Origin: Beijerinckiaceae bacterium | GTDB taxonomy: Bacteria > Pseudomonadota > Alphaproteobacteria > Rhizobiales > Beijerinckiaceae | Assembly: GCA_030684835.1 (NCBI GenBank) | Contig: JAUXWZ010000109.1 | Coordinates: 1-64,000, forward strand | Direction of reading: 5' to 3' | DNA length: 64,000 bases | Part shown: positions 1 to 64,000 of the stretch, piece by piece | Layout of the letters: each line of letters begins with the position of its first letter | Numbering within the stretch: the stretch's first letter is position 1 | Notes under the pieces: generated by a model | The model's database searches: none | The model's input: the letters and a program-made list of their open reading frames with translations, nothing else | Told to the model about the DNA's origin: nothing | Translations under genes and position numbers: made by a program

Positions 1-3000
1 ATTCCCAATTACACCTGCTACGTCGCCAGCGAGTCGCTTGATTTGCTGGCGCCGGGGCAGGAGGGCGAGCTTCTCATCGGCGGCCCCGGCGTCGCGATGG
101 GGTATCTCGGCCGGCCAGATCTGACCGCCGAAAAGTTTATCGACAATCCTTTCGACGCCACCGGCGAGGACAAGATTCTCTATCGCTCCGGCGATGCTGT
201 CGCGCTTGATGATAATGGCGACATTCTCTTCCGTGGCCGCATCGACGATCAGATCAAGATCCGCGGCTTCCGTGTCGAGCTGGGCGAAATCGAATCCCGT
301 CTCGCCGATCTTGAGGGCGTGGGGCAAGCCGCCGTCGTCATGCGCAACGACGATGGCATGGACCAGCTCGTCGCGTTCATCGTGCCTGAAGGGGGCAATT
401 CCGCCGGCCTTGAACCCAAAGTGCTGCGGGCGAAATTACGCGATACCCTTCCAGCTTACATGGTGCCAGCGCGCTATGAGGCGATGACCGAATTGCCGCG
501 TCTGTCGTCCGGCAAGGTCAATCGCAACGAGCTGAAAAAGACGCTGCTCGCGCCTGCGGAAATCACCGAGGAGCAGGAAGAGCCGCGCACGCAGACCGAG
601 GCGAAACTGCTGGAGGCCGCGAAGGCCGTTCTGCCGCCGCAAAGCATCCCGTTCGATGCCGACTTCTTCATCGATCTTGGCGGCCACTCGTTGCTCGCCG
701 CGAAATTTCTGGGCAAGGTGCGCGCGCATCCCGAGCTTGCCGCCATCACCCTGCAGGACGTTTACGCCGCGCGCACGCTGCGCGCGATGGCTGGGCTTCT
801 TGATGGACGCGCCAGCGCGATGGGTCCGCAGCGCGATCTGCGCTTCGATCCGCCGCCGCTGCGCCGCCGTATCCTGTGCGGCCTTGCGCAGGCGATTACT
901 CTGCCCTTCATCTTTGCGCTCGTGACCGCGCAATGGCTCGGCGTGTTCATCAGCTACATGCTGCTGACTGGCCCCGACGCGAAATGGTGGCAGGAAATCA
1001 TCACGCTCATGGGCGTGTACGTTCTCATCAACGTCAGCACGCTCTTCATCACCATCGCCGCGAAATGGCTGATTATCGGGCGCACCAAGCCGGGGCGTTA
1101 TCCGTTGTGGGGCGTATATCATTACCGCCTCTGGCTGGTGCAGCGCCTCGCGACGCTGGCGCACATGAAGTGGCTGCAGGGCTCGCCGCTTTTGCCGATG
1201 TATCTGCGCGCCATGGGCGCCAAGATCGGCAAGGATGTCGTGATCGGCGACCTCGACGTTGGCGCCGCCGACCTCGTGTACATCGGCGATCGCGCGAGTC
1301 TGGGCGGCAAGATCAAGCTGTCGAACGCCCACGTTGAAGGCAACGAGATCGTCGTCGGCCCTATCGTCATTGGCGCCGACGCGTATCTCGGCACGTCTTG
1401 CGTCATCGAAGGCGATTGCGTGCTGGGCGAAGGCGCCGAACTGCGCGATCTTTCGGCGATCACCGGCGGCGCCCACATTGCCGCCTGGGAAGCCTGGGAT
1501 GGTTCGCCCGCCCGCAAGGTCGGGACGGTGGATCAGGCCGCGCTCCCCGAACAGGCTGACGCCTCTCCCGCGCGCCGCAATTTCAACCTGCTCTTTTATG
1601 TCGGCGCGTTCCTTGTCATTCCGCCGCTCGGCCTGTTGCCGATCTTCCCCGCATTCTGGGTGTTCGACAAGATTGACGACTGGCTGGGCACGGTGGATCG
1701 CACGAGCTACCTCATGACCGTGCCGCTGATGGCCTGGCCCATGGGCTTCGCGCTGGTCCTGATGACCGTGGGCCTTGTCGTCGTGATGCGCTGGTCGATC
1801 CTGCCGCGCGTGCGCACCGGGCGTTACTCGATCTATTCGAGTTTTTACCTGCGCAAGTGGGTCATTCAGCTTTCGACAGAAGTGACATTGGAGACGCTCT
1901 CCTCGCTGTTCGCCACTGTCTACATGCGCAATTGGTATCGCCTGTTGGGCACGCGCGTCGGCAAGGACGCGGAAGTTTCGACCAACCTCGCCGGCCGGTA
2001 CGACCTCATCAATATCGGCGAAAAGAACTTCATCGCCGACGAAGTTGTGCTTGGCGACGAGGATATCCGTCGCGGTTACATGTACCTCGACACGGTGGAC
2101 ACCGGGCCGCGCGTATTCGTGGGCAACGACGCCGTCGTCGCGATTGGCTCGCGGATTCCCGAAGGCGTGCTCATCGGCATCAAGTCCAAGCCGCCCGCGA
2201 ACGAACTGATGTCGCCCGGCGACACCTGGTTCGGTTCACCGCCAATCAAATTGCCGGTGCGACAGCGTTTCGATGGCGGCGGCGCCAACTGGACCTACGA
2301 ACCCTCGTTCTGGCGCCGGCTCCTGCGCGCGACCTTCGAGGCGGTTCACATCTCGTTCCCGACGATGCTGTTCATCACCGGCGCGGTGCTTTCGATTGAA
2401 TTCATCAGCGAGCCTTTGCTGGCGGGCAATTATTCGACCGTATTCGTTTATTTCATGATCGCAGCGCTGGGCATGACTGCGTTCATGTCGCTCACAGTTG
2501 TCGCGATGAAGTGGATGCTGATGGGCGTCTACAAACCCGTCGTGAAGCCGATGTGGTCCTGGTGGGCGATGCGCACCGAGGCTGTCGCGGTTCTTTATTC
2601 CGGCCTTGCGGGCAAAGTGCTGATGGAGCATCTGCGCGGCACGCCCTTCCTGCCCTGGTATCTGCGTCTGTTCGGCGTGAAGATCGGCAAAGGTAATTAT
2701 CTGGACGCGTTCGACATCACCGAATTCGATTGCGTGCGTATGGGTGATTTCTGCGTGTTGAACTCGCTGTGCGCCCTGCAGACCCATCTCTACGAAGATC
2801 GTGTGATGAAGGTCGGCCGGGTCTATCTCGGTGATTGCGTGACGGTGGGCGCGGCGGCGACGGTGCTCTACGACACCAACGTCGGCGATTATGCCCAGCT
2901 CGGGCCCCTGACTGTCGTGATGAAGGGCGAATCGATCCCCGGTAATTCCGCATGGATCGGCGCCCCAGCAGAGCCATTCATTCACGTTCCGCACGGCGAA

Positions 3001-3033
3001 CAGGCGAGCGAGCCTGTAAAGGCTGCGGCCTGA
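1..3033 (+). CDS. Pls/PosA-type nonribosomal peptide synthetase, 3' part (epsilon-polylysine synthetase-like)
   Basis: The frame is open from base 1, so the 5' end lies outside the window. About 1010 residues are seen. First comes the end of an adenylation domain, with a YRSGD motif, the GRIDDQIKIRGFRVELGEIE core (A8) and an LSSGKVNRNEL lysine motif (A10). Next is a carrier domain with the phosphopantetheine serine in DLGGHSLLA. Then six hydrophobic segments come in three pairs. Each pair is followed by a soluble left-handed beta-helix-like domain (MGAKIGKDVVIGD, LGTRVGKDAEVS, FGVKIGKGNYLD). No condensation or thioesterase domain is seen in the visible part. This A-T-six-helix-three-domain order is that of epsilon-poly-L-lysine synthetase and the Pls/PosA family, which polymerises an amino acid through isopeptide bonds in the membrane. 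The substrate cannot be read because the selectivity pocket lies upstream of the window. Confidence 0.93.
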   Translation: MPNYTCYVASESLDLLAPGQEGELLIGGPGVAMGYLGRPDLTAEKFIDNPFDATGEDKILYRSGDAVALDDNGDILFRGRIDDQIKIRGFRVELGEIESRLADLEGVGQAAVVMRNDDGMDQLVAFIVPEGGNSAGLEPKVLRAKLRDTLPAYMVPARYEAMTELPRLSSGKVNRNELKKTLLAPAEITEEQEEPRTQTEAKLLEAAKAVLPPQSIPFDADFFIDLGGHSLLAAKFLGKVRAHPELAAITLQDVYAARTLRAMAGLLDGRASAMGPQRDLRFDPPPLRRRILCGLAQAITLPFIFALVTAQWLGVFISYMLLTGPDAKWWQEIITLMGVYVLINVSTLFITIAAKWLIIGRTKPGRYPLWGVYHYRLWLVQRLATLAHMKWLQGSPLLPMYLRAMGAKIGKDVVIGDLDVGAADLVYIGDRASLGGKIKLSNAHVEGNEIVVGPIVIGADAYLGTSCVIEGDCVLGEGAELRDLSAITGGAHIAAWEAWDGSPARKVGTVDQAALPEQADASPARRNFNLLFYVGAFLVIPPLGLLPIFPAFWVFDKIDDWLGTVDRTSYLMTVPLMAWPMGFALVLMTVGLVVVMRWSILPRVRTGRYSIYSSFYLRKWVIQLSTEVTLETLSSLFATVYMRNWYRLLGTRVGKDAEVSTNLAGRYDLINIGEKNFIADEVVLGDEDIRRGYMYLDTVDTGPRVFVGNDAVVAIGSRIPEGVLIGIKSKPPANELMSPGDTWFGSPPIKLPVRQRFDGGGANWTYEPSFWRRLLRATFEAVHISFPTMLFITGAVLSIEFISEPLLAGNYSTVFVYFMIAALGMTAFMSLTVVAMKWMLMGVYKPVVKPMWSWWAMRTEAVAVLYSGLAGKVLMEHLRGTPFLPWYLRLFGVKIGKGNYLDAFDITEFDCVRMGDFCVLNSLCALQTHLYEDRVMKVGRVYLGDCVTVGAAATVLYDTNVGDYAQLGPLTVVMKGESIPGNSAWIGAPAEPFIHVPHGEQASEPVKAAA

Positions 3034-3044
3034 CGCCGTTCCCG

Positions 3045-3080
3045 GCGCGGGTTATTTGACCCGCGCAGGGGTTCGCCCCT
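3045..3080. other. Two adjacent perfect hairpins after the Pls-like gene
   Basis: GCGCGGGT at 3045-3052 pairs with ACCCGCGC at 3059-3066 (8 bp). Immediately after it AGGGG, a TTCG tetraloop and CCCCT (3067-3080) form a second stem. Neither is followed by a T-run on the plus strand, so classical intrinsic termination is not shown. They may act as RNA 3'-end stabilisers or a weak terminator between the synthetase gene and aroC. Confidence 0.5.
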
Positions 3081-3100
3081 AAAAAGCGGCTGATTTTCCT

Positions 3101-3122
3101 CCCGGCGCGAAAGCGCGCCGGG
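3101..3122. other. GC-rich 9-bp hairpin just upstream of aroC
   Basis: CCCGGCGCG at 3101-3109 pairs with CGCGCCGGG at 3114-3122 around a 4-nt loop. It ends 22 bases before the aroC start codon, so in an mRNA it would sit beside the ribosome binding region. No T-run follows. Its role is unknown. Confidence 0.45.
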
Positions 3123-3144
3123 CTCACGCCGCCGGGCACGCCTG

Positions 3145-4263
3145 ATGTCGCACAACACATTCGGACACTTGTTCCGCTTCACCACATTCGGTGAAAGCCA
3201 TGGGCCGCTCATTGGCTGCATCGTGGACGGCTGCCCGCCGTTGCTCGCGCTCACCGAGGCCGATCTTCAGGGCTATCTCGACAAGCGCAGGCCGGGGCAA
3301 TCGCGCTTCACCACCCAGCGCCAGGAGCCAGATCAGGTGCGCATTGTCTCCGGCGTTATGGTCGATGAGGCGACGGGCGCGCAGGTGACCACGGGGGCGT
3401 CCATCGGGCTCATCATCGAAAACGTCGACCAGCGCTCGAAGGACTACGGCGACATCCGCCATCAATACCGGCCGGGCCATGCGGATGTGACTTACGACGC
3501 CAAGTACGGCATCCGCGATTATCGTGGCGGCGGGCGCTCCTCCGCGCGCGAGACGGCGATGCGCGTGGCCGCTGGCGGCGTCGCCCGCAAGGTGATCCCC
3601 GGGGTCACGATCCGCGGCGCGCTGGTCCAGATGGGCCCGCACAAGATTGACCGCGCCAACTGGGATTGGTCGCAGATCGACGAAAACCCCTTCTTCTGTC
3701 CAGACGCCAAGGCGGCTGCGGCCTGGGAGGGTTATCTCGACGGCGTGCGCAAGGCGGGCTCGTCCTGCGGCGCCGTGATCGAAGTCATCGCGGAAGGCGT
3801 GCCGCCCGGCTGGGGCGCCCCCATCTACGGGAAGCTCGATGCGGAAATCGCCTCAGCCTTCATGTCGATCAACGCCGTCAAGGCCGTTGAAATTGGCGAT
3901 GGCATGGCGGCGGCGGCGCTGTCGGGCGAAGAAAACGCCGATGAAATGCGCCTCGGCAACGATGGCGCGCCGCTTTATCTTTCAAACCACGCGGGTGGCG
4001 TGCTGGGCGGCCTCTCGACCGGACAGCCCATTGTGGCCCGGTTCGCGGTGAAGCCGACGTCCTCAATCCTCACGCCCCGCCGCTCGGTGGATCGCTTCGG
4101 CGCCGAGGTGGACATTCGCACCAAGGGTCGACACGACCCCTGTGTCGGCATCCGCGCGGTGCCAGTTGGCGAGGCGATGATGGCTATTGTGCTCGCGGAC
4201 GCTTATTTGCGTCATCGTGGGCAGGTGGGCGATGCGGGAGCGCGCTGGCCCTTCCCGCGTTAA
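3145..4263 (+). CDS. aroC: Chorismate synthase
   Basis: Converts 5-enolpyruvylshikimate-3-phosphate to chorismate, the last step of the shikimate pathway, with reduced FMN as cofactor. At 372 aa it has the usual family length. The N-terminus is the typical [20 protein letters not shown]. Family signatures are visible: [20 protein letters not shown] (about residues 112-131), [14 protein letters not shown] and [17 protein letters not shown]. The C-terminal [20 protein letters not shown] also fits. The ATG start is set by this conserved N-terminus. It is followed after 17 bases by folP on the same strand. Chorismate also feeds p-aminobenzoate, the folP substrate, so the pairing makes metabolic sense. 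Confidence 0.97.
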
Positions 4264-4280
4264 AGCCGAGCGAGGGCGCC

Positions 4281-5321
4281 GTGGGTATCGACAAATACAT
4301 GTATGCGCTTGGCCGGGGCTTTCGAGGCGTCAGGCAGGCTCTGGATGACGCCCGCCACGTAGACCCCGCGCGGGCCGCGCGTGACGTGACGCCGCCGCAA
4401 GCGCCAGCCGGCGCGCAAGGTCAGGCGCAAGGTCAGGCGAAAGATCGAGCGCACGATCAGGCGCCCGCGCAGCCCCGTTTGAACAATGGGCCCCCGCTGG
4501 CTCGCGACCCCCTTGTCCTTGGGCGCCGCACATTGGTGATGGGCATCGTCAACGTGACGCCGGATTCGTTTTCCGACGGCGGCCAGTGGTTCGATGCTTC
4601 GCGCGCCATCGCCCACGGCCAGCAGCTTGCCGCTGAAGGCGCAGATATTCTCGACATCGGCGGAGAATCAACGCGGCCCGGCGCTGCGCCAGTTTCGACG
4701 GATGATGAGATCGCCCGGGTCATTCCCGTCATCCACGCGCTCGTGCGCTCGACGCGCGCGCACATTTCCATCGACACGATGAAGGCGCCTGTAGCCCACG
4801 CCGCAATCGAGGCAGGCGCGACCATCATCAACGATGTATGGGGTTTTCAGTTCGATGCCGATGCTGCGCGCGTGGCGGCGGGCGCGAACGCGCATTGTGT
4901 CCTCATGCACAACCGGCGTGCGGACGATCCGAACGTCGACATATATGCCGAAGTCGTCGCCTTTCTTTCGCGCTCCGTGGACATCGCGCTGAAGGCCGGC
5001 GTTGCGCGTGAGCGGATTGTGATTGATCCGGGCATCGGCTTTGGCAAGACCCATGCGCAAAGTTTCGAGATGATCCGGCGCTTGCCGGACTTGCGGGCGC
5101 ATTTCGGTTTGCCCGTGCTGCTTGGCGCCTCGCGCAAGCGTTGCATCGGGGTGGCGTCGGGCGTCGAGATCGCAGCCGAGCGGGTGGCGGGCTCTGTCTG
5201 CGCGCATGTGTGGGGCGCCATGCATGGCGTCGACATCGTGCGCGTTCATGATGTTTTCGCGCATGTGCAGGCGCTCGGCGTGCTGCGCGCCATCGAACAA
5301 TCGGGTAAGGACCACGTATGA
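4281..5321 (+). CDS. folP: Dihydropteroate synthase with a repeat-containing N-terminal extension
   Basis: Condenses p-aminobenzoate with 6-hydroxymethyl-dihydropterin diphosphate to give dihydropteroate. The pterin-binding TIM barrel is clear: MGIVNVTPDSFSDGG, ADILDIGGESTRPGA, IIDPGIGFGKTHAQS and a C-terminal LGASRKRCIG. From the GTG at 4281 the protein is 346 aa, with about 70 extra residues containing AQGQAQGQAKDRAHDQ-type repeats. An in-frame TTG at 4479 would give 280 aa, the normal family length. The start is therefore open. I keep the longer frame because it follows aroC closely and has no stop codon. The stop overlaps the folB start (ATGA). Confidence 0.93.
   Translation: MGIDKYMYALGRGFRGVRQALDDARHVDPARAARDVTPPQAPAGAQGQAQGQAKDRAHDQAPAQPRLNNGPPLARDPLVLGRRTLVMGIVNVTPDSFSDGGQWFDASRAIAHGQQLAAEGADILDIGGESTRPGAAPVSTDDEIARVIPVIHALVRSTRAHISIDTMKAPVAHAAIEAGATIINDVWGFQFDADAARVAAGANAHCVLMHNRRADDPNVDIYAEVVAFLSRSVDIALKAGVARERIVIDPGIGFGKTHAQSFEMIRRLPDLRAHFGLPVLLGASRKRCIGVASGVEIAAERVAGSVCAHVWGAMHGVDIVRVHDVFAHVQALGVLRAIEQSGKDHV
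4413..4460. repeat. 12-bp tandem repeat in the 5' part of folP
   Basis: Two exact copies of GCGCAAGGTCAG (4413-4424, 4425-4436) are followed by two degenerate copies (4437-4448 GCGAAAGATCGA, 4449-4460 GCGCACGATCAG). Twelve is a multiple of three, so copy-number changes would keep the folP frame. The repeat encodes AQGQ/AKDR/AHDQ-like tetrapeptides in the extension. Confidence 0.8.
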
Positions 5322-5701
5322 TGCTGAAGGCCCGCATCCTCATCGAACAGCTCGAAGTGCACGCCTACCACGGCTGGCACGCTCACGAGAAAGAGTTCGG
5401 CCAGCCGTTCACGGTCGATCTGGAACTCGAGGCGGATATTTCGCGCGAAGCGGCGAGCGACGATTTGCACGACGCGCTGGATTATGCGGCCATCGTTCGC
5501 GTCACCCGCAAGCTGTTTGTGGAGAGCCGCTATAAGCTTGTGGAAGCCGCCGCAGCGGCGCTTGCGCGCGGATTGCTGTCGCAGTTTTCGCGCGTGCACG
5601 CTGTTGATGTGCGCGTGCGCAAGCTGAAGCCGCCGATCCCCGAGCGCATCGACGCTGTGGGCGTGAAGCTGCGCATGGGGCGCGCCGATATTGCCGATTG
5701 A
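5318..5701 (+). CDS. folB: Dihydroneopterin aldolase
   Basis: Cleaves 7,8-dihydroneopterin to 6-hydroxymethyl-dihydropterin and glycolaldehyde in folate synthesis. The 127-aa product has the tunnelling-fold FolB pattern: an LEVHAYHGWHAHEKEFGQPF stretch near the N-terminus with the conserved HG, then DALDYAAIVRVTRKL, KLVEAAAAALA and the C-terminal VRVRKLKPPIP. The start overlaps the folP stop by four bases (ATGA), a sign of translational coupling. Its 3' end overlaps folK by 11 bases. Confidence 0.95.
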   Translation: MMLKARILIEQLEVHAYHGWHAHEKEFGQPFTVDLELEADISREAASDDLHDALDYAAIVRVTRKLFVESRYKLVEAAAAALARGLLSQFSRVHAVDVRVRKLKPPIPERIDAVGVKLRMGRADIAD

Positions 5702-6218
5702 GACGAGCGACAAGGCTGTTTCTCGCGCCGCCATAGGGCTTGGCGGCAATATGGGCGACGTGGCGGACGCGTTCGTCACCGCGCTCGCAACACTCGATGC
5801 GCGCGCAGACTGCCGTATCACCGCGCGCTCCTCCGTCTGGCGCACGCCGCCATGGGGCAAGATCGACCAGCCCGACTTCCTTAATATGTGCGCGTTGCTC
5901 GATACAACGCTGGCGCCCCATGCGCTGCTCGACGTGTGCCTGTCGCTGGAGGCGGACGCCGGGCGCATGCGCTATGAGCGGTGGGGCCCGCGCGTTCTCG
6001 ACATTGATCTGCTGGCGTATGGCGATCTGGCCGTCAGCGACGAGCGACTGGTCGTGCCGCACCCACGCATGTTCGAACGCGCGTTCGTGCTGGTTCCGCT
6101 GGCGGAAATCGCGCCCGCGCTAAGCATCGGCGGCAGGCAGGTGGCGAGCCTCGCAAAGGTCTGCGACGCGGCCGACCTGAAAGTGGATGAAGACGCAACG
6201 CTGCGCGTGCGCGCTTAG
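5691..6218 (+). CDS. folK: 2-amino-4-hydroxy-6-hydroxymethyldihydropteridine pyrophosphokinase
   Basis: Transfers pyrophosphate from ATP to 6-hydroxymethyl-dihydropterin, making the folP substrate. The HPPK signatures are seen: AIGLGGNMGD near the N-terminus, SSVWRTPPWGKIDQPDFLN, and RWGPRVLDIDLLAYG with the metal-binding D-x-D, followed by VPHPRMFERAFVLVPLAEIAP. The start is assigned to TTG at 5691, inside folB, because no ATG lies before the conserved AIGLGGN. Length 175 aa is normal. It is the last gene of the aroC-folP-folB-folK run; the next gene has its own strong ribosome binding site. Confidence 0.95.
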   Translation: MPIETSDKAVSRAAIGLGGNMGDVADAFVTALATLDARADCRITARSSVWRTPPWGKIDQPDFLNMCALLDTTLAPHALLDVCLSLEADAGRMRYERWGPRVLDIDLLAYGDLAVSDERLVVPHPRMFERAFVLVPLAEIAPALSIGGRQVASLAKVCDAADLKVDEDATLRVRA

Positions 6219-6293
6219 CTTCAACCCGAAGCTTCGTCGCCACGTCTCCTTTACGAATTCATGCGACTTCTGAAAGCCTTGCAAGGAGGCCTC

Positions 6294-7505
6294 ATGCGCT
6301 CGACCAATCTTTTCTCTGCGATGGCGCTGTGCGGCGCGCTTCTCACCAGTCCAGCGTTCGCGCAGGACAGGGCGCCAGTTAACGTAGCGTCAGGCGTGCG
6401 TTACGAATTCATCGCCCGTTGGGACGTGGCGCGGCTCGACGCCATCCTCACCCAGGATATGCCCAAGTTCTCCGGGCTCAATATTTCCTACACGCCCGCG
6501 CGCAACGCAGTGAACCTTTATCGCGTCACTTATAATTCCGTTGTGCCAGAGCGCGGGAATAAGCCAATCGTCGCCACGGGCCTGCTTGCATTGCCGGATG
6601 CGCCTGCAGCGCAATTGCCGCTTGTCTCCTATCAGCACGGCACGGTGTACGGAAAAGACGAAGTGCCGTCGAACCCGGAAAAGTCGCCGGAAACAGCCGT
6701 GATGATCGCGCAATTCGCGGGGCAGGGCTACGCGCTCATCGGCGCGGACTACTTTGGCATGGGCGCCTCAACCGAGCCCGAAGGCTACATGGTGAAGGGC
6801 TCGCACCAGCAGGCGACGTACGACATGCTGCTCGCGGCCCGCGCGGCGATGGGGCAGATGAAGCTGCAGGACAACAAGCTTTTCCTGTCGGGTTGGTCGC
6901 AGGGCGGTTTCGTGACGATGGCGTTTCTCGAAAAGCTCGAGAAATCCGGCGTCCCTGTCGATGGCGCGGTGACAGCCAGCGCGCCGGTGGATGTGTTCGC
7001 CGCCTTGAGCGGGTTCATCAATTTCCCGCGCAAGAACGACGCGGCCTGGACCAATTCGCTTTTCGTGCTCTCGGCCTTCGCGTTTGAAAATTATTACGGC
7101 GTGCCGGGCCTCGCGCGCGCATTGTTCGCCCCGGAATACTATGACATCGCCCGCAAGGCCTATATGCGAGAGCCGCTTAATCCGGCCGACATTCCAACCG
7201 ACTTACGCAAACTGCTGCAGGCGGATTATTTCGACCCGAATTATTTCGCGGCCTCGGCCTATGGAAGACTCGTTGCCGACGCCCACGCCTATCGCTGGGT
7301 CATCGCCACGCCGACGCGTAATTATTTTGGCGAGACGGACGAAGCGATCTCTGTCGGCATCGGCCAATTGGCGGCGACGTATCAGCACGCCATCGGGGCA
7401 GGCAACACGAAGGTGCAGGCCGTCTCGACTGGCCCCACAAGCCACCGCGGCACATTCGCAACGGCGATACCCGAGTGGAAGAAATGGTTTGACGGCATGC
7501 GGTGA
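6294..7505 (+). CDS. Secreted alpha/beta hydrolase (lipase/esterase-like)
   Basis: A 403-aa exported hydrolase. The ATG at 6294 is preceded by AAGGAGG at 6283-6289 and opens a clear signal peptide (hydrophobic core, then SPAFA before QDR). An ATG 33 bases upstream is in frame but less likely. The nucleophile elbow GWSQGG puts the serine at about residue 202. Other fold landmarks are LVSYQHGTVYGKDEVPSN (oxyanion loop) and LIGADYFGMG. It resembles secretory-lipase/prolyl-oligopeptidase-like hydrolases that act in the periplasm or outside. The substrate is unknown. It stands alone after the folate genes. Confidence 0.88.
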   Translation: MRSTNLFSAMALCGALLTSPAFAQDRAPVNVASGVRYEFIARWDVARLDAILTQDMPKFSGLNISYTPARNAVNLYRVTYNSVVPERGNKPIVATGLLALPDAPAAQLPLVSYQHGTVYGKDEVPSNPEKSPETAVMIAQFAGQGYALIGADYFGMGASTEPEGYMVKGSHQQATYDMLLAARAAMGQMKLQDNKLFLSGWSQGGFVTMAFLEKLEKSGVPVDGAVTASAPVDVFAALSGFINFPRKNDAAWTNSLFVLSAFAFENYYGVPGLARALFAPEYYDIARKAYMREPLNPADIPTDLRKLLQADYFDPNYFAASAYGRLVADAHAYRWVIATPTRNYFGETDEAISVGIGQLAATYQHAIGAGNTKVQAVSTGPTSHRGTFATAIPEWKKWFDGMR

Positions 7506-7708
7506 CGGCGCAGGGGTCATTAGCGACGCGCCGCCGGCGCATCGCAAAAAGCCTCTCCGGACCGCAGGAAACATCGTTATTCAAAACGATTCGGATTCCA
7601 TAAGATTTGGGAAGGCGCGCGGCGACAGCTCAAAAGGTCGAAGCCCGCTACCGGACCCTCAAATAATATTTATAATAATCAGCACGTTGGAAGTGTGATT
7701 TATGTTCA

Positions 7709-7736
7709 TTGACTGATTAATAAGGATGTTCATATT
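7709..7736 (+). promoter_or_regulatory. Putative sigma70-type promoter in an AT-rich intergenic region
   Basis: TTGACT at 7709-7714 and CATATT at 7731-7736 are 16 bases apart, upstream of the barrel-protein gene at 7820. The surrounding gap 7506-7819 (314 bases) is strikingly AT-rich for this genome and holds no convincing ORF. Nothing else in the gap could be recognised. Confidence 0.35.
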
Positions 7737-7819
7737 CTCCAGCTAGGGCTACGATGCGTGATGATAATTAATCGCTGAGCGACTTCATCATTGTTCCCTT
7801 CGGATTCGGGGGGTGGACG

Positions 7820-8743
7820 ATGATGCGTAGTAGATTGTTGTTGACGACGGCGCTCGCGTCATCGGTCTGGTTCCCTGTTAATGCGGCAGACTTTCCGACT
7901 CCTTTGCCTCAGCTCGCATTGCCTGCTGTGGATGGCTTCAATGCTAAGGCGGACGCGTTTTTCGGGGCTAACAGCGAGCGCACGTTCCTGGGCCGCGACA
8001 ACGAAGGCGCTGGCGGCGTGGCCGGGTCGCTATCAATTCCATTATCGCACAGTTTCGGCTTGCAGATTGATGCGCTACTTGGCGGGCGCGACGGGGGAAT
8101 TGCCGGCGGCGGTGCTGCCCACCTGTTCTGGCGCCAACCTGACAAAGGTCTTTTCGGTCTTTACGGATCGCTGTTTCGGCATGATCGGCAGGACGTAACG
8201 CGTGCGCGCCTCGGCCTTGAAGGCGAACTTTACCTTGGTCGCTTCTCGCTGGTTGGTTTGGCAGGCTATGAGCGTACGGACGCTTCGGCAAATTTTGTCG
8301 GTTTCGTTCCGGGCTTTAATGTTTTTAACACGGGGTCAGAATCCCGTTTCTTCAGCGCGGCTAATATCAATTTTTACGCGAGCGAAAACTGGAAGCTCTC
8401 TGTTGGCCATCGCTTCACAGGCGGCATCCATGTGGGCGCAATCGGAACCGAGTATCTGTTTCAATCCGGCAGCGGCACGGCGTTTTCAGTCTTCGCCGAG
8501 GGGCGGCTCGGAGAAAATCGCTATTCGGCAGTCTGGGGCGGCGTGAGGGTCTACTTCGGCGCGAAAGACAAGCCGCTTATCCGCAGGCATCGTGAGGATG
8601 ACCCGAGCAACTGGCTCCATGAAGAACTCTATGGGCCTCGCGGCGTCGGGCAACGTCTCACGCCAATCATCGGACCGCCGCCGCCGCCACCCCCGCCGCC
8701 GCCGCCGCCTCCCTGCGGTTGTGGCCCCTGTTATCCGGCCTGA
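7820..8743 (+). CDS. Putative outer-membrane barrel protein with poly-proline, cysteine-containing tail
   Basis: A 307-aa protein with a signal peptide (hydrophobic core ending PVNAADFPT). It is followed by a glycine/aromatic-rich body in short alternating stretches, for example LGLEGELYLGRFSLVGLAGYE and LSVGHRFTGGIHVGAIGTEYLF. These look like beta-barrel strands. After a charged linker (RRHREDDPSNWLHEELYG) the chain ends in 13 consecutive prolines and CGCGPCYPA. No family is recognised. The reading frame runs unbroken into the next gene, which begins in another frame inside its last codons. Surface location is inferred from composition only. Confidence 0.75.
   Translation: MMRSRLLLTTALASSVWFPVNAADFPTPLPQLALPAVDGFNAKADAFFGANSERTFLGRDNEGAGGVAGSLSIPLSHSFGLQIDALLGGRDGGIAGGGAAHLFWRQPDKGLFGLYGSLFRHDRQDVTRARLGLEGELYLGRFSLVGLAGYERTDASANFVGFVPGFNVFNTGSESRFFSAANINFYASENWKLSVGHRFTGGIHVGAIGTEYLFQSGSGTAFSVFAEGRLGENRYSAVWGGVRVYFGAKDKPLIRRHREDDPSNWLHEELYGPRGVGQRLTPIIGPPPPPPPPPPPPPCGCGPCYPA
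8675..8713. repeat. CCG-type trinucleotide tract encoding 13 prolines
   Basis: Thirteen consecutive proline codons, mostly CCG, at 8675-8713, directly followed by TGC. Such a tract can change length by slippage without breaking the frame. Confidence 0.85.
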
Positions 8744-9921
8744 CGCAACGTCGCCGCCGCGCATTGCTTGCGTGTGAGGGTGGAGCAGGGCGCGGCCACG
8801 TTGTGACCTTGAAGTCAGCCGCGCAGGCCTTGCGAAGCAGGTTCGTTTTCGACGCGGCGCTTTGTCGACTCGAATACGCGTCCGAAATCGCTCCCTATTG
8901 TGAGGCTGTCTATCAGGGAGCCTATTTGCCTTATGACGCGTCGTCGCGGAGCGGCCCAGGAAGCGTGCGAACCGCTACCTGGGGCGAATTCATGGGCGAT
9001 CTGGGTTTTCGCGATCCTCAGTTTCTGGCCACGCAAATCGGTTGGTGGCGCGAAACTATGCGGACCCGGCGTATTTCCCTGGTCATCGCCGACTACGCTC
9101 CGTGCGCGCTGCTTGCCGCTCGCTCGTGGGGAATCCCCTGCGTTGGCATCGGAACAGGCTACGGCTTGCCGCCACCCGGCCTGAAGCAATTTCCCGTTCT
9201 TTTGCCGGAGTACGATACAAAGCTGTACGACGAGAAGGAAATGGTGGACGCGGTCAATCGCGCCGGGGCCTCATTGGGCGTCCCGCAGATCGAGCACCTG
9301 CCGCAGGTCTATGAGTGCAACGAGCAATTGCATCGTTCCTTTCCGCTGCTTGACCCTTACCGGGAGCATCGAACAGCAGCGCCGGTCCCGCCCGTCGCCG
9401 ATCTTGCAAAGAGCGTCGCGCAGGATGGCGACGAAATTTTCGTCTACTTTTCCACTACGGAGCGCGAGAGCGAGCATTTGATGGATGCGATCGCCGCGCT
9501 GGACGCGCCGGTTCGCATGTTCATGCCCAACATTGACGATGCGCTTGCCGCGAGAATGTCGGCAGCAGGCGTCATCATTGAGCGTCAGCCTGTCGATGTT
9601 GAAGAAATTGCGCGCCGCACCCGGCTCCTGCTCAACGGTGGACAGCATGGCATCATCTCACTTGCCCTTGCTGCCGGATTACCCCAGGTCTGCTTTCCCC
9701 AGCATCTCGAGCAATTGTATACCGCGCGGCGCGTTGAAGACGCGGGCGCGGGCGTTGCTATCGGAAGAACCGCGATGAGGGACGAAATACGCGCCGCCAT
9801 CGAAGCGGCCTATCATGATCAGCGGCTGGCGGAGAACGCGCGTCAAGTATCCGGGGTTGTACGGCCCTTTCTTGCGCAGGATGCCGACTCGATTATTAGC
9901 GCCAGACTTTCCGATTTGTAG
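8719..9921 (+). CDS. GT-B glycosyltransferase, GT1/YjiC-like
   Basis: About 400 aa. The N-terminal Rossmann half has ALLACEGGAGRGHVVTL, the glycine-rich start typical of GT1-type enzymes. The C-terminal half has RTRLLLNGGQHGIISLALAAGLPQV followed by FPQHLEQLYTARRVEDAGAG, the acceptor/donor-site pattern of UDP-glycosyltransferase-like proteins. It probably transfers a sugar to a small molecule, lipid or protein; donor and acceptor are unknown. No ATG precedes the conserved strand. TTG at 8719 or 8764 are the options, and the first overlaps the barrel-protein gene by 25 bases. The overlap suggests translational coupling. Confidence 0.82.
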   Translation: MWPLLSGLTQRRRRALLACEGGAGRGHVVTLKSAAQALRSRFVFDAALCRLEYASEIAPYCEAVYQGAYLPYDASSRSGPGSVRTATWGEFMGDLGFRDPQFLATQIGWWRETMRTRRISLVIADYAPCALLAARSWGIPCVGIGTGYGLPPPGLKQFPVLLPEYDTKLYDEKEMVDAVNRAGASLGVPQIEHLPQVYECNEQLHRSFPLLDPYREHRTAAPVPPVADLAKSVAQDGDEIFVYFSTTERESEHLMDAIAALDAPVRMFMPNIDDALAARMSAAGVIIERQPVDVEEIARRTRLLLNGGQHGIISLALAAGLPQVCFPQHLEQLYTARRVEDAGAGVAIGRTAMRDEIRAAIEAAYHDQRLAENARQVSGVVRPFLAQDADSIISARLSDL

Positions 9922-9924
9922 CGA

Positions 9925-10671
9925 TCAACGCTCTTTTTCCACCACGCCGACAATGGGCCCCATGGGGCGCCAGCGGTCGTGGCGGTTAACGGAGGGCGCG
10001 TAGACGGCCGAGATTGAGCCGTCGAGGTAAAGCGCGTTCCGGCAGCCGAGTTTATCGCTGAACAGCGATGCAAACTCGAAGAATGTCACTGGTTCATTGG
10101 AGATTGCAAAGCGCGTTTGCCCATCGGTGCAGACGGCGACGCCGTTGCGGATCCTTCGCGAGGTGCCATCCTCACGAATGCGCGGATGCAGCTTGCCGTC
10201 GATGACCAGCATCGGGCCCGATTGCGTGGCGAAGGCCACATTCAGGCGGCGCGATACGAAGCGGCTGGTCTCCATGACGCCAGCCTCGCCGTTGCGCTGC
10301 ACGTAGAACACGCCGTTGGGCTTCATGCCGAAATTGCCCGCGCCTGCGCGCTGGTTGGCGGATTTTTGCTGCACGCCGCCTTCGACATAAAGCCCCACTG
10401 GCTTGAAATCGGGGTGGTACATGCCGGCATTCATCGCAAAGACAAGCTTTTCGCCACGCGCGGCAAGAGTGTCGGACAGCGAGGTGAAAGTCCCCAACGG
10501 CTCGCCTTCAGGGTCGGCGAAAAAGGTGCGGATGTCGGCGCCGCGCGGGTAAGCGCACACCAGAAAGGTTTTCTCATCCGATGTGGCAGGCCCACAATTT
10601 GCGGAAGCCTGCGCGCTCGCCGACACCGCTGCGAGCGCGGCGAGAGCGAAACATTTGGTGAGTCGGGCCAT
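9925..10671 (-). CDS. Exported phosphodiester glycosidase family (DUF2233/NAGPA-like) protein
   Basis: Start ATG at 10671 (another ATG at 10677); a signal peptide follows (FALAALAAVSASAQASA). The body shows the NAGPA-like pattern: LVFAMNAGMYHPDFKPVGLYVEGG, then GNFGMKPNGVFYV, ATQSGPMLVIDGKLHP, and a C-terminal CRNALYLDGSISAVYAPS. In characterised relatives this fold removes N-acetylglucosamine from phosphodiesters; here the substrate is unknown. Length about 248 aa. Its 3' end meets the glycosyltransferase gene tail-to-tail with 3 bases between the stops. Confidence 0.88.
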   Translation of the reverse strand: MARLTKCFALAALAAVSASAQASANCGPATSDEKTFLVCAYPRGADIRTFFADPEGEPLGTFTSLSDTLAARGEKLVFAMNAGMYHPDFKPVGLYVEGGVQQKSANQRAGAGNFGMKPNGVFYVQRNGEAGVMETSRFVSRRLNVAFATQSGPMLVIDGKLHPRIREDGTSRRIRNGVAVCTDGQTRFAISNEPVTFFEFASLFSDKLGCRNALYLDGSISAVYAPSVNRHDRWRPMGPIVGVVEKER

Positions 10672-10768
10672 GATCATAGGCTTAATAAATAGCGCGATCC
10701 GGGCGGCGGCAAGGCGCCCGGCGGTTTGAGGCGCCCCCAATGCCCTCTTTTTGTGGCAAATTCGGGCA

Positions 10769-11707
10769 TCAACCGGGCGTCCGGCCCATCAGCGCGGTCA
10801 CATGCGCGGCGACGGAGCGTGCGAGCGCGGTCAAATCGTAGCCGCCCTCCAGAAGCGACACGACGCGCCCGCCTGCGCTGGCCTGCGCCACGTCCATCAG
10901 CCGCGTGGTCGCCCAGGCGAAATCCTCCTCGGTCAGGTTGATCTGCGCCAGCGGGTCGCGTCGGTGCGCGTCGAACCCTGCCGAAATGATGACGAGGTCA
11001 GGGCGGAAGGTGGCCAGTCGCGGTAGCACCTTGCTGTCCATCGCCTCGCGAAATTGGGCTCCGCCGTCGCCTGCGGCAAGCGGCGCATTGACGATAGCGC
11101 CCGAGTCGCCCGTTTCGTTACGTCCGCCCGAGCCGGGGTAGAGCGGCATCTGATGGGTCGAGGCGTACATCACCGTGGGGTCGGCCCAGAAGATGTCCTG
11201 CGTGCCGTTGCCGTGGTGCACGTCAAAATCCATGATCGCGACGCGCGCGGCGCCGTAAACGGCCTGCGCATGCCGGGCTGCGATGGCCGCGTTGTTGAAA
11301 AAGCAAAAGCCCATGGGCGTTGAGGTTTCTGCGTGGTGGCCGGGCGGGCGCATGGCGACGAAGGCGTTGGCGGCCTTCTTCTCCATCACCTCGTCCACCG
11401 CCTGACAGGCCGCGCCCACCGCGTGCATGGCCGCCTCCCAGGTGCCGGGCCCCATCAGCGTGTCAGCATCGAGGTGGAGGACTCCGCTGGTGGGGGCGGC
11501 CTCTTCGAGACTGCGAAAATAAGCCTCCGGGTGGCAGCGGACGATCTGTTCAAGCGTTCCGCGCCGGGCGCGTTCGCGTGCAAGCATCTGGAAACTTTCG
11601 TGCTCCAGCGCCTGCTCGATCACTCTCAGGCGATCGGGCTGTTCGGGATGGCCGGGGCCCATGTCATGGCCCAGACCGAGGGGGTGCGTGATGAAAAGCG
11701 TGCTCAA
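10769..11707 (-). CDS. Histone-deacetylase-superfamily amidohydrolase (AcuC/acetylpolyamine amidohydrolase-like)
   Basis: A zinc deacetylase of the class II HDAC-like bacterial group. The N-terminus STLFITHPLGLGHDMGPGHP fits the family when TTG at 11707 is used, preceded by GAGAGGATGAG. The frame extends 17 codons further upstream without homology. Active-site motifs are RPPGHHAETSTPMGFCFFNN, MDFDVHHGNGTQD (zinc D and H) and SAGFDAHRRDPL. C-terminal VVSLLEGGYDLTALA is also typical. Likely removes acetyl groups from polyamines, acetyl-lysine or similar amides. Length about 312 aa. It is not in an obvious operon. Confidence 0.93.
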   Translation of the reverse strand: MSTLFITHPLGLGHDMGPGHPEQPDRLRVIEQALEHESFQMLARERARRGTLEQIVRCHPEAYFRSLEEAAPTSGVLHLDADTLMGPGTWEAAMHAVGAACQAVDEVMEKKAANAFVAMRPPGHHAETSTPMGFCFFNNAAIAARHAQAVYGAARVAIMDFDVHHGNGTQDIFWADPTVMYASTHQMPLYPGSGGRNETGDSGAIVNAPLAAGDGGAQFREAMDSKVLPRLATFRPDLVIISAGFDAHRRDPLAQINLTEEDFAWATTRLMDVAQASAGGRVVSLLEGGYDLTALARSVAAHVTALMGRTPG

Positions 11708-11830
11708 AAACTCATCCTCTCGGACGCGCCACAGGGAGCGCCAAAGCCACCGCGTCATTCAGCGTCAACGTAGGCGCGAGCGCCTCAAGGCCCAAGGGCG
11801 CAAGCATCCTTAGGCGCCGCAAGTTCCAGC

Positions 11831-11854
11831 ACATGTGACCATCAGGTCACATGT
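11831..11854. promoter_or_regulatory. Perfect 10-bp inverted repeat upstream of the L,D-transpeptidase gene
   Basis: ACATGTGACC (11831-11840) and GGTCACATGT (11845-11854) are perfect complements around ATCA, and the half-site core GTGACC occurs a third time at 11855-11860. It lies about 90 bases before the gene at 11945, between divergently read genes. An operator is more likely than a terminator because no T-run follows. The protein that would bind is unknown. Confidence 0.5.
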
Positions 11855-11944
11855 GTGACCCATGGTTAATCAAACCTTGAGTATTATACCCTAAGTAGCC
11901 TTTGGTTAACTATGATCGTGGATATTAAGGTTAAGCGGGGCGAT

Positions 11945-12547
11945 ATGATTTCCAGATCCATTATCATTTTAGCGCTGGCGATTGTGCTTGCCGGATGTAA
12001 TTTCAAAGATGTGCCAGACCCGTCGCTTTCATCGCGCGACGCCGAGTTCATGGCCAAAGTGCCCAATGTCGAAATGGACCTGGGATACGACCGTTACGAG
12101 ATCACCGATCCGACGGGCGAGACCCCGGGCACCATCATCGTCGATACGAAGGCGAATTTCCTCTATTTTGTCCTGCCCAACAAGCGCGCCATCCGCTACG
12201 GCGTCGCGACGGGTTCGGAAGCGTTCGGCTGGACCGGCGCTGCAGTTGTAAAGCGCAAGGCCGAATGGCCGCGCTGGATGCCGCCCTCAGACATGGTTGA
12301 ACGCTGGCCCCACTTGCGTCCCACGGCGGCGGCGGGCGGGCTTGGCGGTGGACCGGATAACCCTCTGGGCGCCCGCGCGCTCTATCTTTATCAGGGCAAC
12401 CGCGACACGCTTTATCGCATCCACGGCACCAACGAGCCCGACAAGATCGGCCGCAACGTGTCATCCGGCTGTATCCGCATGCGCAACATCGATGTGGTCG
12501 ATCTCTACAATCGCACCCCGATGGGCGCGAAAGTGATCGTGCGCTAA
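11945..12547 (+). CDS. L,D-transpeptidase (YkuD domain) lipoprotein
   Basis: Cross-links peptidoglycan or attaches proteins to it through an L,D-transpeptidase reaction. ATG at 11945 gives 200 aa; a GC-rich AAGCGGGG precedes it. The N-terminus is a lipoprotein signal (hydrophobic run ending VLAGC, Cys18), so the enzyme should be membrane-anchored in the periplasm. The YkuD active site is complete: IHGTNEP with H160 and the NVSSGCIRMRN motif with catalytic C176. The substrate-side PGTIIVDTKANFLYFVLPN also matches the family. An inverted repeat about 90 bases upstream may be its operator. Confidence 0.93.
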   Translation: MISRSIIILALAIVLAGCNFKDVPDPSLSSRDAEFMAKVPNVEMDLGYDRYEITDPTGETPGTIIVDTKANFLYFVLPNKRAIRYGVATGSEAFGWTGAAVVKRKAEWPRWMPPSDMVERWPHLRPTAAAGGLGGGPDNPLGARALYLYQGNRDTLYRIHGTNEPDKIGRNVSSGCIRMRNIDVVDLYNRTPMGAKVIVR

Positions 12548-12582
12548 TCGCGGTCCGACGCCAAGTGACTGTGCTAGCGCCG

Positions 12583-13500
12583 TCAGGCGATAGCTTCCGA
12601 CCCAAGATTGATCTGCACGATTTCCGGCGGGCGCATGAAGCGCGCCGGAATGATGGACGTGCCGAGCCCCGCCGACACGATCATGTGGCGCCCGTCCTCA
12701 ATGACGTGCCCGTAGGCGTAGGCGGCCTTGATGCGCCGCAGCAAAAGCGGATTTCCGATAAATGGCAGCATGACCTGTCCGCCATGGGTATGGCCGCACA
12801 GCGTCAGCCCCACGCGCTGGGGAACGCGCGGAAAAATGAACGGCTCGTGCGCTAGCAGAATGACGGGCGCATCGTCCGTCACGCGCTTCAGCGTGCCTTC
12901 AAGATCATCCTGTCCGATCCAGCGGCGCTGGGCGTGGTCCCAGTCGGACATCTGGTCAGCAAGGCCTGCGATCCACACATGCGCGCCGTCCTTTGTAAGG
13001 CGCACGACATCGTTGTTTAACACGCGCACGTTGGCCTGCGTCAGCGTGCGCGCGACCGTTACGCCCTCGTCGCCCTTCACGCCCGGCAAGATGCCATGCC
13101 AGATGTCGTGATTGCCGAGTACGCCGTAAACGCCAAGCGGCGCCTTCAGAATGCTCAGGACTGCGCCCCATTCTTCCGGCCACACCGGCTTGGTGACCAT
13201 GCGCATGCCGGCCTGATAATCGCCGAGCAGGAAGATGACGTCGGGGTTCAGCGCGTTCGCGACTTCGCAAATATGGCGGATGCGCTCCACCGACATCCAC
13301 GGTTCGCAGGCGTGAATGTCTGCGATGACAACCGCCTTCATCTGCAAGTTGGCGGGCCAGCCCTCGGGCGTCAGGCTATAGCTCGTGACATTGAGCATAT
13401 AGCCTGGCTCGAGCGCGAACGCCCAAGAACCAAAGCCGACCGCCCCGACCATGGCGCCGGCGCCTGCCATCATGAATTTGCGACGCGTCAGAAAAGTCAT
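12583..13500 (-). CDS. Exported metallophosphoesterase (YkuE/YaeI-like)
   Basis: 305 aa with a twin-arginine-like leader (TRRKFMMAGAGAM, then a hydrophobic stretch). The calcineurin-like motifs appear in order: VVIADIHACEP, IFLLGDYQAG, VLGNHDIWHG, and LCGHTHGGQVMLP. Proteins of this group are membrane-associated phosphodiesterases or phospholipid hydrolases, such as UDP-diacylglucosamine-pyrophosphohydrolase-like enzymes. The actual substrate is not known. The gene is convergent with the transpeptidase gene, 35 bases apart. Confidence 0.9.
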   Translation of the reverse strand: MTFLTRRKFMMAGAGAMVGAVGFGSWAFALEPGYMLNVTSYSLTPEGWPANLQMKAVVIADIHACEPWMSVERIRHICEVANALNPDVIFLLGDYQAGMRMVTKPVWPEEWGAVLSILKAPLGVYGVLGNHDIWHGILPGVKGDEGVTVARTLTQANVRVLNNDVVRLTKDGAHVWIAGLADQMSDWDHAQRRWIGQDDLEGTLKRVTDDAPVILLAHEPFIFPRVPQRVGLTLCGHTHGGQVMLPFIGNPLLLRRIKAAYAYGHVIEDGRHMIVSAGLGTSIIPARFMRPPEIVQINLGSEAIA

Positions 13501-13539
13501 GTGTTCTCCGCGCCGCCGCGGAGAACGGCGCTTTCAATT

Positions 13540-13752
13540 TCAGGCTGCCACCGCGTTCGCGACGTTTGCGCGAACCGGAGCGTTCAACTTGCGCGCCTCG
13601 CTGACGAGTTGGGCGATGGCGATCTCAAGAGCGACTTCCGCATCCAGCGCCGCGGCCACAGCCGCCACGCACATTTGCCGGTAAGGCCGATCACGGGACT
13701 CGTCTTCGTCCATGCGGTCGGGGATTAACATAAGGCGCTCTGTGTCAATCAT
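13540..13752 (-). CDS. Small hypothetical protein, 70 aa
   Basis: An ATG-initiated frame lying 39 bases upstream of the phosphoesterase gene on the same strand. The sequence is acidic at the start (PDRMDEDESRDRPYRQM) and then an alanine-rich helix (CVAAVAAALDAEVALEIAIAQLVSEARKL). No family is recognised. Coding looks plausible from composition and position, but no independent support is visible. Confidence 0.5.
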   Translation of the reverse strand: MIDTERLMLIPDRMDEDESRDRPYRQMCVAAVAAALDAEVALEIAIAQLVSEARKLNAPVRANVANAVAA

Positions 13753-13834
13753 GGGGCCAACTCACTCTACGCAACGATTTACCGGGTCACTTTGTGAGTG
13801 CACAGTGAATTTGGCGTTAAGTGAGAAAAGGAAT

Positions 13835-14218
13835 TCAGAGCCCGAGCGCCCCATTGATGCGCTTCAAAATAGCATTGAAATCGTAGGGTTTTGGCTCGAC
13901 GGGGATGAGGACTGAGGGCAGTGCGGCGGTCTCCAGCGTCAGCATCGCGCCAGACGTGAGGATCACCGGCAGGCCGGGATGGTTTTCGAGAATATGACTG
14001 GCGAGGCCAAGGCCATTCATCGGGCCGGGCATATGAACGTCAGAGAAAACAAGGTCGATGCGCACGCCTGATTTCAGCGCATCCAGAGCATGTTTGGCGT
14101 CGCACGCCTCAATCACCTCGAAACCGCCGTCGCGCAGCATGTCGGCGACGTCGAAGCGAATGAACACCTCGTCTTCGACGACCAAAATGACAGGGAAGGC
14201 GGAGGCGGAGCAGGACAT
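13835..14218 (-). CDS. Stand-alone response regulator receiver protein
   Basis: 127 aa, one CheY-like domain and no output domain. The acidic pair is in ILVVEDEVFIR, the phospho-acceptor aspartate in DLVFSDVHMPG, the switch threonine/serine in VILTSGAM, and the conserved lysine in PVEPKPYDF. Such single-domain regulators act by protein-protein contact with a kinase or phosphotransferase. No kinase lies beside it. It is divergent from the SOS cassette that begins at 14350. Confidence 0.92.
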   Translation of the reverse strand: MSCSASAFPVILVVEDEVFIRFDVADMLRDGGFEVIEACDAKHALDALKSGVRIDLVFSDVHMPGPMNGLGLASHILENHPGLPVILTSGAMLTLETAALPSVLIPVEPKPYDFNAILKRINGALGL

Positions 14219-14315
14219 GGGAGGGTTTTTTATACTGCTCGCGCCGGGAAGTCAGTAGCACCGCTCACGCTTTTTACGCTCTTGACTCTTCCGAGCTGCG
14301 GGCGTTGATATCCTA

Positions 14316-14330
14316 GAACATATAGTGAAC
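14316..14330 (+). promoter_or_regulatory. LexA operator (SOS box)
   Basis: GAAC-N7-GAAC, the alphaproteobacterial LexA consensus in direct-repeat form, at 14316-14319 and 14327-14330 with ATATAGT between. It lies 20 bases before the imuA start, so it is expected to repress the imuA-imuB-dnaE2 cassette until DNA damage. Confidence 0.9.
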
Positions 14331-14349
14331 ATGAAGTAGGAGAGAGCCG

Positions 14350-15147
14350 ATGTCGCCAAGCGGCAGGTCGGAACGGATAGGCTTTCTGCGGGAGGCGGTC
14401 GCGCGCATCGAAGCGGGCGGAAGCTCTCTTGAAAACAAAGGCCTGGAAGATGAGGCCACGCGCGCTGAAGCCCGCGTGCGCCGCCGCGCCGCGTTTTTCG
14501 AGATCGCGCCGAAGACGGTCGCCGACAGCCCGGCCGCCGCCGGCTTCGCGCTCATGGCGGCAAGCCGCCTTGGCGCAGGGGAGGGCGGGCCGATCCTGTG
14601 GATCGCGGAGGAGTTCGCGCTGCTCGAATCGGGCGTCCCCCATGCGCCGGGCCTTGCTCTCCATGGCGTTGGCTGGGGGGACTTTGTGCTCATGCGGCTG
14701 CCGCGCCGCGCCGATGTGTTTCTCGCGCTGGAGGAGGCCATCCGCGCCCGCGCCTTCGCGGCCATCGTGTGCGAGCCCTCGGGTCTGGCCGAATCCGACG
14801 CCCGCATGATTGCGCGACGCCTTGCTCCGGCGGCGCGCGCTTCTGGCGCGCGGGCGATTCTGCTGCGTCCCCCCGCCGGTCCACGTGCGCCCTTTGTCGC
14901 GCCGACCCCTATGCGGTTCGAGGTTGCCGCGCGTCCGGCCCCGCGCCCCGCCGCCGGGCGACGGCCCTTGCCCGGGTTTGCGGCCTGGCGCGTGCGCTGG
15001 ACCGGCCCGCCGGGCAGTTTGCCGGGTCTGGAGCCCGGCAGCGTTCACGACGTCGATCTTTCGGGAGAGGATTTCCTCAGTGCCGCGTTATCTCTCCGTC
15101 TTCCTTTCGGCCTGGACGGCGCAGGCGCCGACAGCCGGGCCGCGTGA
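14350..15147 (+). CDS. imuA: ImuA, RecA-like mutasome accessory protein
   Basis: 265 aa, with the ImuA/SulA-like pattern: an N-terminal helix (RIGFLREAVARIEAG), AAAGFALMAASRLG, GPILWIAEEFALLESG, APGLALHGVGWGDFVLMR and FAAIVCEPSGLAESDARMIARRL. ImuA supports the error-prone polymerase complex during SOS mutagenesis. It is first in the cassette, directly behind a LexA operator. Its 3' end overlaps imuB by 68 bases in another frame. The C-terminus is rich in Pro, Arg and Ala, as is common in the family. Confidence 0.92.
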   Translation: MSPSGRSERIGFLREAVARIEAGGSSLENKGLEDEATRAEARVRRRAAFFEIAPKTVADSPAAAGFALMAASRLGAGEGGPILWIAEEFALLESGVPHAPGLALHGVGWGDFVLMRLPRRADVFLALEEAIRARAFAAIVCEPSGLAESDARMIARRLAPAARASGARAILLRPPAGPRAPFVAPTPMRFEVAARPAPRPAAGRRPLPGFAAWRVRWTGPPGSLPGLEPGSVHDVDLSGEDFLSAALSLRLPFGLDGAGADSRAA

Positions 15148-16537
15148 GACGCTCGAGGCCGACCGCGAAAAGCGCCTCGGCCTGATCGCCGACTGGTGTC
15201 GTCGGTTCACCCCGCTCGCGGCCGCCGACGCGCCCGATGGAATTGTGCTCGACGTCGCGGGCGCCGCTCATCTCTTTGGCGGTGAGGCGGCGCTGGCCGC
15301 GCAGGTTGAAGAAAAACTCGCCCGCCATGGCGCCCGCACGGGCCTTGCCGACACGCCGGAAGCGGCATGGGCGCTGGCGCGCTATGGCGCCGATGCGGCG
15401 CGCGAACGCATCCTGCCTGCAGGCGACGCCAAAGCGCTTGCGCGCGCCATGGCGAACCTGCCGGTCGCCGCATTGCGCATTGAGCTGGAGACAGCGCGTG
15501 CGCTGTCGCAAACCGGCCTCAAATGCATTGGCGACATTGTTCATCGCCCGCGCGCGCCCATTGTCGCGCGTTTTGGCGCGCAGGTTTTTGCCCGGCTCGA
15601 CGCCATGATGGGCCTTGCGAAAAGGCCCATTTCGCCGCGCTTCGAGGCGCCCGCCTATGTGGCCGAGCGGCGCTTCGCCGAAGGCATTGCGGCGCGCGAG
15701 CAGATTGAATCCACGATAGCCTCCCTTGCGCGCGATCTGTGCGACATGCTCGCCCGTCATGATGAAGGCGCGCGTTCGCTGGCTGTCATTCTCTTTCGCG
15801 TCGATGGCGCCGTGCGCCGGATTGATTGCGCGGCCAGCAGGCCCTTGCGAGAGCCTTCCGCCATCGCGCGCCTGTTCCGCGAAAAGATAGAAGCCCTGTC
15901 GCGCGATGAGGGCGGACTCGATGTGGGTTACGGCTTCGATCTTCTGCGTCTGGCCGTGATGCAGGCCGAGAAATTCGCGCCCGGACAAAGCGGCTTCAAG
16001 CTCTCCGATCTTGCCGGCCCTCGCAGCGCCAATGATAGCCGCGGCTTTCATCGGGTGGCGCGCGCGGACGATGCGCTGGCCGATTTTCTCGACCGCATGA
16101 GCGCGCGCTTTGGCGCCCATCGCGTGCTGCGCTTCTGGCCGCAGGATTCGCACATGCCGGAAGCAGCCGCCCTCGCCATGCCCGCCTCGCGCGGCGCGCC
16201 GCCTCAGCCTCCCCCTGCGCCAGAGGGGCGCGGCCTGCGCCCGCTGCGCCTGTTTGAAAAGCCCGAACCAATCGAGACGATTGCGGAAGTGCCGGATGGC
16301 CCTCCACTGCGTTTTCGGTGGCGCCGCGCGATGCATGAAGTCGTCGCCATCGAAGGGCCCGAGCGTATCGCGCCGCAATGGTGGAAGAACGCGGCGCCTG
16401 CGCTCACGCGCGATTATTTCCGCGTTGAGGATTCAAACGGTCGCCGCTTCTGGCTTTATCGCGAAGGCCTTTATGGAGCGCAAGGCGCGCTGCAGGTGAA
16501 TGGCCCGCGCTGGTTTGTGCAAGGTTTGTTTGCATGA
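15080..16537 (+). CDS. imuB: ImuB, inactive Y-family polymerase-like mutasome subunit
   Basis: 485 aa from GTG at 15080, preceded by GGGAGAGGA. The frame is open further upstream, but the conserved N-terminus VPRYLSVFLSAW starts here. Y-family features are recognisable: IVLDVAGAAHLFGGEAALA, GLADTPEAAWALARY, and a little-finger-like segment FAEGIAAREQIESTIASLARDL. Family members lack the full catalytic acidic set and instead bridge DnaE2, ImuA and the beta clamp. The gene overlaps imuA by 68 bases and dnaE2 by 4 (ATGA), so all three should be translated together. Confidence 0.93.
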   Translation: MPRYLSVFLSAWTAQAPTAGPRETLEADREKRLGLIADWCRRFTPLAAADAPDGIVLDVAGAAHLFGGEAALAAQVEEKLARHGARTGLADTPEAAWALARYGADAARERILPAGDAKALARAMANLPVAALRIELETARALSQTGLKCIGDIVHRPRAPIVARFGAQVFARLDAMMGLAKRPISPRFEAPAYVAERRFAEGIAAREQIESTIASLARDLCDMLARHDEGARSLAVILFRVDGAVRRIDCAASRPLREPSAIARLFREKIEALSRDEGGLDVGYGFDLLRLAVMQAEKFAPGQSGFKLSDLAGPRSANDSRGFHRVARADDALADFLDRMSARFGAHRVLRFWPQDSHMPEAAALAMPASRGAPPQPPPAPEGRGLRPLRLFEKPEPIETIAEVPDGPPLRFRWRRAMHEVVAIEGPERIAPQWWKNAAPALTRDYFRVEDSNGRRFWLYREGLYGAQGALQVNGPRWFVQGLFA

Positions 16538-19500
16538 GCTACGCCGAGCTTGCAGCCTCGACGAACTTCTCCTTCCTGCGCGGCGCGTCGCACCCCGAAG
16601 AAATGGTCGCGCAGGCGATGGCGCAGGGCCTTGCGGGCGTTGGAATAGCGGATCGCAATTCGGTGGCGGGCGTCGTGCGCGCCCATGTTTTTGCGCGCGA
16701 GAACGAGGCTTTGAAGAAAGGCTTTCGCGTCATCGCCGGCGCGCGTCTCGTGTTCTGTGACGGAACGCCCGACATCATCGCCTATCCGCGCGACCGCGCC
16801 GCATGGGGCCGCCTTTGCCGCCTGCTTACGCAAGGCAATCTGCGTGCGAAAAAGGGCGTGTGCCCGCTTTACCTCGACGATCTTCTCGCATGGCGTGAGG
16901 GCCTGTCGCTCATCGTCATGGAGGAGTCCTCGCATGAGGAAAAAGCGCCGCCCGCAAGCGATGCCCTCTCACGCCTTGTGGCGCATGCGCCGGGCCACAT
17001 CTGGCTTGCGGCGCGCATGGTCTATGACGGCCATATGCGCGAGCGCCTTGCTGCGCGCGTCGATCTTGCGCGTCAATTTCGTTTAGCCCTCATCGCGATC
17101 AACGATCCCATCATGCACGCGCCCGACCGGCGCGATCTTGCAGACGTCGTGGCCTGCATCCGCGCTGGCGAGCGTATTGAGGAGGCGGGCGCACGGCTTT
17201 TGCACGCCAACGCCGAGCGGCACATCAAGCCGCCCGATGAAATGACGCGGCTGTTTGCGGAGGCGCCCGACGCAATTGCGCAAACCCTGCGCTTCCTGCG
17301 CGAGATCGAGTTTTCGCTCGATCATCTGCGCTACGAATACCCGGATGAATTGCGCGAAGGTTTCGCCAGCGAACAGGAGGCGCTGGAATCTTTTACATGG
17401 GCTGGCGCGCGCATGCGTTATCCCCATGGCGTGCCTTCCAGCGTCGCCGCCGCCATCAGGCATGAAATCACGCTTATCGCTGAGCTGCAATACGCGGCCT
17501 ATTTTCTCACCGTGCACGACATCGTGCGCTTTGCACGCGCGAAACAAATTCTCTGTCAGGGACGCGGCTCGGCCGCCAATTCCACCGTTTGCTTTTGTCT
17601 GGGCATTACCGAGGTTGATCCCACCAAGCATGATCTTTTGTTCGAGCGTTTCATTTCCGCCTCGCGCCGCGAGCCGCCTGACATCGATGTAGATTTCGAA
17701 CACGAGCGGCGCGAAGAGGTGATGCAATATATTTATGCGCGTTATGGGCGTGAACGCGCGGGCCTGACGGCTGCCATCGTCTCCTATCGCGGGCGCTCGG
17801 CGCTGCGCGAAGTGGGCAAGGTCTTCGGCTTCGACGACGCTGAGTTGGGCGCCCTGTCGTCCACCGTCTGGGGCGGCGAGGGACCAAGCGAGGCCGCCGC
17901 GCGCGCGGGCTTTAATGAGCAGGAAACGCGCACCGCCCATCTCGTGCGCCTCGCCAAAGAGATTGCGGGCTTTCCGCGCCATCTTTCGCAACACACCGGC
18001 GGCTTCGTCATTACTCGCGCGCGGCTGGATGAAGTCGTGCCCATCGCCAACGCCGCGATGGAGAACCGCACCATTGTCGAGTGGGACAAGGACGATCTCG
18101 ACGCGCTCGGCATTCTAAAAATCGATATTCTCGCGCTCGGCATGCTCTCGTGCATCAGGCGCGGGCTCGATTTGCTTGAAGCTCATTACGGACCGCGCCT
18201 GACGCTTGCGACCATTCCGGCGGAGGAGCCCTGCGTCTACGACATGATCTGTCGCGCCGACACAATCGGCGTGTTCCAGATCGAAAGCCGCGCGCAGATG
18301 TCCATGCTGCCGCGTCTGCGCCCGCGCGCGTTCTACGATCTTGTCATCGAAGTCGCGATCGTGCGGCCCGGCCCGATTCAGGGCGACATGGTGCATCCTT
18401 ATCTGCGCCGCAGGCAGGGGTTTGAAACTGTCACCTATCCATCGAAGGAGTTGGAGGCCGTGCTTGGCAAGACGCTCGGCGTGCCGCTTTTTCAGGAGCA
18501 GGCGATGAAGATCGCTATTGTCGGCGCGGGCTTCACGCCATCCGAAGCTGACAAGCTGCGCCGCGCCATGGCGACCTTCAAGCGCGTTGGCACGATCCAC
18601 ACATTCCGCACGAAGATGATCGAGGGCATGGCGGCCAAAGGCTATGACCGCGAATTCGCCGAGCGCTGTTTCGCGCAAATCGAGGGCTTCGGCACCTATG
18701 GTTTTCCCGAAAGCCACGCCGCCTCTTTCGCGTTGCTGGTTTACGCCTCATGCTGGCTGAAATGCCGCTACCCGGACATTTTCGCCTGCGCGTTGCTGAA
18801 CTCGCAGCCCATGGGCTTTTATGCGCCTGCGCAAATCGTGCGCGATGCGCGCGAGCATGGTGTCGAAATGCGCGAGGCGGACATCAATTTCTCTGATTGG
18901 GACTGCACGCTGGAAGTCGACGGCCCGCAGCCTGGCAGCCGGCGCATCGTGCGCAGACACGCCGAACAGGCGCCGCATATTCATTCCACCCACGCGCTGC
19001 GACTGGGGTTGTGCATGGTCAAGGGCGTGCGCAAAGATGACATGAATCTCCTCGCAGTGCGGCGCGGTCGTGGCTACGATTCCGTGCGCGACGTTTGGCT
19101 GCGCACCGGCCTGTCGCCGTCAGTGCTTGAACTGCTTGCGACGGCGGATGCATTTCGCTCCATCGGGCTTGATCGGCGCGATGCGTTATGGGCCGTGCGC
19201 GGGCTCAACCGTTCGGGCGACAAGGACAATCTCGCGCTCTGGCGCCATGTGCAGTTGAACGAGATGGAGCCTGATGCGCATCTGCCGCCCATGCCGCTGG
19301 GCGAGCATGTGGTGGAGGATTATCGCGCGCTGTCATTGTCGTTGAAGGCGCATCCGGTTTCGTTTTTGCGCGAGCGACTGAACACGCGCCGCATTCTGCG
19401 CTGCGCTGATCTTGCCCATAGGAGCGCGCCGCAAACGCCCCGCAAACCAAACCGCACGCTGCCGCGCGTCACCGTGGCCGGCCTGGTGCTGGTGCGCCAA

Positions 19501-19932
19501 AGGCCGGGCTCGGCCAAGGGCGTGGTGTTCATGACCATCGAGGATGAGACCGGCGTCGCCAACGCCATCGTTTGGCCCAAAGTGTTCGAGGCCCAGCGCG
19601 CGCAGGTCATCGGCGCGCGGTTCGTGGCCATTACGGGCCGCCTGCAGAACGAGGCGGGCGTCATCCACGTGGTGGCGGAGCATGTGGAGGATCTCTCCTC
19701 CATGCTGGGGCTTCTGTCGTCGCATGGCGGCGAGGTGTCGGCTCTGGCCAACGCCGATGAGGTGAAGCGCCCGCAGGAGCGCTCCAAGATAGATGCGCCG
19801 CGCCCGGGGCAAGGCGTGTTGCCATCGTCAACGCCCGCGCCCCCGGCGGCATCCGCGCCAAGACATCCCAGAAACATACGCCCACTGGCCGGGGTCGCGG
19901 GCGTCATGCCGCGTGGGCGGAATTTTCATTGA
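16534..19932 (+). CDS. dnaE2: Error-prone DNA polymerase DnaE2
   Basis: 1132 aa, C-family polymerase used for lesion bypass. The N-terminal PHP domain begins YAELAASTNFSFLRGASHP. The palm has GRGSAANSTVCFCLGIT, then the catalytic acidic motif PPDIDVDFEHERREEVMQY, and later KIDILALGMLSC. RPGPIQGDMVHPYLRRRQG and FPESHAASFALLVYASCW are DnaE landmarks. A C-terminal OB-fold is visible (VTVAGLVLVRQRPGSAKGVV). The start overlaps imuB by four bases. As the last member of a LexA-controlled cassette it is expected to be DNA-damage induced. The C-terminal 70 residues are low-complexity. Confidence 0.97.
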   Translation: MSYAELAASTNFSFLRGASHPEEMVAQAMAQGLAGVGIADRNSVAGVVRAHVFARENEALKKGFRVIAGARLVFCDGTPDIIAYPRDRAAWGRLCRLLTQGNLRAKKGVCPLYLDDLLAWREGLSLIVMEESSHEEKAPPASDALSRLVAHAPGHIWLAARMVYDGHMRERLAARVDLARQFRLALIAINDPIMHAPDRRDLADVVACIRAGERIEEAGARLLHANAERHIKPPDEMTRLFAEAPDAIAQTLRFLREIEFSLDHLRYEYPDELREGFASEQEALESFTWAGARMRYPHGVPSSVAAAIRHEITLIAELQYAAYFLTVHDIVRFARAKQILCQGRGSAANSTVCFCLGITEVDPTKHDLLFERFISASRREPPDIDVDFEHERREEVMQYIYARYGRERAGLTAAIVSYRGRSALREVGKVFGFDDAELGALSSTVWGGEGPSEAAARAGFNEQETRTAHLVRLAKEIAGFPRHLSQHTGGFVITRARLDEVVPIANAAMENRTIVEWDKDDLDALGILKIDILALGMLSCIRRGLDLLEAHYGPRLTLATIPAEEPCVYDMICRADTIGVFQIESRAQMSMLPRLRPRAFYDLVIEVAIVRPGPIQGDMVHPYLRRRQGFETVTYPSKELEAVLGKTLGVPLFQEQAMKIAIVGAGFTPSEADKLRRAMATFKRVGTIHTFRTKMIEGMAAKGYDREFAERCFAQIEGFGTYGFPESHAASFALLVYASCWLKCRYPDIFACALLNSQPMGFYAPAQIVRDAREHGVEMREADINFSDWDCTLEVDGPQPGSRRIVRRHAEQAPHIHSTHALRLGLCMVKGVRKDDMNLLAVRRGRGYDSVRDVWLRTGLSPSVLELLATADAFRSIGLDRRDALWAVRGLNRSGDKDNLALWRHVQLNEMEPDAHLPPMPLGEHVVEDYRALSLSLKAHPVSFLRERLNTRRILRCADLAHRSAPQTPRKPNRTLPRVTVAGLVLVRQRPGSAKGVVFMTIEDETGVANAIVWPKVFEAQRAQVIGARFVAITGRLQNEAGVIHVVAEHVEDLSSMLGLLSSHGGEVSALANADEVKRPQERSKIDAPRPGQGVLPSSTPAPPAASAPRHPRNIRPLAGVAGVMPRGRNFH

Positions 19933-19999
19933 CGGGTGCGCGTCACGGTCGACGAAGGCTGCCCATGACGCTTTACCGCCAGCGTGTTAAGCTCCATTT

Positions 20000-20905
20000 A
20001 TGCCCAACGACCCTCTCGAACACGATCGCACGAAGCTTGAGGCCGGCGCCGTCGCGCGCCTGTCGCCCCTTGTTCGCCGGGTGATTGCGCCCAACCCCAG
20101 CCCCTTCACGTTTACGGGCACCTGCGCCTACATCGTGGGCGAGGGCGACGTCGCGATCATCGATCCGGGCCCAGACGATGCGGCCCATCGCGCGGCATTG
20201 CTCGATGCGGTGAAGGGCGAGCGCGTGACGCACATACTCGTCACGCATACGCACAAGGATCACTCGCCCGGCGCCCGCGCGCTTGGCCTCGCCACAGGCG
20301 CCCAGGTGTGGGGCTGCGCCACGCATGTCCCAGTTGAAGATCATCCCTCGGGGCGGCTCGACGCCAGTCACGACACGGATTACGCGCCCGACGTGGAGAT
20401 GCGCGACGGGGATACGCTGAAAGGCGCGGGCTTCACGCTCACCGCCGTGCATACGCCGGGCCATGCGTCGAACCATCTCTGCTTCGCCTTGAGCGAGGAG
20501 GCCACATTGTTCTCCGGCGATCATGTGATGGCGTGGTCCACCACGGTCGTGGCGCCGCCCGATGGCGACATGGCCGCCTACATGGCCTCGCTGGAGCGTC
20601 TCGCCGCGCGTCCCGAGGACATTTACTATCCGGGCCACGGCGCGCCCGCTGTGGCTGCGCGCCGCTATGTGCGCGGCCTCGCGACCCACCGCCGCCAGCG
20701 CGAGAACGCGATCCTTGCCCGCATCCGCGACGGCGACGCCGACATCGCGACCATTGTCGCGCGCATCTACGGGGGGCTCGATCCGCGCCTCGTGCGCGCG
20801 GCCTCTCTTTCGGTGCTGGCGCATCTGCAGGACATGACAGCGCGCGGGTTCGTTGCGTCCAGCGACGGCGCCGCGACCATGGACGCGCGTTATAGCGCGA
20901 CGTAG
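20000..20905 (+). CDS. MBL-fold metallo-hydrolase (LACTB2/beta-lactamase-like)
   Basis: 301 aa. The metal motif HxHxDH is in ILVTHTHKDHSPGA; downstream ligands are in AVHTPGHASNHLCF, TLFSGDHVMAWST and DIYYPGHGAPA. The C-terminal winged segment (RENAILARIRDGDADIATI...) is that of LACTB2-like proteins, which are endoribonucleases or thioester/ester hydrolases. The N-terminus SPLVRRVIAPNPSPFTFTG is also typical. It may be a housekeeping hydrolase. It begins 67 bases after dnaE2 and ends one base from the convergent DUF1499 gene. Confidence 0.9.
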   Translation: MPNDPLEHDRTKLEAGAVARLSPLVRRVIAPNPSPFTFTGTCAYIVGEGDVAIIDPGPDDAAHRAALLDAVKGERVTHILVTHTHKDHSPGARALGLATGAQVWGCATHVPVEDHPSGRLDASHDTDYAPDVEMRDGDTLKGAGFTLTAVHTPGHASNHLCFALSEEATLFSGDHVMAWSTTVVAPPDGDMAAYMASLERLAARPEDIYYPGHGAPAVAARRYVRGLATHRRQRENAILARIRDGDADIATIVARIYGGLDPRLVRAASLSVLAHLQDMTARGFVASSDGAATMDARYSAT

Positions 20906-20906
20906 T

Positions 20907-21683
20907 TTAACGCGCGTCGAGCTGTTCCTGCATCTGCCGGGCGAAGCGTTCGATGCGCCGCGCGTTCACGCCAAAGTCGTGTCGTCCAAAGCGCGAGGCG
21001 GAGCGCACGTCAATGCGAGATTGCCCGGCTCCGGGGCGCACGCGGATCGTGATGTCGTCCGGGAAGCGCATGATGAGCGTGCGCTCGATCGCCTCGATGC
21101 GTCCATCGCCCAGTCGCCCGCCGGGCGCCGAGCTTTCGATCACATCCCAGCCCATCGCCTTTGCGGCGACGAGCACGAGCTGGAACGCTTCGTCTCCGTC
21201 GAGATCTATGACGATCGGCTGCACTGCGGGATAGGCCCGCGTCTGCGGCAGGCGCGCTTCGGCGGGCAATTCCGACGGCGCATGACCGTTGCGGGCTTCA
21301 AGCGCGCGGGTGGAGCGCGAAAAGCCCGGCGGGTTGTTGATGTCCGTCGAGATGTCGTTGAGGATTGGCAGGCGCATCGCCTGAATGGTGAGCCACAATG
21401 GCCACGCCAGCACGAGCGCAGCAACAAGAACTCCCAGAACCGCCAGACTCATACCCTTGCGCCCCGTTCGCCAGATAATGACGCTTGCCGCCGCCGCAAG
21501 CAGGATAGCCGCGCATGCCGAGAGGATCGCGAAGCCGAACACGCTTACGCCCGATGTTACGTCAACCACCCGCATGCGGATGATGAGAATCGCAATGAAG
21601 GACAGCGCCATGGCGAACAGCGCAAACCGCAGGCTCCATCTGGCAGCCGCCGAAACCGGTTCTTCCCATGTAAGACGTTTCAT
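20907..21683 (-). CDS. DUF1499 membrane protein
   Basis: 258 aa from ATG at 21683 (a TTG three codons upstream is less likely). Three hydrophobic segments lie in the first half (FALFAMALSFIAILIIRM, VFGFAILSACAAILLAAAAS, LAVLGVLVAALVLAWPLWL). The second half is the DUF1499 domain with LNDISTDINNPPGF, AFQLVLVAAKAMGWDVI, TLIMRFPDDITIRVRP and SRIDVRSASRFGRHDFGVNA. The function of the family is unknown. Common in Hyphomicrobiales. Confidence 0.9.
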   Translation of the reverse strand: MKRLTWEEPVSAAARWSLRFALFAMALSFIAILIIRMRVVDVTSGVSVFGFAILSACAAILLAAAASVIIWRTGRKGMSLAVLGVLVAALVLAWPLWLTIQAMRLPILNDISTDINNPPGFSRSTRALEARNGHAPSELPAEARLPQTRAYPAVQPIVIDLDGDEAFQLVLVAAKAMGWDVIESSAPGGRLGDGRIEAIERTLIMRFPDDITIRVRPGAGQSRIDVRSASRFGRHDFGVNARRIERFARQMQEQLDAR

Positions 21684-21826
21684 GGGGTGCAACCTATCGC
21701 GTTTGGAGCCCCGGTGAATAGCCGGGCGCCGATTGTCCCGCTTCCTTCATAACTTGCCAGCGTATGGCGCAAGCGGCTAGCTTGCCACAACGTCCGCCTG
21801 GCGGGCGATAAACGGGAGGGAATAAA

Positions 21827-22864
21827 ATGGCGAAAAATCGCCTCGCGAAAGGCTTTACGGGCGCGCTCCTGGGCGCGCTGTGCGCTGCGCTTGCCCCAGT
21901 CGCCGCAGTCGCCGATGAAAATCTGGATTTCTACAAGGGCAAGGTCGTACGTCTGGTCAACGGCGGCTCCGCCGGCTCGGGCTATGATCTCTATTCACGC
22001 ATGCTCGCGCCCCATTTCGAAAAGAAGCTCGGCGCGACCGTGATCGTCGAATCCCGTCCCGGCGCGGGCATGATGACAGCGATGAACCATGTCGCCATCG
22101 CGCCGCCCGATGGTTTGACGCTGATGCTCGCGCCCGGCGAAGGGGCGGTGCTCGCCAAGTTGGTCGATGACCCCGCGCTCCGGTTAAACCTTGAAAATTA
22201 TGGCCTGCTGGCGCGCGTCAACACCGCGCCGCGCGTGCTCATCGTCAATCCTAAAACGCCCTACCATACCATCGACGATCTTCTCAAGCAGACCAAACCG
22301 CTGCAGATCGGCGCCAACGGAAAGACGGATGCCGCCTCCGACACCTCGGCGATCTTTTGTCACGCGCTCAAGATCCAGTGCAAGATCACCATTGGCTACA
22401 AGTCGTCCAACGACTTCTCGCTGGCGGCGATCCGCGGCGAGGTGGACGGCACAATCCTCGTTGAGGATTCATCGGCCCGCTATGCCCAGGGCGGGCAATT
22501 GCGCGGCGTCATCGTGACCGCGCGCGAGCGCTCGCGCCTGATGCCCAATGTGCCCACCGTGTACGAAGCCACAAAGCTCGACGCGGAGGCGACGTGGTGG
22601 CTCGACTTCCGCGAAGACGTACGCAAGATCGGCCGCCTTCTCATCGTGCCGCCCGGCATGGCGCCCGAGCGTCTCGCCTTTCTGCGCAAGGTCGCAAGGG
22701 AAGTTCTCACCGATCCTGAAGCGGTGAAGGATTTTGCAGCCAAGCAGCAACCCGCGCTCTATGGTGATCCTGACGAGATCAACAAGATCATCCAAAACGT
22801 GACGAACCTTCCGCCAGCACGTCGTCAGGAGGTCAAGCACGTCATCATGGAGAAGTTCTATTGA
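21827..22864 (+). CDS. TctC/Bug-family periplasmic solute-binding protein
   Basis: 345 aa with a signal peptide (LLGALCAALAPVAAVADE). The mature part has the Bug pattern: FYKGKVVRLVNGGSAGSGYD, VIVESRPGAGMMTAMNHVA, PDGLTLMLAPGEGAVLAK and LMPNVPTVYEATK. Bug proteins bind carboxylates or other small ligands for tripartite transport. No TctA/TctB membrane genes are next to it, so it is an orphan. It is followed by co-directional genes for a phosphoesterase, an SDR and a Liv importer. GGGAGGGAATAAA lies ahead of the ATG. Confidence 0.9.
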   Translation: MAKNRLAKGFTGALLGALCAALAPVAAVADENLDFYKGKVVRLVNGGSAGSGYDLYSRMLAPHFEKKLGATVIVESRPGAGMMTAMNHVAIAPPDGLTLMLAPGEGAVLAKLVDDPALRLNLENYGLLARVNTAPRVLIVNPKTPYHTIDDLLKQTKPLQIGANGKTDAASDTSAIFCHALKIQCKITIGYKSSNDFSLAAIRGEVDGTILVEDSSARYAQGGQLRGVIVTARERSRLMPNVPTVYEATKLDAEATWWLDFREDVRKIGRLLIVPPGMAPERLAFLRKVAREVLTDPEAVKDFAAKQQPALYGDPDEINKIIQNVTNLPPARRQEVKHVIMEKFY

Positions 22865-22876
22865 GCGACGCAGCTT

Positions 22877-23635
22877 ATGCCCGTTGATGAAATTGTCGTG
22901 GTCCACAGTTCGGATGTGCATGTGGACCACGATTACAATGCGCGCAGGTTTGGGGGGGATGGCGTCGGGCCGTTGCGGGCCGTGATCAGCGCGGCGCAGG
23001 ACGCGCGCGCCGATCTTCTCCTCCTCGTCGGCGACACATTCGAGTCCAATCGCATTCCCGAAAGCATCATTGTCGAAGCCGCCCGCGCGCTCGACGCTTT
23101 TGGCCGGCGTGTTGTGATCCTGCCGGGCAACCACGATCCGGTGATCGAAGGCGGCGTTTTCAGCCATCGCGCATTCGCGCGGCTGGACAACGTCGCGGTT
23201 CTTGGCGCAACCCATGACGACGCTGTGCGCTTTGACGATTTCGACCTCGAAGTGTGGGGCAGGGCGCATCGCCATTATGGCGACATGGACCCGCTCCTGT
23301 CGCCACCGCCTCGCGCCGCCCGCTGGCGTATCGCGCTGGCTCATGGCCATTATGAAGAGCGGCCTGACCGCTCGATCCGCGCGCGGCCCTCGTGGCTGTG
23401 CGGCGCTGACGAGATCACCGCGACGGCTGCGGACTACGTCGCCTTTGGCCACTGGAATCGCGCCGTGCGCGTGGGCCTCTGCGCGATCCCGGCGTTCTAT
23501 TCGGGCTCACCCGATTATGCGGGCACGGTCAATGTCGTGCGTCTTGGCGCTGCGGGCGTCGCCGTCGAGCGCGCGGCGCTCGTGCTGCCGCCCGAGGTGA
23601 TGGCGGAAACGCAAGGCTTTCAGAAACACTTCTAA
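22877..23635 (+). CDS. Cytosolic metallophosphoesterase (SbcD/YfcE-like fold)
   Basis: 252 aa without a signal peptide. Calcineurin-like motifs in order: VVVHSSDVHVDHDYN, LLLLVGDTFESN, VILPGNHDPVIEG, ALAHGHYEE and FGHWNRAV in place of the more usual GHTH. It starts 12 bases after the Bug gene and ends 15 bases before the SDR gene, so the three are likely co-transcribed. Its substrate is unknown; the context suggests a small-molecule phosphate ester or a regulatory role in the uptake operon. Confidence 0.87.
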   Translation: MPVDEIVVVHSSDVHVDHDYNARRFGGDGVGPLRAVISAAQDARADLLLLVGDTFESNRIPESIIVEAARALDAFGRRVVILPGNHDPVIEGGVFSHRAFARLDNVAVLGATHDDAVRFDDFDLEVWGRAHRHYGDMDPLLSPPPRAARWRIALAHGHYEERPDRSIRARPSWLCGADEITATAADYVAFGHWNRAVRVGLCAIPAFYSGSPDYAGTVNVVRLGAAGVAVERAALVLPPEVMAETQGFQKHF

Positions 23636-23650
23636 ATCGAGGGGCGAAAC

Positions 23651-24511
23651 GTGGCGGACGCGCTGAAGAACCTGTCGGAGATTTCATTGGAGGGGCGCGT
23701 CGCGCTGGTCACAGGCGCCGCCCGGGGTCTGGGGCGCACCATGGCGTTCGCGCTCTGCCAGGCGGGCGCCAATGTTGTGCTGCTCGATATAGACGCAGAG
23801 GCGGCGGACGCTTCGGCCCATGAGGCGGCGGGCCAGCCTCGCGCCGGTCGCGCAATGGGCGTTGCGTGCGACATCCGCAACCTTGGCCAGTGCCGCGCGG
23901 CGGTTGCCCGCACGCTTGAGGCGTTCGGCGGCTTGCACATTCTTGTCAACAACGCGGCGCTCGGCCCTGCGCATGTGGAGCGCGCCGCCCAAACTCGCTC
24001 GTCGCTGTTTCACGAGGCCGACCCGGAGGCCTGGGGCGATGTAATTGACGTGAATGTGAAGGGCACATTCTTCATGGCGCACGCTGCCGCGCCAGCGCTG
24101 ATCGCCTCCCGCTGGGGCCGTATGATCAACATTACGACCTCGCTTTCCACCATGCAGCGCGGCGGCAATTCGCCCTACGGCGTCACCAAGACCGCCATCG
24201 AGGCGGAAACGCTGATCTGGGCGCAGGATCTGAAAAGCACCGGCGTCACTGTCAACTCGCTCATTCCCGGGGGCGCAGCCGATACTGAATTCGTCTCCGC
24301 CCGCAGCCGCACGCAGATTGCGCAGACCGGGCGTAAGCTGCTGGCGCCCGACGTGATGATCGCGCCGCTACTTTGGCTTTGCTCGACGGAAGCTGACTCC
24401 GTGACCGGCGCCCGCTATGTGGGCAAAATGTGGAACGCGGCGCTGTGGCCGGCGGAAGCGGCCCGCGGCGCGCTCGAACCGCCCGTGCTGCGCACCCCGG
24501 ACCCCGACTAG
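23651..24511 (+). CDS. SDR-family oxidoreductase
   Basis: 286 aa. The classical short-chain dehydrogenase pattern is complete: the cofactor loop TGAARGLGRTMAFAL, HILVNNAALGP, and the catalytic SPYGVTKTA (Y-x3-K) with a preceding serine segment (NITTSLSTMQRGG). An acidic residue after the second strand (LLDIDAEAAD) suggests NAD preference. The C-terminus WLCSTEADSVTGARYVGKMW is typical. The position between the phosphoesterase and the Liv binding protein suggests oxidation of an imported compound. A weak hairpin (24510-24532) lies behind the stop. Confidence 0.92.
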   Translation: MADALKNLSEISLEGRVALVTGAARGLGRTMAFALCQAGANVVLLDIDAEAADASAHEAAGQPRAGRAMGVACDIRNLGQCRAAVARTLEAFGGLHILVNNAALGPAHVERAAQTRSSLFHEADPEAWGDVIDVNVKGTFFMAHAAAPALIASRWGRMINITTSLSTMQRGGNSPYGVTKTAIEAETLIWAQDLKSTGVTVNSLIPGGAADTEFVSARSRTQIAQTGRKLLAPDVMIAPLLWLCSTEADSVTGARYVGKMWNAALWPAEAARGALEPPVLRTPDPD

Positions 24512-24628
24512 AGGCGCGGTTGCGGAGCCTCTCAAAAAAGTACAAAGCTTAAGACGGATCGTCCATGGCTGCGGCTTTAGCCGCCCCGTAAGGCTCGGCC
24601 TTGTGGCGAACAAAGGAGGAGGGAACCT

Positions 24629-25810
24629 ATGCTTCGCAGAGATTTGCTTAAAGGCGCAGCGACTGCCGCCATTGCGATTGCCGCCGGATTGCCGGCGACT
24701 GTGGCGCTTGCCCAGCAGCAGACAGTCAAGGTCGGCTTCATCGGCGCGCTCACCGGCCCGCAGGCCGCGTCAGGCCGCCAGATGGCGAACGCGATCCGGC
24801 TCTATCAGCAACTCAACGGCGACACCGTCGCCGGCAAGAAGATCGAAGTCATCTTTCGAGACGACACGGGCGTCGCCGACCAGACCCGCCGCATCGCGCA
24901 GGAGTTGATCGTCAACGAAAAGGTCGCCTTTCTGGCTGGCTTCAGCCTGACGCCGCTGGCGTTGGCTGTCGCGCCGGTCATCACCCAGGCGAAGACGCCA
25001 GCCATCATCATGACGGCGGGCACGTCCGTCATCACCGAGCGGTCGCCCTATTTTGCGCGCGTCAGCTTCACGCTGCCGCAGCAGACGATGCCGATGGCCG
25101 AATGGGCCGCCAAGAATGGCATCAAGACTGTCGTCACACTGGTCTCCGATTACGGCCCGGGTCTGGACTCTGAAAAGGCCTTTTTCGAGAAGTTCACCGA
25201 ACTGGGCGGCAAGGTGGTCGCGCAGCTGAAGGCGCCGCTCGCCAATCCTGACTTCGCGCCCTTCCTGCAGCGCGCGGCTGACGCCAAGCCCGATGCAATC
25301 TTCCTGTTCGTGCCCGGCCCCACAGCGGGCCCGCTGATGCGTCAGGTTGTCGATCGTGGCCTCACCAAAGGCGGCATCAAGATCATCGGTCCCGGCGACA
25401 TCACCGAGGACGAGCAACTCGTCAGCATGGACGACAGCGTGGTGGGCACGATCACGTCGCACTTTTATTCGGTGCTGCATGACTCGCCCCTCAACAAGAA
25501 GTTCGTCGCTGAATACAAAAAGGCGAACAACGGCGCGCGTCCGAACTTCATCGGCGTGGGCGGCTGGGACGGCATGCACGCCATCTACGAGGCGCTCAAG
25601 AAGACCAATGGCGACACCAATGGCGACAAGCTGATGGCGGCGTTGAAGGGCCTCGAATGGGAGAGCCCGCGCGGCAAGATGTCAATCGACGCCAACACCC
25701 GCGACGTGGTGCAGGATGTTTACATCCGCCGCGTCGAGCGCAAGGACGGCGAACTCTATAACGTTGAGTTCGATGTCGTGCGTCAGGTCAAGGATCCCTA
25801 CCACAAGTAA
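24629..25810 (+). CDS. livK: Branched-chain-amino-acid-type ABC transporter substrate-binding protein
   Basis: 393 aa, periplasmic. A very strong AAAGGAGGAGGG site precedes the ATG. The signal peptide has an RRDLLKGAATAAIAIAAGLP twin-arginine-like start. The mature protein follows the LivK/type I periplasmic fold: VKVGFIGALTGPQAASG, KIEVIFRDDTGVADQTR, VAFLAGFSLTPLALA and FVAEYKKANNGARPNF. The ligand cannot be read from sequence; LivK-type proteins also bind amides, aromatic acids and other compounds. It is first of livKHMGF, with the permease 77 bases downstream. Confidence 0.94.
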   Translation: MLRRDLLKGAATAAIAIAAGLPATVALAQQQTVKVGFIGALTGPQAASGRQMANAIRLYQQLNGDTVAGKKIEVIFRDDTGVADQTRRIAQELIVNEKVAFLAGFSLTPLALAVAPVITQAKTPAIIMTAGTSVITERSPYFARVSFTLPQQTMPMAEWAAKNGIKTVVTLVSDYGPGLDSEKAFFEKFTELGGKVVAQLKAPLANPDFAPFLQRAADAKPDAIFLFVPGPTAGPLMRQVVDRGLTKGGIKIIGPGDITEDEQLVSMDDSVVGTITSHFYSVLHDSPLNKKFVAEYKKANNGARPNFIGVGGWDGMHAIYEALKKTNGDTNGDKLMAALKGLEWESPRGKMSIDANTRDVVQDVYIRRVERKDGELYNVEFDVVRQVKDPYHK

Positions 25811-25887
25811 GGGCGCGCAATCGCCGGACCCGGTTCCCTCGCGGCGTCGCCGCGGGGGGCTCGCGTATCCCGGGACGGGAGGAACCA

Positions 25888-26748
25888 GTGCTGACGATTC
25901 TGTTCGACGGCGTCGCCTACGGAATGTTGCTCTTCATCCTTGCCGTGGGACTTTGCGTCACGCTGGGCCTGATGAATTTCGTCAACCTCGCGCACGGCGC
26001 CTTCGCCATGGCGGGCGGCTATCTCACCGTCATTATGATGAACCGGATGGGCATTTCATTCTGGTGGTGTCTGCCGGCGGCCTTCATCTTCTCCGCGCTG
26101 CTCGGCGCGTTTCTCGAGCGCACGCTGTACCGGCGGCTTTATGACAAATCGCATCTCGATCAGGTGCTGTTTTCCATCGGACTCATCTTCATGTCGATGG
26201 CGGCTGTCGATTACTTCATGGGCGCCACGCAGCAGATCGTCAATCTTCCGCCTTATCTCACGGGCCGCATCGAAATCTTTGGCGCGCAGGTCGGCGTCTA
26301 TCGGCTTTTTGTCATTGCCGTGTGCGGCGTTCTCGCCATCGGCCTGCAATTCATCATCGCGCGGACGCGGTTTGGCAGTCAGTTGCGCGCCTCCGTTGAC
26401 GATGGCCGTGTGGCGCGCGGTCTTGGCATTGATGTGACGCGCATCTTCTCGCTCACATTCGCGGTAGGTTCCGGCCTTGCAGGCCTTGGCGGCGCGCTCG
26501 GCGCGTCCATCCTCAGCATGGACCCGTTCTTCCCGCTGAAATACATGATCTACTTTCTCATCGTGATCGCCGTTGGCGGCGCAACCACGATTACAGGCCC
26601 GTTCTTCGCCTCGCTCCTGCTGGGCATCGCGGATGTGGGCGGAAAGTATTTCGTGCCGGTGATTGGCGGCTTCATCATCTACACCATCATGGTTGCGGTG
26701 CTGATCTTCCGCCCTGAAGGCCTGTTCACGCGAGGCAAGCGCAGATGA
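25888..26748 (+). CDS. livH: Branched-chain-type ABC transporter permease LivH
   Basis: 286 aa, about eight hydrophobic segments. Start GTG at 25888, preceded by GGGAGG at 25876. Landmarks: LFDGVAYGMLLFILAVGLCV, TLGLMNFVNLAHGAFAMAGG, and the EAA-like loop VDDGRVARGLGIDVTRIFSLTF near residues 170-190. C-terminal PEGLFTRGKRR matches LivH. It forms the inner-membrane channel with LivM. The stop overlaps the livM start (ATGA). Confidence 0.94.
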   Translation: MLTILFDGVAYGMLLFILAVGLCVTLGLMNFVNLAHGAFAMAGGYLTVIMMNRMGISFWWCLPAAFIFSALLGAFLERTLYRRLYDKSHLDQVLFSIGLIFMSMAAVDYFMGATQQIVNLPPYLTGRIEIFGAQVGVYRLFVIAVCGVLAIGLQFIIARTRFGSQLRASVDDGRVARGLGIDVTRIFSLTFAVGSGLAGLGGALGASILSMDPFFPLKYMIYFLIVIAVGGATTITGPFFASLLLGIADVGGKYFVPVIGGFIIYTIMVAVLIFRPEGLFTRGKRR

Positions 26749-27827
26749 GCGTCGTTGACAAAGACGCAGCCGCTCCAGCGGCCGCTTCCGCGTCGCCTGC
26801 AGCGCCTGCCGCCAAGCAGTCGCCGTCCTGGCGGCTGTTGCTCGACGCGAAGTGGCGCTGGTATGAGTTTGCGTTCTGGCTCTGCGCCGCTGCGTCTTTT
26901 TGGGTGTTCCCAAGAAAGCTGATGCTGCTCAGCGAAATCTTCATCCTCGGCCTGCTCGCGTTGTCGATCGATCTGGTGCTCGGGTTTGCGGGACTGGTCA
27001 CGCTGGGGCAGGGCGCGTTTTTTGGTATTGGCGCATACGCCGCCGGTCTGATGGCGCAGGCCGGAATGGGCGCCGCGCCGCTGTCCGATCCGCTGCTTGG
27101 GCTGCTTGTCGCCGGCCTCGTCGCTGGCCTTGTCGGCTTCGCGACGAGTTTTCTCGTGCTGCGCGGGTCCGATCTCACGCGCCTCATGGTGACGCTGGGC
27201 GTGGCGTTGATCGTCGAAGAGCTGATCGTGAAATTCAAGGACATCACCGGCGGCAGCGACGGTCTGCAAGGCGTCCTCTCGTCGCCGGTGCTGGGCCTCT
27301 GGAGTTTTGATCTTTTTGGCTACACCGCCTTCTGGTATTCGCTCACAGTCACCTTTGTGATCTTCCTGTTCTGCCGCAGGCTCATCCATTCCAATTACGG
27401 ACTGTCGCTTCTCGCCATCAAGGGCAATCCGCTGCGCGCACGCACGATTGGCATGCCGGTCAACGCGCGGCTGGTTTCGATCTACACGATCGCCGCTGCA
27501 ATCGCGGGCGTCTCCGGCGGACTGCTGACGCAGACAACACAGTTTGCGTCGCCGGATATGGCGGCGTTCCATCGCTCGGCCGATGCGCTGTTGATCCTCA
27601 TCTTTGGCGGCGCGGGATACTTGTACGGTGGACTTCTCGGCGCTGTGGCCTTTCGCGTCATGCAGGATTTCCTCGGCAACATCACACCGCAATACTGGCT
27701 GTTCTACGTCGGCCTCGTCCTGGTTCTGCTCGTCCTGTTTGTGCGTGGCGGCATCATCGGGCTGATGATGGCGATGCGCGATAAAATTTCGCCTCGCGAC
27801 GACAAGGACGCGGGAGGGCGCCAATGA
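26745..27827 (+). CDS. livM: Branched-chain-type ABC transporter permease LivM
   Basis: 360 aa. After an Ala/Pro-rich cytosolic start comes a set of membrane helices with LivM signatures: LLALSIDLVLGFAGLVTLGQ followed by GAFFGIGAYAAG, LRGSDLTRLMVTLGVALIVE, and the loop LLAIKGNPLRARTIGMPVNA that contacts the ATPase. The C-terminus VLLVLFVRGGIIGLMM is usual. ATGA overlaps on both sides (livH, livG) point to one transcript. Confidence 0.94.
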   Translation: MSVVDKDAAAPAAASASPAAPAAKQSPSWRLLLDAKWRWYEFAFWLCAAASFWVFPRKLMLLSEIFILGLLALSIDLVLGFAGLVTLGQGAFFGIGAYAAGLMAQAGMGAAPLSDPLLGLLVAGLVAGLVGFATSFLVLRGSDLTRLMVTLGVALIVEELIVKFKDITGGSDGLQGVLSSPVLGLWSFDLFGYTAFWYSLTVTFVIFLFCRRLIHSNYGLSLLAIKGNPLRARTIGMPVNARLVSIYTIAAAIAGVSGGLLTQTTQFASPDMAAFHRSADALLILIFGGAGYLYGGLLGAVAFRVMQDFLGNITPQYWLFYVGLVLVLLVLFVRGGIIGLMMAMRDKISPRDDKDAGGRQ

Positions 27828-28582
27828 GCGTCGTTCTCGAAACGAAAAACCTCGTCAAACGCTTTGGCGGTATTACCGCCACGGACAACGTGACGTTCAG
27901 CCTGCCCAGCGGCGCGCGCCATGCGTTGATAGGCCCCAACGGCGCCGGCAAGACGACGTTCGTGAACCTGCTATCAGGCGTCCTTCCCGCGACCAGTGGC
28001 AAGGTCATTCTGAACGGTGAGGATATCACCGAATGGACCGTGCGCGATCGCTCGCGCGCAGGCCTTGCGCGCACGTTCCAGATCAACCAGCTCTATCCCG
28101 ACTTGACGCCGCTCAAGAGCGTGCTGATTGCAATCAACGAACGCGAGAACGCCGCGACCTCATGGTTCCCACGGCTCGGTTCGCGCAGCGATCTTGTGGA
28201 TGAGGCGGCGGCTTTGCTGACGCGCCTTAACCTTGGCGAGCGCATGCACGAGCGCGTAGGCTCCATGCCTTACGGCTTGCAGCGCCTGCTCGAAATAGCC
28301 ATTGCGCTGGCCTCCAAGCCAAAAGTTCTTTTGCTGGATGAGCCCGCCGCCGGCGTTCCGGAAGGCGAGCGTGAGCAGATCCTCGATGTGGTCGCCGCTT
28401 TGCCTGATCACGTGTCGCTCATTCTCATCGAACACGACATGGACCTCGTCTTCCGATTTGCGAAGACGCTCTCCGTGCTGGTTAATGGCGCCCTCTTTGT
28501 GGAGGGCACGCGCGACGAGATCGCCAACGATCCGCGTGTGCGGCAGGTCTATCTTGGCGAGGAGGTCATCGCTCATGGCTGA
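27824..28582 (+). CDS. livG: ABC transporter ATP-binding protein LivG
   Basis: 252 aa. Walker A GPNGAGKTTFVNLLSG, the LivG-specific ARTFQINQLYPDLTPL, a signature region GSMPYGLQRLLEIAIALASK, Walker B VLLLDEPAAGVP and the switch histidine LILIEHDMD. The signature LSGGQ is degenerate here (MPYGLQR), as is normal in LivG. Provides ATP hydrolysis for import with LivF. It overlaps livM by four bases and livF by eight. Confidence 0.95.
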   Translation: MSVVLETKNLVKRFGGITATDNVTFSLPSGARHALIGPNGAGKTTFVNLLSGVLPATSGKVILNGEDITEWTVRDRSRAGLARTFQINQLYPDLTPLKSVLIAINERENAATSWFPRLGSRSDLVDEAAALLTRLNLGERMHERVGSMPYGLQRLLEIAIALASKPKVLLLDEPAAGVPEGEREQILDVVAALPDHVSLILIEHDMDLVFRFAKTLSVLVNGALFVEGTRDEIANDPRVRQVYLGEEVIAHG

Positions 28583-29291
28583 CATCCTGAATGTAAAGAA
28601 TATCTCAGCAGGCTATGGTGAAGCCCACGTGCTTCACGGCGTATCATTCGAGATGCAGCCCGGCACCGCGCTGGCGCTGCTTGGCCGCAACGGCGTCGGC
28701 AAGACAACATTGATCAACACGATTGTCGGCCTCACGCGCTGGCGCGGCGGCTCCATCCATTTCGACGGCGCGGACGTGACGAAGCTGCGTGCTGATGAGC
28801 GCGCGCGCCGTGGCATCGGCTGGGTGCCGCAAGAGCGCAACATCTTCAAGTCGCTGACCGTGGATGAAAACCTCACCGCCGTCATGCGGCCCGGCGCATG
28901 GACGCTGGATCGCCTATTCGGCATGTTCCCGCGTCTGGCCGAGCGCCGCTCCAACATGGGCAACCAGTTGTCGGGCGGCGAACAGCAGATGCTCGCCATC
29001 GCCCGGGCGCTGGCGACCAATCCAAAACTTCTGCTGCTCGACGAGCCTCTCGAAGGTCTGGCGCCCATTATCGTTGATGAATTGCTCGCCGCGCTACGCC
29101 GCATCGTGCGCGAGGAAAAAATGACCGCGATCATCGTCGAACAAAGTGCGCGGAAGGTCTTGCCGCTCACCGACAACGCGATAATTCTTGAGCGCGGTCA
29201 AATTGCATGGTCCGGCGTAAGCGCCGATCTTGCGCAGGACCATGAAACAATTTCAAAGCTCCTAGGCGTTGCGGAAAAAACCGTCGCCTGA
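28575..29291 (+). CDS. livF: ABC transporter ATP-binding protein LivF
   Basis: 238 aa from ATG at 28575, inside the end of livG. Upstream in-frame codons are open but lie within livG. Walker A LLGRNGVGKTTLINTIVG, the LivF-type RRGIGWVPQERNIFKSLTV, ABC signature NQLSGGEQQMLAIARALA, Walker B LLLLDEPLEGLAP and switch VEQSARKV (the usual His is part of the VEQ variant in LivF). It completes the importer. The methyltransferase gene follows after 31 bases. Confidence 0.95.
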   Translation: MADILNVKNISAGYGEAHVLHGVSFEMQPGTALALLGRNGVGKTTLINTIVGLTRWRGGSIHFDGADVTKLRADERARRGIGWVPQERNIFKSLTVDENLTAVMRPGAWTLDRLFGMFPRLAERRSNMGNQLSGGEQQMLAIARALATNPKLLLLDEPLEGLAPIIVDELLAALRRIVREEKMTAIIVEQSARKVLPLTDNAIILERGQIAWSGVSADLAQDHETISKLLGVAEKTVA

Positions 29292-29322
29292 ATCATCCAA
29301 ACGTCCATCGCCGGAGGCGAAC

Positions 29323-30429
29323 ATGATGCGTGATCTTCCCCCATTCCGCGCTGACCACGTCGGCTCGATCCTGCGCACCGCCCCGCTCAAGGAAGCGCGC
29401 GCGAAAAAGGCGCATGGCGACATCGACGCCGCAGCATTGAAGACGGTCGAGGACGCTGAAATCCGCAAGATCATTGCAAAGCAGGAAGAAGTCGGCCTGC
29501 AGGGCGTCACCGATGGCGAGTTCCGCCGCGCGTGGTGGCACTACGATTTTCTGTCGCAGCTCGATGGCGTGAAAATCGTTGAGGTGGATGGCGGAATCAA
29601 GTTCGCCGGCGTCACCACGAAGGCCGAGGCGCCTTTCGTTTACGGCAAGCTTGGGTCGAAGAGCCATCCGCAGATCGAGCACTTCAAGTTCCTCAAGGAG
29701 AACACGAAGCGCACGCCCAAGATGACGATACCCTCCCCGTCCATGCTGCATTATCGCGGCGGCACGTCGATGATCGACCGCGCCGTGTATCCGAAAATGG
29801 ATGATTTCTGGACCGATCTCGGCCGCGCCTATGCGCAGGCGATCAAGGGCTTTTACGACGCCGGCTGTCGCTATTTGCAGATCGACGATTGTTCGATGGC
29901 GTATTTCTGCGACGAAGCTCAGCGCAAAATGCTGCGTGACCGCGGCGACAACCCGGACGAGCTGGAGCAAGCCTACGCCTACGCGCTCAACACCGCGCTC
30001 GAAGGCCGCCCGGCGGATATGCGCATCACGATGCACGTCTGCCGCGGCAACTTCCGCTCGACGTTTGTTGCGTCCGGCGGCTACGAGCACATCGCCGACC
30101 TGATGTTCAACAGGATCGGCCTCGATGGTTATTTCCTCGAGTGGGACAACGACCGCTCGGGCGATCTGGCGCCGCTGCGTCATTTGCCCAAGAACAAGCA
30201 GGTCGTGCTGGGCCTCGTCACCTCAAAGACCGGCGAACTCGAGACCAAGGACTCGATCAAGCGCCGCATCGAGGAGGCGACAAAATACGCCGATCTCGAT
30301 CAGCTCTGTCTCTCCCCGCAGTGCGGTTTCGCCTCGACGGAAGAGGGCAACACGCTCACCGAGGACCAGCAATGGGCCAAGCTGCGCCTCTGCGTTGAGG
30401 TCGCACAAGAGGTGTGGGGGAAGGCCTGA
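29323..30429 (+). CDS. MetE C-terminal-like zinc methyltransferase (YxjG/YxjH type)
   Basis: 368 aa from ATG at 29323, ten bases after CCGGAGG. A frame extension upstream into livF is unlikely. It corresponds to the C-terminal barrel of cobalamin-independent methionine synthase. Zinc ligands are visible: H238 and C240 in MHVCRGNF, E273 in FLEWDND, and C334 in SPQCGF. Start FRADHVGSILRT and GVTDGEFRRAWWHYDF are typical of the short YxjG-like group, which moves a methyl group onto a thiol but whose donor varies. Here it closes a Liv importer operon, so the donor may be the imported compound. Confidence 0.9.
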   Translation: MMRDLPPFRADHVGSILRTAPLKEARAKKAHGDIDAAALKTVEDAEIRKIIAKQEEVGLQGVTDGEFRRAWWHYDFLSQLDGVKIVEVDGGIKFAGVTTKAEAPFVYGKLGSKSHPQIEHFKFLKENTKRTPKMTIPSPSMLHYRGGTSMIDRAVYPKMDDFWTDLGRAYAQAIKGFYDAGCRYLQIDDCSMAYFCDEAQRKMLRDRGDNPDELEQAYAYALNTALEGRPADMRITMHVCRGNFRSTFVASGGYEHIADLMFNRIGLDGYFLEWDNDRSGDLAPLRHLPKNKQVVLGLVTSKTGELETKDSIKRRIEEATKYADLDQLCLSPQCGFASTEEGNTLTEDQQWAKLRLCVEVAQEVWGKA

Positions 30430-30458
30430 ACGGAATCCCTCTGGCCAACGCACTTCTA

Positions 30459-30480
30459 TCCCGCGCTTGATCGCGCGGGA
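30459..30480. terminator. Hairpin after the Liv/methyltransferase operon
   Basis: TCCCGCGC (30459-30466) pairs with GCGCGGGA (30473-30480) around TTGATC, 30 bases behind the stop codon. No T-run follows, so termination is probable only from position. Confidence 0.4.
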
Positions 30481-30557
30481 CGCCCCGTGCAAAAGTTAGT
30501 GATACAAGTGAACGGCCAAGGTGGCCGCAGCTCCTTGTACCACCGCATAGGGCCGGG

Positions 30558-30821
30558 ATGTCCGAACACGAGAGCCCGCAAGACCCTTTGATGCGAACGC
30601 GCCCGTCGCCGCGGGCCGTTCGTGACGACGTGGACTACGGCCATCGTCATTTCATCAACTTGCTGAGCGCCGTCTTCCTGCTGCTGCTTGCCGTCGCGAT
30701 GACATGGGCTGTCAAGGCGCTCGATGAGCAGGAGTCGATGCGCAAGTGTTTCGCGTCTGGACGCAAGGATTGCGTGACTATCATCGGCCCGCCCAAGGAC
30801 ATGCGTCAGGCCGTGCGCTAA
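30558..30821 (+). CDS. Small single-pass membrane protein, 87 aa
   Basis: ATG start. A hydrophilic N-terminus (RPSPRAVRDDVDYGHRHF), one hydrophobic helix (INLLSAVFLLLLAVAMTWAV) at about residues 33-52, then a short tail with two cysteines (KCFASGRKDCVTI). No family recognised. Its stop overlaps the convergent peptidase gene by four bases. Confidence 0.7.
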   Translation: MSEHESPQDPLMRTRPSPRAVRDDVDYGHRHFINLLSAVFLLLLAVAMTWAVKALDEQESMRKCFASGRKDCVTIIGPPKDMRQAVR

Positions 30822-31459
30822 TTTGCTTTGAGCCTGCGCGCCGCCTTAGCCATTTCGAGGATCGCGGCGAACGCTCCTTCCGCCATCTGGTCAATCGTCA
30901 TCCTGCGCGCCCATCCTTTGCACGGCGCGCTAAGGCGTCTGGGCCGTGGGGCGTGCAGGAAGGCCACAACTGGCGCTTGTCCGCCAAGCGATGCGTAAAG
31001 CGTCTGATTGCAAAGATAATCGCCTGCGTCGATAGACGTCGCGCAGGCCGCGCCCGTTTTCAAAATCGCCGCCACGCAGCGTGCGACCGGCGCGCGTGAC
31101 GCGTGCGCAAACGGGCCCTGTGGTTCAATCAGCATGCTGCCCGAAAGTTGTCGCCTCGCATCGGGATGCAAAACACTGAGCCGGTTGCGCGCGCGCGTCT
31201 CGAAGCTCAGTCGTTTACGCCGTGCGGCGAGGCCCAGATGCAGCACCACATGCGGTTGCACGGCCGCGATCAGATCGGCGGCCCGCGCCTCCGCACCATT
31301 GTAAATAACCGGCAGAGTGGCTGTGTGGATCTCGACGCCCAGCCAGCCAAGCCTGCGTCCGTGTCGTCGCTCCACGCGGCGCGCAATGGCGATCGTCGGG
31401 TTCACCGGCGCGCCGGGAAACGAACCAAAAGCCGTGAGGAGCACGCGCAGGGCTGGCAT
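30818..31459 (-). CDS. pcp: Pyroglutamyl peptidase I (peptidase C15)
   Basis: 213 aa. Removes N-terminal pyroglutamate from peptides. The catalytic triad is in place: E87 in LSFETRARN, C150 in DAGDYLCNQTLY, H169 in VVAFLHAPR. The N-terminus VLLTAFGSFPGAPVNPT is the family signature. ATG at 31459, with AAAGGCG upstream. Cytosolic. It stands alone, convergent with the small membrane protein gene and divergent from the lipoprotein hydrolase gene. Confidence 0.93.
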   Translation of the reverse strand: MPALRVLLTAFGSFPGAPVNPTIAIARRVERRHGRRLGWLGVEIHTATLPVIYNGAEARAADLIAAVQPHVVLHLGLAARRKRLSFETRARNRLSVLHPDARRQLSGSMLIEPQGPFAHASRAPVARCVAAILKTGAACATSIDAGDYLCNQTLYASLGGQAPVVAFLHAPRPRRLSAPCKGWARRMTIDQMAEGAFAAILEMAKAARRLKAN

Positions 31460-31638
31460 GTCGCCTTTCTAGCGCGGCTGACGCTGCTTGTCCCATTCTC
31501 GACACGTTCCCAGTCCATTGGGGGGCCGTGCGCTTCAATGCCGCCCGTTCCATTAACCTCTTGTCAATGCTTGCAGCGCTTTCAATGGCGCTTCGCCCGC
31601 ACCTCGTCGACAGGCTTTGTAGAGTTAATCCAGCACCC

Positions 31639-32814
31639 ATGACACTTGGCGCCCCCCCATCCATCGCGAGCCGCCGCGCTTTTGCCGCTGTCGTTGCGCT
31701 GTTGCTTGCGCCTGGTTTGTCGGGCTGCGCGTCCATGGGCCTGTCAGCCATGTCGGCGACCGCGCCCGCTGGTTTTTCCGCGCGCAAGGAGCCTTTGATT
31801 ATTCCGCTCTTCGTCGCCTCGACCCGGCGCGACGATCGCGCCCGTACGCCGGGCTACGATACGCCCAAGTCCAACGCGCATTTCACATTCGAGACGATCT
31901 CCGTACCGCCGGGCCACAAAGCCGGCCAGATCGAACTGCCCTCATGGGGCAAGGCGAACGCGCGCGAACATTTCGTCGTCACGCAGACGTCCCCTGTGGA
32001 GGTCGACAATTTCACCTCGCAGATTGCAACCCATCTTTCAGGTCGCGTCGGCTCGAATCGGGACGTCCTCGTATTCGTCCATGGCTTCAACACGACGCTT
32101 GATGAAGCGCGGTTCCGTCTCGCGCAGCTCACAGCCGACGGGCGCTTCGGCGGCGTGCCAGTGCTCTTCACGTGGCCATCCACAAGCTCAGTTTTGAGTT
32201 ACGTTTCTGCCCGCGAGAACGCCACCATCTCGCGCGACGCGTTGTCGAAACTTCTCACGGACATTTCGCGCACGCCGGGCGTGGGGCGCATCCATCTGCT
32301 CGCTCATTCCATGGGTGGCTGGTTGACGATGGAGGCCTTGCGCGAAACGTCGATTGGCGGCCAGCGTCACCTTGATGGCAAGCTTGGCAACGTCATGCTC
32401 GCCGCGCCCGATATCGATCTGTCGGTGTTCCGCCAGCAGATGCAGCGCATTGGTTCGGGCGCAAACATCGCGGTGTTTTCGTCAACGGGCGACCGTGCGT
32501 TGTCACTGTCGAGCACGATCACGGGCGACAGGACGCGACTGGGCGCCATTGACCCCGCAAATGCGCGCGACCGCGCGGAACTCGCCAAACTTGGCGTAAA
32601 AGTTTACGACCTGTCCGCGATCTCGGACGGATGGATCAATCATGGCGCCTACGCCAGCGCGCCCGCTGTCGTGCGCCAGATCGGCGCGCAACTGACGCGG
32701 CCTCGCCAGGATGATTCGCAGACCACGTCCGTAATCGACGCCGGGGTCGAAAAATCGCGCCCGCAAACGACTGTGATCGAAGCAAAGCCGCTGGATGCGC
32801 TTGCGGCGCAATAG
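31639..32814 (+). CDS. Alpha/beta hydrolase lipoprotein (DUF900 family)
   Basis: 391 aa from ATG at 31639; the frame is open from 31528 but the lipoprotein signal begins here (AAVVALLLAPGLSGCASMG, lipobox LSGC). The DUF900 hydrolase body has IPLFVASTRRDD, DVLVFVHGFNTTLDEARFR (oxyanion region), RIHLLAHSMGGWLTMEAL with the nucleophile serine, and MLAAPDIDLSVFRQQ. Expected to be anchored in the envelope. Substrate unknown. The C-terminal 50 residues are low-complexity. It ends 20 bases from the convergent mutB. Confidence 0.88.
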   Translation: MTLGAPPSIASRRAFAAVVALLLAPGLSGCASMGLSAMSATAPAGFSARKEPLIIPLFVASTRRDDRARTPGYDTPKSNAHFTFETISVPPGHKAGQIELPSWGKANAREHFVVTQTSPVEVDNFTSQIATHLSGRVGSNRDVLVFVHGFNTTLDEARFRLAQLTADGRFGGVPVLFTWPSTSSVLSYVSARENATISRDALSKLLTDISRTPGVGRIHLLAHSMGGWLTMEALRETSIGGQRHLDGKLGNVMLAAPDIDLSVFRQQMQRIGSGANIAVFSSTGDRALSLSSTITGDRTRLGAIDPANARDRAELAKLGVKVYDLSAISDGWINHGAYASAPAVVRQIGAQLTRPRQDDSQTTSVIDAGVEKSRPQTTVIEAKPLDALAAQ

Positions 32815-32834
32815 TGCGCCGTTATTGACGGGAG

Positions 32835-34994
<2,160 letters not shown>

Positions 34995-35085
34995 CGGCTC
35001 ATCCTAAGGGATTGCGCCGACTATAATCCTGCCCGCCCGCCACAGCCATAAGCCGTTCGGCGAGCGTCTTGTCGGCAGATCGATT

Positions 35086-35457
35086 TTACGCCCTTGAGGC
35101 GACCCAGCGCCCGGTGCAGGAGCGATTGGGCAAAACCCACGCGCCGCCGCCGCCTGCTTCACTGAGGACACCCGTCGTTTGAATCACGTCCTCGCCCTTC
35201 GCGATTTCCAGAGTAACGCGGCCATTGGGGGCGATTCGGCCGTTTGCGGTCGCGTTCGGCGAGCCGATATCGGTGACGCGTCCACCGCGCACGCCAATCT
35301 GCCATTCGTGGGCGCCACACCAACCTTGATCGGTGACCAGCTGAATATTCCAGGCGCCATCATGCTTGGGCGAGGCGGCAGCGGGAGAAAATGACGCCGC
35401 AGCGAGGGGCGCGGTAGCCATGAATGCAGCGAAAAGCGCAGTGTGGCGGAACTTCAT
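35086..35457 (-). CDS. Small exported protein between mutA and mutB
   Basis: 123 aa from ATG at 35457, preceded by AAGGAAA. A signal peptide (FAAFMATAPLAAASFSPAAA) is followed by HDGAWNIQLVTDQGWCGAHEWQIGVRGGRV in pieces, then a repeat of beta-rich text (GRIAPNGRVTLEIAKGEDVI) and a C-terminal LPNRSCTGRWVASRA. Two cysteines could form a disulfide. It resembles short periplasmic heme/ligand-type or avidin-like small domains only vaguely; no family is assigned. It lies 148 bases after mutA and 91 before mutB on the same strand. Confidence 0.75.
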   Translation of the reverse strand: MKFRHTALFAAFMATAPLAAASFSPAAASPKHDGAWNIQLVTDQGWCGAHEWQIGVRGGRVTDIGSPNATANGRIAPNGRVTLEIAKGEDVIQTTGVLSEAGGGGAWVLPNRSCTGRWVASRA

Positions 35458-35605
35458 AATCAGTTTCCTTGAGCTGGAGTGCGCGGCGAGAACTTGTCTC
35501 AGCACTTGCGCGGTCCACCCTAATATGGGGACGTAACGCGCCCATTTGAAGGAAGCGCAGCCCGGAATACCTGCCAGAAACGAGTTTGGCTCGGCCGGGA
35601 GCGAT

Positions 35606-37402
35606 TTAAACGACCGCCCAAGCCTGTCTCAGCGCAGCAACAGCATCGCAGCCGGCGAACACGAAACCGTCCACTCCCGCAGCCCGCCATGCAGCCTCGG
35701 TCTCGCCGGGGCGACCTGCAATCCAGACGCTGCGCGCGCCCGCGCCTTTGAGTGCGCTCGCGACGGCCGCTGCCAAGCTCTCATAAGCCGCATCCGGCCC
35801 GCACAGGCACGCGAAGGTCGCGTTGCTGGCTTGAAACGCTGCGGCAGCGGCGCTGGCGTCCATCAGGCCAGCAGATTCGAGAGTCTGGAAGCCGCCCGCC
35901 TCGAATAGAGCGCGGGCAAAACTTAATCGAGCGGCGGCAGACGCAACATCCCCCAGCGTGGCAAGAAAAACGCGCGGCCGCGCGCCTTTCGCCGCCAGAT
36001 CCACGTCGGATGCGTCGCGAAGGGTTTCGAAAGCCTCCGTCATGCGCATCGGCGCCAAGGGATCACTGGATATCAGCGTGGTCGGCAATGGCGCCAGTGT
36101 GACGACCGGCGCCTCGCCAAGATTCGGATATTCGCTCGTGCCGGTGATGGGCAGTTTGCGCCGTGCAACGTCGCGCTCAAGCGTTTGCCGGGCCTGCTTC
36201 ACCCGAGCGGCGAACACGCCGGACGACAGCGATGCAGCGAGGCCGCCTTCACCTTCGATCTCCTGAAACAGCGTCCACGCTTTTTGCGCCAACGCATCGG
36301 TCAAGGCCTCAAAGCCGCCCGCGCCGGCTGCGGGGTCGGCCACGCGCCAGAGGTTCGCCTCTTCGATGAGAATGAGCTGCGCATTGCGCGCGAGCCGGCG
36401 CGCCTGCGCATCGGGCAGGCCTAGCGCCTGCGTGAAGGGCAGGGCGACAACCGCGTCCGCACCCGCAACGCCCGCGGCAAACGCCGCGGTCGTCGTGCGC
36501 AGCGCGTTCACATAAGGATCGCGCCGCGTCATCATCCGCCACGCCGTTTCCGCCTCCACATGCGCGGGAAGCGGGTGCAGGCCGCAGCTTTCTTCCACCC
36601 GCGCCCACAATCGCCGCAATGCGCGCAGCTTGCAGATGGAGGCGAACTGGTCGGCGTCGACCGCCATGCGAAAGCCTATGGCGCGGCGCGCGTCGTCAAG
36701 CGACAAGCCAGCGGCTTCAAGCGCCCGCAGCGCGGCGACAGCCTCCGCCAATGCAAACGCCAGCTCCTGCGCATCCGTGCCGCCAGCAGCGTGGATCAGG
36801 CGCCCGTCTGCCGCGATGAAGGGGCCGCCAAAGCCGCGCGCCATGAGCGCCTTTATGCGTGAGGTGTCGTCTGTTGCGGCCAGTCCAAAGAACACCTGCG
36901 CGCTGGCGGGATCGAGCCCTTGCGATTCGATGACGTGCGCGACGTCCTCCGGCGCGGTCGATTGCGTCGGGATGTTCAGGCTCAGCGCCGCATCCTTGAG
37001 GTCGAGCGCGAGCACGTCTCTTGCAGAGCCTGCGGGAAGGCCGAACCCGTAAGCGTTGCGCGCACCAGCGAAAACGAGCGAAAGCCCCGCCGCGCCGCCC
37101 TCAAGGTCTGCGCTGGCTTGCGTAGCGGCTATTGCTGCGTCGGGATGCTCGATGCGCGTCAGCGCGTGCCACGGCCCGGAATGCGCCCGCGCCACAGGGG
37201 CTCGGCTCAATGTGTCGCGTTGATAAAGCGGCTGTATTTCGATTCCATCAGCGGTGCGCGAGACAAGCCGCTCGAAGGGCGCGCCCTTCAACGCTTTGTC
37301 CACGAGCCCGCGCCATTGCGCGTCGCTCACTGTGGGGAAGGCGCTGGCGATGGGCGCGAAATCGGGTGCTTCGGGCATGGACTCGGGCATGGGCTCGGGC
37401 AT
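35606..37402 (-). CDS. mutA: Methylmalonyl-CoA mutase, small subunit
   Basis: 598 aa, partner of mutB, structurally similar but lacking the B12-binding His motif. WRGLVDKALKGAPFERLVSRT and GIEIQPLYQRD at the N-terminus, RVADPAAGAGGFEALTDALA in the barrel, and a C-terminal Rossmann-like part (RVFLATLGDVASAAARLSFA, FACLCGPDAAYE) without D-x-H-x2-G. Three in-frame ATGs (37402, 37390, 37378) open a repeated MPEP/MPES/MPEA start, so the exact start is uncertain. Confidence 0.95.
   Translation of the reverse strand: MPEPMPESMPEAPDFAPIASAFPTVSDAQWRGLVDKALKGAPFERLVSRTADGIEIQPLYQRDTLSRAPVARAHSGPWHALTRIEHPDAAIAATQASADLEGGAAGLSLVFAGARNAYGFGLPAGSARDVLALDLKDAALSLNIPTQSTAPEDVAHVIESQGLDPASAQVFFGLAATDDTSRIKALMARGFGGPFIAADGRLIHAAGGTDAQELAFALAEAVAALRALEAAGLSLDDARRAIGFRMAVDADQFASICKLRALRRLWARVEESCGLHPLPAHVEAETAWRMMTRRDPYVNALRTTTAAFAAGVAGADAVVALPFTQALGLPDAQARRLARNAQLILIEEANLWRVADPAAGAGGFEALTDALAQKAWTLFQEIEGEGGLAASLSSGVFAARVKQARQTLERDVARRKLPITGTSEYPNLGEAPVVTLAPLPTTLISSDPLAPMRMTEAFETLRDASDVDLAAKGARPRVFLATLGDVASAAARLSFARALFEAGGFQTLESAGLMDASAAAAAFQASNATFACLCGPDAAYESLAAAVASALKGAGARSVWIAGRPGETEAAWRAAGVDGFVFAGCDAVAALRQAWAVV
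37370..37402. repeat. 12-bp repeat giving three tandem start codons of mutA
   Basis: On the minus strand ATGCCCGAGCCC, ATGCCCGAGTCC and ATGCCCGAA follow one another. Each unit begins with an in-frame ATG, so slippage would add or remove whole start codons. Confidence 0.8.
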
Positions 37403-37503
37403 GGGGCGTGACCTGCGGCTCGCGACCCTCGGCGGGCGCTATCTGCCCGCTTTGTACACCGCGCCGCGCGGCCCGCCACACGCCGTTAGTCGAGTGTCGC
37501 CGT

Positions 37504-37899
37504 TCAGATGAAACGGTCGAGGCCTGGAATTGAGGAGGCGACCTGCTGGACAGTCTCTTCGCCCGCATGTTCCTTGGCGTAGGTGAAGAATTGTTCGCCA
37601 AGTCCCTGAATGTCGGTCATGCCGAGGCCCAGACCCTGCAACTGGCTGGCAAGGCCCATGAGGCCGCCCGCTCCGGCGCCGCCCATGAGGCCGCCCAGCG
37701 CGCCCATCAATCCGCCGCCAGTCTGGCCGGGGGCGACATCCATCGCGTCTTGCGCGCCGGGCAACGCCTCGAGAAGTTTAGCAAACTCGGCCTCTGGCGC
37801 CTGCTTTTGCAGGAACGACAGGACGAGTCCGATAGCCTTCTGCGCAACGCCAGCGTCAATGCCCAGCGCCCCTGTCACGCGCGCGATTAACTCTTCCAT
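37504..37899 (-). CDS. Gly/Met-rich DUF2267/DUF2780-like protein
   Basis: 131 aa. The N-terminal helix pattern MEELIARVTGALGIDAGVAQ, KAIGLVLSFLQKQAPEAEFAK is like DUF2267/DUF2780 proteins; a glycine/methionine-rich low-complexity middle follows (GGGLMGALGGLMGGAGAGG). The end is QGLGEQFFTYAKEHAGEE and VQQVASSIPGLDRFI. No signal peptide. Function unknown. It lies about 100 bases upstream of mutA on the same strand but has no evident metabolic link. Confidence 0.75.
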   Translation of the reverse strand: MEELIARVTGALGIDAGVAQKAIGLVLSFLQKQAPEAEFAKLLEALPGAQDAMDVAPGQTGGGLMGALGGLMGGAGAGGLMGLASQLQGLGLGMTDIQGLGEQFFTYAKEHAGEETVQQVASSIPGLDRFI

Positions 37900-38134
37900 T
37901 TGAATGCTCCATTAGCGCGCCTGTCAGACGCCAATTCGCTCCGCGACGCACCATGCGTTGGCTTAGCCTTACTGGCAAGACCAGTGTGGGCAGAAGCGAA
38001 AGGGGCGCGGCGGTGTTCCGCAGCGCCCCTCGTTTCACGCGTTGGCGACCTGTTGGGGCGGCCCGACGTCGCCGCCGCTTTATGGTTTCTGGCGCGCCTT
38101 AAAGAGCTGCGTCGTCCGAAATGGAAGTGAGGTG

Positions 38135-38156
38135 GAACGGGGAGGATTCCCCGTTC
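38135..38156. terminator. Perfect 9-bp hairpin directly behind the TerC-family gene
   Basis: GAACGGGGA (38135-38143) pairs with TCCCCGTTC (38148-38156) around GGAT. It begins immediately after the stop codon of the minus-strand gene. No T-run is present, so it may be a weak terminator or an mRNA 3'-end hairpin. Confidence 0.5.
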
Positions 38157-38858
38157 TCATGCTTTCTTTTGAACCGTCTCGTGTTGCGCCGCGGCTAACT
38201 TGTTCAGGATGAAGCCAGTGGCCACCACAAGCGCTGCGCCGATGGCGGCAGTCGGCAGTTCCAGCGTGTGGACCATCTTTTCGCCCAGCGTTTTCACCAG
38301 CCACGGGTCGGTGATCAGCATTTCGCCAGCCACCCAGCCCAGAAGGCCCGCGCCCGCCCATACCAGGATGGGGAAACGCGCCAGAAGACGCATGATCAAC
38401 GCTGCGCCAGCGATGATCATGGGGATTGAGATCGCAAGGCCGATCATCAGCAATATGGTCGAATTCTTCGCCACCGCCGCGATGGCGAGGACGTTGTCGA
38501 GGCTCATCACCATGTCGGCGATCGCGATTGTCTTGACCGCATGGAACAGGCGGTCAGAGGGTTCGATGCCCTCGCCGCCTTCCTCTTCGCCGCGCACCAG
38601 TTTGACCGCAATCCACAAAAGCAGGCACCCGCCAATGATCTTGAGGAACGGCGTAGACAGAAGCGTTGCGACGGCCAGCGTGAACACAATGCGCATGGCG
38701 ATAGCGACCAGCGCGCCGATGATCATGCCCGAACGCTGCTTGTTCTGCGGGAGGCCGCGGCACGCGAGCGCAATGACGACAGCATTGTCGCCGGAGAGAA
38801 TGATATTGATCCAGATGATCTGGACCAGTTTGAGGAGATCTGGACCGAGACTTTCCAT
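38157..38858 (-). CDS. TerC/YjbE-family integral membrane protein
   Basis: 233 aa from ATG at 38858; the frame is open further upstream without homology. Seven or so hydrophobic helices with the TerC signatures NIILSGDNAVVIALACRGLP and IAIADMVMSLDNVLAIAAVA (acidic residues inside helices), plus LLARFPILVWAGAGLLGWVA. Members export manganese or other metals, often during protein metalation. YjbE-type genes are often under a yybP-ykoY manganese riboswitch. I looked for its core upstream and did not find it. Confidence 0.92.
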   Translation of the reverse strand: MESLGPDLLKLVQIIWINIILSGDNAVVIALACRGLPQNKQRSGMIIGALVAIAMRIVFTLAVATLLSTPFLKIIGGCLLLWIAVKLVRGEEEGGEGIEPSDRLFHAVKTIAIADMVMSLDNVLAIAAVAKNSTILLMIGLAISIPMIIAGAALIMRLLARFPILVWAGAGLLGWVAGEMLITDPWLVKTLGEKMVHTLELPTAAIGAALVVATGFILNKLAAAQHETVQKKA

Positions 38859-39018
38859 AGAATGACTACCAAATTGATTGTGAGCTCGCCGAGGCGGCGA
38901 CCGGAGCGCGAACCCGCAGCCATCCGCGCGTTCAGGCGGAAGGGCTGACAAGGGTTCGATCAGGCGAAGGCTTGGCTCAGACGTGAGCGCAAAGGCGCGC
39001 AGCCCGTAGAGCCGGCAA

Positions 39019-39405
39019 TCAGGCGGTAGGTGGACCCGTGGGGAGATGAGCGCAGGCCAGACGTCGCGACTGCGTCCACGATTGTGCGCCGCGGAGCAGA
39101 TACGAGCCATCGGTTAATGCAAGCCGAACGCCCTTGATCCGGCCGGCCGGCGCGCCGTCCCCGAAAAACTCTTCGGCGTCTTCCAATGTCCGCGCGATGA
39201 GCGTGGCGTTTTCTTGCGTAACTTGGCGTTCGGCAGGCTCGAAAATTGCGACTTCGCCGGATCGGTATCCGTGCACGCCACGCAGGTCTGGAATCGCACA
39301 AGCAAGCGTGGTGAGCAGGGCCACAAGGACCTGCGCGAGCCTGAGCTTGTTGCGCAGATAGCGCAGGGCGGCCTCCTGGGTGATTATCCTCAGGACGGTT
39401 AGCAT
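39019..39405 (-). CDS. Hypothetical protein with one N-terminal hydrophobic helix
   Basis: 128 aa, ATG at 39405 without a clear ribosome binding site. A hydrophobic helix with a cysteine (VLVALLTTLACAIPD) is followed by a mixed soluble part (EVAIFEPAERQVTQENATLI, LEDAEEFFGDGAPAG). No family recognised. It could be a membrane-anchored or secreted small protein. Coding is plausible from codon pattern only. Confidence 0.45.
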   Translation of the reverse strand: MLTVLRIITQEAALRYLRNKLRLAQVLVALLTTLACAIPDLRGVHGYRSGEVAIFEPAERQVTQENATLIARTLEDAEEFFGDGAPAGRIKGVRLALTDGSYLLRGAQSWTQSRRLACAHLPTGPPTA

Positions 39406-39536
39406 CTAGTCGGCTGTACGCATAGTCAACACATGCGTCCTGCTTTGGCCGTTGCTAAACGAGCTAGGCCCCTCGCCGGTGGAAAGCTGCGAGGCGCTGG
39501 CATATAAGCGACGAGCCATTTGATTTGAGGTTTGCC

Positions 39537-41090
39537 ATGTCGACGACGGATCCGCGGAACGAACCTGGGATGGTGCTGGTCGGAAAGGGGGAAGGGGAGT
39601 TTCAATACCTCAACCTCAAACGCGCCAACCGCCACGGACTTGTGACCGGCGCCACCGGCACCGGCAAGACCGTCACGCTGCAAACCCTTGCGGAAGGCTT
39701 CTCCAACGCTGGCGTGCCCGTCTTTGCGGCCGACGTGAAGGGCGACCTCTCGGGCATCGCCATGCCGGGCGAGCCCAAGGAACACTTCGTCAAGCGCGCC
39801 GCTGAATTGGGCTACGAATGGCAGCCCGACGAATACCCCGTCGTGTTCTGGGATCTGTTCGGCGAGCAGGGCCATCCCATCCGCGCCACCATCAGCGAAA
39901 TGGGGCCGCTGCTTTTGTCGCGCTTGCTCGAAGCCAACGACGTTCAGGAAGGCGTCATCAATATCGTCTTCCGGGTCGCAGATGATAACGGCCTCATCCT
40001 GCATGACCTGAAAGACTTCAGGGCCATGTTGCAACTCATCTCCGACAGCCGCGCCGAGCTGCAACAAAAGTACGGTAACGTCGCTCCCGCGACCGTCGGC
40101 GCGCTTCAGCGCCAATTGCTCGTGCTGGAAAATCAGGGCGCAACCAAATTCTTTGGCGAGCCCCCGCTCAACCTGCACGATTTCATTCGCACCGAGCGCG
40201 GACAGGGCGTCATCAACATACTGGCCGCCGACAAGCTGATGCGCAGCCCGCGTTTGTACGCGACATTCCTGCTGTGGATGTTGTCGGAATTGTTCGAGAC
40301 GCTGCCCGAAGTGGGCGATCCCGAAAAGCCGAAACTCGTGTTCTTCTTCGACGAGGCGCATCTGCTGTTCGACAATTCGCCCAAGGCGCTTCTGGATGCT
40401 GTCGAGCAGGTCGTGCGGCTCATTCGCTCCAAAGGGGTCGGCGTTTATTTCGTCACGCAAAACCCGCTCGATGTCCCCGAGACTGTGCTGGGCCAGCTGG
40501 GCAATCGCGTGCAGCATGCACTGCGCGCCTTTACGCCGCGCGACCAGAAGGCTGTGCGCGCCGCCGCCGAAACATTCCGCCAACGCAAGGGCTTCGATAC
40601 AGCTACTGCAATTACGGAATTGAAAGTGGGCGAAGCGCTCGTCTCCACGCTTGATCTCAAAGGCGCGCCCACGGAAGTTGCGCGCACCTTCATCGCGCCG
40701 CCCGCTGCGCGCGTTGGGCCGATCACGGAATCCGAGCGGCGGAAGATCATGCAGAACAGCCCGATGCGCGGCCGTTACGAAGAGACGGTGGACGCCGATT
40801 CCGCGTTTGAGCAATTGCAGAAGCGCGCGCAGGAAGCCCAACAGCCCGCGGCGCCCGCCGGCGATGGCGGCATCATGGATCAAATAGGCGGCATGCTCGG
40901 CGGCATTTTGGGAGGCGGCAAGCCCCCGCCAATCAACCCGAAAACGGGCAAGCCAATGCGCGTTCCTCCCACGCTCACAGAGCAGATCATCAAGCAGGCG
41001 AGCACATCGGCCGCGCGCTCCATCGGCACGCAGGTTTCGCGCGCTATCCTTCGCGGCGTTCTGGGCGGCATATTCGGCGGCAAGCGATAA
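39537..41090 (+). CDS. HerA-like ATPase (DUF853 family)
   Basis: 517 aa from ATG at 39537, with GAGG ten bases before. A FtsK/HerA-type motor: Walker [20 protein letters not shown], Walker [16 protein letters not shown], and a sensor-like [15 protein letters not shown] with an arginine-rich follow-up. Start [17 protein letters not shown] is typical of DUF853. The C-terminus has a glycine-rich patch and [21 protein letters not shown]. No NurA nuclease gene is adjacent. The cellular role is not established. A long antisense frame over it is a shadow. Confidence 0.93.
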
Positions 41091-41117
41091 CGTCGCGCAA
41101 AGCATCGGGAAGACTTC

Positions 41118-42497
41118 ATGATGATCGACACTGTGCTGACGTCCATCGACCGCAATCTCGACGCTTCGCTCGCGCGCCTGTTCGAGCTTTTGAAAATACG
41201 CTCGATCTCGACTGATCCCGCCTACAAGGACGAATGCGCACGCGCCGCGTCGTGGCTTGCCGATCTACTGTCGGACATGGGCTTTGACGCGTCAGTGCGC
41301 GCCACGACTGGCAATCCGATGGTTGTCGCGCATGCAAAATCCGCCAACGCCAGCGCGCCGCACGTTCTCTTCTACGGCCATTACGACGTGCAGCCCGTTG
41401 ATCCGCTTGAATTGTGGGAGGACGATCCGTTCGCCCCCAAGATCGTGGAGGCTGAAGGGTCGAGGCGCATCGTTGCGCGCGGCGCCGCGGACGACAAGGG
41501 GCAGGTGATGGCCTTTGTTGAAGCTTGCCGCGCGTTGATGAACAATGGCGGGCTGCCCTGCCATGTTTCTATTCTCTTTGAGGGCGAAGAGGAGTGCGGC
41601 TCGCTTTCGCTCCCCGCGTTCCTCGCCGCGCACCGCGACGAGTTGAAGGCCGATTGTGTGCTCGTGTGCGACACAAACATGTGGGACAAGAACACACCCG
41701 CGATCACGACAATGCTGCGCGGCCTTGTGCTGCAGGAAGTTGTGATCGAGGCCGCCTCGCGCGATTTGCACTCCGGCCTGTTTGGCGGCGCGGCGATGAA
41801 TCCGATCCGCGTGCTCACGCGCATTCTGGCTGATCTGCACGACGCCAACGGCGCTGTTACGCTGCCGGGCTTTTATGATGGCGTTGAGGAGCTGCCCGCC
41901 GATGTCGCCGCGCAATGGCGCGCGCTCGACTTTGATGAGTCCGCGTATCTGGGCGCAGTCGGCCTTGGTGAACCCGCCGGCGAAAAAGGCCGCAGCGTGC
42001 TGGAGCAAGTCTGGTCGCGGCCCACCTGCGATGTGAATGGAATCATCGGCGGCTACACGGGCGAGGGCACGAAAACAGTTCTGCCCTCACGCGCGTCCGC
42101 AAAAGTGTCGTTCCGTCTCGTGGGTCATCAGAACCCGGAGAAGATCGTCGAAAGTTTCCACGCTTTTGTGAAGGCGCGCCTGCCATCCGACTGCAAGGCG
42201 ACCTTCCACGCCCACGGCGCCTCGCCCGCCATCGCGCTGCCGTTCACCTCGCCGATGCTGCACAAGGCGCGCGTCGCGCTCACCGCCGAATGGGACCGGG
42301 AGGCGGTGTTGATCGGTGGCGGCGGATCAATTCCCGTCATCGGACAGTTCAAGCGCGATCTGGGTATGGATTCGCTGATGATCGGCTTCGGGTTGGATGA
42401 CGACCGCATCCATTCGCCGAACGAAAAGTACGAAGTGAAAAGCTTCCACAAAGGCGCCCGCAGCTGGGCGCGCGTGCTGGTGGCGTTGGCCGAGTAG
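41118..42497 (+). CDS. M20-family dipeptidase/aminoacylase-type metallopeptidase
   Basis: 459 aa, 27 bases after the HerA-like gene. Metal and catalytic motifs: VLFYGHYDVQPVDP (first zinc His and catalytic Asp), ARGAADDKGQVMAFVEA (bridging Asp), ILFEGEEECGSLSLP (catalytic Glu), and VCDTNMWD; a dimerisation domain follows with GLVLQEVVIEAASRDLHSG. Two ATGs (41118, 41121) compete. Hydrolyses dipeptides or N-acyl amino acids in the cytosol. Convergent with panB. Confidence 0.93.
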   Translation: MMIDTVLTSIDRNLDASLARLFELLKIRSISTDPAYKDECARAASWLADLLSDMGFDASVRATTGNPMVVAHAKSANASAPHVLFYGHYDVQPVDPLELWEDDPFAPKIVEAEGSRRIVARGAADDKGQVMAFVEACRALMNNGGLPCHVSILFEGEEECGSLSLPAFLAAHRDELKADCVLVCDTNMWDKNTPAITTMLRGLVLQEVVIEAASRDLHSGLFGGAAMNPIRVLTRILADLHDANGAVTLPGFYDGVEELPADVAAQWRALDFDESAYLGAVGLGEPAGEKGRSVLEQVWSRPTCDVNGIIGGYTGEGTKTVLPSRASAKVSFRLVGHQNPEKIVESFHAFVKARLPSDCKATFHAHGASPAIALPFTSPMLHKARVALTAEWDREAVLIGGGGSIPVIGQFKRDLGMDSLMIGFGLDDDRIHSPNEKYEVKSFHKGARSWARVLVALAE

Positions 42498-43313
42498 CTA
42501 GTAACAATTCTCCGGCGCGGGGAACGTCCCGCCCTTCACCGCCGCAACATATCGCGTGATCGCATCCTCGATGCTTGCGGCGCCGGGCATGAAATCCTTC
42601 GTGAAACGCGGCTTTTTGCCGGGATACACGCCGATCATGTCGTGCAGCACCAGCACCTGCCCGTCGCAATCGGGCCCGGCGCCGATGCCGATTGTGGCCA
42701 TGCGCGTGAGGCTTTTCGTGATGTTGGCGCCCAGCGCAGCGGGGATCATCTCCAGCACCATCATCGAAGCGCCCGCATCCTGTAGCGCAAGCGCATCGGC
42801 TCTCAGAACCGCTGCTGAATCTTCCGTCGCGCCCTGCACGCGATAGCCGCCAAGCTGATTCACCGCTTGCGGCGTGAGGCCAGTGTGCGCGCACACCGGC
42901 ACGCCGCGCTCGACGAGAAAGCGCACGGTGTCGGCCATGTAGGCGCCGCCCTCCACCTTCACCATTTGAGCGCCCGCCGCCATCAGGCGCGCAGCGTTAC
43001 GCATGGCCTGCGTCGGGCTCTCCTGATAGGAGCCGAACGGCATGTCCGCGACGATCATCGGGCGCTTGGCGCCGCGCGCCACGCAGGTGGTGTGATACTC
43101 CATGTGATCCATGGTGACAGGCAGTGTGCTCGTGTGCCCCTGCAACACATTGCCAAGCGAATCCCCGACGAGCAGCACGTCGACGCCCGCGCGCTCCAGC
43201 ATCGCCGCAAAGCTAGCGTCGTAGCAGGTGAGTACGGCAATCTTTTCGCCCGCCGCGCGCATTTTCGCGAAGTCGCCGAGCTTGAGTGGCTTGCGGTCGG
43301 CCAGATACGCCAT
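42498..43313 (-). CDS. panB: Ketopantoate hydroxymethyltransferase
   Basis: 271 aa. Transfers a hydroxymethyl group from methylene-THF to ketoisovalerate, the first step to pantothenate. Motifs: [79 protein letters not shown], and [14 protein letters not shown] with the catalytic Glu. It follows panC without any gap (TGA directly followed by ATG), so the two are translated as a pair. The methylene-THF link fits the nearby folate genes only loosely. Confidence 0.96.
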
Positions 43314-44180
43314 TCAGCTCTCCTGCGCCTTCTGCGCGTGAACATTATCGATCAGGCGCGTCGCACCCATACGCGCGGCGGCCAGCAGCCGCAACGCGGC
43401 TGTTGTGTCGAGACGCGGCGCCGCGAGGGTCGCCGCGTCTCGCAGCTCAAGATAATCGAGCGCAAACCCCGCCCTTTCAATCTGCACGCGTCCCTCGGCC
43501 AACACGCCTTCGAACGTTTCGCCCTGCGCGATACGCGCGGCACAGTCTCGCAGAACGCCATGCAACACAGGCGCAGCCGCGCGCTCCGCCGCGCTGAGGT
43601 AGACATTACGCGACGACATCGCCAGCCCGTCCGCCTCGCGCAGGGTGGGCGCACCAATAATCTCGACAGGAATGTCGAGGTCGCGAACCATGCGGCGGAT
43701 GACGGCCAGTTGCTGAAAATCCTTTTCGCCGAAAATGGCGACGTCCGGCCCGCACTGGATGAGGAGTTTGGCCACGACTGTCGCCACGCCCGCAAAATGA
43801 CTGGGCCGGAATGCGTCCTCAAGTCCGGCTTTGGCGGGGCCCTCAAGTGAAATCGTCGTCGCGAAGCCGTGCCCGTACATCACGTCCGGCGACGGCGCGA
43901 ACACAAGTTCGCAGCCTGCTTTGCCCAGTCGCTCAACGTCTGCGTCAAATGTGCGGGGATATTTTGAGTAGTCTTCGTTCGGCCCGAACTGCGTCGGGTT
44001 GACGAAGATCGAGGTCACCACGCGCCCGGCGCTGGCGCGCGCAAGGTCCACCAGCGACACGTGGCCCGGATGCAGCGCGCCCATGGTCGGCACGAGCGCC
44101 ACGCGCGCGCCTGCGCGCCGCCAGGTGGCGACGGTCTGGCGAAGTTCTGCCACGGTGCGGGCGATGATGGGCGCGTTCAT
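43314..44180 (-). CDS. panC: Pantothenate synthetase
   Basis: 288 aa. Joins pantoate and beta-alanine with ATP. Nucleotidyltransferase signatures: VPTMGALHPGHVSLVDLA (HxGH), TSIFVNPTQFGPNEDYSKYP, FGEKDFQQLAVIRRMV, and the KMSKS-like GLAMSSRNVYLSA. Start ATG at 44180. First gene of panC-panB. The downstream panB begins on the next base. Confidence 0.96.
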   Translation of the reverse strand: MNAPIIARTVAELRQTVATWRRAGARVALVPTMGALHPGHVSLVDLARASAGRVVTSIFVNPTQFGPNEDYSKYPRTFDADVERLGKAGCELVFAPSPDVMYGHGFATTISLEGPAKAGLEDAFRPSHFAGVATVVAKLLIQCGPDVAIFGEKDFQQLAVIRRMVRDLDIPVEIIGAPTLREADGLAMSSRNVYLSAAERAAAPVLHGVLRDCAARIAQGETFEGVLAEGRVQIERAGFALDYLELRDAATLAAPRLDTTAALRLLAAARMGATRLIDNVHAQKAQES

Positions 44181-44251
44181 GGTTTCCTGATGTAGGAAGA
44201 GCTTGGCGGTTTTTCAGCGGGCAGGCGCCCGCAGTTGAGGCGCCCGCAGCG

Positions 44252-44923
44252 TCAGTCGGGGAGGCGGGGCAATTCGTCAAGTCCCCGCAGGATAACAGCA
44301 GGCGCCATGTCGGGGTATTCATCGGGCAGGGCGCCCCGGTTGATCCACACCGCGCGAAACCCGGCCAGGCTCGCGGCGGCCACATCCCAGCGGTTGGACG
44401 ACTGGAAGGAGATCGAGGCAGGGGCGACGGCAAACCGATCCGTCGCCAGCGTGTAGACGCTGCGCGCCGTCTTGAAGATTTTTCGCGCGTCGACTGACAG
44501 CACCGCATCGAATAGCCCCTCAAAGCCGGCTGCGCCGATGGCGCTCGCGAGCATGTCTGGCGAGCCGTTGGAGAGGATGGCGAGTTTTGCGCCCCTTGCC
44601 TTGAGCGCCTCCAGCGCGGGGCGCGCGTCGGGATAGGCGTCGAGCCTGTCATAGGCGCCAAGCAAGTTTGCGCGTAGCGCGGGCGCCAGCGGGCCGGTGG
44701 ATGATGCGGCGGCGGTGTCGAGCGCCTGCGCCGTTAACTCGCGAAAATCGACGTAGGGCGCCCCTGCGAGCGAACGCACCCATGTGTATTCAAGCTGTTT
44801 TGTGCGCCAAAGTTCGGACAGCCGCGCCGACTGCGGGCCGATCTCGTCGGCGTGTTGCGCCACAGCCGCATGCACGTCAAACAGAGTGCCATACGCGTCG
44901 AACACATAGACGGGCATGGCCAT
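44252..44923 (-). CDS. Type II haloacid dehalogenase (HAD superfamily)
   Basis: 223 aa. Nucleophile Asp in VYVFDAYGTLFDVHAAV, SNGSPDML (motif II), VDARKIFKTARSVYTLA with the lysine, and the type II haloacid-dehalogenase signature FQSSNRWDVAAA. Releases halide from L-2-haloacids in characterised relatives; a housekeeping phosphatase-like role cannot be excluded. It stands 71 bases upstream of panC on the same strand. Confidence 0.92.
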   Translation of the reverse strand: MAMPVYVFDAYGTLFDVHAAVAQHADEIGPQSARLSELWRTKQLEYTWVRSLAGAPYVDFRELTAQALDTAAASSTGPLAPALRANLLGAYDRLDAYPDARPALEALKARGAKLAILSNGSPDMLASAIGAAGFEGLFDAVLSVDARKIFKTARSVYTLATDRFAVAPASISFQSSNRWDVAAASLAGFRAVWINRGALPDEYPDMAPAVILRGLDELPRLPD

Positions 44924-44990
44924 CGCGTTTCTCCCCTGTCGTCTCTTTCAACGCCTTTTTGCCGTCATCGGAAGCAGACTTTCGTTGCGG

Positions 44991-46574
44991 TCACGGCGCC
45001 GGGCTGGCGTCGGGCTTGGCCGGCGCGCGGGCGATGCGCCGCAGCAGGCCCGGGCGAACGCCAAGCGCCAGCAGCATCGCAAACAGAACGCTGAAGTAAA
45101 CGAGCCCGCCAGCACCCGCGAGCGCGATAAGAGCGACTTCCTTCGCAAAATTGTCAGTCAGCATGGCGCCCAAGGCAATTGCCGCCCCACGGCCAAACAC
45201 GGCAATGATCGCAAGGATTGCGCCCGCTACCGTCGCGGCGATGATTGTCTTCTTCAACAGAGGGCTCGGCTTCATGTCGCCGCGCCGCATGGCGAACACG
45301 CACAGCAGCACGAAATTGATCCCGGCGCCGACGGCGGTGGCGGTGGCTAGGCCCGCAGCGCCCAGCGGCTGAAACAACACGATTTTGAGAGCGACGTTGA
45401 ACGCCACAGCGCCCAGCGAAATGATCATCGGCGTGGTGGTGTCGCCGCGCGCCTGAAAACTTGCGACAGCTGAGCGAATGAGCACAACGGCGAGGAGTCC
45501 CGAACCATATGCGCTGAGCACTGCCGCCGAGCGCGCCGCAGCCTGCGCATCGAACGCGCCGCGCTGGAAGACGCCCGCCATGATCATGTCGGAGATGGTG
45601 AGGAATGCGACAAAGAACGGCGCGGACAACGCGATGGTCAGCGCCATCGTGCGGTTTTGCGCCTCAAGCGCGCCAGCGGTGTCGCCCGCCGAAAAGCGCC
45701 GGCTCATTTCTGGCAATAGCACAGTGCCCGCTGCGATTCCGATGACGCCGATGGGGAGCTGATAAATGCGATCGGCGTAATAGATTGAGGCAAGTCCGCC
45801 GGTGGGCAAAAGTGAGCCGATGATCGTGTCGGCGAAGAGCGCGATCTGCACGCCGGCGGAACCGATGACGGCGGGCACAAACGCTTTGAAGAATTGCTTG
45901 ACGTCGGCAGTCCAGCCCGGCCGGGCAAACCATGCAAAAACACCCGCGCGCCGCGCCGCCTCAACCATCAGCGCCAGTTCAAGAACGCCTGCAAACAGAA
46001 CGCCTGTAGCGGCTGCGACGCCCGCGTTGGGAAACAGAAACCATACGGTAAGGCACGCAATGATCGACATATTGAGCAGCACGGGCGCGAAGGCGGCGGC
46101 GGCAAAGCGCCCGTGCGCATTCATCGTGCCAGACAAAAGCGTGACGAGCGTCACGCACAGAAGATATGGAAACGTGATGCGCGTCATCGTCAGCGCATGG
46201 GCCATCTTTTCCGGGTCGTCGCTGAGGCCGGGCGCAAGCAGCAGCAAGATCTCGCGCGTAAAAATGAGCGCAACCGCCAGTAGCGCGATCTGAGACGCCA
46301 GCAGCAGCGTGAAAATCTGCGCCGAGAAGTGCTTGGCCGCGCCGGGGCCTTCTTGTTCAAGAACGCGCGAATAAGACGGCACGTAGGCCGCGTTGAACGC
46401 GCCTTCGCCGAAGATCGCTCGGAAATGATTTGGCAGCCGGAACGCGATGGTGAATGCGTCGGCCAGCATGCCCGCGCCCAGAATCGCCCCCATCACGACA
46501 TCACGGACAAACCCCGTGAGGCGTGACAGAAGCGTGAAGCCGCCAACCGAGGCCAGGCTTCGGCCAAGACTCAT
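44991..46574 (-). CDS. murJ: Lipid II flippase MurJ
   Basis: About 527 aa, MATE/MVF-fold with some 14 hydrophobic segments. Moves lipid II across the inner membrane for peptidoglycan synthesis. Landmarks: GGFTLLSRLTGFVRDVVMGA, FRLPNHFRAIFGEGAFNAAY (the conserved N-terminal acidic/Arg region), YADRIYQLPIGVIGIAAG and VLLPEMSRRFSAGD. ATG at 46574 is preferred; a TTG at 46589 would overlap the upstream glycosyltransferase stop by four bases. Co-directional with that gene, so both may serve envelope assembly. Confidence 0.94.
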   Translation of the reverse strand: MSLGRSLASVGGFTLLSRLTGFVRDVVMGAILGAGMLADAFTIAFRLPNHFRAIFGEGAFNAAYVPSYSRVLEQEGPGAAKHFSAQIFTLLLASQIALLAVALIFTREILLLLAPGLSDDPEKMAHALTMTRITFPYLLCVTLVTLLSGTMNAHGRFAAAAFAPVLLNMSIIACLTVWFLFPNAGVAAATGVLFAGVLELALMVEAARRAGVFAWFARPGWTADVKQFFKAFVPAVIGSAGVQIALFADTIIGSLLPTGGLASIYYADRIYQLPIGVIGIAAGTVLLPEMSRRFSAGDTAGALEAQNRTMALTIALSAPFFVAFLTISDMIMAGVFQRGAFDAQAAARSAAVLSAYGSGLLAVVLIRSAVASFQARGDTTTPMIISLGAVAFNVALKIVLFQPLGAAGLATATAVGAGINFVLLCVFAMRRGDMKPSPLLKKTIIAATVAGAILAIIAVFGRGAAIALGAMLTDNFAKEVALIALAGAGGLVYFSVLFAMLLALGVRPGLLRRIARAPAKPDASPAP

Positions 46575-46585
46575 GCGCCCGAGAC

Positions 46586-47620
46586 TCAAACCTCAAAGCT
46601 CCCCGGCCGCTGCGGCGGCATGGGCGAGTCGCCGCCTTCAACGCCGATGCGTTCGCCCACCAGATAGAGCGGCCTGCGCTTCACCTCCGCAAAAATGCGG
46701 CCAATGTATTCGCCAAGGATGCCCAGCGACATCAACTGCACGCCCGCAAAGAACATGATCGAAACGATCAGTGAGGCGTAGCCCGGCACGTCCGCGCCAT
46801 AGGTGATGGTGGTGAAGATGAAGTACGCGGCCGTCGCCAGCGCGCCGATGGAGATGAGTGTGCCAACATAGGTCCACACTTTCAGTGGCAGCGTCGAAAA
46901 CGACATCAGGCCGTCCAGCGCAAAGCGCGTCAGCGTGCGATAGCTGAACTTGGATTCGCCAAATGCGCGCGTCTGCACTTCAAAAGGCACGCCGATCGAG
47001 CGAAAGCCGATCCATGCGTAAAGACCCTTGGAAAAGCGCGCACGCTCCGGCATGGCGCGCAACGCGTCGACGGCCCTGCGGTCCAGCAGCCGGAAATCGC
47101 CAGCGCCGGGCGGCAGGGTCATTTCGCCGAAATTGGAGAATAGCTCGTAGAAACGCATCGTGAGGATGCGGCGCAGTGGCGAATCCGCTGTGCGGTCAAC
47201 CCGCTGGCCATAGATGTTCTCAAAACCCTCGCGCCAGCGCGCCATAAAGGTTTCGATCATCTCCGGCGGATGCTGCAGATCGGCGTCCATGATGACGACG
47301 GCGTCGCCGCGCGTATGGTCCAGCCCCGCTGCGATAGCGATCTCCTTGCCGAAATTGCGGCTGAAGGAAATGGCGCGAAAACGGGGATCAAGCGCGTGCG
47401 CGCGGCGCAGGCCCTCAAGCGTGCCGTCGCGTGACCCGTCGTCGACAAACACCACTTCAAACGAATCCGACGCGCGCTCCAGCACGGGAGTGAGTTTTTC
47501 AACGAGAAGCGTGAGGTTATCCGCTTCGTTGAACATCGGAATGACAATGGACAATTCCGGCCGCCGCTCTGGCGTCAGTGTCCCGGCGGGCGCCGGGGCG
47601 GGCTGTGGGGGCTGTGTCAT
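46586..47620 (-). CDS. Family 2 glycosyltransferase with two C-terminal helices (DPM/ArnC/GtrB-like)
   Basis: 344 aa. The GT-A domain has LSIVIPMFNEADNLTLLVEK, FVDDGSRDGTLEGLR, VIMDADLQHPPEMI (D-x-D region) and FSKGLYAWIGFRSIGVPF. Two membrane helices follow (LISIGALATAAYFIFTTITY, YASLIVSIMFFAGVQLMSLG). This architecture transfers a sugar to a polyprenyl phosphate on the cytosolic side. It sits directly upstream of murJ and near a YdjC deacetylase, which suggests lipid-linked sugar work in the envelope. Confidence 0.92.
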   Translation of the reverse strand: MTQPPQPAPAPAGTLTPERRPELSIVIPMFNEADNLTLLVEKLTPVLERASDSFEVVFVDDGSRDGTLEGLRRAHALDPRFRAISFSRNFGKEIAIAAGLDHTRGDAVVIMDADLQHPPEMIETFMARWREGFENIYGQRVDRTADSPLRRILTMRFYELFSNFGEMTLPPGAGDFRLLDRRAVDALRAMPERARFSKGLYAWIGFRSIGVPFEVQTRAFGESKFSYRTLTRFALDGLMSFSTLPLKVWTYVGTLISIGALATAAYFIFTTITYGADVPGYASLIVSIMFFAGVQLMSLGILGEYIGRIFAEVKRRPLYLVGERIGVEGGDSPMPPQRPGSFEV

Positions 47621-47763
47621 CGATCAAGCTTCCAGGGCGCGTGCGTCGAGCGAGGGTCTGACCTATGCCGAACATTGTCCCGCTTGCAAGCCGCCATGCA
47701 ACAGACCAGTTTACCACGCCATGGTAGAGGGTAGTTTGAGCCCCATCAGCCACGCGAGCCGCC

Positions 47764-48642
47764 TTGCAAAGCTTTCCCCTCATACTCTGCGCCGATGATT
47801 ATGGCCTTTCCCCTGCGGTGAGCGCCGGAATCCTCGAGGCGCTCGCCGCTGGCCGGCTGAACGCAACCGGCGCCATGACCAACCAGCCGAACTGGAAACC
47901 CGCCGCCCGCGATCTTCACGCGCTGCAGGGCAGGGGGCGGCCGCAGGACGCGTTGTTTGGCGTGCATCTCAACCTGACAATGGGCAAGCCGCTCACAGGC
48001 GCAGCCGCGCTCGCGTCCTCGGGCAGTTTTCCGCAGCTCGCGACCTTCCTGCGGGGGAGATTGCCGCGCGAGGCGCTGGTTGACGTGACCGCTGAAATCC
48101 GCGCGCAGCTCGACGCCTTCGAGGAAGCGATGGGCCGCGCGCCCGACTTCATCGACGGCCACCAGCATGTGCATGTCCTGGAGCCCGTGCGCGGACTTCT
48201 GCTGGATGAGGCGCAGCGCCGGGGCTACGCGGGCAAGGTGTGGCTGCGCGACAGCGCCGACCGGCCGGATCGAATTCTAAGGCGCGGCGTGGAGGCAAAA
48301 AAGGCCCTCGCGCTCGCGTGGTTTGGCCGCGGCTTCGCGAAAGAAGCGCGCGCCCGGGGCTTTGAGGTGAACGAAGGCTTTTCAGGGTTCTCCGCCTTCG
48401 ATGCTGCGCGCGACTACGGCGCAGACTTCGCGCGCTACCTTGCGCAGCCTGGCGCGCGCCATCTGGTCATGTGCCATCCCGGCCACGTCGACGAGGAACT
48501 GAAAAGCCTCGATCCGGTGACGACAACGCGCGAGCAGGAGCTGGCGTTTTTGTTGTCGGACGGGTTTGCTGCGGCGATGGAGAAGGCCGGGGCGCGGTTG
48601 GGTATGTGGACTGGAAGTCAGACCTGGAGCGGCGATTCTTGA
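47764..48642 (+). CDS. YdjC/ChbG/HpnK-family carbohydrate deacetylase
   Basis: 292 aa from TTG at 47764. Metal ligands: LILCADDYGLSPAVSAGILE (Asp-Asp), FGVHLNLTMGKPL (His), and FIDGHQHVHVL (His). Later ARHLVMCHPGHVDEELKSLD also fits. Family enzymes remove acetyl from chito-oligosaccharides or act on hopanoid glycolipid intermediates (HpnK). It is divergent from the polyprenyl-type GT2, so an amino-sugar lipid pathway is possible. No hopanoid genes are in the window. Confidence 0.9.
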   Translation: MQSFPLILCADDYGLSPAVSAGILEALAAGRLNATGAMTNQPNWKPAARDLHALQGRGRPQDALFGVHLNLTMGKPLTGAAALASSGSFPQLATFLRGRLPREALVDVTAEIRAQLDAFEEAMGRAPDFIDGHQHVHVLEPVRGLLLDEAQRRGYAGKVWLRDSADRPDRILRRGVEAKKALALAWFGRGFAKEARARGFEVNEGFSGFSAFDAARDYGADFARYLAQPGARHLVMCHPGHVDEELKSLDPVTTTREQELAFLLSDGFAAAMEKAGARLGMWTGSQTWSGDS

Positions 48643-48800
48643 CAAAGAAAGCGTCGAATCCAAAGCTGCGATAAAAGCGAACCAAGAGCAGGTCGCAACT
48701 GCAAACAAGCTCCAAAGAGCGAGCGCGCTAAAGGAAATAGCGTCGTTGCAGTCTCTGGCGTTGCGCCTGGAATGATGAAGGCTGCGATAGCGAAGGTAGG

Positions 48801-49490
48801 ATGAAAATGAACGCCACGCGAATGAACTGCCTTGTCGTAGGGGTAAATTCATCTATCGGTCGGGCTATTTTCAATTTCTTTAAGGCCGAGGGTCACAAGG
48901 TTATCGGCACAACCCGCTCCAAATCGCCAGATGACGCAGACGTTTACGATGTAAACTTCGATAACGACGGTCAGGTCAAGGAGCTGTTGGATAAATGTGA
49001 AAAACTGGACGCTGTTATTTTTTGCACGGGCTTTCTTCCGGGAAAGTCGCTGGTCGATTATTCCGACAGTGATTTAGACCAAGTGTTCCAGGCAAATGTA
49101 ATGACGCCGATGCGGTTTTTGATAAGGCTGGCCGATAAGCTGAATACGAACAGCAGTGTCTTGTTTGTTGGTTCCATAGCGGGTTCTGCGGGTAGTTTTG
49201 ATGAGGCTTATGCGGCGTCAAAATCGGCTTTGATTGGGTTGACAAAATCGTTAGCAAAAAAGAGCAGGAATGGTGTCCGTTACAATTGCATTTCTCCCGC
49301 TCTCATTGATGGGACAAGTATGCAAAAGACATTCAGTCCAGAGATTATCGCCAATCATTTAAAGCAGACACCCACCGGGACGCTGATCCAATTGTCAGAT
49401 TTTGTGCGCGTTTGTTATGATCTCTGTCAGCCGCACTGGGGTCAGCTAAATGGGCAGGTTATCGATATAAACGGGGGCAGGTATGTCTAG
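48801..49490 (+). CDS. SDR-family oxidoreductase, low-GC pair member 1
   Basis: 229 aa. Cofactor loop CLVVGVNSSIGRAIFNFF, an active-site tyrosine in YAASKSALIGLTKSLAKKS (Y-x3-K), and a final PHWGQLNGQVIDINGG that closes the fold. GC is about 50 %, clearly lower than neighbours, and codon use is AT-tolerant (GAT, AAA, TTT frequent). The 158 bases before it also drop in GC. It overlaps the FAD protein gene by eight bases, so the two are coupled. Substrate unknown. Confidence 0.9.
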   Translation: MKMNATRMNCLVVGVNSSIGRAIFNFFKAEGHKVIGTTRSKSPDDADVYDVNFDNDGQVKELLDKCEKLDAVIFCTGFLPGKSLVDYSDSDLDQVFQANVMTPMRFLIRLADKLNTNSSVLFVGSIAGSAGSFDEAYAASKSALIGLTKSLAKKSRNGVRYNCISPALIDGTSMQKTFSPEIIANHLKQTPTGTLIQLSDFVRVCYDLCQPHWGQLNGQVIDINGGRYV

Positions 49491-50613
49491 TAAGCCCGAG
49501 GTCGACGTCATTGTCGTAGGGGGAGGAATTTTTGGTTGTTTGTCTGCCATTGAGTTGGCCAAGCGAGGTTTGAGCGTCAAGCTTCTTGAACAAAACGCTG
49601 ATCTCATGAAGGGCGCTACATTAAATAACCAAAATAGACTTCATCTAGGCTATCACTATCCGCGAGATGTAGAGACTGCAAAGCAATGCCAAAGGGGTTT
49701 CGATGAGTTTCGAAGGGCTTATCCCGAATGTATTCTGAGCGGCTTCGACAACGCCTATTTTATCAGCTCGGAAAATTCCAAGGTAGGATTGGCGGAGTAT
49801 TCGACGTTTTGCGATAATGCCGGATTGCCCTTCAACGAGCTTCGGTTGCAGGAGTTTGGCGAGGCGATCAAAAATGTTGACGGAGGGATTCTCACCGAGG
49901 AAGTTGTGTACGATTCCAAGCTGCTCAGTGAACGTGTCCTTCGTGATCTTACCCTCAATAATGTTGAGATGATGTGTCATAACAAAGTTTCTAAAGTTGA
50001 AGAGACGGATTTTGGTTTTGACGTTTGCGTGGACACGAAGAAGCTATCTGCTCGCGCCATCGTTAACTGCACCTATGCAAATTTCAACGCCTTTAACACT
50101 TCTCTGGGACTGCCGAAAAAGCAGTTTCAATATGAGCTGACAGTGGTGCCGATTGTTCGTTGGAGGCAAAAAGTCTCTCCTATTGGCATAACGATAATGG
50201 ATGGCCCATTTTTTACGATCCTTCCTTTTGGAAAGAGTGGGGACTACCTGCTTTACCACGTAAATCACACCGTTTTCCAAAGCGTGATTGGTGAATCCTA
50301 TCCGCTTGGTTGGGCTGATCCCAAAAAAGTTATAAACAGGTCAGCTGCTGAGGGCGTCTTCGAAAAAATGGTCATTTCGTCCGAGCATTGGCTTCCAAGC
50401 ATAAGAAGCGCAGAATTCGTGGATTATTTGGCGGCTGTCCGAGTGGTTTTTGCGGATTCTGACGCTACGGATCGCAGGCCCTCGTTAGTAGAAAGGCTAC
50501 CCACCCGAAATCCTTTCATCAGTATTTTCTCAGGCAAAATAGACCATTCTATCTGGGTTTCGCGCGATGTGGCCGATGCTTTGCACGACGCTCTAAAAGT
50601 TCGCGGCAGATGA
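49483..50613 (+). CDS. FAD-dependent oxidoreductase (DAO fold), low-GC pair member 2
   Basis: 376 aa. Dinucleotide-binding VIVVGGGIFGCLSAIELAKR, then LKLLEQNADLMKGATL-like text (VKLLEQNADLMKGAT) and a family motif NNQNRLHLGYHYPRDVETA. Ends FSGKIDHSIWVSRDVADALH. DAO-fold enzymes oxidise amines, amino acids or hydroxy acids. The local GC is near 47-50 %. The overlap with the SDR and shared composition suggest joint acquisition. A link to surface-sugar synthesis is possible from the neighbours but not shown. Confidence 0.88.
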   Translation: MSSKPEVDVIVVGGGIFGCLSAIELAKRGLSVKLLEQNADLMKGATLNNQNRLHLGYHYPRDVETAKQCQRGFDEFRRAYPECILSGFDNAYFISSENSKVGLAEYSTFCDNAGLPFNELRLQEFGEAIKNVDGGILTEEVVYDSKLLSERVLRDLTLNNVEMMCHNKVSKVEETDFGFDVCVDTKKLSARAIVNCTYANFNAFNTSLGLPKKQFQYELTVVPIVRWRQKVSPIGITIMDGPFFTILPFGKSGDYLLYHVNHTVFQSVIGESYPLGWADPKKVINRSAAEGVFEKMVISSEHWLPSIRSAEFVDYLAAVRVVFADSDATDRRPSLVERLPTRNPFISIFSGKIDHSIWVSRDVADALHDALKVRGR

Positions 50614-50809
50614 GCGATCCTGTTTTTTCATCCGGCGTCGATTGAGCTGAAGATGGAAGGCGTCGCGTAATGCCGGGCGATGGCAAGGTCGCCGCTGCAT
50701 TTTCTAGAGTAAAAGCGCCATTTTTGCTTGTTGATAGCGGCCACAGGTCATTGATGGGTCGTCCGGATGCGCAATGGAATCCCTCATTTAGTATAATTTA
50801 CATCGCTAG

Positions 50810-50838
50810 TTGCGATTAACTCCCGAGCGCCGTATACT
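50810..50838 (+). promoter_or_regulatory. Putative sigma70-type promoter
   Basis: TTGCGA (50810-50815) and TATACT (50833-50838) are 17 bases apart, 73 bases before the exported phosphoesterase gene. The rest of the gap 50614-50910 contains no convincing ORF. Confidence 0.5.
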
Positions 50839-50910
50839 AGACGAAAAGCTGGAGCACGCCCGATTAAGGCTGGTGGCCTCGGTCAGGGCAATTTCGAGGG
50901 GAGGGGGCCT

Positions 50911-51966
50911 ATGAAAGTTTCAAAGATGGCTGCGGCGCTTACTGTGCTCGTCGGCTTTGCCGCAGCGCCATCGAGCGTTCTCGCGCAGACGTTTCAATTC
51001 GGCGCCATTGGCGACACCGGCTATTCCAAAATCGCGGAGGAAGAATTGTCGCGCATGATCAACGCGATGAACCGGGAGAAACTTGCCTTCGTTATTCACG
51101 TCGGCGATTTCGAGGCTGATCCGCGACCCTATATGCGAACCCCGGATCCCATCTCGATGCCCTGCACCGATGCGCATTACGAACGCGTCCTGGGGCAGTT
51201 CCAGACTTCCGCACATCCATTCATTCTGACGCCTGGCGACAACGACTGGACCGATTGCCACCTCCTAAAAAGCGATCCGAAGATGGATCCGCTCGAACGC
51301 CTCGCCGCTATCCGCAAAACCTTTTTTCCCGCGGATAGAACGTTGGGCCAACGATCACTTAACGTGACCCATCAATCGGGCGCGTTTGCGAAGTTTCGGG
51401 AAAACCTTGCATGGAAGGTGAGCAACGTCACTTTCGCATCCATGCATATCGTCGGCAGCAATGACAACAAGGGTCGCACGCCCGAGATGGACGTCGAGGC
51501 GGAGGAACGGACGAACGCCAACATTACCTGGATGCGCCAGGCGTTTTCGGACGCAAAACGAGACAACAGTGTTGGACTCGTGCTGGTCACACAGGCGAAC
51601 CCCGGCTTCGAGACAAAATGGACACCATCTTTGATCGATCGATATTTCCGCCTGTTCCCGGGGGTCAGCCCGCCCAAGCAGCTTCCGCCCAGCGGTTTCG
51701 ACGCATTGCTGGCTGCCTTGGAAGCGGAGATGCAAACCTACGATAAGCCGACTCTGTTCATTCACGGCGATACGCACATATTTCATGTCAACAGGCCGTT
51801 GCTCAACAAGAGGACGAATCGTTTCTTTGAAAATTTCACGCGCCTTGAAGTGTTCGGCGACCCGGAATCACACTGGGTTCGCGTGACGGTCGATCCGCAG
51901 AATCCGGAGTTGTTCGTGATCGAACCGCGTATCGTCCCAGAAAACAGGGCCCGCTCTTCTCGCTGA
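50911..51966 (+). CDS. Exported metallophosphoesterase-like protein
   Basis: 351 aa. GGGGAGGGGG precedes the ATG. A signal peptide (AAALTVLVGFAAAPSSVLAQ) is followed by a calcineurin-like core: FGAIGDTGYSKIAEEEL, FVIHVGDFEADPRP, FILTPGDNDWTDCH (GDND in place of GNHD), FASMHIVGSNDN and a late FIHGDTHIFHVNRP (GDTH in place of GHTH). The two substitutions retain metal-ligand-type residues. Likely periplasmic. Ends before a bidirectional terminator. Confidence 0.85.
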   Translation: MKVSKMAAALTVLVGFAAAPSSVLAQTFQFGAIGDTGYSKIAEEELSRMINAMNREKLAFVIHVGDFEADPRPYMRTPDPISMPCTDAHYERVLGQFQTSAHPFILTPGDNDWTDCHLLKSDPKMDPLERLAAIRKTFFPADRTLGQRSLNVTHQSGAFAKFRENLAWKVSNVTFASMHIVGSNDNKGRTPEMDVEAEERTNANITWMRQAFSDAKRDNSVGLVLVTQANPGFETKWTPSLIDRYFRLFPGVSPPKQLPPSGFDALLAALEAEMQTYDKPTLFIHGDTHIFHVNRPLLNKRTNRFFENFTRLEVFGDPESHWVRVTVDPQNPELFVIEPRIVPENRARSSR

Positions 51967-51993
51967 GCCGGCGAACTCGCGCGCAGCTTACAA

Positions 51994-52019
51994 AAATGGC
52001 CGGGTTTCCCCGGCCATTT
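51994..52019. terminator. Bidirectional intrinsic terminator between the phosphoesterase gene and sodB
   Basis: AAATGGCCGGG (51994-52004) pairs with CCCGGCCATTT (52009-52019) around TTTC. A-rich bases on the left and T-rich bases on the right serve both strands. Two convergent genes end on either side. Confidence 0.8.
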
Positions 52020-52043
52020 GCATGTTTGTAGCTTAACCGCTTC

Positions 52044-52643
52044 TTACTTGGACGCCGCGTCGTACATCTCCGCGACGTATTCCCAGTTCACCATGTTCTC
52101 GATGAAGGCCTTCACGTAGTCGGGACGGCGGTTGCGGTAGTCGATGTAATACGAATGTTCCCACACGTCGCAGCCCAGGATCGGCGTTGCGCCATGCACG
52201 AGCGGGCTTTCGCCGTTGGCGGTCTTGGTGATGACGACCTTGCCATTCTGCACGGCGAGCCAGCACCAGCCCGAACCGAACTGCGTGACGCCCGCCTGGA
52301 TGAAGTCTTCCTTCATCTTGTCGATCGAGCCGCAGCCGTCGATGATCGCCTTCTCAAGCGCGCCGGGAATCTTGCCGCCGCCGTCGGGCTTCATCCAGTT
52401 CCAGAAGTGCATGTGGTTGTAATGCTGGCCAGCGTTGTTGAAGAGGCCCGCGTTCTTGCCGAACGAGCCTTTCACAATTTCTTCCAGCGACTTGCCTTCC
52501 CATTCCGTGCCCTTCAGCAGATTGTTGCCGTTGGTCACGTAAGCCATGTGATGCTTGTCGTGGTGATACTCGAGCGTCTCCTTCGACATGTAGGGCTGCA
52601 GCGAGTCATAGGCGTAGGGCAGATCGGGAAGCGTGAAGCTCAT
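52044..52643 (-). CDS. sodB: Iron-type superoxide dismutase
   Basis: 199 aa from ATG at 52643 (a start five codons upstream is less likely). Converts superoxide to peroxide and oxygen in the cytosol. Metal ligands are visible in LEYHHDKHHMAYV (first His), GQHYNHMHFWNWM (second His), and CDVWEHSYYIDYRNRRPDYV (Asp and His). FGSGWCWLAVQNGK is typical of the Fe/Mn family. The 225-base gap to the next divergent gene shows no clear operator. Confidence 0.96.
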   Translation of the reverse strand: MSFTLPDLPYAYDSLQPYMSKETLEYHHDKHHMAYVTNGNNLLKGTEWEGKSLEEIVKGSFGKNAGLFNNAGQHYNHMHFWNWMKPDGGGKIPGALEKAIIDGCGSIDKMKEDFIQAGVTQFGSGWCWLAVQNGKVVITKTANGESPLVHGATPILGCDVWEHSYYIDYRNRRPDYVKAFIENMVNWEYVAEMYDAASK

Positions 52644-52868
52644 CAGTGCGCCTTTCAATGTTCAACTGACGCCGCCGCGGCCTCGCTCAGAAGGCCTTGC
52701 CTCGCGGCGCCGGGACAAGAGGGATACTTTCGTTCCCGGCGCGAATCAATCCTGACGACGCTGGCTTGGCGATTGAGTGGTGTTTCCTATTGTGCTCATC
52801 CGTGGTCTTATGCGTCGCAATACAATGAGGAAGCGTCGAAAATCGACGTGGTGAGGATTGATCTGCGG

Positions 52869-54251
52869 ATGAAGTGGTTACTCGCAGCGCTTGGGCTGCT
52901 GATGGTCGCAGCGGGCGGCTATTGGGCGTTCACTGGTTCGCTTATTGTGCAGGTTGAGCGGGGATGGAGCGCCGTCATTGCCGGCTCTGTAGTATTTTCC
53001 ACAGGCTTTCTGATTTTGGCCCTTACGGCCCTCCTGGGTTCCGTCAACCGCCTTGCCCAGGAAATGCGCGACGCAAGGAACGCCGGTGCGCGTCCCGATC
53101 CCGCAACTCCGCAGCACGTCACGGTCGCGAGCGCAGCTAATAAGCACGCTGAGCCAACTGCGTCAGCGGAGCCTGAAGACAAGTCGCAACTCAGGTTGGA
53201 GCTTGTCTCATCGCCCCCGCCGGTTCCCGTTCAGCATGCTTTCATGCCCCCCGCGCCGCAGCCGGTCGCGGCCGAAGAGACGCCATCCGCTCCCGTTCAC
53301 TCCGCCTCGAGACCGAGGGTTGAAACGCCCATCCGCCCCACGACGGTGGAAGATAATTCAGCGTCGGCTCAGAGCGTTGACGCGGCGCCTGCTGCATCTG
53401 CCGCGGGCGCTTCGGCTCCGCAAGCCGACGGCGCGCCGCCACAGGCTATGAGGCCAGCTCCAAACCCGCCGGGGCGCCCGAGTTTGCAGCGCCCGGCGCC
53501 GCCCGCGCCAGTTGGGAGACCTGTGCCGCCCCCGCCCGCAGCGCGTGTGCGGGCCATCCATCCCGGATTGGCCCCCCCTCCGCCACCGCCCCGCCCGCAG
53601 CAGGATTCAGCAGAAAAGTCTCCGGCGCCGCAGGCTCAGCCCGTCAGCGAAGCTCCCGTGCCAGCGCCTCGGGAGGCGAGCGCGCCGCGTAAGGTTGGCT
53701 GGCTTGAGCAGGCCCTGGAAGGCGCCTCACCTGGAGATCTTGCGTCCCTCAAGCCTGTGACATCGCCCGCGGCGCCCACGCCGCGTGCGTCATCCGTCAA
53801 GGATGCGCCTGCAAGGATCGCCGAGCACAAGAAAAACGAAGAGACGCCTGCCGCGGCGTCGTCGCAAGCGCCCGCTGTCGAAGCCAAGACGGACGACGCC
53901 GTAAAAAAAGCTGAGAATGGAGAGACGGAGGCGATAGCGCCAGCTGTTGAGGCCGCCAAGCCAGCGACGCCCGAGGCTGATCCGGAGCCCGCCCCGGAAG
54001 TAAAGCCGCCGCCTGAGCCTGTCCGCCTGCCGGTTGCTAAATCCGATGATTTTCAGCTGACGCCACCGGCAAAGCGAATCCCGGAACCGCCGCCACTCGC
54101 CGATTTGCCCAAGATCACGCGCAAATACGAGTCGCAGGGCGTGAGCTACACGCTCTATGAGGACGGCTCGATCGACGCCGATTCAACATCGGGGCGCTTC
54201 CGTTTTGCATCGCTCGATGAATTGCGGGTTTTTCTGGAGAAGAAGAGCTAA
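52869..54251 (+). CDS. Pro/Ala-rich membrane protein with a conserved C-terminal domain
   Basis: About 460 aa from ATG at 52869; GTG at 52851 is possible. The open frame extends far upstream antisense to sodB and is not real there. Two helices at the N-terminus (LLAALGLLMVAAGGYWAFTG, AVIAGSVVFSTGFLILALTA) are followed by about 330 residues rich in Pro, Ala, Glu and Lys. A compact end domain follows: ITRKYESQGVSYTLYEDGSI then DADSTSGRFRFASLDELRVF. This end domain is known from Hyphomicrobiales proteins of unknown function. It may span the periplasm. Confidence 0.8.
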   Translation: MKWLLAALGLLMVAAGGYWAFTGSLIVQVERGWSAVIAGSVVFSTGFLILALTALLGSVNRLAQEMRDARNAGARPDPATPQHVTVASAANKHAEPTASAEPEDKSQLRLELVSSPPPVPVQHAFMPPAPQPVAAEETPSAPVHSASRPRVETPIRPTTVEDNSASAQSVDAAPAASAAGASAPQADGAPPQAMRPAPNPPGRPSLQRPAPPAPVGRPVPPPPAARVRAIHPGLAPPPPPPRPQQDSAEKSPAPQAQPVSEAPVPAPREASAPRKVGWLEQALEGASPGDLASLKPVTSPAAPTPRASSVKDAPARIAEHKKNEETPAAASSQAPAVEAKTDDAVKKAENGETEAIAPAVEAAKPATPEADPEPAPEVKPPPEPVRLPVAKSDDFQLTPPAKRIPEPPPLADLPKITRKYESQGVSYTLYEDGSIDADSTSGRFRFASLDELRVFLEKKS

Positions 54252-54267
54252 GGGGCGTTAGAGCCCC

Positions 54268-54828
54268 TCACTTCACCAGCGGCAGGAGGGCCTTGAAGTC
54301 CGGCGTCCCCGCCATGGCGAGCCATTCGAAAATCGCCATCTCCGTTGTCACCACATTCACGCCACCCGCTTGCATGCGGCTGAGCGCCAGCTCTTTCGAA
54401 GCGGGCGTGCGCGAGGCGGTCGCGTCCGCGACGACAAAGCATCGCAGGCCCGCAGCAACGACTTCGAGAGCAGTCTGCAAGACGCATACATGCGTCTCGA
54501 TCCCCCACACGACCACCTGATCGCGGCCATCCGCCGCCAATTGTTCGATCCGCTGCCGCAACGCGTCGTCGCGCATGCAGGAGAATGCCATTTTATCGAG
54601 CGTGACGCAGTCGTTCGGCAGATGCCGGCGCAGGTCTTCGACAGTCGCGCCGATGCCACGGGGATATTGCTGCGACACCGTGACAGGCAACGATAGCCGC
54701 GCCGCCGCCTGAACAAGCCGTACACTGTTGCCCAGCGCCTCTTGCGCCTCGCTCATCGCGGGCAGAAGTTTTTCCTGTATGTCGATCACGAGCGCCTGCG
54801 CGCGCTCGCATTGCATAAGCACGCTCAT
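54268..54828 (-). CDS. Isochorismatase-like cysteine hydrolase
   Basis: 186 aa. Catalytic triad positions are visible: Asp in ALVIDIQEKLLPAM, Lys in VTLDKMAFSC, Cys in VWGIETHVCVLQTAL. The cis-peptide segment before the Cys is kept. Hydrolyses C-N or ether bonds of small molecules; YcaC-like group. Its start overlaps the oligopeptidase stop by four bases (ATGA), so it is the second gene of that operon. Substrate unknown. Confidence 0.93.
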   Translation of the reverse strand: MSVLMQCERAQALVIDIQEKLLPAMSEAQEALGNSVRLVQAAARLSLPVTVSQQYPRGIGATVEDLRRHLPNDCVTLDKMAFSCMRDDALRQRIEQLAADGRDQVVVWGIETHVCVLQTALEVVAAGLRCFVVADATASRTPASKELALSRMQAGGVNVVTTEMAIFEWLAMAGTPDFKALLPLVK

Positions 54829-57065
54829 GTGATCTCCGTGGAGGCTGGCGTCCCTGGGTACGGCGTCTGGCTGGCCTTGGCCGCCCAGATCGCGAAAGCG
54901 TATTCCACTGCGATTTCCTTCAAGCGGTCAAAACGGCCCGTTGCCCCGCCGTGGCCCGCCTTCATGTTGGTGCGCAGCAGAATCGGCCCGCCGTCCGTCA
55001 TTGTTGCGCGCAACCGCGCGGCCCATTTGGCGGGCTCCCAATAGGTGACGCGCGGATCGGTAAGCCCCGCCTCGATCAAGATCGCCGGATAGGTTTGCGC
55101 CCGCACGTTGTCATAGGGCGAGTAAGACAGAATGCGCGCAAACGCCTCCGGGTCCTTGATCGGATTTCCCCATTCAAGCCATTCGGGCGGCGTCAGCGGC
55201 AGCGTATCGTCAAGCATCGTGTTGAGCACGTCTACGAATGGCACGTCAGCGATAATTCCCGCAAACAACTCCGGCGCCATATTGGCGACGGCGCCCATCA
55301 GCATGCCGCCGGCTGAACCGCCGAGCGCAACGATGCGGCCTTCGCACGTATATTTTTGCGCCGCCAGCGCGCGCGCGCAGGCGATGAAATCGTGAAAGGA
55401 GTTCGGCTTTTTTTCGAGCTTGCCGTCGATGTACCAGTTCCAGCCCTTGTCCGTGCCGCCGCGAATATGCGCGATAGCGTAGACAAAACCACGGTCCACC
55501 AGCGAGAAGCGCGCCGAAGAAAAGTGCGCTTCGAACGCGTAACCGTAGGCGCCGTAGCCTTCCAGCAGCATTGGCGCCGTCCCGTCGATGGGCGTGTCCT
55601 TGTGGTGAAGAATGGACACGGGCACGAGAGCGCCGTCGTGCGAAGGCGCGAACATGCGGCGGGTCACGTAATCAGCCGGATTGTGACCCGAGGGGATCGT
55701 CTGGCGTTTTACAAGACGCCGCTCGCGAGTCGCCATGTCATAGTCCCACACTTCGCCCGGCGTTTTCAGCGATGAAAATCCAAAGCGCATCATGTTGGTG
55801 TCGAACTCGAGCACTTCCTCAATGTCGAGATCGTAAGCGGCTTCATCAAACGCGATGATGTGCTCTTCGCCGCTTTCGATTTCACGCACCACGATGCGCG
55901 GCAGGCCGTCCTCAAGCTCGGTGCGAACGAGATGACGCGCGAACACCCCGAACCCCGTGATCATGCACCCCTTGCGATGGGGCGTGACATCTTTCCAATG
56001 CGCCTTGCCGGGCGTGGCCAGCGGCGTTTCAACAATCTTGAAATCCTCTGCGCCATCGGCGTTCGTGAGAATGAACAACCGGTCGCCATGATGCTCCACC
56101 TCGTACTGCATGCGGGGATGGCGCCGCTCGACAAGGCGGGGTTTGGAATCATTGTCGTGGAGATCGAAAATATAGGTCTCCGACGTTTCATGATCTTCGA
56201 TTTCGATGATCCCAAATCGTCCCGATTGTGTTTGCCCCACGCGCAGAAACCAGCGCGGATCCAGCTCTTCGAAAAGAAGTTCGTCTTCTGCGGGTTTGGC
56301 GCCGAGCGTGTGGCGGAAGATCTGGCAGGAGCGGTGGTTCTCGTCCACGCGCACATAATGATAGCAGGTCGAATCCGCGCCCCACACGATTTCGCCGTCG
56401 GTATCGATTGTCGCGTCGGCAAGATCGCGCTCGCCTTCGAGATCGCGCACGCGGATCGTGTAGTATTCGGAGCCCTTCACATCGACGCTCCAGGCCAGCA
56501 GCTTGTGGCATGGCGCATGGGCCGCTGTTTCCAGATCGAAGAACGCTTCCTTGTCCGCCAGTTTTTCGCAATCGAGCATCACCGTTTCGCGGCCTGAGTC
56601 GGTTCGCTTGCGGCAGATCAGCGGATGCTCGTCGCCCTTGCGGTAGCGGCTGTAATAGGCGAACGGGCCGTCATTCGTCGGCGGGTCGGAATCGTCTTCC
56701 TTGATGCGTGCGCGCATCTCCTTTAGCAGCGTGCGGCGCAGATCGGCCGCGGGCTTTAGCACGGCTTCCGCGTAGTTGTTTTCGCGCGTCAGATAGGCGC
56801 GCACATCGCGCGGCAGCGCAGAGGGCTTGCGCAGCACTTCCTGCCAGTTGGCGGCGCGCAGCCAAGCGTATTCGTCCACGATACGCTCACCATGGAAAAC
56901 GCGCTCCTCCCGCTTTCGTCGTGCGGGCACGGGAACGTCTGGCGCCGAGTTTTGCGGCGCTGCGTTTGGACCAGCCGGCTCGTTTGCCGAGGTTTTCTTA
57001 CGCGTCTTCGGCGCCTCGGGCTTTGTGCGGGCGCCCGAGAGGCGCCGGGGCTTTGTTTCTGTCAT
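54825..57065 (-). CDS. ptrB: Oligopeptidase B (prolyl oligopeptidase family, S9A)
   Basis: 746 aa from ATG at 57065; a TTG six codons upstream is less likely. A basic, disordered N-terminal 50 residues (RRLSGARTKPEAPKTRKKTS) precede the propeller (ERIVDEYAWLRAANWQEVLR). The catalytic serine is S584 in VALGGSAGGMLMGAVANM; the His lies in MKAGHGGATGRFDRLK near the C-terminus. YGAYGYAFEAHFSSARFSLV and FVYAIAHIRGGTDKGWNWYI are typical. Cleaves after basic residues in small peptides. Coupled with the isochorismatase-like gene downstream. Confidence 0.95.
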   Translation of the reverse strand: MTETKPRRLSGARTKPEAPKTRKKTSANEPAGPNAAPQNSAPDVPVPARRKREERVFHGERIVDEYAWLRAANWQEVLRKPSALPRDVRAYLTRENNYAEAVLKPAADLRRTLLKEMRARIKEDDSDPPTNDGPFAYYSRYRKGDEHPLICRKRTDSGRETVMLDCEKLADKEAFFDLETAAHAPCHKLLAWSVDVKGSEYYTIRVRDLEGERDLADATIDTDGEIVWGADSTCYHYVRVDENHRSCQIFRHTLGAKPAEDELLFEELDPRWFLRVGQTQSGRFGIIEIEDHETSETYIFDLHDNDSKPRLVERRHPRMQYEVEHHGDRLFILTNADGAEDFKIVETPLATPGKAHWKDVTPHRKGCMITGFGVFARHLVRTELEDGLPRIVVREIESGEEHIIAFDEAAYDLDIEEVLEFDTNMMRFGFSSLKTPGEVWDYDMATRERRLVKRQTIPSGHNPADYVTRRMFAPSHDGALVPVSILHHKDTPIDGTAPMLLEGYGAYGYAFEAHFSSARFSLVDRGFVYAIAHIRGGTDKGWNWYIDGKLEKKPNSFHDFIACARALAAQKYTCEGRIVALGGSAGGMLMGAVANMAPELFAGIIADVPFVDVLNTMLDDTLPLTPPEWLEWGNPIKDPEAFARILSYSPYDNVRAQTYPAILIEAGLTDPRVTYWEPAKWAARLRATMTDGGPILLRTNMKAGHGGATGRFDRLKEIAVEYAFAIWAAKASQTPYPGTPASTEIT

Positions 57066-57307
57066 CGATTTGATCCGGCGCAACTTCTTGAGAGGCAGGG
57101 CAGAGGTAATAGGGCGTCAGAGCGCGGGCAAGCGGCCCAAAGCGTGGATGCGACGAAAAAGAAGCGAAAACACAAGCTTCGCCACTTGTTGCCGTCTATA
57201 AATACATTATACATACCCACGCGCCGGGTTTGACTTGCGCAGGGCCGCCATTTGACTTGGCCTGCCAAACATAATCAAGCATTCCGTAAATGATCAGGCC
57301 CCCCGTC

Positions 57308-57721
57308 ATGACCGAGCAGAATTCAGAATACATCGAACTCGCCGCAGACATCGTGTCCGCCTATGTGAGCAACAACACCGTGGCCCCAGCCGATCTTCCG
57401 ACGCTGATCCGCGATGTCCACCGCGCTCTTGTTGGCATTCAGGCCGCGCCCGCCGCCCCCGCGCCCGAGGCGCCCAAGCCTGCGGTCAACGCGCGCAAAT
57501 CCGTCCACGACGATTTCATTATCTGTCTGGAAGACGGCAAGAAATTCAAATCGCTGAAGCGCCACCTGCGCACGCAGTACAACATGACGCCCGAGCAATA
57601 TCGCGAGAAATGGAGCCTGCCGCCCGATTATCCGATGGTTGCGCCCAATTACGCCAAGGCCCGCTCCGCGCTGGCCAAGGAAATGGGCCTGGGGCAAACC
57701 CGCAAGAAGGCCGCGCGCTAG
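57308..57721 (+). CDS. mucR: MucR/Ros-family transcriptional regulator
   Basis: 137 aa from ATG at 57308; an ATG 18 bases upstream is in frame but the conserved N-terminus begins here ([20 protein letters not shown]). MucR proteins regulate exopolysaccharide, motility and cell-cycle genes and repress their own promoter. The DNA-binding part is [20 protein letters not shown] then [20 protein letters not shown]. Only Cys and the first His of the usual Cys-x2-Asp/Cys...His-x3/4-His set are present; the second His is replaced by Gln-Tyr. A strong terminator follows. Confidence 0.95.
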
Positions 57722-57745
57722 GCGCCAGCCTGTTGTGCATCATTC

Positions 57746-57770
57746 AAGGCCGCCGGGAGGCGGCCTTTTT
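57746..57770 (+). terminator. Intrinsic terminator of mucR
   Basis: AAGGCCGCC (57746-57754) pairs with GGCGGCCTT (57759-57767) around GGGA and is followed by TTT (TTTTT overall to 57770). It also lies behind the convergent gene at 57787. Confidence 0.88.
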
Positions 57771-57786
57771 CGTTGCGGCGCTGGCT

Positions 57787-58080
57787 TCAATGGCGCACGC
57801 GGGGCGCGGATCGCAGCGCCTCGCTCTCCGCTTTCCAGGCCTGCGTTAGCGCGATGTGGCGATTGAGATCGTAAGTCCAATGCCCCGCGCGCCCCAACCG
57901 GCGCTCGCGCCGCAACGCCTGCGCCAGTCGGCGCACGATCAGCCGTGTGGTGTCAGGTTCCGGTCCATCGCAGTGTCCGGCCATCAGCGGCAGAACGCGA
58001 ACAAGATTTTTCGCCCGCTCATAAAGCGCCGCCCCTTTGGCGACATCAGCCTCAACAGCCCGTCGCGCCCGGTTCCGCAT
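57787..58080 (-). CDS. Hypothetical protein interrupted upstream by the IS element
   Basis: 97 aa from ATG at 58080. A longer form begins at TTG 58107, which is formed by the IS end. Positively charged and helical: MRNRARRAVEADVAKGAALY, LIVRRLAQALRRERRLGRAG, HWTYDLNRHIALTQAWKAES. No family recognised. Before the insertion the TTG would have followed CAGGAGCCGAAA (now at 60489-60500 on the minus strand), a good ribosome binding site. The IS has removed that site from the gene. Convergent with mucR. Confidence 0.7.
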   Translation of the reverse strand: MRNRARRAVEADVAKGAALYERAKNLVRVLPLMAGHCDGPEPDTTRLIVRRLAQALRRERRLGRAGHWTYDLNRHIALTQAWKAESEALRSAPRVRH

Positions 58081-58094
58081 GTCTTGAATGTAGG

Positions 58095-58102
58095 AATGTT
58101 GA
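58095..58102. repeat. Left target-site duplication of the IS1595-family element
   Basis: AATGTTGA, identical to 60473-60480 on the other side. Eight bases is the usual duplication for IS1595-family elements. Confidence 0.92.
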
Positions 58103-58127
58103 CCCAATTATATACTTGACACCACAA
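58103..58127 (+). repeat. Left terminal inverted repeat
   Basis: 25 bases beginning CCCAATTATATACTTGACAC. Exact complement of 60448-60472. It contains a TTGACA (58116-58121) reading inward. Confidence 0.95.
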
Positions 58128-58144
58128 GATTGTAATCCTATGGT
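58116..58144 (+). promoter_or_regulatory. Promoter with its -35 inside the terminal repeat, driving the transposase
   Basis: TTGACA at 58116-58121 is inside the left inverted repeat; TATGGT at 58139-58144 follows at 17 bases. The transposase ATG lies 20 bases after it, with AGGAG at 58153-58157. The right repeat has the same TTGACA reading inward (60459-60454, minus strand) with a weaker TAGGAT at 16 bases. Confidence 0.6.
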
Positions 58145-58163
58145 CAGGGCATAGGAGTTCCCC

Positions 58164-59099
58164 ATGTCCACCCTCGACGCCGCCCATTTCCACAACGACG
58201 AAGCCGCCCGCAAAATGATCGAGGGCCTGCGCTGGCCCAACGGTCCGGTCTGCAATCATTGTGGAGAGACGCAGCGCCGGTATCCGACGAAGCGCGAGGG
58301 CCGTTTCCGTTGCGGCAATCCTGAGTGCCGTAAGGACTTCACCGCGACCACCGGAACCGTCATGGAGTCCAGCAAGGTCGCGCTGCATAAGTGGCTGACC
58401 GCTTTCTATATGATGTGCAGCAGCAAGAAGGGCGTTTCGGCCCACCAGATCCACCGCACGCTTGGCGTCACCTATAAAACCGCTTGGTTCATGGCCCACC
58501 GCATCCGCGAAGCTATGCGCGAGGGTGGCCTTGTGCCTCCCATGGGTGGAGAGGGCGAAATCGTAGAAGCCGACGAAACCTATTTCGGCAAGACCGAGGA
58601 ACCTCACGTTTCCGCACAGCGCCGTGGCCGTCCTTACACCAGAAGTTCTGGCCCGCGGGACAAGCGCGCTATCATTTCCCTTGTCGAGCGCGGCGGCCGG
58701 GTCCGTTCATTCCATCCCGGCGTGGCCGACGCTCACAACGTCGCTGGCATCGTGCGCGATAACATCGCCCGCGAAACCCGCCTCATGACCGACGAGAGCC
58801 GCCTTTATATCAAGGTCGGGATCGAGTTTTCCAGCCACGAGACGGTCAAGCACTCCGTAAAGGAATATGCCCGTGGCGACGTAAACACGAACTCGGTTGA
58901 AGGCTATTTCTCAATCTTCAAGCGCGGGATGCGCGGCGTCTATCAGCACTGCAAAGAGAAGCACCTGCACCGCTACCTTGCGGAGTATGACTTCCGGTAC
59001 AACCATCGCGTGAAGCTTGGCTATAATGATATGGACCGCACTCTTGAAGCTATTCGCGGCATCAACGGCAAGCGGCTCACGTATCAAGGAACTCACTAA
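58164..59099 (+). CDS. IS1595-family transposase
   Basis: 311 aa. An N-terminal zinc ribbon (CNHC ... RCGNPEC) lies at about residues 30-60, followed by a helix-turn-helix-like KGVSAHQIHRTLGVTYKTAW. The DDE-type catalytic core shows D137 in EIVEADETYFGK, D210 in RLMTDESRLY, and the N/E region RGDVNTNSVEGYFSIFKRGM (N243, E246). The C-terminus YLAEYDFRYNHRVKLGYNDM is typical of the family. It carries out cut-and-paste or copy-type movement between the 25-bp ends. Directly behind a promoter in the left repeat. Confidence 0.96.
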   Translation: MSTLDAAHFHNDEAARKMIEGLRWPNGPVCNHCGETQRRYPTKREGRFRCGNPECRKDFTATTGTVMESSKVALHKWLTAFYMMCSSKKGVSAHQIHRTLGVTYKTAWFMAHRIREAMREGGLVPPMGGEGEIVEADETYFGKTEEPHVSAQRRGRPYTRSSGPRDKRAIISLVERGGRVRSFHPGVADAHNVAGIVRDNIARETRLMTDESRLYIKVGIEFSSHETVKHSVKEYARGDVNTNSVEGYFSIFKRGMRGVYQHCKEKHLHRYLAEYDFRYNHRVKLGYNDMDRTLEAIRGINGKRLTYQGTH

Positions 59100-59221
59100 G
59101 CCGAACTTCAAACAGGCTGCGGCGCGGTTTCTGCGCTGGCGGCGGAAGAACTGGAAGCCGCCCGGAAAGAAGATTAAGCGGCGTTGGTTTCGGTGAATAG
59201 ACCGCTAGTTTGCTAAAAAGG

Positions 59222-59542
59222 GACTCGACTCTCCTGCCGAGGCGCCTGACGGTTCTAGCTGGTACTTGACCGCTTGTGATTCGCACCCGGAACGACACGA
59301 ACTCGCCCTGAGCCGCGCGGGGCGTGTTGTGCGCTCCGGGTTCACGGGAACCATCATCCCGCGAAAGCAAACCACATGCGACCAATCTCGTGCCCACTAA
59401 ACCAGCCGGTTTCCGTCTGCGACTATACCCGCTTCCGGTTCGGCCGATGGGAAAACGTCCGATGTCACTGCCGAGGCATGCCCCGGAGGTGACTGAGTAA
59501 CTAGCCAACTCGGACCACGGTTAGCGCCGTGGTCCACTTTTT
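59222..59542 (+). ncRNA. Candidate structured RNA inside the IS element
   Basis: A 490-base stretch without a convincing ORF contains successive hairpins. ACCCGGA (59285-59291) pairs with TCCGGGT (59335-59341), continued by ACGACAC (59292-59298) with GTGTTGT (59324-59330) and an inner GC stem. CGGGA (59345-59349) pairs with TCCCG (59357-59361). AAACC/GGTTT (59399-59403/59408-59412) and GTCAC/GTGAC (59464-59468/59489-59493) follow. It ends in an intrinsic terminator. No known RNA family was recognised. The promoter and exact 5' end are not seen; it could be part of the transposase transcript. Confidence 0.5.
59512..59542 (+). terminator. Intrinsic terminator ending the putative IS RNA
   Basis: GGACCACGG (59512-59520) pairs with CCGTGGTCC (59527-59535) around TTAGCG, followed by AC and six T. 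It lies about 410 bases behind the transposase stop, too far to be its simple 3' end unless the RNA between is functional. Confidence 0.88.
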
Positions 59543-59585
59543 TGCCTCAAGGGCAAAATCACAATCCCCACTATGCACAGGCGTG

Positions 59586-59777
59586 TCAAACGCCTTTGAT
59601 TTTCCTAGCGGGTTCAGGCGCATCCTCAGAAGTCGATTGATTCGCTTTCGGCTTGGACTTTTCTTTATGCGGCTTATGCGGCGTCTTGAGCGCGCCCTTT
59701 AGGGCTTGCTCGAATCGCTCACGCGCCTCTTCGTCGCTGTACTCTTGCGGCTCTGTTTTCTTTGAAGGGGGCACCAT
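59586..59777 (-). CDS. Small charged cargo protein, 63 aa
   Basis: Start ATG at 59777 (GTG at 59786 also possible). Sequence features: KTEPQEYSDEEARERFEQAL, KGALKTPHKPHKEKSK, then a basic/acidic tail PARKIKGV. The YSDEEARERFEQALKGALKTPHKP core resembles a widespread family of small, antitoxin-like or transposon-cargo proteins; this is from memory and not proven. Its start codon shares the bases CATG with the opposite gene's start, so the two are strictly divergent. Confidence 0.65.
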   Translation of the reverse strand: MVPPSKKTEPQEYSDEEARERFEQALKGALKTPHKPHKEKSKPKANQSTSEDAPEPARKIKGV

Positions 59778-60384
59778 GTCTAACACCTGGGACGGAGCAT
59801 TTCACGAGTCTGCGACTAGCTACTACGCCGCAGTAGGGTACCTTTGCCATCAATGGAACAACGTAGAGCACTTCGTCCATTCACTAGGCGCCGAGACTCT
59901 GAGGCTGGAGTTCAAAACAAAATCAATCGTGCTACGCCATATCGGGGTAACCAGCATCCTGACCCTTATACAAGAATACTCGGAGCGGCACTTTGCCCCT
60001 GAAGTTCACGCCTGCCTGAAACACACCTCTGCTTATGTGGACAGATGCAGGATAAACCGCAACAGCATCGTACACGGCTTCCCGGAAACGGATTCAGAGA
60101 CAGGGGCAGAGATACTACGCCACATGCCTGACAGGCAGAGGGCAAAACCCAGAACCATGCCAATATCGACGGGGGCCGTGCGGCAAGTTTGTATGGAATG
60201 CGAGGTGGCAGGAACTCTGCTTATCCGTGGTCAATTCCTAGTGGCGCCGCCAGATAAGCTTTTGGCTCTTCGCAGATCGGAGACTTGGGCTGTCCTCGAA
60301 CAAGGGCTTTACGCAAAACCTGCTCTACCAGAATCACTGGTGGCGAATCCGCAAAAACCTCCCACGCCTCAACCCCTCGGCTAA
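59776..60384 (+). CDS. IS cargo protein with HEPN-like motif, 202 aa
   Basis: ATG at 59776 follows GAAGGGGG at 59764-59770. Residues 15-45 form a hydrophobic, aromatic helix-like region (SYYAAVGYLCHQWNNVEHFV). Residues 91-101 read RCRINRNSIVHG with R95-N96-x3-H100, the pattern of the HEPN ribonuclease active site. The C-terminus is proline-rich. No family name is assigned with certainty. Possible roles are an RNA-cutting toxin or a protein-binding HEPN domain. The frame extension upstream to 59653 lies over the opposite gene and is not used. Confidence 0.65.
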   Translation: MSNTWDGAFHESATSYYAAVGYLCHQWNNVEHFVHSLGAETLRLEFKTKSIVLRHIGVTSILTLIQEYSERHFAPEVHACLKHTSAYVDRCRINRNSIVHGFPETDSETGAEILRHMPDRQRAKPRTMPISTGAVRQVCMECEVAGTLLIRGQFLVAPPDKLLALRRSETWAVLEQGLYAKPALPESLVANPQKPPTPQPLG

Positions 60385-60433
60385 TCATCTCCTGAGTTAT
60401 ATCGTCAGCTTCCGGCCTGTCACGCTCAGGCAT
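60221..60433 (-). CDS. Small cargo protein at the right IS end, about 70 aa
   Basis: Starts at ATG 60433 (or ATG 60388) just inside the right inverted repeat. Text: MPERDRPEADDITQEMISRG, VEAWEVFADSPPVILVEQVL, RKALVRGQ. The 'EMI-GVEA' helix pattern is like small phage or mobile-element proteins. It overlaps the 3' end of the HEPN-like gene by 164 bases on the opposite strand. Either ORF could be the chance one over that stretch. Confidence 0.5.
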   Translation of the reverse strand: MPERDRPEADDITQEMISRGVEAWEVFADSPPVILVEQVLRKALVRGQPKSPICEEPKAYLAAPLGIDHG

Positions 60434-60447
60434 CCTACATTCCGCCT

Positions 60448-60472
60448 TTGTGGTGTCAAGTATATAATTGGG
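60448..60472 (-). repeat. Right terminal inverted repeat
   Basis: 25 bases, exact complement of 58103-58127, ending AATTGGG next to the target duplication. Confidence 0.95.
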
Positions 60473-60480
60473 AATGTTGA
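60473..60480. repeat. Right target-site duplication of the IS1595-family element
   Basis: AATGTTGA, identical to 58095-58102. The bases that follow (CCCAATT, 60481-60487) equal the outer seven bases of the left inverted repeat. Confidence 0.92.
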
Positions 60481-60656
60481 CCCAATTTCGGCTCCTGAAA
60501 ACAGACGCCGTATTGTGATGGAGCTTGGGACAGGCGGGCGCAGTAGAAGAACACGTCGCCAAATCAGCAGGCGACGCAATAGGAAAAAATTCTTGCAAGC
60601 ATCCGCATTTCATCCTAGCTTCCGTTTCGCGGTGGAGGCCGGGTTGCGTGTGGAGG

Positions 60657-61043
60657 ATGAGTTCAATGAATCAAGCAGAGAAAATAGGCCATCGGGAAGG
60701 GGCGCCGGCGACGACGCCGGCCTGGGCTTTGGAGTTTGCGTTTTCGCTCGCCGCAGCGGTGTGGCGTATTCCGCAGGCGGCGTTGCAGGGCCGCAATCGC
60801 GCCCGCCGTTATGCGCGGGGGTGGCGGCTGGGTTTGCATCTTGCCCATGTGGGGCTGGGCTTGTCGCTGACGGGCGCTTCGGCCGGACTAGCGCGTCATC
60901 GCGCGGCGGCGCGCCGGGCTTGCGCGCTCACTGAGGACAGCCGCGACTTGGCCCAATGGGATCGCGTGCTCGACGGACTGGAGCGCGCCTTGCGCCTGTG
61001 GTGCAAGCAAATCTCGCATGAAATGGCGGAGTGCGTCAGATGA
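60657..61043 (+). CDS. Hypothetical protein upstream of the DUF6456 gene
   Basis: 128 aa from ATG at 60657 (a second ATG at 60666); the frame extends further upstream without clear signals. A hydrophobic/helical centre (ALEFAFSLAAAVWRIPQAAL) is followed by arginine-rich helices (RNRARRYARGWRLGLHLAHV) and a C-terminal LERALRLWCKQISHEMAECV. No family recognised. It overlaps the next gene by four bases (ATGA). Its upstream region was separated from the divergent gene at 57787 by the IS. Confidence 0.78.
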   Translation: MSSMNQAEKIGHREGAPATTPAWALEFAFSLAAAVWRIPQAALQGRNRARRYARGWRLGLHLAHVGLGLSLTGASAGLARHRAAARRACALTEDSRDLAQWDRVLDGLERALRLWCKQISHEMAECVR

Positions 61044-61864
61044 GCGGCGCGGACCAAACCCTCAGCCGGCCCGCCCAACGCCTGCTCGAAGCTCTGTCCT
61101 GCGAGGGCGCCTACGCCATGCGCGATGAAATCCGCGAAGGCGTCATCGTCGCCGCCCCGCGTAAGGGCGTTTCGGCGCCGTCGGGCCGCGCTACGCTGGC
61201 CGCCGCCGATGAACTGGCGATGCGAAACCTCGCCTGCTGGACAGCGGCGGTGGCCTCAGGCCGCAGCCGCCTTCATGTCACGGCCGAAGGTCGCGCATCC
61301 CTTGCGCGTCAGCGGGCGCCTTCCCAAGAGACGCGTTTTCTGGCGCAGCATGTGGCGCTGGAAACCCGCACAATCGAGGGTGTCCGCGCGCTGGTCGATG
61401 CGGAAGAAAGTCCGCTGGCCTGGCTCGCCCGGCGCAAATTGGTGGGCGAGGCCGAGTTCGAGGCGGGCGAACGGCTTCGACGCGATCTCGACATGGGCGC
61501 CATGCTGCCGCGCGTCACTGCGAACTGGTCTGCCCACGTTGCGTCCGGCGCCCGCAGCGCCCGTGGCGGCGATATCACGGACATGGCGCTCGCCGCGCGC
61601 CAGCGGGCAAACATCGCTCTGACGGCAGCCGGGCCAGACTTTTCAGGTCTGCTCGTTGATGTGTGCGGTTTTCTGAAAGGCCTTGAAACTATCGAGGGCG
61701 AGCGCGGTTGGCCGCGTCGCTCCGGCAAGGTGGTGCTGTCGCTGGCCCTAGGCGCGCTCGCGCGTCACTACGGCATCGCGGCGCAGATCAAGGGCCCGGC
61801 GCGCGCAAAAGGCATGCGTCATTGGGGCGCTCAGGATTATCGCCCCATGATCGACGGCGCCTAG
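61040..61864 (+). CDS. DUF6456-domain protein
   Basis: 274 aa from ATG at 61040, overlapping the previous stop. The first half has a winged-helix-like pattern (LSRPAQRLLEALSCEGAYAM). The centre is a helical HVALETRTIEGVRALVDAEE. The second half has the DUF6456 helical text SPLAWLARRKLVGEAEFEAG, ERLRRDLDMGAMLPRVTANW, and DVCGFLKGLETIEGERGWPR. Ends with RSGKVVLSLALGALARHYGI. Widespread in Alphaproteobacteria; function unknown, DNA binding suspected. Ends four bases into the convergent sufE. Confidence 0.88.
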   Translation: MSGADQTLSRPAQRLLEALSCEGAYAMRDEIREGVIVAAPRKGVSAPSGRATLAAADELAMRNLACWTAAVASGRSRLHVTAEGRASLARQRAPSQETRFLAQHVALETRTIEGVRALVDAEESPLAWLARRKLVGEAEFEAGERLRRDLDMGAMLPRVTANWSAHVASGARSARGGDITDMALAARQRANIALTAAGPDFSGLLVDVCGFLKGLETIEGERGWPRRSGKVVLSLALGALARHYGIAAQIKGPARAKGMRHWGAQDYRPMIDGA

Positions 61865-62286
61865 GCGGCGTTCGCCGCGGCGGTCGCGTCGCGGCGAATG
61901 CGCTCCACCATGGAGCGCACGCCGTTGGAGCGTTGGGGGGTCAGATGCTCGATCAGCCCCAGTTTCGCGAACGTGGCCAGCGCATCGGTGTCGAGAATGT
62001 CGCGCGCCGTGCGGCCCGAGTAAAGCGTGAGGATGATGGCCACGAGCCCGCGCACGATATGGGCGTCGCTGTCGGCATTAAACGAGAGGACGCGTTCGCC
62101 CCGGTCGTTGCGAGCAACAATCGTTTCAAGCCAAACTTGGCTGGCGCAGCCGCGCACGCGATTTTCTTCCGTCCGCGCAGCCTCCGGCAACTCGGGCAGG
62201 GCGCGGCCGAGCTCAATGACGTAGCGATACCGCTCCTCCCAATCGTCAATCAGGGCGAAGTCGTCGATGATGTCGTCGATCGTCAT
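61861..62286 (-). CDS. sufE: SufE-family Fe-S metabolism protein
   Basis: 141 aa. Accepts sulfur from the SufS cysteine desulfurase. Typical start TIDDIIDDFALIDDWEERYR, then YVIELGRALPELPEAARTEE, the active cysteine in NRVRGCASQVWLETIV, and HIVRGLVAIILTLYSGRTAR. No suf operon genes are beside it. Convergent with the DUF6456 gene, overlapping by four bases. Confidence 0.95.
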   Translation of the reverse strand: MTIDDIIDDFALIDDWEERYRYVIELGRALPELPEAARTEENRVRGCASQVWLETIVARNDRGERVLSFNADSDAHIVRGLVAIILTLYSGRTARDILDTDALATFAKLGLIEHLTPQRSNGVRSMVERIRRDATAAANAA

Positions 62287-62421
62287 AAAATCAGGGTCAT
62301 GGAGCGAGGGGTTATGGAACGAGGGGTCATGGCGATCCGGGCTTTTAGCGTCTCGGCCTCTATATGGAAGAGACCTCGCCTTGGCGCCAGCTTTTATCGA
62401 CCCGTCGCAGATCTCGCCTGA

Positions 62422-62676
62422 TCAGAAGCGGTCGGTTGCGTTCTTGACCATCTGCTTTGCGATGCCCAGGCATTCGTCGCTATTTTTCAAGCACATGCGC
62501 TCGGCGTCGCTCATGGCCCTCTCAGCCGCAAGGGTCGTGCGATCCATGGCGGATCGCACCATCTTGTCCTGCGCCACCGCGCGGGCCACTTCGCTTTTCA
62601 CCCTGTTGGCCTCTCCTTCTGGCAGAAGAAGAAAAACCATCGCCAGGCAAAACGCGCTCTTGAGAATGAAGGACAT
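62422..62676 (-). CDS. Small DUF5330-like exported protein, 84 aa
   Basis: An N-terminal hydrophobic segment (FILKSAFCLAMVFLLLPEG) is followed by a helical part (EVARAVAQDKMVRSAMDRTT) and RMCLKNSDECLGIAKQMVKN with two cysteines. It matches the general style of DUF5330 proteins found beside sufE in Hyphomicrobiales. Function unknown. It lies 136 bases upstream of sufE. Confidence 0.75.
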   Translation of the reverse strand: MSFILKSAFCLAMVFLLLPEGEANRVKSEVARAVAQDKMVRSAMDRTTLAAERAMSDAERMCLKNSDECLGIAKQMVKNATDRF

Positions 62677-62946
62677 GCAACAGCTCCGCTTTCGGTCGGG
62701 CTAAAGTCGCATGGCCGCGTGAAAGTCAGTTCAACAAAACGCCTTGGATTCGTCCGCCGCCGTCGAGCTTTCCTTAAGCATGCGTGAGAGGACCATTTCA
62801 GCAAGGTATTCTAAACCATGCGGGCCGAAAGCAGGGTCCCGGACAGCTTAAAGCATGCTCCAGGGTGGTTTCCCGGGGCGGCGCGCCCGGGGCTTAGGGT
62901 TCGTTTAAGAGCCACCTGCGAAGTTGCATCAAGGGAAGCGGCGTGG

Positions 62947-64000
62947 ATGCTTCCGGAGTGTGTATGCGTGAAGATGTTTTTGCGTCTTTGGGAAATGGCG
63001 AAGGGGATGGCGCACGATAGCGCGTCCGCTCCGCTTGATCGCGAACGCCATGCCCTGTTCATCGCGAGCAAGCTGGCGTTGGCCGTGGCCGCGCTGACGT
63101 GCGCTCCGCTTTATCTTGCCCTTGTCGGTGCGCCATCGGGCGTTGATTCGGTCGCCCTGGTTTTTGCGCTCATTCCGTTGGCCTGCGTCCTCGCAGCCTC
63201 CCGCACGGGTGATCTCGTGGGCGCCGCGGGCCTTGGCGTTGCGGGCCTCATTGGTTTTGTGCTTTCCGTCTCCTTCTCGGCGCCCGGCGTTGCTGGCATT
63301 GCAGGGGCGCTGCTTGTGGCTGCGCCGCTGGAAGCCATGATCGCCGGCAGCATTCCGCTCGTAGGAGCCGCCGCTGTGGCCGCGTTGGCGGCGGCATTCG
63401 TTTGCGCCTTTCTTGGCGCGGGGCACACTATTGCTTTCGCCCCCTCTGTCCTCTTCCTCTGCCTTGGCGTCGGCTATTCCGCCATTGTTTGCGCAGGCCT
63501 CGTCCGGCTGCAGAAGCTGCGCCGAAATTCTGGCGACACGACTCGCGCCGATTTCGATGGCTTGTCGGCAGTCCTGCCCGATCTTGTGCTTCACCTCGAC
63601 CGGACGGGCGCGGTGCTTGGCGGCGCGCAGCAACCTGCGTCGCTATTTGGACTGAGCGCGCGCGATTTGTCAGGCCGCGGCCTGTTCGAGCGCGTGCATG
63701 TCGGCGACCGGCCGCTTTTCCTCAAGACGGTTTCTGACGCGGCGCTCGCCAGTTCAGCGGGTGAGGCGGATGTCCGCATACGCGGCGGCGCGACTGAAGA
63801 TGACGCCGTGTGGTTTGGCGAGGTGCGTCTGCGCGTTGGTCGTATTGAAACAAAAGGCGAGCCGCGTTTGTTCGCGATTCTCCGCGACGTGCGCGAAGAG
63901 AAAGCGCATGCGGATGAATTGGCGGCGGCCCGTGAGCAAGCCGAGCAAAGCGGCGCGTCGAAGGACCGGTTCCTCGCCAACATCAGCCACGAGTTGCGCA
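62947..64000 (+). CDS. PAS-domain sensor histidine kinase, 5' part
   Basis: Open to the window end, 351 codons seen. ATG at 62947 or 62974 may start it. Several hydrophobic segments from about residue 40 to 175 (LFIASKLALAVAALTCAPLY, GLGVAGLIGFVLSVSFSAPG) give a membrane domain. A PAS-like region follows (LPDLVLHLDRTGAVLGGAQQ and WFGEVRLRVGRIETKGEPRL), then the HisKA H-box RFLANISHELR at the very end. The catalytic ATPase domain lies beyond the window. Similar kinases neighbour sufE in other Hyphomicrobiales. Confidence 0.9.
   Translation, partial: MLPECVCVKMFLRLWEMAKGMAHDSASAPLDRERHALFIASKLALAVAALTCAPLYLALVGAPSGVDSVALVFALIPLACVLAASRTGDLVGAAGLGVAGLIGFVLSVSFSAPGVAGIAGALLVAAPLEAMIAGSIPLVGAAAVAALAAAFVCAFLGAGHTIAFAPSVLFLCLGVGYSAIVCAGLVRLQKLRRNSGDTTRADFDGLSAVLPDLVLHLDRTGAVLGGAQQPASLFGLSARDLSGRGLFERVHVGDRPLFLKTVSDAALASSAGEADVRIRGGATEDDAVWFGEVRLRVGRIETKGEPRLFAILRDVREEKAHADELAAAREQAEQSGASKDRFLANISHELR

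Follow-up and report, generated by a model that had tools for sequence, protein, structure and literature searches.

The closest described relatives of the enzyme considered here are PosA, the delta-poly-L-ornithine synthetase of Acinetobacter baumannii (PDB 8G95-8G98; PMC10522769), and Pls, the epsilon-poly-L-lysine synthetase of Streptomyces albulus (PDB 7WEW). As described in PMC10522769, PosA matches our enzyme in domain order and in its type of terminal domain, the PosA model contains three left-handed beta-helices (LbH) resembling those of sugar-nucleotide acyltransferases, and posA is a single-gene operon, a likeness to the gene described below. The same account gives Pls an adenylation (A) domain, a carrier, six membrane helices arranged as three pairs, three soluble domains and no thioesterase, all of which it shares with the enzyme here. 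For the substrate pocket, it reports that PosA activity is abolished by loss of Asp at code position 1 or Glu at position 3, that the S313A substitution (position 9) reduces PosA efficiency 183-fold, and that position 2 is Ala in lysine enzymes, making room, Phe in synthetases of poly-Dap or poly-Dab (Dab, 2,4-diaminobutyrate), and Met in PosA. It also listed in 2023, by code alone, a 'DLEDIGTV(T/V/I)K' group, spread over Rhizobia, Methylobacterium and Archaea, as uncharacterised.

The window (the whole 64,000-nucleotide stretch of DNA analysed) begins inside one open frame that runs from base 1 to its stop codon (1-3033) and encodes 1010 amino acids, the front being cut by the contig start; these are the 3' 1010 codons and stop of a Pls/PosA-family synthetase gene, and all window features given below are likewise on the plus strand. 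Contig C48 supplied the missing 5' part: its reversed end has an exact 141-base overlap with the window start, and it carries 363 codons on its minus strand (C48 1230 down to 142, outside the window). The join is based on this one overlap and the arrangement seen in relatives. Counted from the ATG at C48:1230 the joined gene encodes ~1373 aa, with later ATGs at C48 1188 and 1170 as alternative starts. Contig C203 was rejected as the source of the 5' part: its AMP-binding match (5057-5473) is internal to a 57,332-base contig, not terminal, and it is C48 that overlaps exactly. A contiguous copy from the same genus (L004) is 83% identical over residues 1-996 and has the same single A-carrier-terminal layout. 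The GC content of the gene (0.626, vs 0.622 elsewhere in the window) offers no support for recent import, and an Rfam search of the window gave no match.

The domain content points, with high confidence, to a homopolymer synthetase of the Pls/PosA (CHPA) family that is bound to the membrane and has a single module. Pfam matches in the 1010-residue part are the end of an AMP-binding domain (residues 1-36, model 348-384 of 384), AMP-binding_C (96-172, model 1-76 of 76), PP-binding (205-267) and hexapeptide repeats; the AMP-binding match is below the Pfam cut-off because this part carries only the domain tail. The end of the adenylation domain (A-core tail and small A-sub domain) thus occupies 1-516, and is followed by the carrier, or thiolation, domain at 613-801 (PF00550, over cut-off), whose phosphopantetheine serine, Ser230 (688-690, in GGHSL), is kept in all 145 aligned rows. 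Two phosphopantetheinyl-transferase frames (143 and 243 aa) are present in the organism's own genome. The terminal polymerisation domain (886-2970; NRPS_term_dom) matches NCBIfam TIGR02353, 'Pls/PosA family non-ribosomal peptide synthetase', at 606.1 bits (cut-off 423.1) over residues 296-990, which correspond to model positions 2-695 of 695, and it occupies the place of a thioesterase. In the 410 aa encoded on C48, Pfam matches AMP-binding alone, at residues 60-399, and the synthetase thus has one adenylation domain, at its N terminus and with no condensation domain; neither the window part nor L004 gave a Pfam match to a condensation or thioesterase domain. Condensation domains or several modules upstream had been named by the sequence-only reading of this locus as evidence against a Pls-type enzyme, and the recovered upstream part is a single adenylation domain only.

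An AlphaFold2 (AF2) model of the window part (mean pLDDT 89.8, pTM 0.90) contains six long helices in three pairs and three beta-helix regions. The membrane helix pairs, assigned from the model and hydropathy, are at 859-1074 (859-966 and 985-1074), 1567-1800 (1567-1686, which is broken in the model, and 1699-1800) and 2308-2520 (2308-2421 and 2431-2520), and each helix contains a 19-residue stretch with a mean hydropathy of at least 1.76. The LbH domains, taken from first to last model strand, are C1 at 1252-1527 (also matched by Pfam Hexapep), C2 at 2008-2232 and C3 at 2734-2958. We note that the hydropathy scan also marks residues 450-469 (1.64), a stretch that the model places in LbH domain C1. 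By this computed topology the synthetase is predicted to have six membrane helices in three pairs together with three LbH domains. The back half of a Pls machine that the sequence-only reading had proposed for 1-3033, with its carrier, three helix pairs, three LbH-like domains and lack of a thioesterase, is therefore borne out by Pfam, TIGR02353, the AF2 model and hydropathy, and the family model, domain order and predicted fold all support its Pls-type identity. As further evidence against a Pls-type enzyme it had named soluble domains that match unrelated acyltransferases only. The LbH fold is predicted as described for PosA (PMC10522769). The 50 listed of 476 Foldseek matches with the model are LbH proteins (acyltransferases, carbonic anhydrases and similar), each aligned with a single LbH domain of it, and none of these 50 is a solved structure matching the whole terminal domain (TM by query ≤0.18). 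These single-domain matches do not refute the Pls reading, because the PosA model is described in like terms and TIGR02353 spans the whole terminal domain.

The specificity code, which the sequence-only reading had left to be read from the upstream part, is DLEDIGSVVK, with Lys172 at position 10 and a mapping that agrees with the PosA alignment. Both Asp1 and Glu3 are present, and Gly6, Val8 and Lys10 are also shared with PosA (DMEHNGTVSK); the departures from it are Met2 to Leu, His4 to Asp, Asn5 to Ile, Thr7 to Ser and Ser9 to Val. When the L004 A-core is searched against the PDB, PosA sequences alone reach E 1e-105, at 387 bits over 406 residues, and PosA is the closest solved adenylation core, whereas Pls (7wew) is more distant at 263 bits over 502 residues; the epsilon-polylysine synthetase, which had been taken as the nearest type, thus gives way to PosA. 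With the whole adenylation domain as query, linear gramicidin synthetase chains outrank PosA in the PDB (456 vs 388 bits) because two domains are summed in the former, at ~227 bits each. The proximity of the PosA core favours a preference for L-ornithine, which is probably the leading candidate for the monomer, although we hold this at about even confidence; after it would come L-lysine or another diamino acid outside the tested set. In view of the sensitivity of PosA at position 9, the enzyme here would need a rearranged mode of ornithine binding if ornithine is the substrate.

Enzymes with a DLED code form a clade found in many alphaproteobacteria, including Methylobacterium loci, and kin codes include DLEDLGTVVK and DLEDIGTVVK. 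Among the named loci, 74 of 76 full codes fit DLED[ILV]G[ST]VVK, and position 2 is Leu in all 102 full codes of the clade (76 from named loci and 26 from same-genus loci, with some genomes counted twice). The codes of L170 and L173 are DLEDIGSVVK and DLEDLGTVVK. The window enzyme has the code of the published 'DLEDIGTV(T/V/I)K' group save for Ser7, and comes from the same host groups, and it belongs to that group or lies very close to it (PMC10522769). A published Methylobacterium record, which gives the cluster class only, very probably refers to the same gene as the DLED enzyme. The sequence-only reading had seen interest in a polymer from this lineage, but an alphaproteobacterial source is not surprising in itself, as such enzymes are common there and were already in print (PMC10522769). 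Our literature search found no substrate or product for the DLED clade, and the enzyme here is a further example of a described enzyme type, in a sub-group whose building block seems to be outside the tested set.

A tree of 57 terminal domains was built from 60 of 147 rows (31 of 118 DLED rows and all others), after omission of L038, L170 and L173, which have ≤500 aa of terminal domain left. The 31 DLED rows form one group (97/99), which a 100/100 split leaves together with the PosA-code (DMEH) rows; the PosA-code rows do not make up a single clade, and two of them, from the same order, have terminal domains 41% identical to that of the window. The C3 domain contains a motif, N921-x5-Q927-x-H929-x2-E932-x4-K937 (2761-2811), that is present on both sides of the deepest split, and in all of three code groups each of its residues is conserved in 85% or more of the rows (alignment without L170 and L173). 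D916, Y957, K975 and E977 are also kept across the family. From these family-wide residues we propose that the third LbH domain is the likely catalytic site and that the motif marks the site of polymerisation.

The family is present in all 34 same-genus genomes searched that are at least 90% complete, the present one among them; in 33 an unbroken copy exceeds the cut-off, and in the other the gene is divided between two contigs. One further genome (58% complete) gave no match. The gene behaves like a core gene in the genus, which, together with its gram-negative host, distinguishes it from Pls. Its downstream neighbour is aroC, encoding chorismate synthase (3145-4263; PF01264 and synteny), which belongs to a fabI-gpm-aroC block and lies outside the system. 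The frequent neighbours at 97 loci and the two halves of our own are fabI, a histidine phosphatase gene, dnaJ (assigned by eye), aroC, a histone-deacetylase-family gene and an L,D-transpeptidase gene; the clusters were inspected by eye and annotated in part, and many are shadow frames. No monomer-making gene was seen among these frequent neighbours, and the idea that the enzyme lies in a biosynthetic gene cluster was set aside. In 17 genomes examined of the 20 in the order for which the search found no relative, the phosphatase gene is ≤0.75 kb before aroC in nine, with fabI also present in four (1.5 kb flank), and the enzyme gene therefore sits inside an older block.

By homology to PosA and Pls, we infer that the product is an isopeptide-linked homopolymer of a diamino acid. 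The adenylation domain would activate the diamino acid with ATP and load it onto the carrier arm, and the three LbH domains would come together as a pseudo-trimer at the membrane. Each isopeptide bond would then arise when a residue's side-chain amine attacks the activated carboxyl of the next, and the cycle would repeat.

Several departures from an ornithine polymer can be considered. The first, which we regard as unlikely though it is the best of them, is a new polymer, built from a diamino or similar amino acid not previously known in the family. The pocket has two acidic residues, Glu3 and Asp4, the combination of Asp4 with Val9 is unlike the characterised codes in PMC10522769, whose authors call the DLEDIGTV(T/V/I)K group a unique signature, and the code is nearly fixed among the named loci. 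However, position 4 of PosA is described there as making no substrate contact, and the bacitracin ornithine module has an acid at position 4, so Asp4 fits plain ornithine too. L-lysine, with epsilon-poly-L-lysine as the product as in Streptomyces, is somewhat less probable. It is always available, and the pocket retains the Asp1 and Glu3 conserved in such enzymes (PMC10522769), but the invariant Leu2 replaces the Ala expected for lysine in that account, and the A-core scores lower against Pls than against PosA.

A gamma-poly-Dab product is disfavoured, and we rate Dab below lysine. The Dab modules of Pseudomonas lipopeptides likewise start D-L-E, which is a point for Dab, and Leu2 is near both the Met of PosA and the Phe of poly-Dap/Dab synthetases (PMC10522769). 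The DFE-code rows, however, lie across the 100/100 split, and position 2 here is Leu, not Phe. Moreover, neither dat (TIGR00709) nor ectB (TIGR02407) was found over cut-off (401.6 and 552.2 bits) in any of 41 same-genus genomes or 18 other carrier genomes (15 with a DLED code read). Aminotransferases below cut-off are present in all 41 same-genus genomes (best 204 and 200 bits), and among the other carriers their scores reach 277 and 258 bits; as only one of 14 controls exceeded the dat cut-off and none that of ectB, a divergent Dab aminotransferase could escape the search. Lastly, transfer of the loaded amino acid by the terminal domain to an envelope lipid, sugar or peptide, without polymerising, would suit the LbH fold of many O- and N-acyltransferases and a core-like gene with no recurrent biosynthetic partner seen, but is very unlikely given that an isopeptide-linked ornithine polymer was formed in vitro by PosA, whose terminal domain is of this type, that such polymerisation is reported for Pls as well (PMC10522769), and that the C3 motif is common to both sides of the deepest split.

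For the preferred reading, a diamino acid homopolymer synthetase, the presence of the gene as a single copy in every good same-genus genome searched suggests that the polycation has a standing physiological role, at the envelope or surface, rather than that of an occasional antibiotic, with the proviso that core-gene status alone is no proof of function. Tentatively, and at less than even confidence, the DLED clade polymer could be a constant housekeeping polycation, not an antibiotic, of Beijerinckiaceae and their relatives (methanotrophs and Methylobacterium among them), perhaps with a new monomer or length, its synthetase being encoded by a core gene that was inserted within the fabI-gpm-aroC block. 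The polycations that the Pls/PosA family produces in nature have antimicrobial and cell-penetrating uses, and the authors of the PosA study urge the testing of unexamined pockets (PMC10522769). Here one pocket type is nearly fixed across a large clade with cultured members, and with the gene in every good genome searched of one genus, the benefit of the polymer to its maker, beyond the killing of competitors, becomes testable in model methylotrophs.

The window opens contig C54 of a 4.93 Mb genome in 208 contigs (96% complete), and a single open frame of 1010 codons runs from its base 1 to a stop at 3033. In this frame Pfam recognizes the tail of an adenylation domain together with the C-terminal sub-domain, then a carrier domain and hexapeptide repeats, and NCBIfam TIGR02353, the terminal domain of Pls and PosA (epsilon-poly-L-lysine and delta-poly-L-ornithine synthetases), matches over its full model length (606.1 bits; cut-off 423.1). 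These confirm the Pls-like back half (adenylation end, carrier and terminal domain) recognized at 1–3033 in the sequence-only reading. Contig C48 of the same genome carries an adenylation domain running off its end, and exactly 141 bases are common to the window start and the reversed C48 end (G000:C48:1-141), which looks like an assembly overlap; the contig break is inside the synthetase gene and the two contigs can be set side by side. The joined gene has 1374 codons including the stop, with the start at an ATG at C48:1230, and two later ATGs are possible. AMP-binding is the sole Pfam domain in the C48 part, and L004, the unbroken copy from the nearest genome of the genus (83% identical), has one AMP-binding, one AMP-binding_C and one carrier domain, with no condensation or thioesterase domain found by Pfam. 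The main grounds for doubting the earlier assignment, that upstream condensation domains or further modules might exist, are thus answered: in Pfam the upstream part is a single adenylation domain, with no condensation domain or second module.

An AlphaFold2 model of the protein from residue 274, built with 52 aligned relatives (mean pLDDT 89.8, pTM 0.90), shows six long helices arranged as three pairs, plus three beta-helical regions, and hydropathy is membrane-grade in all six helices. The model agrees with the earlier reading of six membrane helices in three pairs with three LbH-like domains, and family model, domain layout and predicted fold together support a Pls-type enzyme. PMC10522769 describes a PosA model in like terms, with six helices plus three left-handed beta-helices of five turns each, packed as a single unit. 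Among the best 50 of 476 Foldseek matches to the PDB are LbH proteins that each match one domain, and none matches the whole terminal domain; a sequence search restricted to the terminal domain gave weak matches of hexapeptide type (best E 5e-4).

Mutants of Pls altered in its three tandem domains have reportedly been published. We aligned 145 members (118 with DLED adenylation pocket codes, 8 with PosA-like codes, 14 with DFE codes and 5 others, two rows being left out) and scored a residue as conserved when every one of the three main code groups retained it in 85% or more of its rows. Twenty-four polar residues beyond the carrier domain are conserved, of which eight are around helix pair 1, one is in the first LbH region, three are in or beside the second, two precede the third and ten are within it, including D916, N921, Q927, H929, E932, K937, Y957, K975 and E977. 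The motif N-x5-Q-x-H-x2-E-x4-K is common to both sides of the deepest split in the tree, and among 13 rows displayed its Asn is absent only in the divergent L175. From this pattern we infer that the active site may lie in the third LbH domain.

Alignment to PosA through L004 gives the pocket code D L E D I G S V V K. It retains Asp1 and Glu3, each of them essential for PosA, and in place of PosA Met218, His260, Asn280, Thr304 and Ser313 it has Leu, Asp, Ile, Ser and Val. The adenylation core has PosA as its best PDB match (387 bits over 406 residues; epsilon-Pls 263 bits), and with a longer query two-domain gramicidin synthetase chains are top by summed score, at ~227 bits per domain. A proposal in PMC10522769 is that position 2 sets the chain length, with Phe for Dap/Dab, Met for ornithine and Ala for lysine. 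Since Leu and Met are of similar size, ornithine or Dab is favoured. Making Dab requires an aminotransferase, and the Dab aminotransferase families dat and ectB are over cut-off in none of 41 same-genus genomes and none of 18 other carrier genomes. Judged on gene content, Dab is disfavoured rather than dismissed, since all 41 same-genus genomes have aminotransferases below these cut-offs and none of the controls in the ectB search passed its cut-off. We rank L-ornithine first, and give it about an even chance of being the monomer.

A scan of named genomes yielded at least 574 confirmed relatives, of which the best 80 were kept as loci; these are in Methylocapsa, Methylocella, Methylosinus, Rhodoblastus, Bosea, Chelatococcus, Methylobacterium, Azospirillum, Paramagnetospirillum, Telmatospirillum, uncultured kin and others. 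All 76 with a readable full code start DLE, and 74 fit DLED[ILV]G[ST]VVK. Positions 5 and 7 covary, with I accompanying S or L accompanying T in 93 of 102 codes (76 from named loci and 26 same-genus, some genomes being in both sets). Evenly drawn samples have the family in 51 of 297 genomes from the order, 48 of them over cut-off, and in 27 of 398 from the phylum, 26 of them over cut-off. Within the genus it is in all 34 searched genomes at least 90% complete, this one included, with one copy split over two contigs; in a sample that also takes in incomplete genomes, 36 of 37 have the protein and the one without it is 58% complete. A terminal-domain tree of 57 rows groups the 31 DLED rows as a single clade (97/99), which falls with the PosA-code rows at a 100/100 split; across that split are the 14 DFE-code rows, which obey the Dap/Dab position-2 rule of PMC10522769, and two rows without readable codes. 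Named loci on the same branches as the window's gene suggest that this genome lies near Beijerinckiaceae. The PosA-code rows are not monophyletic, and L035 and L175 sit on very long branches with unsure placement.

Several other codes were encountered. Loci L138, L142, L164–L166, L168 and L169, in genomes of the same order, class and phylum, have DMEHNGTV(S/T)K, and by this code are possibly further poly-ornithine synthetases. L175, from a genome of the same class, has DSECYGGVTK, identical to a Bdellovibrionales enzyme with modest activity with L-arginine, and L035, from the same order, has DGESVSVVNK, which differs at one residue from DGESISVVNK, the code of the epsilon-poly-beta-lysine synthetase (both reference codes are from PMC10522769).

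Upstream of the synthetase, on C48, are a histidine phosphatase gene and fabI, and downstream are aroC and folP. Among those of the 80 named loci with enough sequence, aroC is within 2.5 kb downstream in 25 of 75, and upstream the phosphatase is present in 40 of 68 and fabI in 36. The phosphatase is also shortly before aroC in 9 of 17 genomes of the order lacking the enzyme, and thus the synthetase gene probably entered a housekeeping block older than itself and was inherited from then on; its GC content equals that of its surroundings. The genome has two phosphopantetheinyl-transferase frames, of 143 aa and 243 aa, the latter of which we take to be Sfp-sized. At 4281–6218 folP (PF00809) is followed by frames resembling folB and folK by eye, the folK-like frame beginning within the end of the preceding one. 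A 307-aa protein (7820–8743) has a signal-like start by eye, a C-terminal proline run followed by CGCGPC, and no Pfam match; its end is overlapped by a frame with an EryCIII-like glycosyltransferase match (8719–9921). Farther along are a leftwards-transcribed histone-deacetylase-family gene (10769–11758; PF00850), whose cluster is in 34 of 99 neighbourhood sets, and a rightwards-transcribed L,D-transpeptidase gene (11912–12547; YkuD), whose cluster is in 28 of 99; their proximity is probably old synteny. A deacetylase acting on amines near a polyamine-polymer enzyme may nonetheless be of interest.

The synthetase belongs to an enzyme family, and to a sub-group within it, that have both been described before. 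PMC10522769 already covers the family, its mechanism and the fact that it occurs in Rhizobia and Methylobacterium, and notes DLEDIGTV(T/V/I)K, nearly the code here, as a unique signature among uncharacterized members; epsilon-polylysine-like clusters are noted in almost all Methylobacterium genomes in PMC8561711. In the open-licence literature we found no paper with a substrate, product or role for the DLED clade. The added interest here is in the near-fixed pocket and the core-gene behaviour of the synthetase.
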